NCBI GenBank assembly: GCA_027357125.1
Contig: DAHVVW010000003.1
Coordinates: forward strand, 1 to 17,132
Reading direction: 5' to 3'
DNA length: 17,132 nt
From: Clostridiales bacterium
GTDB lineage: Bacteria; Bacillota; Desulfitobacteriia; Desulfitobacteriales; Desulfitobacteriaceae
In this document: piece by piece, positions 1 through 17,132 of the stretch
Layout of the letters: each line of letters begins with the position of its first letter
How positions within the stretch are numbered: position 1 is the first letter of the stretch
The notes under the pieces: model-generated
What the model was told of the DNA's origin: nothing
The model's input: only the letters and a program-made list of their open reading frames with translations
Databases searched by the model: none
Position numbers and translations under genes: made by a program

Positions 1-937
1 CTCCACCGATAGCACTCGTAATATGGTCATATCCTGGCGCGATATCCGTAACTAATGGCCCTAGGACGTAGAAAGGCGCACCATGGCATAACTTCTTAGC
101 TAGTTGGACGTTAGCCTCCACTTCATGGAGAGGGACATGCCCCGGCCCTTCGATCATGACTTGTACCTCTTGGTCCCAGGCTCTCAGAGTCAGCTCACCC
201 AAAACTATTAATTCCTCGATCTGGGCCGCATCTGTGGCATCAGCTAAGCTTCCAGGCCTACAGGCATCTCCCAGACTAAGAGTGACATCATACTCGGCGC
301 AGATCTTAAGCACTTCATCGAAATACTCATAGAAAGGGTTTTCCGCGTGGTTAAGTTCCATCCAGGCGTAGAGCAGGGAGCCTCCGCGGGATACAATGTT
401 AGTTAGACGTTTCGTCCGCTTGAAATGCTCAACAGTTTGCCTGTTAAGCCCGGCATGAACAGTGACAAAATCTACTCCCTCTTGAGCGTGCTTCTCGATC
501 ACAGCCAAAAACTCTGCCGGGGTGATATCCTCAAGTTTTTTCTGCAAATACCCCACCGCATCATATACAGGGACCGTTCCGATCATGGCTGTGGATTCCG
601 CGATTAACCGCAGGCGGAATTCTGCTGTCTGCCCGTAATTACTTAAGTCCATAATCCCTTCCGCTTTCAGGGCCAGGGCTTTTTCCACTTTTGCCAGCTC
701 ATTTTCGATGTTGGCACAGTCTTTGGAAATTCCCAAATTGACATTTATTTTCGTCCTCAGTCCTTCTCCGATCCCTTCAGCCTCAAGACTGTGGTGATGA
801 TGATTTGCCGGAATTACCACTCTGCCCTGCGCTACTTTGCGCCGCAATTCTTCCGCTTCCATATTCTCTTTTGCTGCCACAATCCGCATTTCCGGGGTGA
901 TCTCCCCGCGCCTGGCAGCAGTCATTTGTGTTGCCAT
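1..937 (-). CDS. thiC: Phosphomethylpyrimidine synthase ThiC, partial (C-terminus off the left edge)
   Basis: ThiC is the cytosolic radical-SAM enzyme that rearranges 5-aminoimidazole ribotide into hydroxymethylpyrimidine phosphate (HMP-P). I translated the strand from the ATG at 935-937; about 312 codons are open to base 1. Recognisable ThiC stretches are the N-terminal [48 protein letters not shown] and MIEGPGHVP, in the family order. The C-terminal CxxCxxxxC cluster-binding motif expected in a protein of roughly 430 residues lies outside the window, so its intactness cannot be judged. The gene is last of the visible thi genes, 18 bases after the thiE stop, with a purine-rich ribosome site (GAGGGTGAAAGG) just before the ATG. 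It is presumably under the TPP riboswitch at 4443-4528. Confidence 0.96.
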
Positions 938-955
938 CCTTTCACCCTCTCTCTG

Positions 956-2059
956 CTACACCCTTGACTCAGGGCTTAGCATTATTTCCTGCAGGGACCT
1001 TATTTTCCCTGTGATATCGGGACTGCCCACTATCTCTGTCACCAAGGCCACTGTCCTGGCCCCTGTCCGCACCACCTCAGCCAGATTGTATTCTTTAATG
1101 CCCCCGATAGCTACGAACGGAATCTCTATGTTCTGGACGACATAGCGCAAATAATCTAGCCCAACCGGGGCACAGACATCTGTTTTCGTATACGTCTGAT
1201 AGAGGGGCCCGACCCCGATATAATCCGCTCCCTCTGCCACAGCAGCCAGGGCCTGCTCCGGGGAATGCGTAGAAATCCCGATCATTAACTCAGAGCCGAC
1301 CAGTTCCCTTACCACTGACAATGGCAAATCGTCCTGCCCGATATGAACCCCATCGGCAGCTATTGCCAGAGCTAACTCGACATGATCGTTAACAATGAAC
1401 ACTGCCCCAGCTGCGTCCGTCAGACGGCGAAGTTCCAGGCATTCCCGATACATTTGGTGCTGTGTTTTTTCTTTTTCGCGGTACTGCAGAATTTTTACCC
1501 CTGCCTCCAGGATTTCTTTGGCAACCTCTAGGTTGCTCCGGCCCAGGGAATGTCTCTCCGCGGTTAGGGCATACAGCCCTGACGGAAGGGTTTTCCTTGC
1601 GGCCTTGGCTTCTTCAGGTGGATAAAGATAAGGAGCTAGCTCAAGTTCCAAATTATATGAGGCAAATCGCAGCTTTTCCGTTTCTTTAGCCAAGGGGCGT
1701 TCTCCTAACAAATGCGCTGATTCTTCCAGCACGCGCAGCCCTTCCTGAACCCGTTTGAGGTTGGCGAGCAAGAGGCCTTCGAAACCCACTTTACTGTCAA
1801 GACCTTGCTGCTGGCTAATGAACAGGCCTGGATCGCGCGCAACATCGCGCTGGCTTAGAAGTCGGGGCTGAAGGTCTTGGAAGGTTTGACGCACCCGATG
1901 GCGTAGGCCTCGAACTGTGCGGCACCGGTCTCCGTCTCCCACACCGAAACGCAGCACGTCTTCTACAACCCTAAGCCCCTCTGCCACCCGGTTCAGATTC
2001 GCATCCATGAGACGCAGCACAAGTATGGAAGGTTTTTGAACCCCTGAAACGGTGCTCAC
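956..2059 (-). CDS. thiE: Bifunctional HMP-P kinase (ThiD2 domain) / thiamine-phosphate synthase ThiE
   Basis: This 367-residue protein has two domains. Residues about 15-150 match what I know as the ThiD2 domain, seen in the signature LMDANLNRVAEGLRVVEDVLRF, repeated more loosely as ANLKRVQEGLRVLEESAH; this family phosphorylates HMP-P to HMP-PP. Residues about 160-360 are a TIM-barrel ThiE that joins HMP-PP and thiazole phosphate to thiamin phosphate. Its landmarks are ILQYREK, FIVNDHVELA, ADGVHIGQDDLP, IGISTHS, YIGVGPLYQT and VAIGGI. The start is GTG at 2057-2059, overlapping the thiH stop (GTGA), which suggests translational coupling. The fusion would give both steps from ThiC product to thiamin phosphate in one chain. 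ThiE is certain; the ThiD2 assignment rests on remembered family motifs. Confidence 0.93.
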   Translation of the reverse strand: MSTVSGVQKPSILVLRLMDANLNRVAEGLRVVEDVLRFGVGDGDRCRTVRGLRHRVRQTFQDLQPRLLSQRDVARDPGLFISQQQGLDSKVGFEGLLLANLKRVQEGLRVLEESAHLLGERPLAKETEKLRFASYNLELELAPYLYPPEEAKAARKTLPSGLYALTAERHSLGRSNLEVAKEILEAGVKILQYREKEKTQHQMYRECLELRRLTDAAGAVFIVNDHVELALAIAADGVHIGQDDLPLSVVRELVGSELMIGISTHSPEQALAAVAEGADYIGVGPLYQTYTKTDVCAPVGLDYLRYVVQNIEIPFVAIGGIKEYNLAEVVRTGARTVALVTEIVGSPDITGKIRSLQEIMLSPESRV

Positions 2060-3183
2060 CTGCCTACACTCCCCTCGATGCCCTTCAAGTTGATCCAGTC
2101 GCGATATACCGGCTGGTAACCGCTCCGACTAAGCATAGAAGCGATCTCTGGTACAGAGCGCTCATCCGCTATTTCAAACTGTGTGCTCCCGGCCGTGGAC
2201 GCATACCCGCCGACAGAAGTTAAAGAACCTGCGGACATTCTGGTAACCCCTAAAGGAAGCAAGGATTCCCGTAAATGCGGGCTTTCGCGGGTAGATAAGG
2301 TAATACCGGCGCGCGGCAGATAAAGCCTGTATGCAAGGATAATCTGCACCAAGGCAACATCCGTTACCGGGCTTGCCTGAGGCTGAAACCCCCCGACATG
2401 TGGCCTGAGCCTGGGTACAGAAAGAGCGATTTCCACGTCCGGGTAATTCTTTTGCAAATACTGCGCATGGAGCGCGGTTGCCCAGGCATCTTCCCGCCAC
2501 TCTCCCAACCCGAGCAAAGCACCGATATTAACACCGGGAATTCCGGCCCGGCAGGCCCTTTCCGGTGCATCCAAACGCCAGCGGTAGTCGCGTTTGGGCC
2601 CGGCGGGGTGCACTGAAGCATAGACCTTTTCATCATAAGTCTCCTGAAATAGAGTCAAGGAATCCACTCCACCTTCATAGAGATGCTCATATTCCTCTTC
2701 TGCCAACGGATAAACCTCAATTCCCAGGGACGCAAAGTAAGGACGAAGGCGTTCCACACAAGCCTGAATGTACCCAGGGCCGCTATGCTGGCGCGACTCC
2801 CCGGTTAAGAGCAAGAGGTGTCCCAGACCAGTGTCCGCCACCGCCTGTCCTTCTAACTCGACTTCCTGCAAGGTCAGTTTACGCCTGTCGATTGAATTCC
2901 TGCAATTGAAGCTGCAATACAGGCAACTGTTAGCACAGTAGTTAGCGAGATACAAAGGAGCAAAGAGCGAGATGGTTCTGCCGAAGTTCCGAGCGGTCAA
3001 TTGCCGTGCTTTTTGTGCCATCTCTTCCAACAAGGGAAGAGCTGACGGGGACAACAAGGCCATTAAATCATGAGGATCTAACCGTTCACAGGCCAGAGCC
3101 CGCCTGACATCACTCTCCCGATAAATCTTGTCTTTGAGCAAAGCCAGTTTCTGACGCTGCGATTTAAGATAGTCGTAAAACAT
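2056..3183 (-). CDS. thiH: 2-iminoacetate synthase (tyrosine lyase) ThiH
   Basis: ThiH is the radical-SAM enzyme that cleaves tyrosine to dehydroglycine and p-cresol, supplying the glycine imine for the thiazole ring in anaerobes, where aerobes use the oxidase ThiO. The SAM-cluster motif is CANSCLYCSF (CxxxCxxC), and further family features are LLLLTGES, EVYPL, the VHPAGPKRDYRWR stretch, GALLGLGEWR, and SVPRLRPH. The frame extends to a TTG at 3204 inside thiG, but I prefer the ATG at 3181-3183. It has GAGG about 11 bases upstream and gives the usual N-terminus MFYDYLK, leaving 375 residues. It lies 13 bases after the thiG stop and overlaps the thiE start. Function is confident; the exact start is less so. 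Confidence 0.95.
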   Translation of the reverse strand: MFYDYLKSQRQKLALLKDKIYRESDVRRALACERLDPHDLMALLSPSALPLLEEMAQKARQLTARNFGRTISLFAPLYLANYCANSCLYCSFNCRNSIDRRKLTLQEVELEGQAVADTGLGHLLLLTGESRQHSGPGYIQACVERLRPYFASLGIEVYPLAEEEYEHLYEGGVDSLTLFQETYDEKVYASVHPAGPKRDYRWRLDAPERACRAGIPGVNIGALLGLGEWREDAWATALHAQYLQKNYPDVEIALSVPRLRPHVGGFQPQASPVTDVALVQIILAYRLYLPRAGITLSTRESPHLRESLLPLGVTRMSAGSLTSVGGYASTAGSTQFEIADERSVPEIASMLSRSGYQPVYRDWINLKGIEGSVGR

Positions 3184-3196
3184 CACTGCACCATCC

Positions 3197-4012
3197 TCAG
3201 TCAACCGTTAATGCTTCATGCAAAAAGCCCGTTAGGGGGGAGGAAGCCTGGGCTTGCTCTGTGCGCGCTCCCGGGCCGGCAAGATGTGCCAGACGCCCCG
3301 CCTCCACCGCCAGCCGGAAGGCCCTGGCCATAGCCACAGGGTTTTCAGCAGTGGCGATAGCCGTATTAACGAGCACAGCCGCAGCCCCCATCTCCATTGC
3401 CTCCGCCGCCTCGGACGGACGGCCGATCCCGGCGTCTACGATCACGGGTAACGGTATTTCCTCAATTAAAATTTTAATTAATTCCCGCGTCTTAAGCCCA
3501 CGGTTGCTCCCTATAGGCGCTCCCAGGGGCATCACTGCTGCCGCCCCAGCTTCAAGTAGCCTCCGGGCCGTGCTTAGGTCAGGGCTAACATAGGGCAGAA
3601 CTGTAAAGCCCTCCTTCACCAGGATTTCTGTAGCGATTACCGTTTCAAAATTATCCGGCAGTAAGTAGTGCTGGTCACGGATCACTTCAATCTTGACCCA
3701 GTCCCCGCAGCCTGCCGCCCGCGCCAGACGGGCAATACGCACCGCTTCTTCGGCCGTGCGGGCACCCGAAGTGTTGGGCAAGAGTACCAGACCGTCAGTT
3801 AGATAATTGAGAATATTTTCTTGCGGATTCTGCCAATCCACCCTTCTTAAGGCCATCGTGACCACTTGGGAAGCGGCAGACTCTATCACCGAGGGAACTA
3901 CCGCGTGCGCCGGAAATTTCCCGGTACCGACGAATAAGCGGCTGGTGAGCTTAACCCCGCCTATTTCCAACCAATCTTCAACCGGCACAATCGGCATGTT
4001 TACGTGTGTCAC
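3197..4012 (-). CDS. thiG: Thiazole synthase ThiG
   Basis: ThiG condenses deoxyxylulose 5-phosphate, dehydroglycine and the thiocarboxylate sulfur of ThiS into thiazole phosphate carboxylate. The 271-residue TIM barrel shows SRLFVGTGK near the N-terminus, VTMALRR, LLPNTSG, the catalytic lysine in WVKIEVI (K107), [22 protein letters not shown] and the phosphate-binding [13 protein letters not shown] followed by AVLVNTAIA. Length and motif order are normal. The start is GTG at 4010-4012, because GGAGGAGGG ends about 6 bases upstream. That ribosome site is formed by the last codons of thiS. A later ATG at 3997 has no comparable site. The gene sits 3 bases after thiS and just before thiH, as expected for ThiG-ThiH complex partners. 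Confidence 0.97.
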
Positions 4013-4015
4013 TTT

Positions 4016-4222
4016 TTACCCTCCTCCCAATAGTACAAGAACTTCCAGCTTATCCCCTTCATGCAAGACAGTGCTTGGCCACAACTCGCGTTCGAGAATT
4101 TCTCCGTTATACTCCACAACTGTCCATGCCTTGAAGTTGTTCTGACCCTCCAGCCACGCGCGTAAAGCGAGGCCATCCTGAATCTCCGTTTCCTTGCCGT
4201 TCACGGTAATGTTAATGTTCAT
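4016..4222 (-). CDS. thiS: Sulfur carrier protein ThiS
   Basis: ThiS is a small ubiquitin-fold protein whose C-terminal glycine is adenylated (by ThiF) and then thiocarboxylated to carry sulfur to ThiG. The product from the ATG at 4220-4222 is 68 residues: MNINITVNGKETEI at the start, a beta-grasp pattern with VVEYNGEILER, and the diagnostic GDKLEVLVLLGGG terminus. The frame can be extended to a TTG at 4240, but the AAGGGGGG ribosome site lies inside that extension and directly precedes the ATG. It is the first gene after the riboswitch and attenuator. No thiF is visible in the window, so the activating enzyme must be encoded elsewhere or beyond the left edge. Confidence 0.93.
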   Translation of the reverse strand: MNINITVNGKETEIQDGLALRAWLEGQNNFKAWTVVEYNGEILERELWPSTVLHEGDKLEVLVLLGGG

Positions 4223-4370
4223 GTTCCCCCCTTCTCTCAAACATCTGCTAGAAGCTAGAGCAGCCCGGCCTCTGGCTTGAGTTGCCCAGGTAAGAATATT
4301 TCCGGCCCTCCATCTGGTTTACCTACTGGAAAAGCTGAATCGCGGCCCAGTCCGTTTCCCGTTGGCAAAC

Positions 4371-4405
4371 AAAAAAGAACAGCTGCCCGTGGGTAAGCTG
4401 TTCTT
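4371..4405 (-). terminator. Riboswitch-linked intrinsic terminator (thi attenuator)
   Basis: On the minus strand a perfect 10-bp stem (AAGAACAGCT / AGCTGTTCTT, arms 4396-4405 and 4375-4384) with an 11-base loop is followed at once by a T-run. It lies between the TPP aptamer and thiS, so it is the likely expression platform that stops transcription when TPP is bound. A second hairpin (TCCGAT / ATCGGA, 4411-4416 with 4428-4433) lies between aptamer and terminator. I could not identify an obvious antiterminator. Confidence 0.88.
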
Positions 4406-4442
4406 GGAATTCCGATATCACAAAAAAATCGGACTTCGGGCT

Positions 4443-4528
4443 TTCCTACGCTGGTTCTAACCAGATCAGGTTCAAAGGGTTAAGAGTTCCCTCTTTCTCA
4501 GCCCCGAACGGGGCACCCCTAGCAGAAA
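4443..4528 (-). promoter_or_regulatory. TPP riboswitch aptamer (THI element)
   Basis: The minus strand carries the conserved THI-box pieces in order: GGGGTGCC, GGGCTGAGA, AACCCTTTGAACCTGATC, TGGTTAGAACCAGCGTAGG. A P1 helix can form between TTTCTGC (4522-4528) and GTAGGAA (4443-4449). It lies about 220 bases upstream of thiS with an intrinsic terminator between, so TPP should shut off the whole thi operon by premature termination. Confidence 0.97.
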
Positions 4529-4536
4529 TTTAATTC

Positions 4537-4559
4537 TTAAGATCTCACTGAGATCTTAA
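4537..4559 (-). repeat. Perfect 23-base palindrome at the 5' end of the thi leader
   Basis: TTAAGATCTCA and TGAGATCTTAA are separated by one base. The inferred transcription start (about 4558, from the promoter at 4565-4593) places this palindrome at the very 5' end of the transcript, before the riboswitch. It could be a protective 5' stem-loop or a DNA operator. On the plus strand it follows no gene and is not a convincing terminator. Confidence 0.6.
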
Positions 4560-4564
4560 AACCT

Positions 4565-4593
4565 ATTATAGTACATGGTTCTCAAGCTGTAAA
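4565..4593 (-). promoter_or_regulatory. Sigma-A-type promoter of the thi operon
   Basis: The minus strand has TTTACA (4588-4593) and a consensus TATAAT (4565-4570) separated by exactly 17 bases, upstream of the riboswitch. The -35 box lies 3 bases beyond the asparaginase stop codon. No terminator is visible between the two units, so some readthrough from the asparaginase gene is possible. Confidence 0.75.
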
Positions 4594-4596
4594 CCG

Positions 4597-5601
4597 TTAT
4601 TTTCTTATTTTCCCTTCCGCCACTCCTCCACCGGCCAGCATGGATTTCAGCTGTTCAGGCGCAGTTCCCCGGGCTAAGGCAATTCCCAACAACAACCTAA
4701 CCTTCTCCGTGGAAAGATCAGAAGCAAACCAAGCACCTGCCTTTTCCAGATCAGCGCCCCCGCCGGGATAGCCGTACACTGGGGCAGTGCGGCCAAATAA
4801 ACAGCGCGAAGTAATAACTACAGGGACTCCCCTGCTCACTGTATCTTTGATCTCCGACACGAGCACAGGCGGCAGATTCCCCCTGCCGAACGCTTCGATC
4901 ACGAGCCCGGATAGTCCTTGCTTAACCATCAGTTCGATATACCCAGCCGGCATCCCGGTATAGGCCTTGATGATCCCGACCTCAGCCAAGTACAGAGGCA
5001 GCCCCAGCTTGACCGTTGGTTCCGGACGGCGGTGCCAGATCACTTCCCCGTTATCAATATTTCCCAAGGATCCTATTTCCCCGGAACTGAAAGCGTCTAC
5101 GCTGCTGGTGTGAAGCTTACGCACATCGCGGGCGGCGTGAATCTCCTCATTCAACGCAATCACTACACCCCGTCCCCTGGCATGTCTGTCAAGAGCAATG
5201 AGCATTGCTCCCCGCAGGTTGCGCGGCCCGTCAGAATCCCGTTCAGAAGCATCGCGTTGGGAGGCGGCTAGAATAATCGGACGGGGATCTCTAATCGTTA
5301 CATCCAAAAAGTAGGCTGTCTCCTCCAAAGTGTCCGTTCCATGCGTAATAATTACTCCCTGGAGCTTTGCGTCAGCGCTGAGCCTCCGCTCTACTTCCCC
5401 TGCCAAATCAAGCATGCGTGTCGGCGACATGTTGCAGCTGGCGAAATTGCTAAAATCAAAGACTTCCCATTCTGCTTCTGTAGCCAGAGTTGGCAAGCTC
5501 GTAAGCAAATCCCGACCGCTCACCGCCGGGACCGCCTTGCCGAACTGATCTTTGCGCATGGCAATCGTGCCGCCGGTAGCAATAAGCAGAACCTTTCCCA
5601 T
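4597..5601 (-). CDS. L-asparaginase (bacterial type I/II family)
   Basis: The enzyme hydrolyses asparagine to aspartate and ammonia. The 334-residue protein has both family signatures: the nucleophile loop IATGGTIA (T12) and the second triad HGTDTLEETAYF (T89-D90). NMSP near residue 57 matches the substrate-binding position, with further agreement in IILAASQR, SDGPRNLRGA and IHAARDVRKLHTSS. There is no signal peptide, so it is probably cytoplasmic. The ATG start has AGGTGA about 8 bases upstream. It is a single gene, divergent from the GH18 gene and upstream of the thi promoter. Some relatives act on Glu-tRNA(Gln) (GatD) or are glutaminases; I see no GatD-type N-terminal domain, so asparaginase is preferred. 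Confidence 0.92.
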   Translation of the reverse strand: MGKVLLIATGGTIAMRKDQFGKAVPAVSGRDLLTSLPTLATEAEWEVFDFSNFASCNMSPTRMLDLAGEVERRLSADAKLQGVIITHGTDTLEETAYFLDVTIRDPRPIILAASQRDASERDSDGPRNLRGAMLIALDRHARGRGVVIALNEEIHAARDVRKLHTSSVDAFSSGEIGSLGNIDNGEVIWHRRPEPTVKLGLPLYLAEVGIIKAYTGMPAGYIELMVKQGLSGLVIEAFGRGNLPPVLVSEIKDTVSRGVPVVITSRCLFGRTAPVYGYPGGGADLEKAGAWFASDLSTEKVRLLLGIALARGTAPEQLKSMLAGGGVAEGKIRK

Positions 5602-5797
5602 GATTTATTCACCTACCCGAAATTCGCGGTTTGATATTCGATGTTCGTAGTTTAATTCCAAGTGCATGCACTACCTAAATTAATTTTCTCGGTACAAGAA
5701 AATTTCTACCTACGTCCTACATATTCTTATCTTAAAAGGAGGCTCAAAAACCTATTTTTCTAATTATTTTAATAAATATTTAAGGGGGAATACAAAC

Positions 5798-6775
5798 TTG
5801 CCTAACTGGAGCGAACAAGCTAAAAACCTGACCGAAAAACGGTTATGGGTTCTCGGGTATGCTGCCGAGGACTTTCCGGGAGATGCACGCTCATTGCAAA
5901 CTCTAAGACAGTTTGGCAGCAGTATCGATGTTTATGCGGATTTCGCTTATTTAGTCCAGCCTGATGCCAGTTTCAGGGGCAACCTAAGCACTAGTTTGTG
6001 GTCTGAAGCTAGAGCACGAGGCATCGCGCCCCTGATTCTCTTCCATAACTTTAGCGGGTCCCGTTTTGACTCCCAGTTAATTGGGGGTGTTCTGTCCTCG
6101 CCTACTCTTCAGCGCTCCTTGATTAACAATATTCTGGAACTAACTCTCCCGTCAGCAGCCGGCATACATTTAGACTTTGAGGCTATCTTAAAGGAGCACA
6201 GGGTTTTATATGTCTCATTTCTCGAATCTATGGCAGTTGCTCTACACAAGCGTGGCCTTCTTCTCACGCTTGCCGTTCCTGCCAAACGCTCAGAATGGGA
6301 AGGCCCGGGGTATGATTTCGCCGCCATTGGCCGCATTTGTGATGCAGTCACGATCATGACCTATGACGAGCACTATAGTGGCGGAGATGCCGGACCGGTT
6401 GCCAGCCTGCCCTGGATGACCCAAGCACTCGATTATGCCATTAAACACATTCCGCGCACAAAAATCCTAGTCGGCATCCCTGTTTACGGTTATGATTGGT
6501 CTAATGAACCTACGCGCATGATCCCAATGCGAGATATTCCGGAGGTGGTTGCTAAGACTCAAGCACGCGTCCTCTGGTCTGACCCAGCGGTCGAACCGTA
6601 TTTCTATTATTGGCAGGAGCGCCAGAAGCATACAGTCTGGTTCGAAAATGAAATTTCCGCTAAAGTGCGCATCGGATTTGTCAGATCCTACCGCCTGCGC
6701 GGCATCGCCATTTGGCGGCTCGGGTATGAAAACAACCGCTTCTGGCAGGGACTAGCCAACAAGCTTAAACGCTAG
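5798..6775 (+). CDS. GH18-family glycosidase, spore cortex-lytic (YaaH/SleL) type catalytic domain
   Basis: This is a 325-residue glycoside hydrolase family 18 TIM barrel. The catalytic motif is GIHLDFEAI (D126, E128 as proton donor), followed by LTLAVPAK and VTIMTYDEHYSG (Y189-D190), then GPVASLPWM, KILVGIPVYGYDW and GIAIWRLGYEN near the end. The YDEH...AGPVASLPW block is characteristic of spore peptidoglycan N-acetylglucosaminidases such as SleL/YaaH, which act on cortex fragments during germination. Unlike those, this protein shows no LysM repeats and no signal peptide, so it is a bare catalytic domain. It could act inside the mother cell or be packaged into the spore; that is inference. 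The start is TTG at 5798, with AAGGGGGA about 9 bases upstream. Two terminator-like hairpins follow. Confidence 0.9.
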   Translation: MPNWSEQAKNLTEKRLWVLGYAAEDFPGDARSLQTLRQFGSSIDVYADFAYLVQPDASFRGNLSTSLWSEARARGIAPLILFHNFSGSRFDSQLIGGVLSSPTLQRSLINNILELTLPSAAGIHLDFEAILKEHRVLYVSFLESMAVALHKRGLLLTLAVPAKRSEWEGPGYDFAAIGRICDAVTIMTYDEHYSGGDAGPVASLPWMTQALDYAIKHIPRTKILVGIPVYGYDWSNEPTRMIPMRDIPEVVAKTQARVLWSDPAVEPYFYYWQERQKHTVWFENEISAKVRIGFVRSYRLRGIAIWRLGYENNRFWQGLANKLKR

Positions 6776-6783
6776 CTCAAATA

Positions 6784-6809
6784 GAAAAACCTCCCGCGGG
6801 AGGTTTTTC
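6784..6809 (+). terminator. Intrinsic terminator, probably bidirectional
   Basis: A perfect 26-base palindrome (GAAAAACCTCCCG / CGGGAGGTTTTTC) lies 8 bases after the GH18 stop, between convergent genes. The T-rich end on both strands suits termination of both the GH18 transcript and the minus-strand selenoprotein transcript. Confidence 0.88.
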
Positions 6810-6878
6810 TTATACCAATCAGAAAGTATAAATTTCTGGTGGCACAAGTGCAACTACGGCTTCTGCCTTCGCCTATGG

Positions 6879-6898
6879 CTCGGCGCAAGCCGAGTTTT
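6879..6898 (+). terminator. Second plus-strand terminator-like hairpin
   Basis: CTCGGC-GCAA-GCCGAG is a 6-bp GC-rich stem closed by a GNRA-type tetraloop and followed by TTTTCTTT. It sits about 100 bases after the first hairpin and shortly before the end of the convergent gene, so it may act as a back-up terminator. Confidence 0.6.
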
Positions 6899-6924
6899 CT
6901 TTGTCGGCAAATTACTTATCTTAC

Positions 6925-7587
6925 TTACTGTACAGCTTTCATCAAATTCTTGACAAACACAGCTTCCGGAACTGCTCCCTCAAACTGAACATCTTCATTA
7001 ATAACTGACTTGGGAACGCCATATACATTATATTTTTGGGACAGATCCGGATACTCAGTTGCTTCAATCGATTCAGCCTTAATATGTGAATTAAGCATGG
7101 CAAACTGGTGAGCCGTGCGCACGGCACGGGGACAATGCGGTCAGGTAGGTGTGACAAAAACTTTAATTGTCACATCTTTCTGAACAGATTCCACCTGTTG
7201 GATTACATCTGCAGTAAGCTTAATCTTACCGCTGGAAAGATCCGCTAAGTCTTCAATAAGTACCCCGAACTCATACCCGGAAGGAATACCATAAAACCTT
7301 ACCCCGGTATCAGTTCCTTCTTCCTTCTCCAGTACCAGAGCAGGAAAATACTGAACATTATATTCCTTAGCCTTGTCTTCTGTAGTAGCCTTGTGGACAA
7401 CTAAGTTCAACTTATCGCTTAGATCCACGACTTCCTGAGCAATCTGCTCCGTCTCTGAACAATACATGCACTCTCCCGGCTCACTGGGATCTTGCAAGAA
7501 GAGACGGAGAGTTACCGGATTAACCAGTTGCTGGGAAAAATAGTCCTTGATTGCTGTAGCATCCTTCTCGGACAACAACTTAGCCAA
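6925..7587 (-). CDS. Selenocysteine-containing protein disulfide oxidoreductase (glutaredoxin/PDO-like, two thioredoxin folds)
   Basis: Read through the TGA at 7141-7143, this is one 220-residue protein. Residues 1-110 form a thioredoxin fold with C40-M-Y-C43 and a cis-Pro loop (YFPAL, P82). Residues 140-220 form a second fold starting TIKVFVTPT, then U149-P-H-C152, and a second cis-Pro loop in YNVYGVPKS (P192). Two tandem thioredoxin folds of about 220 residues are the known layout of the PDO/glutaredoxin-like family, whose C-terminal site is CPxC. The TGA replaces exactly the attacking cysteine. A SECIS-like hairpin follows at 7113-7129. The start is TTG at 7585-7587, with AAGGAGGGG about 6 bases upstream. 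Likely role: thiol/diselenide oxidoreductase in the cytoplasm. A nonsense mutation is the alternative, but position, frame and hairpin argue against it. Confidence 0.9.
7113..7129 (-). promoter_or_regulatory. Bacterial SECIS-like stem-loop
   Basis: Eleven bases after the TGA, the minus strand forms CCGUGC-CGUGC-GCACGG: a perfect 6-bp stem with a 5-base loop having G at loop position 2. The loop begins 17 bases after the UGA. Known bacterial SECIS elements have a small apical loop, an early guanine in it, and lie roughly 16-37 bases after the UGA, so this fits recognition by SelB. An alternative zero-loop palindrome (GCCGTGC/GCACGGC) exists in the same bases. Confidence 0.75.
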
Positions 7588-7614
7588 CCTTACCCCTCCT
7601 TAAGTTGAATTGAG

Positions 7615-7660
7615 AAAAAACCACGTTCTTTTACTCTGTCTTAGCCTTAGCCGAACGTGG
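7615..7660 (-). terminator. Leader terminator/attenuator-like hairpin upstream of the selenoprotein gene
   Basis: On the minus strand CCACGTTC (7653-7660) and GAACGTGG (7621-7628) form an 8-bp stem around a 24-base loop, followed directly by TTTTTT. It lies between the inferred promoter and the start codon, and no minus-strand gene precedes it, so it is not an ordinary end-of-operon terminator. The loop holds a short direct repeat (GGCTAAG, GCTAAG). No leader peptide is evident. Confidence 0.65.
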
Positions 7661-7676
7661 GAATTTTATGACCTTT

Positions 7677-7705
7677 ATTATAACGGACTAACAAACATTT
7701 GTATA
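7677..7705 (-). promoter_or_regulatory. Putative sigma-A promoter of the selenoprotein gene
   Basis: The minus strand has TATACA (7700-7705, 4 of 6 consensus bases) and a consensus TATAAT (7677-7682) with a 17-base spacer. Transcription would start near 7670, giving a leader of about 80 bases that contains the attenuator-like hairpin. The -35 overlaps the palindrome at 7702-7720. Confidence 0.6.
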
Positions 7706-7720
7706 CCCCTTATGGGTATA
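7702..7720. promoter_or_regulatory. CsoR/CstR-like operator palindrome
   Basis: TATACCC and GGGTATA flank a 5-base centre. The core ATACCC-N5-GGGTAT has the arms and spacing of the operators I know for CsoR-family repressors (for example the Bacillus copZA site), which sense copper or persulfides. It overlaps the -35 box of the selenoprotein promoter and lies 80 bases upstream of the divergent ComFB-like gene. No CsoR-family gene is in the window. Confidence 0.45.
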
Positions 7721-7800
7721 TTGCGGGAAAATTTTGCTTGTTCTGGCGTTAACAAACCATTAAGATAATATTAAGGAATAATAACAAAGGAGACATTACC

Positions 7801-8127
7801 ATGTACGAGTTAAAAAACCATACCGAAACAGTTGTCCGGCAGGCACTCCAGGATTATTTAAAGCGAAGCAAGCTTCGTTGCGGCTGTGAGCGCTGCCAGT
7901 CCGACATCATGGCTATGACCCTTAACCGCTTGCCTGCCCGCTATTATGTCTCTCTGCGCGGGGAAATTCTGACACAGTGGGAATCCCAAGCCTTGCCTGA
8001 TCAAGCCCGCGTCATGGCTGAAGTAGTGCGGGCCTGTCAGCAGGTCGATGCTACTCCTTCACACACTGCAAATGATTCAGTCAGCATTAATGAGAATAAT
8101 AACAGCGAAAACGGCTACAACCAATAG
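7801..8127 (+). CDS. ComFB-family protein
   Basis: The 108-residue product matches the ComFB pattern: an N-terminal helix (YELKNHTETVVRQAL), a cysteine cluster C27-x-C29-x2-C32, then DIMAMTLNRLPARYYVSLRGE. ComFB was named for a late competence operon in Bacillus, and members of the family have since been reported to bind cyclic dinucleotides; neither role can be read from the sequence alone. The cysteine cluster suggests metal binding. The tail from about residue 85 is polar and low in complexity (TANDSVSINENNNSENG). The ATG has AAAGGAG 9 bases upstream. It is divergent from the selenoprotein gene and no com genes are next to it. No clear promoter was found. Confidence 0.8.
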   Translation: MYELKNHTETVVRQALQDYLKRSKLRCGCERCQSDIMAMTLNRLPARYYVSLRGEILTQWESQALPDQARVMAEVVRACQQVDATPSHTANDSVSINENNNSENGYNQ

Positions 8128-8281
8128 GAATAAGACCTGATACGGGGTCTTAATCACCCACTGCAAGCGTATAGGGACGAGTTCCAGTTCCACTCCATTC
8201 CCCCCCTGCTTAGATTGCTCCTGTTCAGGAAACTCACTTCAGTTTATGCGAGTACAAGCCCCTCACGCTACACTGCTAATC

Positions 8282-8629
8282 TTAAACCCGGCGGAAGCTC
8301 CACCAATAACTGTCAAAGCGGAGATTATAGCTCGCTGCATACTTTTCTACCTCCCGGTACTGTACTAAAGGAAAAAAGATTTTGAACCCTCCGTCATTAA
8401 CAAGCTCAAAATAGATATCATCAAGAGTCAGGTGCCCTGCTTCAATTCTGTTTTCCCGTCTGATCACTGCAGTTACCGTAATTTCCGCTTCCACTAACAC
8501 AGTTATCTCATCGTTTTTCAGAGAAATCTGCCACTTAGAGTTTATTAATTCCTGTAAAAGGTCCTCTAGGTTCTTCTCTTTCAGGTTATAATCTTTATAT
8601 TCCGTTCCCGTCAAAAAACTCTCTCCCAT
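8282..8629 (-). CDS. Hypothetical protein (115 residues)
   Basis: I do not recognise this family. The product is soluble-looking, has no cysteine, no signal peptide and no membrane segment. It begins with a charged helical region (KEKNLEDLLQELINSKW), continues with alternating beta-type segments (DEITVLVEAEITVTAVIRREN, FKIFFPLVQYREV) and ends in an aromatic stretch YWWSF. It resembles a small alpha-beta fold. The ATG at 8627-8629 has GGAGGG 7 bases upstream, which supports a real gene. It is divergent from the Crp/Fnr-type gene with only 37 bases between the start codons, so the two may share a control region. Function unknown. Confidence 0.75.
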   Translation of the reverse strand: MGESFLTGTEYKDYNLKEKNLEDLLQELINSKWQISLKNDEITVLVEAEITVTAVIRRENRIEAGHLTLDDIYFELVNDGGFKIFFPLVQYREVEKYAASYNLRFDSYWWSFRRV

Positions 8630-8666
8630 AAGAACCCTCCTACGTTTAATGAAATGAGGTCAAGTC

Positions 8667-9341
8667 GTGATTCCAGTTGACGAACTTTTGCGCTTCCCCC
8701 TCTTATCTTCTTTGCAGCCGGAGGATTTAATTCCACTGCTTCCGCACCTCAAGCAGCGCCATGTCCGCAAAGGGCAAATCCTCTTTACGGAAGGAGAAAT
8801 GGGCTCTAACGTCTATTTTGTGCTGTCCGGTCAAATAAAACTCAGTAAAACCCTGGTTGACGGAGATGAGCAAATACTAGACTGGTATGGACCGAACACC
8901 AGTATTGCGGAAGAATTGCTGCTCGAAGGCGGGTCATATCCCGCCTCTGCCGAAGCTGTAGCAGAAAGCACGCTCTTAGTTCTGAACAACAAAGCCATGC
9001 CGGAAATAGTCAGGAGCCACCCCGACATCGCCCTTGCTTTAATCCGCACCTTAAGCAAAAGGCTGCGCCTTGCCCAAGAATTCATCAGGATTTTAACCGG
9101 CCGCTCCACTGCAGGGATCCTGGCGGCATTGCTCTTGCGCCTGGCCCGTCCGGGAAGCCAACCCGGCCAGCCTATATATGTTGATGCCACCCTTACCCAC
9201 CGCGACTTGGCCAGTATGATTGGAACTTCACGGGAAGTTGTGAATCGTACGCTCAGCAGTTGGAAAAAGGCAGGAATCATTTCTCTGCGCCAGGATCGTT
9301 TAGAAATCCTCAGGCCGTATGAACTTGCTGACTGGCCTTAA
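8667..9341 (+). CDS. Crp/Fnr-family transcriptional regulator
   Basis: The 224-residue protein has a cyclic-nucleotide-binding-type beta-roll at about residues 10-125 (RKGQILFTEGEMGSNVYFVLSGQIKLSK), a long dimerisation helix, and a C-terminal winged helix-turn-helix at about 150-220 (THRDLASMIGTSREVVNRTLSSWKKAGII), a clear Crp-type recognition module. It contains no cysteine, so it cannot carry the FNR iron-sulfur cluster. The phosphate-loop position reads AEELLLEGGSYPASAEA and lacks the arginine that CRP uses for cAMP, so another effector is likely. The start is GTG at 8667 with GAGG upstream. It is divergent from the 115-residue gene and its last 42 bases overlap the convergent 295-residue gene. 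Targets unknown. Confidence 0.92.
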   Translation: MIPVDELLRFPLLSSLQPEDLIPLLPHLKQRHVRKGQILFTEGEMGSNVYFVLSGQIKLSKTLVDGDEQILDWYGPNTSIAEELLLEGGSYPASAEAVAESTLLVLNNKAMPEIVRSHPDIALALIRTLSKRLRLAQEFIRILTGRSTAGILAALLLRLARPGSQPGQPIYVDATLTHRDLASMIGTSREVVNRTLSSWKKAGIISLRQDRLEILRPYELADWP

Positions 9342-10187
9342 CCCTTGACTCTCTGGGCCCGGTCTTAAACTCTCAAACTCTCCCACGATGCGCCAACACG
9401 CTTCCCAGCTAAGATCCTGCCGCCGCCAGAAAATCATGGCGGCGCGCAGTTTTTCTGCGCTTTCTTCAGCCAGCAGCAAAGTGGACGGATTGCTTCCGCC
9501 CCACGCCTGAAACCACTGCTTATAGCAGTGCACATATTCAGGTGCTTGAGTGCCAAAATATTTATAGGCATAAACACCGGCCAGCGCGTGCAGCATCGGT
9601 TCATCCCCGCTGCGGGCGAAACTCTTTCCGTCCAGGTCTAAACCGGAAACCAAGAGCAGCAGAAATAGAAAATGAATCCGCACTGTAAACCTTAACTTTT
9701 CCGGATTTAGCTCTAGAATTTCTGCCAGTTGACTGAGAGGCTTGAGAAATATTTTAACAGAGCTTTCCCGTACCGAACACACCCCAAATGCATTAAGTTG
9801 GACTGGAAAGAGATCCTCAATGGCATTCTCTTTTAAATTTTGGAGCAAGTCTTTTTCTGCTTGCTGCATGCGCTGTTCTTTTGTGACTAATTGCTCAGAG
9901 CTGGTGCGCAGGAAAGACTCGGCGTCATGCGGACGTTCCGGCAGCTCTTCCGTCCATTCGCGCAGCCGTGACCGACGTGGCAACAGCACATCAAGGAGCG
10001 AACCCGTCTCGGCCAGTAAACGGTTAAAAGCACCCTGGACCTTTTCCGGGTCGCGGTAGAAGCCACGCATTAAGTTTTCGGCAGAGCGCGGAACCTCCAT
10101 TGACTCTTCAAAGCGGATAACCGGCTCTCCGCCCTGTTCCGGGAATTTTAGCCCCATAGCTTGTTCGATCTCCGTCCGCAGCGACAC
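9300..10187 (-). CDS. Hypothetical protein (295 residues)
   Basis: I do not recognise the family. The protein is mostly helical and charged: an acidic/basic N-terminal third (LPRRSRLREWTEELPERPHD), a probable coiled-coil region (TKEQRMQQAEKDLLQNLKENAIEDLF, residues about 100-130) and a single hydrophobic stretch FTVRIHFLFLLLLVSGLDL near 167-185 that could be a membrane helix or a buried core helix. The C-terminal half contains YKQWFQAWGG and MIFWRRQDLSWEACWRIVGEF. The GTG start at 10185-10187 has GGAGG 8 bases upstream. Its 3' end overlaps the 3' end of the convergent Crp/Fnr gene by 42 bases. Uninterrupted length and good ribosome site support a real gene; function unknown. Confidence 0.75.
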   Translation of the reverse strand: MSLRTEIEQAMGLKFPEQGGEPVIRFEESMEVPRSAENLMRGFYRDPEKVQGAFNRLLAETGSLLDVLLPRRSRLREWTEELPERPHDAESFLRTSSEQLVTKEQRMQQAEKDLLQNLKENAIEDLFPVQLNAFGVCSVRESSVKIFLKPLSQLAEILELNPEKLRFTVRIHFLFLLLLVSGLDLDGKSFARSGDEPMLHALAGVYAYKYFGTQAPEYVHCYKQWFQAWGGSNPSTLLLAEESAEKLRAAMIFWRRQDLSWEACWRIVGEFESLRPGPESQGLRPVSKFIRPEDF

Positions 10188-10282
10188 CCCTCATTCCTCC
10201 CTTTAGCCCCTTGTCTCTTGTTTTCATCATATGGGAGATATTTTTAGTTCAGACCATCTATCATCCTCGAAAATACGTAAAT

Positions 10283-10311
10283 TTGACCATATTACCAAGG
10301 TTTGCTAAAAT
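10283..10311 (+). promoter_or_regulatory. Sigma-A promoter of the helicase gene
   Basis: TTGACC (10283-10288) and TAAAAT (10306-10311) are separated by 17 bases, and a TG one base before the -10 makes it an extended -10 promoter. It lies 24 bases upstream of the helicase start. Confidence 0.75.
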
Positions 10312-10335
10312 AAGGGGGACTCTTGGAGAAACGGG

Positions 10336-12591
10336 TTGAAGCAAATGTTAGAACGCACCTATCACGGTCTGGTTTTAGATCCTTTCCAGACTGAAGCCTT
10401 AGCAGCAATCGATGCTGGGAAATCTGTGATTGTGGCAGCACCTACCGGAACCGGCAAAACTTTGGTGGCTGATTATTTAGTAGAACAAGCCATGCAAAAC
10501 AAGCTGCGGGTTATTTATACTGCCCCGATTAAGGCTCTGAGCAACCAGAAATTCAAAGATTTTAAAAATGAATTTGGACCTGAGGCCGTAGGTATCATGA
10601 CGGGAGACGTTGTACTCAATCCAGCGGCTCCCCTTTTGATTATGACTACGGAAATCTTCCGCAATCAGGTGATAACGGAAGATCCTAACCTAGCTCTCGT
10701 CTCACATATCATCTTTGATGAAATCCATTGGCTTAATGATGAAGAACGGGGCACAGTCTGGGAAGAGTCAATTATTCTGGCCCCACCCCATATGAAAGTC
10801 TTAGGCTTAAGCGCCACCATCGCCAATGCCCGTCAATTGGTGGAATGGATATCTTCGATCAGGAAGGAAGAAGTAGCCTTAATCGAGGAAAAAGAGCGCG
10901 CTGTTCCTCTGGAATATTTCTATTACAGCAAAGATACCGGCATCGTTACCTATGATAAGCTCTGGAAGTTTTACCGCCAGCAGCGCAAGCATGCGCTCAC
11001 AGAGAACCCTTTTGCCAAGACGACGCACTTGGATTTAATTAAGACCATCGAAGGGAAATATCTCCCCCTTCTTTTCTTCGTGTTCAGCCGCAAGCAGTGC
11101 GCCGGGAATGCCAAAGAACTTGCGCGCACCGCCAACTATTTGCGGCCGCACCAGCGTCGCCAGGTGGAAGAAGCTTTTCTTAACCATTTCGGGCCTGAGG
11201 AAAATTGGTCCCTGTCAACAAGCCAGCTCAAGCGCCTGTGTGCTAAGGGGATAGCCTTCCATCATGCCGGGCTCCTCCCTGTGCAAAAAGCAATCGTGGA
11301 AGAACTGTTCCAAGAGCGGCTGATTCAAGTCCTCTATTGTACAGAGACGTTCAGCGTAGGGATAAACTACCCGGTGAAAGCAGTATGTTTTGAATCCCTA
11401 AACAAATTTGACGGTCGCAATTTCCGGCCCCTGGCCAACCATGAATTTTTTCAAATGTCCGGGCGTGCAGGAAGGCGCGGGATTGATGCAAAAGGATATT
11501 CTTTCGCCCTCATTGATTTTACCTGGTTTGAGAAAAATCCTCCTCCACGTTTTCAAATCGACCGTCTCGAACCGCTTGCAAGCCAATTTAAGCTCACATA
11601 CAACACGGTCTTAAACTTAACCTCTACCCTTAACTATGAGCAAATCCGGATCTTTTTTCAGAAAAGCTTTGCGGCTTACAGTTCTGTGCTGGCAAGTGCT
11701 CACATCAATGAGCACTTAGCGCTCCTGTCTGAAAAACTGAGTAATACGAGCGTAAACGGCTGCGAGCATGTAAGCACCTGGCACTGCCCCCTTAAACACT
11801 ATCCAAAGCTCAAAGAGTTTGAGCGCTTACAGCGCGTCTACCGTTCCTTAGGCCCACGCAAACAACATCGCGCTTACGGTAAGGCGATGGCCCGTAAAAT
11901 CCAGTCCTGGGAAAAGCTTCTAGCCAACCCTCCCCAACAATGTCCTGCCTCCCGCCAAACCGTCTGCCGGGATGAAACCCACTCCTATCAAGCCCTGAAG
12001 CAAGAATATCAGGAGCTGGAGCAGACGCTGGCAGTCCTTCCCGGGGAGAACTCCTTCCTGGATGAATTTGAGATAAAGAAAGGTCATTTGCGTCAACTTG
12101 GTTACCTACGAGAGAATGAAGTGCTTCCCCGCGGGGAATGCGCGGGCCGGATTTACGTGCAGGAGCTTTTAGTAACGGAACTCATCTTCTCCGGAATTTT
12201 CGCAGATCTTGATGATGACCAATTAAATGCCTTACTCTCCGCGGTAGACTTCGAATCCCGCAAGAATGACTTCTTTCACAAAGTTGAAATCCTTGATTGG
12301 ACTGATGTCAAAAATCTTGGCCGTTACCTTCAAAGTGTGTGCGGACAGGATGCTGTACGCTATGACCCAAGGGTGGCAATAATTACATATCAATGGAGCC
12401 GGGGGCTGTCCTTGACCGAAGTGCAGAAATTCTGCAATCTCGATGAAGGAGATATCATTAGCGTGTTTCGGCGCACGATTGACCTTCTGCGGCAGATGCG
12501 CGACGCCGTAAGTGACCCCGTTTTGCGGACCCGCTTGAAAACGTGCATGGACAAGCTTGACCGGGATGAAGCTGCCGTGCTCGAACTATAA
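10336..12591 (+). CDS. Superfamily II Ski2/Mtr4-like (DExH) RNA helicase
   Basis: The 751-residue protein carries the helicase motifs in order: Q-like PFQTEAL, Walker A APTGTGKT (K41), motif Ia TAPIKALSNQK, DEIH (128-131), SAT (159-161), the FAFHHAGLL-type motif as AFHHAGLLP, TETFSVGINYP, and motif VI QMSGRAGRRG (near 375). The C-terminal third ends in a DSHCT-like region (LRQMRDAVSDP...LDRDEAAVLEL), which places it with bacterial Ski2/Mtr4/Dob1 relatives rather than RecQ or UvrB-like enzymes. Residues 476-544 hold two CX7C pairs flanking a basic helical segment, possibly a metal site. The start is TTG at 10336 (GGAG 7 bases upstream); an ATG at 10345 has poor spacing. It is a single-gene unit. 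The RNA substrate is unknown. Confidence 0.93.
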   Translation: MKQMLERTYHGLVLDPFQTEALAAIDAGKSVIVAAPTGTGKTLVADYLVEQAMQNKLRVIYTAPIKALSNQKFKDFKNEFGPEAVGIMTGDVVLNPAAPLLIMTTEIFRNQVITEDPNLALVSHIIFDEIHWLNDEERGTVWEESIILAPPHMKVLGLSATIANARQLVEWISSIRKEEVALIEEKERAVPLEYFYYSKDTGIVTYDKLWKFYRQQRKHALTENPFAKTTHLDLIKTIEGKYLPLLFFVFSRKQCAGNAKELARTANYLRPHQRRQVEEAFLNHFGPEENWSLSTSQLKRLCAKGIAFHHAGLLPVQKAIVEELFQERLIQVLYCTETFSVGINYPVKAVCFESLNKFDGRNFRPLANHEFFQMSGRAGRRGIDAKGYSFALIDFTWFEKNPPPRFQIDRLEPLASQFKLTYNTVLNLTSTLNYEQIRIFFQKSFAAYSSVLASAHINEHLALLSEKLSNTSVNGCEHVSTWHCPLKHYPKLKEFERLQRVYRSLGPRKQHRAYGKAMARKIQSWEKLLANPPQQCPASRQTVCRDETHSYQALKQEYQELEQTLAVLPGENSFLDEFEIKKGHLRQLGYLRENEVLPRGECAGRIYVQELLVTELIFSGIFADLDDDQLNALLSAVDFESRKNDFFHKVEILDWTDVKNLGRYLQSVCGQDAVRYDPRVAIITYQWSRGLSLTEVQKFCNLDEGDIISVFRRTIDLLRQMRDAVSDPVLRTRLKTCMDKLDRDEAAVLEL

Positions 12592-12602
12592 CCGCATAAC
12601 TT

Positions 12603-12636
12603 GAAAAGACTGCCCTTTCATAGGGGCAGTCTTTTC
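12603..12636. terminator. Bidirectional intrinsic terminator
   Basis: GAAAAGACTGCCC and GGGCAGTCTTTTC form a perfect 13-bp stem with an 8-base loop between the convergent helicase and RidA genes. Runs of T flank the GC core on both strands, so it can end both transcripts. Confidence 0.9.
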
Positions 12637-12650
12637 ATGCTTACTGATCC

Positions 12651-13031
12651 TCACTGTAAGTACGCGATCGCTTCAATCTCAATCTTTACATCTTTCGGTA
12701 GACGGGCTACCTGTACTGCTGAACGAGCCGGTTTGTGCTCAGTGAAGAAACGACCGTATATTTCATTGACTGTGGCAAAATCATTCATATCCTGAAGAAA
12801 AACCGTCGTTTTAACAACTTGCGTCAGGGATGAACCAGCTGCTTTAAGTACCGCTTCTAAATTCCGCAAGGCCTGTTCAGCCTGCTCAACTATGCTTTCC
12901 CCGATAAGCTGTCCTTCCGGAGTAAGGGGTATCTGACCGGACGTGAATACGAGCTTGTCTAGCACAATAGCCTGGGCATACGGTCCAATAGCAGCAGGCG
13001 CTGCGGTTGTAGAAATTGTTTTTGCTTGCAT
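12651..13031 (-). CDS. ridA: RidA family reactive imine/enamine deaminase
   Basis: RidA hydrolyses reactive 2-aminoacrylate and related imines released by PLP enzymes such as threonine and serine dehydratases. The 126-residue product has the family hallmarks: AAPAAIGPYAQA near the N-terminus, FTSGQIPLTPEG, VVKTTVFLQDMNDF, the catalytic arginine in PARSAVQVARLP (R103), and the closing IEIEAIAYL. Length is typical and it is expected to be a cytosolic trimer. The ATG has AAAGGAG about 9 bases upstream. It is the last gene of a minus-strand unit after a HAD hydrolase and a small membrane protein, 28 bases after the latter. Confidence 0.95.
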   Translation of the reverse strand: MQAKTISTTAAPAAIGPYAQAIVLDKLVFTSGQIPLTPEGQLIGESIVEQAEQALRNLEAVLKAAGSSLTQVVKTTVFLQDMNDFATVNEIYGRFFTEHKPARSAVQVARLPKDVKIEIEAIAYLQ

Positions 13032-13059
13032 TAACTAACACTCCTTTGAAAATCCAGTC

Positions 13060-13470
13060 TTAGTATCTCTCCTCAAGACTTCCGCCATACAATGAAATCC
13101 GATAATTATGCCATACATACTGGCGAAATTCCTCAGCACAATTGCAGGTTGAAGTGTGAGTGCAGAAACCCACCTCAAGCTTACCTAAGAGATGATGATG
13201 CAGAATATGGACATTGACACTCAAGTGGTTCACAAGTTCAGTCTGGCGCATATATTTACGTACAGTTATATAAAGAAAAATGAGGACTGCTCCAGCTGAA
13301 ACCAGTCCCTTGTCAGGGAAAACCCACGGTAGGCAAACTACCGCAACGCCCAGCAGAACTGCGCTCGCAAACCATAAAGTTTCCAGCCTCTTTGCCGCCT
13401 GTAATTCCCGATAACGACGCATGAATTCCTGAAATAAAAGCTCTATGTTTGGTGCAAAGACCGCCTGCAT
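13060..13470 (-). CDS. Small membrane protein with His/Cys-rich C-terminal domain, unknown
   Basis: I do not recognise this family. The 136-residue protein starts with an amphipathic charged helix (residues 8-30), then two membrane segments at about 32-51 and 55-71, then a cytoplasmic-looking domain rich in His and Cys: H88, H91-H93, C103, H105, C109, C111. The motif GFCxxxxxCxCAEEFR and the preceding HHHLLGKLEV look like a conserved metal-binding module, though that is inference. The ATG lies 2 bases after the stop of the HAD gene, so translation is probably coupled, and ridA follows 28 bases later. The pairing of a two-helix hairpin and a metal-like site could anchor a regulatory or redox domain at the membrane. 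Confidence 0.8.
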   Translation of the reverse strand: MQAVFAPNIELLFQEFMRRYRELQAAKRLETLWFASAVLLGVAVVCLPWVFPDKGLVSAGAVLIFLYITVRKYMRQTELVNHLSVNVHILHHHLLGKLEVGFCTHTSTCNCAEEFRQYVWHNYRISLYGGSLEERY

Positions 13471-13472
13471 CT

Positions 13473-14171
13473 CTATGCGAAATTTCCGTGTAAGATTAAT
13501 TTTACTAAGTCGGCTAATTCCCCGTAATAGTCAGTCTCGATCCCAACTGCAGGGATTCCGACCAAGAATGTCTTCATCCCGGTCTGGCGGGCGGCTAAAT
13601 CTTCCACAGGGTGGTTCCCGACCATAAGGCACTCCTCGGGCACCATTCCAAGTCTCCCTGCCAATTCTTCGAAAAAGCTGGAGTGAGGCTTACACGAGTG
13701 GAAATCCTCAATTGACGGAATCAGGGAAAAATCTTCAGGAGTTAGCTCAGCCCAACGGATACGTTCTTTGATAGCACTTAAGGGCATAACCGGGTTTGAA
13801 GCCACTGCCGTTACAAAGCCTTGCTTAACCGCACTTAAAACCGCTTTTTTCCCTTCAGGATTAGTTTTGGCCAAACAACGTAAAGCGGGAAAGTCCGTTT
13901 CATAAAACTTTTCGAATATGGGCCATAGAGCATTAAAGGACTGCCCCGTTGCCTTGCCAAAATCGTCAAAAAACGTCTGCAGGTTGGTGCGTCCAGGCTT
14001 TGGTTCCCTAACCATTACTTCTGTAGAACGCAGCAGCTGTTTTCCAAAACGGTCAGGCGAAAGCAGGTGGGCAAAACGGGGTACCAAAAGTCCCACATAA
14101 TTGCGCATAAACTCATCTTGGTCCATCAGGGACAAAGTTCCGTCCAAATCAAAAAGAATCGCTCGAATCAA
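13473..14171 (-). CDS. HAD-superfamily hydrolase
   Basis: The product (232 residues from the chosen start) begins MIRAILFDLDGTL, with nucleophile D8 and acid D10 of HAD motif I. Motif II is the serine of TAVASNPV, motif III the lysine of CKPHSSFF, and motif IV MVGNHPVEDLAARQTGM. The order and the helical cap (residues about 15-85) fit phosphoglycolate-phosphatase-like HADs; the substrate cannot be told. The frame extends to an ATG at 14189, but AAGGGGG lies inside that extension, 8 bases before the TTG at 14169-14171, so the TTG is preferred. It is the first gene of an operon with the two-span membrane protein (2 bases apart) and ridA. Confidence 0.9.
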   Translation of the reverse strand: MIRAILFDLDGTLSLMDQDEFMRNYVGLLVPRFAHLLSPDRFGKQLLRSTEVMVREPKPGRTNLQTFFDDFGKATGQSFNALWPIFEKFYETDFPALRCLAKTNPEGKKAVLSAVKQGFVTAVASNPVMPLSAIKERIRWAELTPEDFSLIPSIEDFHSCKPHSSFFEELAGRLGMVPEECLMVGNHPVEDLAARQTGMKTFLVGIPAVGIETDYYGELADLVKLILHGNFA

Positions 14172-14292
14172 GACATGTTCCCCCTTCATCAGAGGTAAGA
14201 CTTACAATTTATATACATACTTATATATTATTCTCTATTAGCCGCTTGTTTCCTCCTCCTTCCTCAATTTTTTAGCACGTGGCTGGCAACAA

Positions 14293-14319
14293 ACAAAAAA
14301 AAAGCCCTTCCCTGGGCTT
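14293..14319 (-). terminator. Strong intrinsic terminator of the putative ncRNA
   Basis: The minus strand has AAGCCC-AGGGAA-GGGCTT followed by an uninterrupted run of T (the plus strand shows nine A residues at 14295-14303). No minus-strand coding gene ends nearby, as the LdhH gene stops about 530 bases upstream, which suggests that it ends a separate RNA. Confidence 0.8.
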
Positions 14320-14690
14320 AATAATCTCCCGCAGTCTGCCTACGACCGCTCCAATAACAGAGTGGCGACCGCCGGGGCGTCTCCCCCCTGGGCTGCAGTC
14401 ACAGGGGTTGAAACGTGCTCTTTTTTTTGCCTAGGACAGAGTCCTTCCCAAAGTTAACCGTAGGTAATGGATAATTCTTAGCGGAGACAAGGATCTGAAC
14501 AACGAATCATTCTTGCGACCAATCGCCTAAAAATTAGTACGAGTATCCTCACTCCCCTATCGGCTTATCCAAACAAGCGGTCTTCATCCGGGAAGCCAAC
14601 ATCCCTCCCTCCTGGCAAACTCTGGCGCGAACCCCTTCCTCCTCCTGCGATTGCGCTCGCTTTCGTGGCAACTCATTGCCTTATTATTAA
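14295..14690 (-). ncRNA. Candidate large structured non-coding RNA, family not identified
   Basis: Bases 14190-14847 hold no convincing gene on either strand, yet the minus strand is GC-rich, dense in stems, and ends in a strong terminator. Local hairpins include AGGAC-TCT-GTCCT (14433-14445), GGCAA-TGAG-TTGCC (14667-14680), GCGA-N6-TCGC (14647-14660) and GGGG-N6-CCCC (14374-14387). GACCGCT/AGCGGTC (14576-14582 with 14344-14350) allows a 7-bp long-range helix. I checked by eye for tRNA, tmRNA, RNase P, SRP, 6S, T-box and common riboswitch signatures and saw none. Large ornate RNAs such as OLE occur in related anaerobes, but I cannot confirm that family. The 5' end is not fixed. Bases 14172-14292 show nothing clear. 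Confidence 0.4.
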
Positions 14691-14847
14691 TCTGGATAAA
14701 AGGTTGTCCGCTTTACTTTCTTTTATTTCTCCGCTGAGATCAAAACTCCTTGAGTATATAATGACTAATTGGCACAAGTTTTGTAGAAAGGCAGGAAGAT
14801 TTTTTTGCGGTTATTTTTATAGCATTTATCATTTCCGTGCTTTGTCG

Positions 14848-17132
14848 CTAATTTCTCAGCTCATTTTTCCCTTTTTCGTCAGGTAATTTGTCGTCAAAAA
14901 GGTATTCCTTCTTGTTAGTGCTCTTCTCGATAATGAGCTCTGCCGTGTGTTTGACAAAGATCTTAGAATTCCTCTTGTCCAAGCCACCGGCAATCTGCAT
15001 GAGGCAGCCCGGACAATCCACGGCTACAACCTCAGCCCCGCTTGCCTCGATATTTCTTAGTTTGCGCTCCAGAATGGGTGCTGACAGCTCCGGGAATTTG
15101 AGGGAATAGGAACCGCCAAACCCGCAGCAACTATCGGATTCTTTCATTTCCACCAGTACGATCCCTTTAGTATGGCTCAGGTGCTGGCGCGGCTCAGCAA
15201 ATACGCCCGCTTTGCGTTTGAGATGGCAGGAATCATGATAGGTTACTTTTACCGCCTGTTCCTGTTCGTCCTGACCTTTAGGCTTACTATTCTCACGATT
15301 CTCTTCATTCTTGCGATGTGTTCTATTCTCCCAATGCGCTCCATGCTCTCCGTCTTCTTCAGCGTCTAAGCCTCCAAGTTCGCTGAGAAGCTGGGAGAAA
15401 TCCCTGGCCTTGTACTTAAGTTCCTTAGCTCTCTGAGCCCAGATGGGATCATTCGCCACCAGCTCACCATAGCTGTCCTTAAGAGCATGCGTACAAGTCG
15501 GACAAGCTGTGACCACATAGTCAACCTCTTCCGCATTAAGGGCTTCAATATTAAGCACAGCGGCTTTGCGCGCGTTATCCCGATCCCCCATATAACTGGC
15601 CGGTGCTCCGCAGCAGGACTGTCCAACTGGAAAAGTCACTTCATACCCTTTTTTATTAAGAGCCTTAATCACGGACTCCCCTATCTGCGGGTAAACAAAG
15701 TCAATAAGGCACCCCGCATAAAGGGCAATCTTTCCCATGGGAGAACTGACTTCTTGCTTAATACTTTTGAAGATATCCCTAAATGGTACGTCTGCAATCG
15801 CCGGTAGACTTTTCTGCTCGGTCAGCCCAGAGAGAGATAATGGCAAATGCCGAATAAATCCTTGCCCTTTACTGACTGGTTTTTGCGCCTTTGATGCCAC
15901 TCTTAACAGGGAATGAAAAAGGTGCCTATTCGATACGACATCAAGAGCAAATTTTTGCGTAAATGGCAAACCTTTTTTCTCTCCCAATCTATTTCTTAGT
16001 TCAAGAATCATGTCCGGAATATCTAACTTGCCGGGACAGACTTCCGCGCATTTCCCACATTGGAGGCAGAGATTCTGTACGTCCTTGGCGTCATCTTCAG
16101 AATGGAGAAAGGCTGTAAGTATCGCACCAATCCCCCCAGTATAAATATGGCCATAGACGTGCCCCCCCACAAGTTGGTAAATTGGGCACACATTAAGGCA
16201 GGAAGCACAACGGATGCACTGAAACGTTTTCTTAAACTTATCGTCAGCATACATGTGCCTGCGCCCATTATCCATGAGAACAATATGGAATTCCTTGTCC
16301 TGTGCGGTTCCGTCCGGATAGTAGGCCGGCGTAGGCCCGGTAATCATGGTCACATAACTGGTAAGCTGCTGGGCAGTGGCGCTGCGGGGCAGAGTTTGTA
16401 AGATGTGGACAGCATCTTCAAACTTCGGGATCAACTTCTCGATCCCGACCAGAAAGACATGTACTCGGGGAAGAGTGGAGGTAAGACGGGCATTTCCTTC
16501 GTTGGTCAGCATGACTAAGGTGCCCGTTTCCGCAATCGCCAGGTTGGCCCCGGATATTCCCATATCCGCTTGCAGAAATTTCTTCCTGAGTTCCGTGCGG
16601 GCCGTCTTTACCAGAGTCGCGATTTCCGGTTCGTTGTGGCGGTGCAGGTTATCTGTAAACACCCCCGCCACTTGTTCTTTGGTCATGTGAATAGCAGGCA
16701 GCACCATATGGGAAGGGCGCTGGCCCGCCAGCTGAATGATCCACTCCCCCAAGTCTGTCTCCTGCACATCACACCCGGCTGCCGCTAAAGCCTGGTTAAG
16801 GTGAATTTCTTCGGAGGCCATGGATTTGGACTTGACGATATTTTTAACCCCGTTGCGAGCGGCTACTTCAGTGATATATCGCTTGGCATCCTCAGCAGTC
16901 GCTGCCCGGTATACCTTAGCGCCCCGGTTTATAGCGGCTTTTTCAAACCGGTCCAGCATTTCCTCAAGATGCACCGCAGCATAGACTTTTGCTTCCGCTA
17001 CCTTTGAACGCAGTTCCTCAAAATCATACCCCTCATAAGCTTTGGCCCTCGCTTCAATATAAGTGTCTCCGAATCTACCCAAGGCTCCTCGCAGCACTTG
17101 GTTGTCTAAGGCCTTTCTGATTTTGCCCTTAA
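14848..17132 (-). CDS. LdhH-type lactate oxidation iron-sulfur protein (LutB-LutA fusion), 5' end off the right edge
   Basis: The frame is open to the right edge (KGKIRKALDNQVLRGAL precedes the first in-window GTG at 17097), so the N-terminus is missing by a few residues. Counting from that GTG, about 1-280 are a LutB/DUF162-like domain (VKSKSMASEEI, ETDLGEWIIQLAGQRPSH), followed by two ferredoxin motifs, CIRCASCLNVCP and CLQCGKCAEVCP. Then come two LutA-like CCG repeats (AGCLIDFVYP, SCCGAPASY, TACPTCTH; then DSCHLKR, SCCGFGGSY, DCPGCLMQ). Such fusions (LdhH in sulfate reducers) pass electrons from lactate oxidation with partner LutC and a D- or L-lactate dehydrogenase; those partners would lie to the right. 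An unusual 40-residue hydrophilic linker (about 577-616) separates the CCG repeats. Confidence 0.92.
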   Translation of the reverse strand, partial: KGKIRKALDNQVLRGALGRFGDTYIEARAKAYEGYDFEELRSKVAEAKVYAAVHLEEMLDRFEKAAINRGAKVYRAATAEDAKRYITEVAARNGVKNIVKSKSMASEEIHLNQALAAAGCDVQETDLGEWIIQLAGQRPSHMVLPAIHMTKEQVAGVFTDNLHRHNEPEIATLVKTARTELRKKFLQADMGISGANLAIAETGTLVMLTNEGNARLTSTLPRVHVFLVGIEKLIPKFEDAVHILQTLPRSATAQQLTSYVTMITGPTPAYYPDGTAQDKEFHIVLMDNGRRHMYADDKFKKTFQCIRCASCLNVCPIYQLVGGHVYGHIYTGGIGAILTAFLHSEDDAKDVQNLCLQCGKCAEVCPGKLDIPDMILELRNRLGEKKGLPFTQKFALDVVSNRHLFHSLLRVASKAQKPVSKGQGFIRHLPLSLSGLTEQKSLPAIADVPFRDIFKSIKQEVSSPMGKIALYAGCLIDFVYPQIGESVIKALNKKGYEVTFPVGQSCCGAPASYMGDRDNARKAAVLNIEALNAEEVDYVVTACPTCTHALKDSYGELVANDPIWAQRAKELKYKARDFSQLLSELGGLDAEEDGEHGAHWENRTHRKNEENRENSKPKGQDEQEQAVKVTYHDSCHLKRKAGVFAEPRQHLSHTKGIVLVEMKESDSCCGFGGSYSLKFPELSAPILERKLRNIEASGAEVVAVDCPGCLMQIAGGLDKRNSKIFVKHTAELIIEKSTNKKEYLFDDKLPDEKGKNELRN

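Follow-up and report, generated by a model that had tools for sequence, protein, structure and literature searches.

Results

The gene and its predicted product

The analysed stretch of DNA (the window; 17,132 nucleotides of contig DAHVVW010000003.1 from a bacterium of the Desulfitobacteriaceae) carries on its minus strand a frame of 148 codons that begins with TTG, runs into a TGA and then stays open for another 71 codons, as the initial annotation had described, up to a TAA ending at position 6925. The features of the locus are as follows.

6925..7587, minus strand: predicted coding frame of a selenocysteine-containing protein disulfide oxidoreductase (Sec-PDO); TTG start at 7587-7585, TGA/Sec codon 149, TAA stop, 220 residues
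7141..7143, minus strand: TGA/Sec codon, U149, first residue of the C-terminal UPHC; assigned from its column in 38 aligned relatives
7593..7600, minus strand: ribosome-binding-site-like AGGAGGGG, 5' of the TTG start, read from the sequence
7113..7129, minus strand: SECIS-like hairpin CCGUGC-CGUGC-GCACGG, 11 nt past the UGA, with a G at loop position 2
7677..7705, minus strand: promoter-like TATACA-17-TATAAT, 10/12 in a consensus scan
7703..7719, minus strand: palindrome ATACCCATAAGGGGTAT, overlapping the -35-like hexamer; putative CsoR-family operator

Plain ORF calling breaks this frame in two, a 148-aa ORF and a 65-aa one that starts with GTG (6925-7122). When the TGA is read as U, the 220-residue translation has CMYC in its N-terminal unit and U149-P-H-C152 in its C-terminal unit; thus the TGA stands for the first cysteine of the C-terminal site while the N-terminal site is intact, and the marks of a PDO, namely two thioredoxin units with one redox CxxC and one UxxC, are both present. 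The proposed completion of a second thioredoxin fold downstream of the TGA is borne out by the Pfam family Thioredoxin_3, matched by each half alone (1.4e-6 and 1.2e-13). The assignment to PDO-like proteins likewise stands, since the whole read-through protein scores 260.5 bits against the NCBIfam family TIGR02187 (PDO_seleno_TRX; curated cut-off 185) over profile positions 2-209 of 209. The solved PDO-type structures 1j08 and 1a8l match residues 4-219 with a cysteine opposite the TGA, in a sequence match for which the TGA was entered as C in the query.

Relatives and selection around the TGA

Matches above the TIGR02187 cut-off, weak one-domain matches being excluded, were found in 8 of 82 genomes of the class, and all eight contain exactly one in-frame TGA. 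A sample of 398 genomes of the phylum gave 31 such matches in 26 genomes, 14 with one TGA and 17 with none; the five second copies above the cut-off (genomes G265, G440, G336, G380 and G234) and four fused or weaker ones were not aligned. Loci L025, L021 and L022 were excluded as duplicates, being the same proteins as L016, L017 and L018 (identical BLAST rows). The nearest named relative is Paradesulfitobacterium ferrireducens (L016).

The alignment with homologs proposed earlier as a check gives a clear outcome: among 38 aligned relatives, the Sec column holds TGA in 20 and a Cys codon (TGT or TGC) in 18. Four AhpF-like rows (L028-L031) are among the 18 Cys rows of the column and hairpin counts and are omitted from the distinct-row pairing and the tree. 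The tree of 34 rows requires at least two changes between the Sec and Cys labels; since 9 of its 31 inner branches are unresolved and long branches come together, no number of switches is claimed. In G380 and in G234, two PDO copies exceed the cut-off, of which one has an in-frame TGA and the other has none, possibly as Sec/Cys paralog pairs; the TGA position of the second copy in G380 lies outside the alignment. One scan of viral contigs with six peptide patterns confirmed no PDO relative.

Against L016, dN is 0.046 on the 5' side of the TGA and 0.022 on the 3' side, so the decay of the downstream part, which would have spoken against a selenoprotein, is not seen, and comparison of the coding sequences indicates that purifying selection acts on both sides of the codon. 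The 12 codons past the TGA are conserved even at synonymous sites (0 differences on 9.3 sites against L016, whereas the upstream part has 41.5 on 100.0 and the rest of the downstream part 21.0 on 38.2). The same local freeze is observed against L017, L018, L023 and L024, with pS of 0.11-0.21 in these codons and 0.71-0.87 elsewhere, and is less marked against L026 (pS 0.43).

These data bear on the possibility that the TGA is a true stop, a mutation or a sequencing error, what follows it being either a decaying remnant or a small gene of its own. The 65-aa ORF and the fragmented state of the assembly would fit it. However, a single TGA is found in every above-cut-off match of the class, at the same column in those aligned, dN is low past the TGA, and the GTG of the small ORF falls inside the active-site helix region and leaves out the UPHC motif; a genuine stop is therefore highly improbable.

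Selenocysteine machinery

The selenocysteine genes whose presence had been set as a further check were all found in the source genome (383 contigs totalling 2.2 Mb; completeness 76%, stated contamination 2.43%). Profile searches detect SelA (490 bits) and SelB (338.7 bits), and tRNA-Sec is present with 66.8 bits, over 47, and is reported by ARAGORN as well. Two selD genes score above the cut-off; in both, an in-frame TGA marks the beginning of the active-site stretch, which reads GUGCK in one and GUACK in the other. Both are full-length (L008, G000:C371:6597-7526; L009, G000:C166:1761-2675), and the pair could be paralogs or could reflect assembly contamination.

The SECIS-like hairpin

Bacterial SECIS elements are hairpins located directly after the UGA, with a G early in the loop. 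The 12 codons with nearly unchanged synonymous sites surround the candidate hairpin, the stem of which joins bases 15-20 with 26-31, counted from the U of the UGA. All six pairs form in 16 of the 20 Sec rows and in none of the 18 Cys rows, where 1 to 5 of the six stem positions pair; among the 14 distinct Sec rows (of 20) paired cells make up 88.1%, versus 56.0% among 14 of the 18 Cys rows. Among the remaining Sec rows, L059 retains 4 of 6 pairs, and L064, L066 and L068, with 2 of 6, have instead a different hairpin that lies 3 nt further on. Stem position 17/29 occurs as G-C, G-U and A-U, and position 18/28 as U-A and G-C.

The covariation score lies above shuffles (497 of 500 lower, 3 as high), while the count of doubly changed pairs is no greater than in shuffles (241 of 500 as high). 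Hairpin-region stability is no better than that of shuffled sequence (z of 0.21, -0.06 and -0.69), and windows of 57 and 81 nt prefer another fold over the SECIS-like hairpin. An Rfam scan of 6600-8000 with E up to 1 gave four matches, all under gathering scores and taken as chance.

Gene neighborhood, putative promoter and leader

The order GH18 - PDO - ComFB-like - small ORF - Crp-type regulator - ORF - helicase is the same in L017 and L018. It is also the same in L016, with the small ORF unmatched, and is partly kept in L024, L026 and L027; L023, L059 and L064 are short loci in which PDO alone is visible. Since its upstream neighbor in the window is divergent and its downstream neighbor convergent, PDO is probably transcribed alone. 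Elsewhere in the window, on the minus strand, lie a thiamine operon of the order thiS-thiG-thiH-type radical SAM-thiD2/thiE fusion (956-4240; ThiG, BATS/radical SAM, and ThiD2 with TMP-TENI by Pfam, ThiS only from a look at the sequence) and ldhH, encoding the large subunit of L-lactate dehydrogenase (quinone) (14848-17097; NCBIfam 1065 versus a cut-off of 800 bits).

The promoter scan is weak on its own, with 3 sites versus 1.9 in shuffles; the TATAAT is conserved in six aligned relatives. Between the promoter and the PDO start lies a terminator-like hairpin, CCACGTTC...GAACGTGG, with a run of six T behind it (7660-7615, minus strand); it is not clearly conserved in relatives. Its role as an attenuator was considered and dropped: by eye, the form in L016 is weaker and lacks the T-run, and none is seen in L017 and L018.

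The palindrome upstream of Sec-PDO

Of the eight Sec-PDO loci of the class, all but L024 (in genome G007) carry the palindrome TACCC-N4-GGGGTA 90-143 nt 5' of the gene; for each of these seven, none of 200 shuffled sequences gave an equally good site. Beyond the class, a one-mismatch site precedes the Cys-form gene L069 (3/200 shuffles as good) and a two-mismatch site precedes L059 (22/200), and the shuffle test gave no convincing palindrome for the other rows outside the class. In the 60 bases 5' of the palindrome, identity to the window is 30/60 in L016 and 17-20/60 in the other five compared; these sequences were aligned on exact palindromes and match at the site itself by construction.

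The palindrome upstream of thioredoxin genes

The same exact palindrome occurs 11-18 nt before a CsoR-family (PF02583) gene in all eight Sec-PDO genomes of the class (G000, G001, G002, G007, G039, G040, G042 and G045). This gene is followed by thioredoxin in seven of them; in G045 a thioredoxin gene is preceded by a different site. The palindrome also stands before trxB in seven of the eight (it is absent in G045) and before a gene resembling a Trx-TrxR fusion in five. One of these five putative fusions, in which a thioredoxin domain is joined to a thioredoxin-reductase domain behind the palindrome (L152:165-1442, minus strand), was identified by family scan; the others (L132, L137, L140 and L155) were grouped with it by BLAST. 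Another gene behind the same palindrome (L139:652-1449, minus strand) encodes a DUF5714 protein, with like proteins in L122 and L147; its similarity to the double selenoprotein MbdU is weak (148.6 bits, under the cut-off of 600).

For comparison, 23 of 32 distinct palindromes were read in eight relatives without a full-length PDO above the cut-off. The site precedes csoR-trx in five of these genomes (G014, G018, G036, G050 and G051) and trxB in three (G014, G018 and G036); in G014 and G036 these are the sole exact palindromes. Because csoR-trx and trxB carry the palindrome in PDO-free relatives too, they look, by genome comparison, like the core of a regulon to which PDO was added. Fifteen of the 23 sites read adjoin none of the four query genes, and many of the other palindromes look like unrelated sites or noise.

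Three PF02583 genes are present in the source genome, one of them the trx-linked regulator; another, L090, adjoins what reads from its sequence as a copper-type P-type ATPase. The Cys, His and Cys of the trx-linked regulator, which we take to be the copper ligands of CsoR, align with CsoR (2hh7), in an alignment that does not separate copper from persulfide sensing.

There is an appreciable, though lesser, probability that the palindrome is not a CsoR-family operator at all, being bound by another repressor or associated with trx by chance. Several observations lean this way. Reversed-pattern controls, with 0-4 matches in the other Sec-PDO genomes, reach 17 versus 9 real sites in G007, and among the PDO-free relatives they give 8 versus 6 in G004, 7 versus 2 in G036 and 3 versus 2 in G014. 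Palindromes also precede genes for an SBF transporter, DUF1638 and DUF5714 proteins, a ferredoxin and a ParA-type NTPase, besides the 15 sites near none of the query genes; the Sec-PDO of G007 has none, and the genome offers three PF02583 regulators. On the other side are the constant position before the same CsoR-family gene in 8/8 genomes, the trxB sites in 7/8, and the recurrence before csoR-trx and trxB in PDO-free genomes, including the two with no further exact palindrome. Moreover, the available text of PMC10318464 describes the targets of CsoR-type regulators as pseudo-palindromes with runs of at least four G or C, a form that favors a CsoR-family operator here.

Discussion

The product of the gene is very probably a protein disulfide oxidoreductase of the TIGR02187 family that has two thioredoxin folds and a Sec-Pro-His-Cys C-terminal site, with UGA 149 decoded as selenocysteine. 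The initial proposal of a true selenoprotein is thus supported by the Sec machinery, by the TGA/Cys column and by purifying selection downstream of the TGA. From the sequence comparisons, UGA 149 would be decoded by SelB and tRNA-Sec, aided by the adjacent downstream hairpin. Dual use of the codon, read as Sec when selenium is plentiful and otherwise as a stop, so that the N-terminal unit of 148 residues would arise as a second, regulated product, seems unlikely. The N-terminal unit alone is indeed a complete thioredoxin-like domain that keeps its CMYC, but 4 of the 20 Sec rows lack the N-terminal CxxC, while the UxxC is retained in all 20; activity as a free enzyme is therefore not a general property of the N-terminal unit.

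The reading as a PDO-like selenoprotein is right, but the family is already known: TIGR02187 with UxxC is among the listed selenoprotein families, and so Sec-PDO is not new. The selenoprotein tables in the accessible parts of PMC9312934 and PMC13188914 name it "Homolog of AhpF N-terminal domain (Grx-like domain protein)", and PMC1794560, as far as its available text goes, counts it for Carboxydothermus and Symbiobacterium. Our protein agrees with these relatives in the full-length above-cut-off match, the two Thioredoxin_3 units and the Sec in the C-terminal UxxC, and nothing in the protein itself differs; in contrast, an operator-like promoter site is not mentioned for the known ones in the portions of these papers at hand. 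The promoter palindrome and the putative regulon are what is added over the known family.

The archaeal PDOs (1j08, 1a8l; Sulfolobus PDO, PMC7465337) share the two-unit layout over residues 4-219. Their C-terminal site has cysteines at the position of the Sec-bearing site, whereas in Sec-PDO the first of these is replaced by Sec, and the host is bacterial. According to the available text of PMC7465337, PDOs are confined to thermophiles, which was counted against the Sec-PDO reading. The same text states that NADPH and thioredoxin reductase supply electrons to the archaeal PDO. For Sec-PDO we infer a similar route, in which thioredoxin reductase would pass electrons of NADPH on to the C-terminal U149-C152 pair, either directly or via the N-terminal CMYC, and the U149 selenolate may then reduce disulfides of target proteins or peroxiredoxins. 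Control shared with trxB would fit the same electron donor.

That Sec-PDO has its promoter palindrome in common with the genes for thioredoxin and thioredoxin reductase suggests that one redox switch acts on all of them. From the distribution of the sites we consider it fairly probable that Sec-PDO is an added member of a thioredoxin regulon under CsoR-family control. On balance we also lean, with somewhat less confidence, towards a fuller scheme: the CsoR-family repressor encoded before trx would govern trx, trxB and some Trx-TrxR fusions and would have taken in Sec-PDO as a branch that receives its electrons from thioredoxin reductase; the level of the Sec-based disulfide reductase would then be set by a metal or persulfide signal. 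A literature search of limited scope returned no paper on a thioredoxin regulon controlled by a CsoR-family regulator. The CsoR/CstR-type regulons described in the accessible parts of PMC10318464, PMC9918477 and PMC9405070 likewise have a PF02583 regulator and a pseudo-palindrome with G/C runs over the promoter. Their targets, as given there, are copper export or sulfur genes, with a hypothetical thioredoxin in one cluster; unlike them, the putative regulon described here has trx, trxB, the Trx-TrxR fusion and Sec-PDO as its targets.

With its Sec codon, the gene extends a listed selenoprotein family by one species. The common operator, if it acts as predicted, would give this family a physiological setting, as it points to thioredoxin reductase for the supply of electrons and to a CsoR-type signal for induction.

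Follow-up and report, generated by a model that had tools for sequence, protein, structure and literature searches.

A two-domain PDO gene whose in-frame UGA very probably encodes selenocysteine, with a conserved predicted SECIS hairpin and a putative operator

Archaeal members of the NCBIfam family TIGR02187 ('PDO_seleno_TRX') possess disulfide reductase/isomerase activity and are reduced by thioredoxin reductase, and the Saccharolobus PDO takes its electrons from NADPH-thioredoxin reductase (available part of PMC7278568). A selenocysteine (Sec) form of the family was listed in 2006 for Carboxydothermus hydrogenoformans and Symbiobacterium thermophilum (PMC1794560), two reviews give TIGR02187 with a UxxC motif and the entry ABB15282.1 (PMC9312934, PMC13188914), and four Asgard sequences have been added (PMC11227280), according to the accessible portions of these sources. 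Beyond such selenoproteome papers, no Sec-PDO paper was found in the literature searched, as judged mostly from listings. The gene described here is a new member of this selenoprotein family, which has been in print since at least 2006; it has the TIGR02187 model and the UxxC motif in common with the Sec-PDOs in the published excerpts, and its UxxC takes the form UPHC, as in eight kin genomes.

The gene lies in a 17,132-nucleotide stretch of DNA from a Clostridiales bacterium, referred to below as the window (Table 1). The read-through protein passed TIGR02187 with 257.8 bits against a cut-off of 185, residues 7-214 aligning with model positions 2-205 of 209, and it displays the two thioredoxin-fold units of that family with CMYC at residues 40-43 and UPHC at 149-152. 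By phmmer, residues 4-214 aligned with the solved Cys-form archaeal PDOs 1j08 (E 6e-49) and 1a8l (E 1e-46), which carry CPYC at the Sec position, with Cys where this gene has Sec. The TIGR02187, Pfam and solved-structure comparisons used the first 215 of the 220 residues, with U entered as C for TIGR02187. The N-terminal domain of AhpF and the fused homologues of that protein (TIGR03140, TIGR03143) are similar over both units, with scores below the cut-offs of those models; the fused homologues have a flavin reductase attached, whereas Sec-PDO is without it and a thioredoxin reductase gene is located elsewhere in the genome. The window also contains a TPP riboswitch (4426-4530, minus strand) ahead of thiamine genes for ThiS, ThiG, a radical SAM/BATS protein, ThiD2 with TMP synthase, and ThiC.

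Table 1. Coordinates of the Sec-PDO gene and of the predicted elements around it in the window.
Feature	Position	Strand	Remarks
Sec-PDO coding sequence	6925..7587	minus	220 aa with U149; TTG start at 7587; TAA stop at 6925-6927
TGA, codon 149, Sec candidate	7141..7143	minus	sequence reading; conserved column
C-terminal active site U149-P-H-C152	7132..7143	minus	C at both positions in 97/97 full-length homologues among matches listed
N-terminal active site C40-M-Y-C43	7459..7470	minus	CxxC in 84/97 full-length homologues among matches listed
Shine-Dalgarno AGGAGG	7595..7600	minus	by reading; 7 nt ahead of TTG at 7587
Predicted bacterial SECIS hairpin	7113..7129	minus	6 bp stem; loop CGUGC at 7119-7123; 17 nt past UGA; -8.8 kcal/mol
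Sigma-70-like promoter TATACA-17-TATAAT	7677..7705	minus	3 such sites in the window vs 2.0 expected by chance
Perfect palindrome TATACCC-N5-GGGTATA, putative CsoR-family operator	7702..7720	unstranded	overlaps the -35 box

The original prediction held that a TGA replaces the first Cys of a C-terminal CPxC, that the frame continues beyond it into a second thioredoxin unit, and that the N-terminal unit keeps its CMYC. This architecture was borne out. In-frame stops of the PDO frame occur at codons 149 and 221 only, and the 71 sense codons past the TGA, scored alone, match Pfam Thioredoxin_3 with an E value of 1.2e-13. Thioredoxin_3 thereby matches on both sides of the TGA, the N-terminal CMYC unit doing so unaided, and the sequence YNVYGVPKS is located near the C-terminal end. 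By base composition, 71 codons would stay free of stops at a rate of about 1%, and this openness alone is modest evidence.

To place the gene among its relatives, eight kin genomes were compared: its own (G000), one of the same genus (G001), five of the same family (G003, G004, G008, G011 and G012) and one of the same order (G045), which we take to be Desulfitobacteriales. G001 is the nearest relative, Paradesulfitobacterium ferrireducens PLL0, of a genus placed in Peptococcaceae by NCBI; its gene shows 92-93% identity and has a TGA at the same codon. Matches at E 1e-20 or better were found in 11 of 100 genomes, own included. A full-length form with a single TGA is present in each of the eight kin (68-100% identity). 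Two TGA matches occur in G088, one of full length (43%) and one partial (55%), and in G005 and G051 the matching frames are longer (558 and 567 aa) and uninterrupted. L028, the second TGA-bearing match in G088, fits mainly the C-terminal domain. Of 398 genomes from the phylum, 47 matched TIGR02187 at E 1e-25 or better, 26 of them over the cut-off. From the 42 loci that these two genome searches gave, 36 were read, leaving out five repeats of genes read and L026, a long frame; eight further TGA matches from the 398-genome search lie outside the 42. Among the loci read, 21 have TGA and 14 have Cys at that column, and one (L058) is without the motif; the TGA is embedded in TPT-U-P-x-C in all 21. 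The N-terminal CxxC has disappeared from four distant Sec forms (L053, L054, L056 and L057), in which UPxC is the sole remaining site.

A protein database search passed 2904 proteins, the best 120 of which were examined. Cys occupies both columns 149 and 152 in each of the 97 full-length proteins among them (44-54% identity), an outcome that the prediction had named as supporting it. The remaining 23 are short (60-98% identity) and end, without exception, at TP(T/S) before U; the C-terminal active site is missing from every homologue of at least 60% identity in this set (23/23), and one short entry is named 'alkyl hydroperoxide reductase subunit F'. Of the misannotation as two genes that the prediction expected, the premature end of the first piece is borne out by these 23 entries.

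A tree was calculated with the Sec/Cys residue masked. Its 67 rows were the gene in the window, 33 genes from other genomes and 33 database proteins, obtained by taking every third of the 97 full-length ones. On this tree the Sec/Cys character needs three changes, and branches with good support require at least two of these. Sec genes of the kin form one group with support 100/95, and long branches leave the deeper placements unsure. Comparison with the nearest relative gave dN and dS of 0.047 and 0.630 before the TGA and of 0.018 and 0.668 after it, corresponding to dN/dS of about 0.07 and 0.03, so the decay looked for downstream of the TGA is absent.

The bacterial SECIS model in the accessible text of PMC13188914 has a loop of 3-9 nt, a stem of 4-16 bp, a G in the first two loop positions, a distance of 16-37 nt from the UGA and an energy of at most -7.5. 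The predicted hairpin lies within all of these limits (a 5-nt loop with G at its second position, a 6-bp stem, 17 nt from the UGA, -8.8 kcal/mol); its outer loop bases, C and C, are unpaired, whereas those of the published model are mostly paired. As a single sequence the hairpin is weak, and the case for it is comparative, because the global folding energy of the 57 nt around the TGA was not unusual (z -0.20, an uninformative result) and 65 of 1000 synonymous recodings folded as well. An Rfam search returned no match at the hairpin position.

All eight kin, among which two pairs have near-identical genes, share the same seven codons from U+4 to U+10. Degenerate columns with an invariant amino acid were unvaried in 8 of 11 cases within U+1 to U+11, in 4 of 65 upstream and in 0 of 37 further downstream, and none of 100,000 random draws was as low as the 12 columns U+1 to U+12. 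Silent divergence of these kin is high, with dS of 0.63 and 0.67 to the nearest relative and values of at least 1.75 or not computable for the other six. When the TGA genes were aligned (21 rows, 17 distinct), 84.3% of pair cells were standard, with U-A/G-C and G-C/G-U/A-U exchanges. Of 500 shuffles, one reached the observed pairing, and likewise one the seven doubly changed cells and one the covariation score; the remaining two of five measures, which count pairs altered on both sides (199/500) and further pair types (323/500), were not above shuffles. RNAalifold gave a weak consensus of -1.7 kcal/mol on the 21 rows. The same columns pair in 56% of cells in the 14 Cys genes, no better than shuffles. 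Two Sec genes (L038 and L028) pair poorly at the hairpin columns, and the SECIS-like stem of the three genes of family f51 (L043, L045 and L047) lies 3 nt away from its position in the other genes. An alternative register, pairing columns 19-23 with 28-32 around a GCGC loop, is 81.2% paired with six doubly changed cells (0/500 shuffles). The register with loop CGUGC is taken as the more probable of the two, because shuffles often equal the GCGC register in pairing (219/500) and in covariation score (91/500).

The genome itself was searched for the machinery that the prediction had named, and all of its parts were found. The draft (2.2 Mb, 383 contigs, 76% complete) contains tRNA-Sec at 66.8 bits, with the next match at 33.8; the Rfam tRNA-Sec model matches 14 of 14 control genomes, over the cut-off in five, so that a high score alone counts. 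It also contains selA (559 bits), selB (339 bits) and two copies of selD, which scored 408 and 343 bits and each carry a single in-frame TGA. The selD loci are L013 (C371) and L014 (C166), and G003 and G045 likewise have two selD over the cut-off. Among the genomes with Sec forms, 19 of 20 possess selA, 17 over the cut-off and G011 and G247 as fragments. The exception is G001, in whose draft (90% complete) the Sec-PDO gene and tRNA-Sec (66.8 bits) are present and convincing selA or selD was not found, perhaps a gap of the draft. selA was over the cut-off in 7 of the 13 genomes where Cys forms alone were read and also in G380, which has both Sec and Cys forms; the Cys forms are therefore not simply due to missing machinery.

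These observations were weighed against other readings of the TGA. Were it a real stop, the 148-residue protein with a single active site would be functional and the rest a decaying remnant. Public gene calls agree with such an end in that the 23 short homologues among the best 120 of 2904 all finish just before the TGA; dN/dS is nevertheless lower after the TGA than before, the TGA and the downstream frame persist to 68% identity, and the hairpin codons are frozen, making a real stop highly improbable. Nothing was found in favour of a decoding of UGA as Trp or by some nonspecific suppressor, and we regard it as extremely improbable: TGA terminates 3 of the 12 neighbouring genes that were checked, which makes UGA an ordinary stop here as well, and the column is Cys in all 97 full-length homologues of the 120 best. 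The fragmentation of the draft would favour a sequencing or assembly error converting TGC or TGT to TGA, but other genomes have TGA at the same codon. Because the nearest relative, PLL0, likewise has TGA at this codon, the TGA is not an assembly error, and we regard this explanation as vanishingly improbable. Decay, sequencing error and UGA as Trp were all rejected on the basis of dN/dS, the TGA in other genomes, the TGA stops nearby and the Cys column.

A further possibility is that the 148-residue form is the main product and Sec read-through a minor, selenium-dependent one, both products being of importance. UGA-Sec decoding competes with termination in bacteria generally, which we counted in favour of this possibility together with the match of the N-terminal CMYC unit alone to Thioredoxin_3; we consider it unlikely. 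From the open frame, the Sec/Cys column, the conservation of the hairpin and the machinery genes, we infer that the UGA is very probably decoded as Sec149. The selenoprotein reading of the original prediction has held up in its machinery, its Cys and TGA homologues and the lack of decay past the TGA, with the SECIS hairpin in addition, and the gene very probably encodes a Sec-containing two-domain PDO in which the UGA at 7141-7143 is read as Sec149, guided by the hairpin.

The product would be a cytosolic, glutaredoxin/thioredoxin-like two-domain PDO. The SelA/SelB/SelC/SelD system of the cell would decode the UGA as Sec149 under guidance of the hairpin 17 nt downstream. The C-terminal UPHC would act as the attacking site, cycling between the selenol/thiol and a Sec149-Cys152 selenenylsulfide, and the N-terminal CMYC would relay electrons. 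As the original prediction proposed, the Sec form may be faster than the Cys form or more resistant to oxidation. NADPH would keep the protein reduced via thioredoxin reductase, as for archaeal PDOs, and protein disulfides or peroxiredoxins are the probable substrates reduced. A relay from TrxB to the PDO fits, because trxB and the PDO gene have a common putative operator and the Saccharolobus enzyme offers a precedent. Expression is probably controlled by a repressor of the CsoR family acting at the palindrome that overlaps the -35 box.

TATACA-17-TATAAT-type sites are not above chance by number within the window; the palindrome is expected 0.03 times there with up to two mismatches. TACCC-N5-GGGTA starts exactly 36 nt upstream of TATAAT in seven of the eight kin, G008 being without it. 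ATACCC-N5-GGGTAT has five sites in the own genome vs one for the reversed control, and TACCC-N5-GGGTAT gave 31 forward and 37 reverse matches in the seven other kin vs 6 and 5 for the control. Directly after a palindrome stands a CsoR-family gene (PF02583) in all eight kin. In seven of the eight, trxB also follows a palindrome, with a thioredoxin in its place in G045; its identity comes from a family scan in G000 and G008 and from sequence likeness in the rest. Palindromes also precede a thioredoxin-thioredoxin reductase fusion in five kin (domains scanned for G001 and G003), DUF1638 in G000 and by likeness in G045, an SBF permease that resembles ACR3 but scores under the cut-off for it in G000 and by likeness in G003, and DUF5714 in G004 and G008 and by likeness in G012. 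Many sites are without a sensible target, e.g. L098, L105, L109, L118, L121, L122 and L132. Loci sharing the palindrome comprise 7702-7720 of the window, L059, L124, L101, L123, L126, L135 and L133.

The regulator keeps C-x24-H-x3-C in the three sequences checked (G000, G008 and G045), a pattern that we take to be the CsoR-like set, of Cu(I)-type CsoR rather than CstR. CstR, a persulfide sensor, has two Cys without the His of CsoR. Since all three regulators retain this His, a CstR reading was not adopted, and the regulator may still sense sulfur species. The S. aureus CstR/CsoR regulons resemble the kin genomes in that a CsoR-family gene is preceded by a palindrome, and differ in their targets, which are cstA/cstB/sqr or copAZ in the available part of PMC5480029 vs the candidate targets trxB, Sec-PDO and thioredoxins here.

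The palindrome common to the PDO, trxB and CsoR-family genes suggests a thiol-redox regulon. At somewhat better than even odds, this regulon would exist within the order: an autoregulated Cys-His-Cys CsoR-family repressor would bind TACCC-N5-GGGTA over the -35 box and control trxB, Sec-PDO, the thioredoxin-thioredoxin reductase fusion or trxA, and the DUF1638, DUF5714 and ACR3-like permease genes, with a soft-metal or persulfide signal setting the flow from NADPH through TrxB to Sec-PDO. No description of such a regulon was found in the literature searched, by listings plus the accessible parts of PMC9768040 and PMC5480029. The same palindrome may also control the sel genes, since in G008, G004 and G012 a DUF5714 gene that bears it precedes selA in the same orientation. 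Against this stand the 382-399 nt that separate these genes from selA and the lack of an exact palindrome in those sel loci of G000, G003 and G045 that were read. The DUF5714-selA loci are L148, L149, L150 and L151, the own-genome palindrome (L151) having one mismatch.

Gene callers cut Sec-PDO at about 148 residues, and the C-terminal active site is missing from the 23 short entries among the best 120 database homologues. The occurrence of Sec and Cys forms within one family opens them to kinetic comparison. If the regulon is true, the shared palindrome would link the selenoprotein to thioredoxin reductase.
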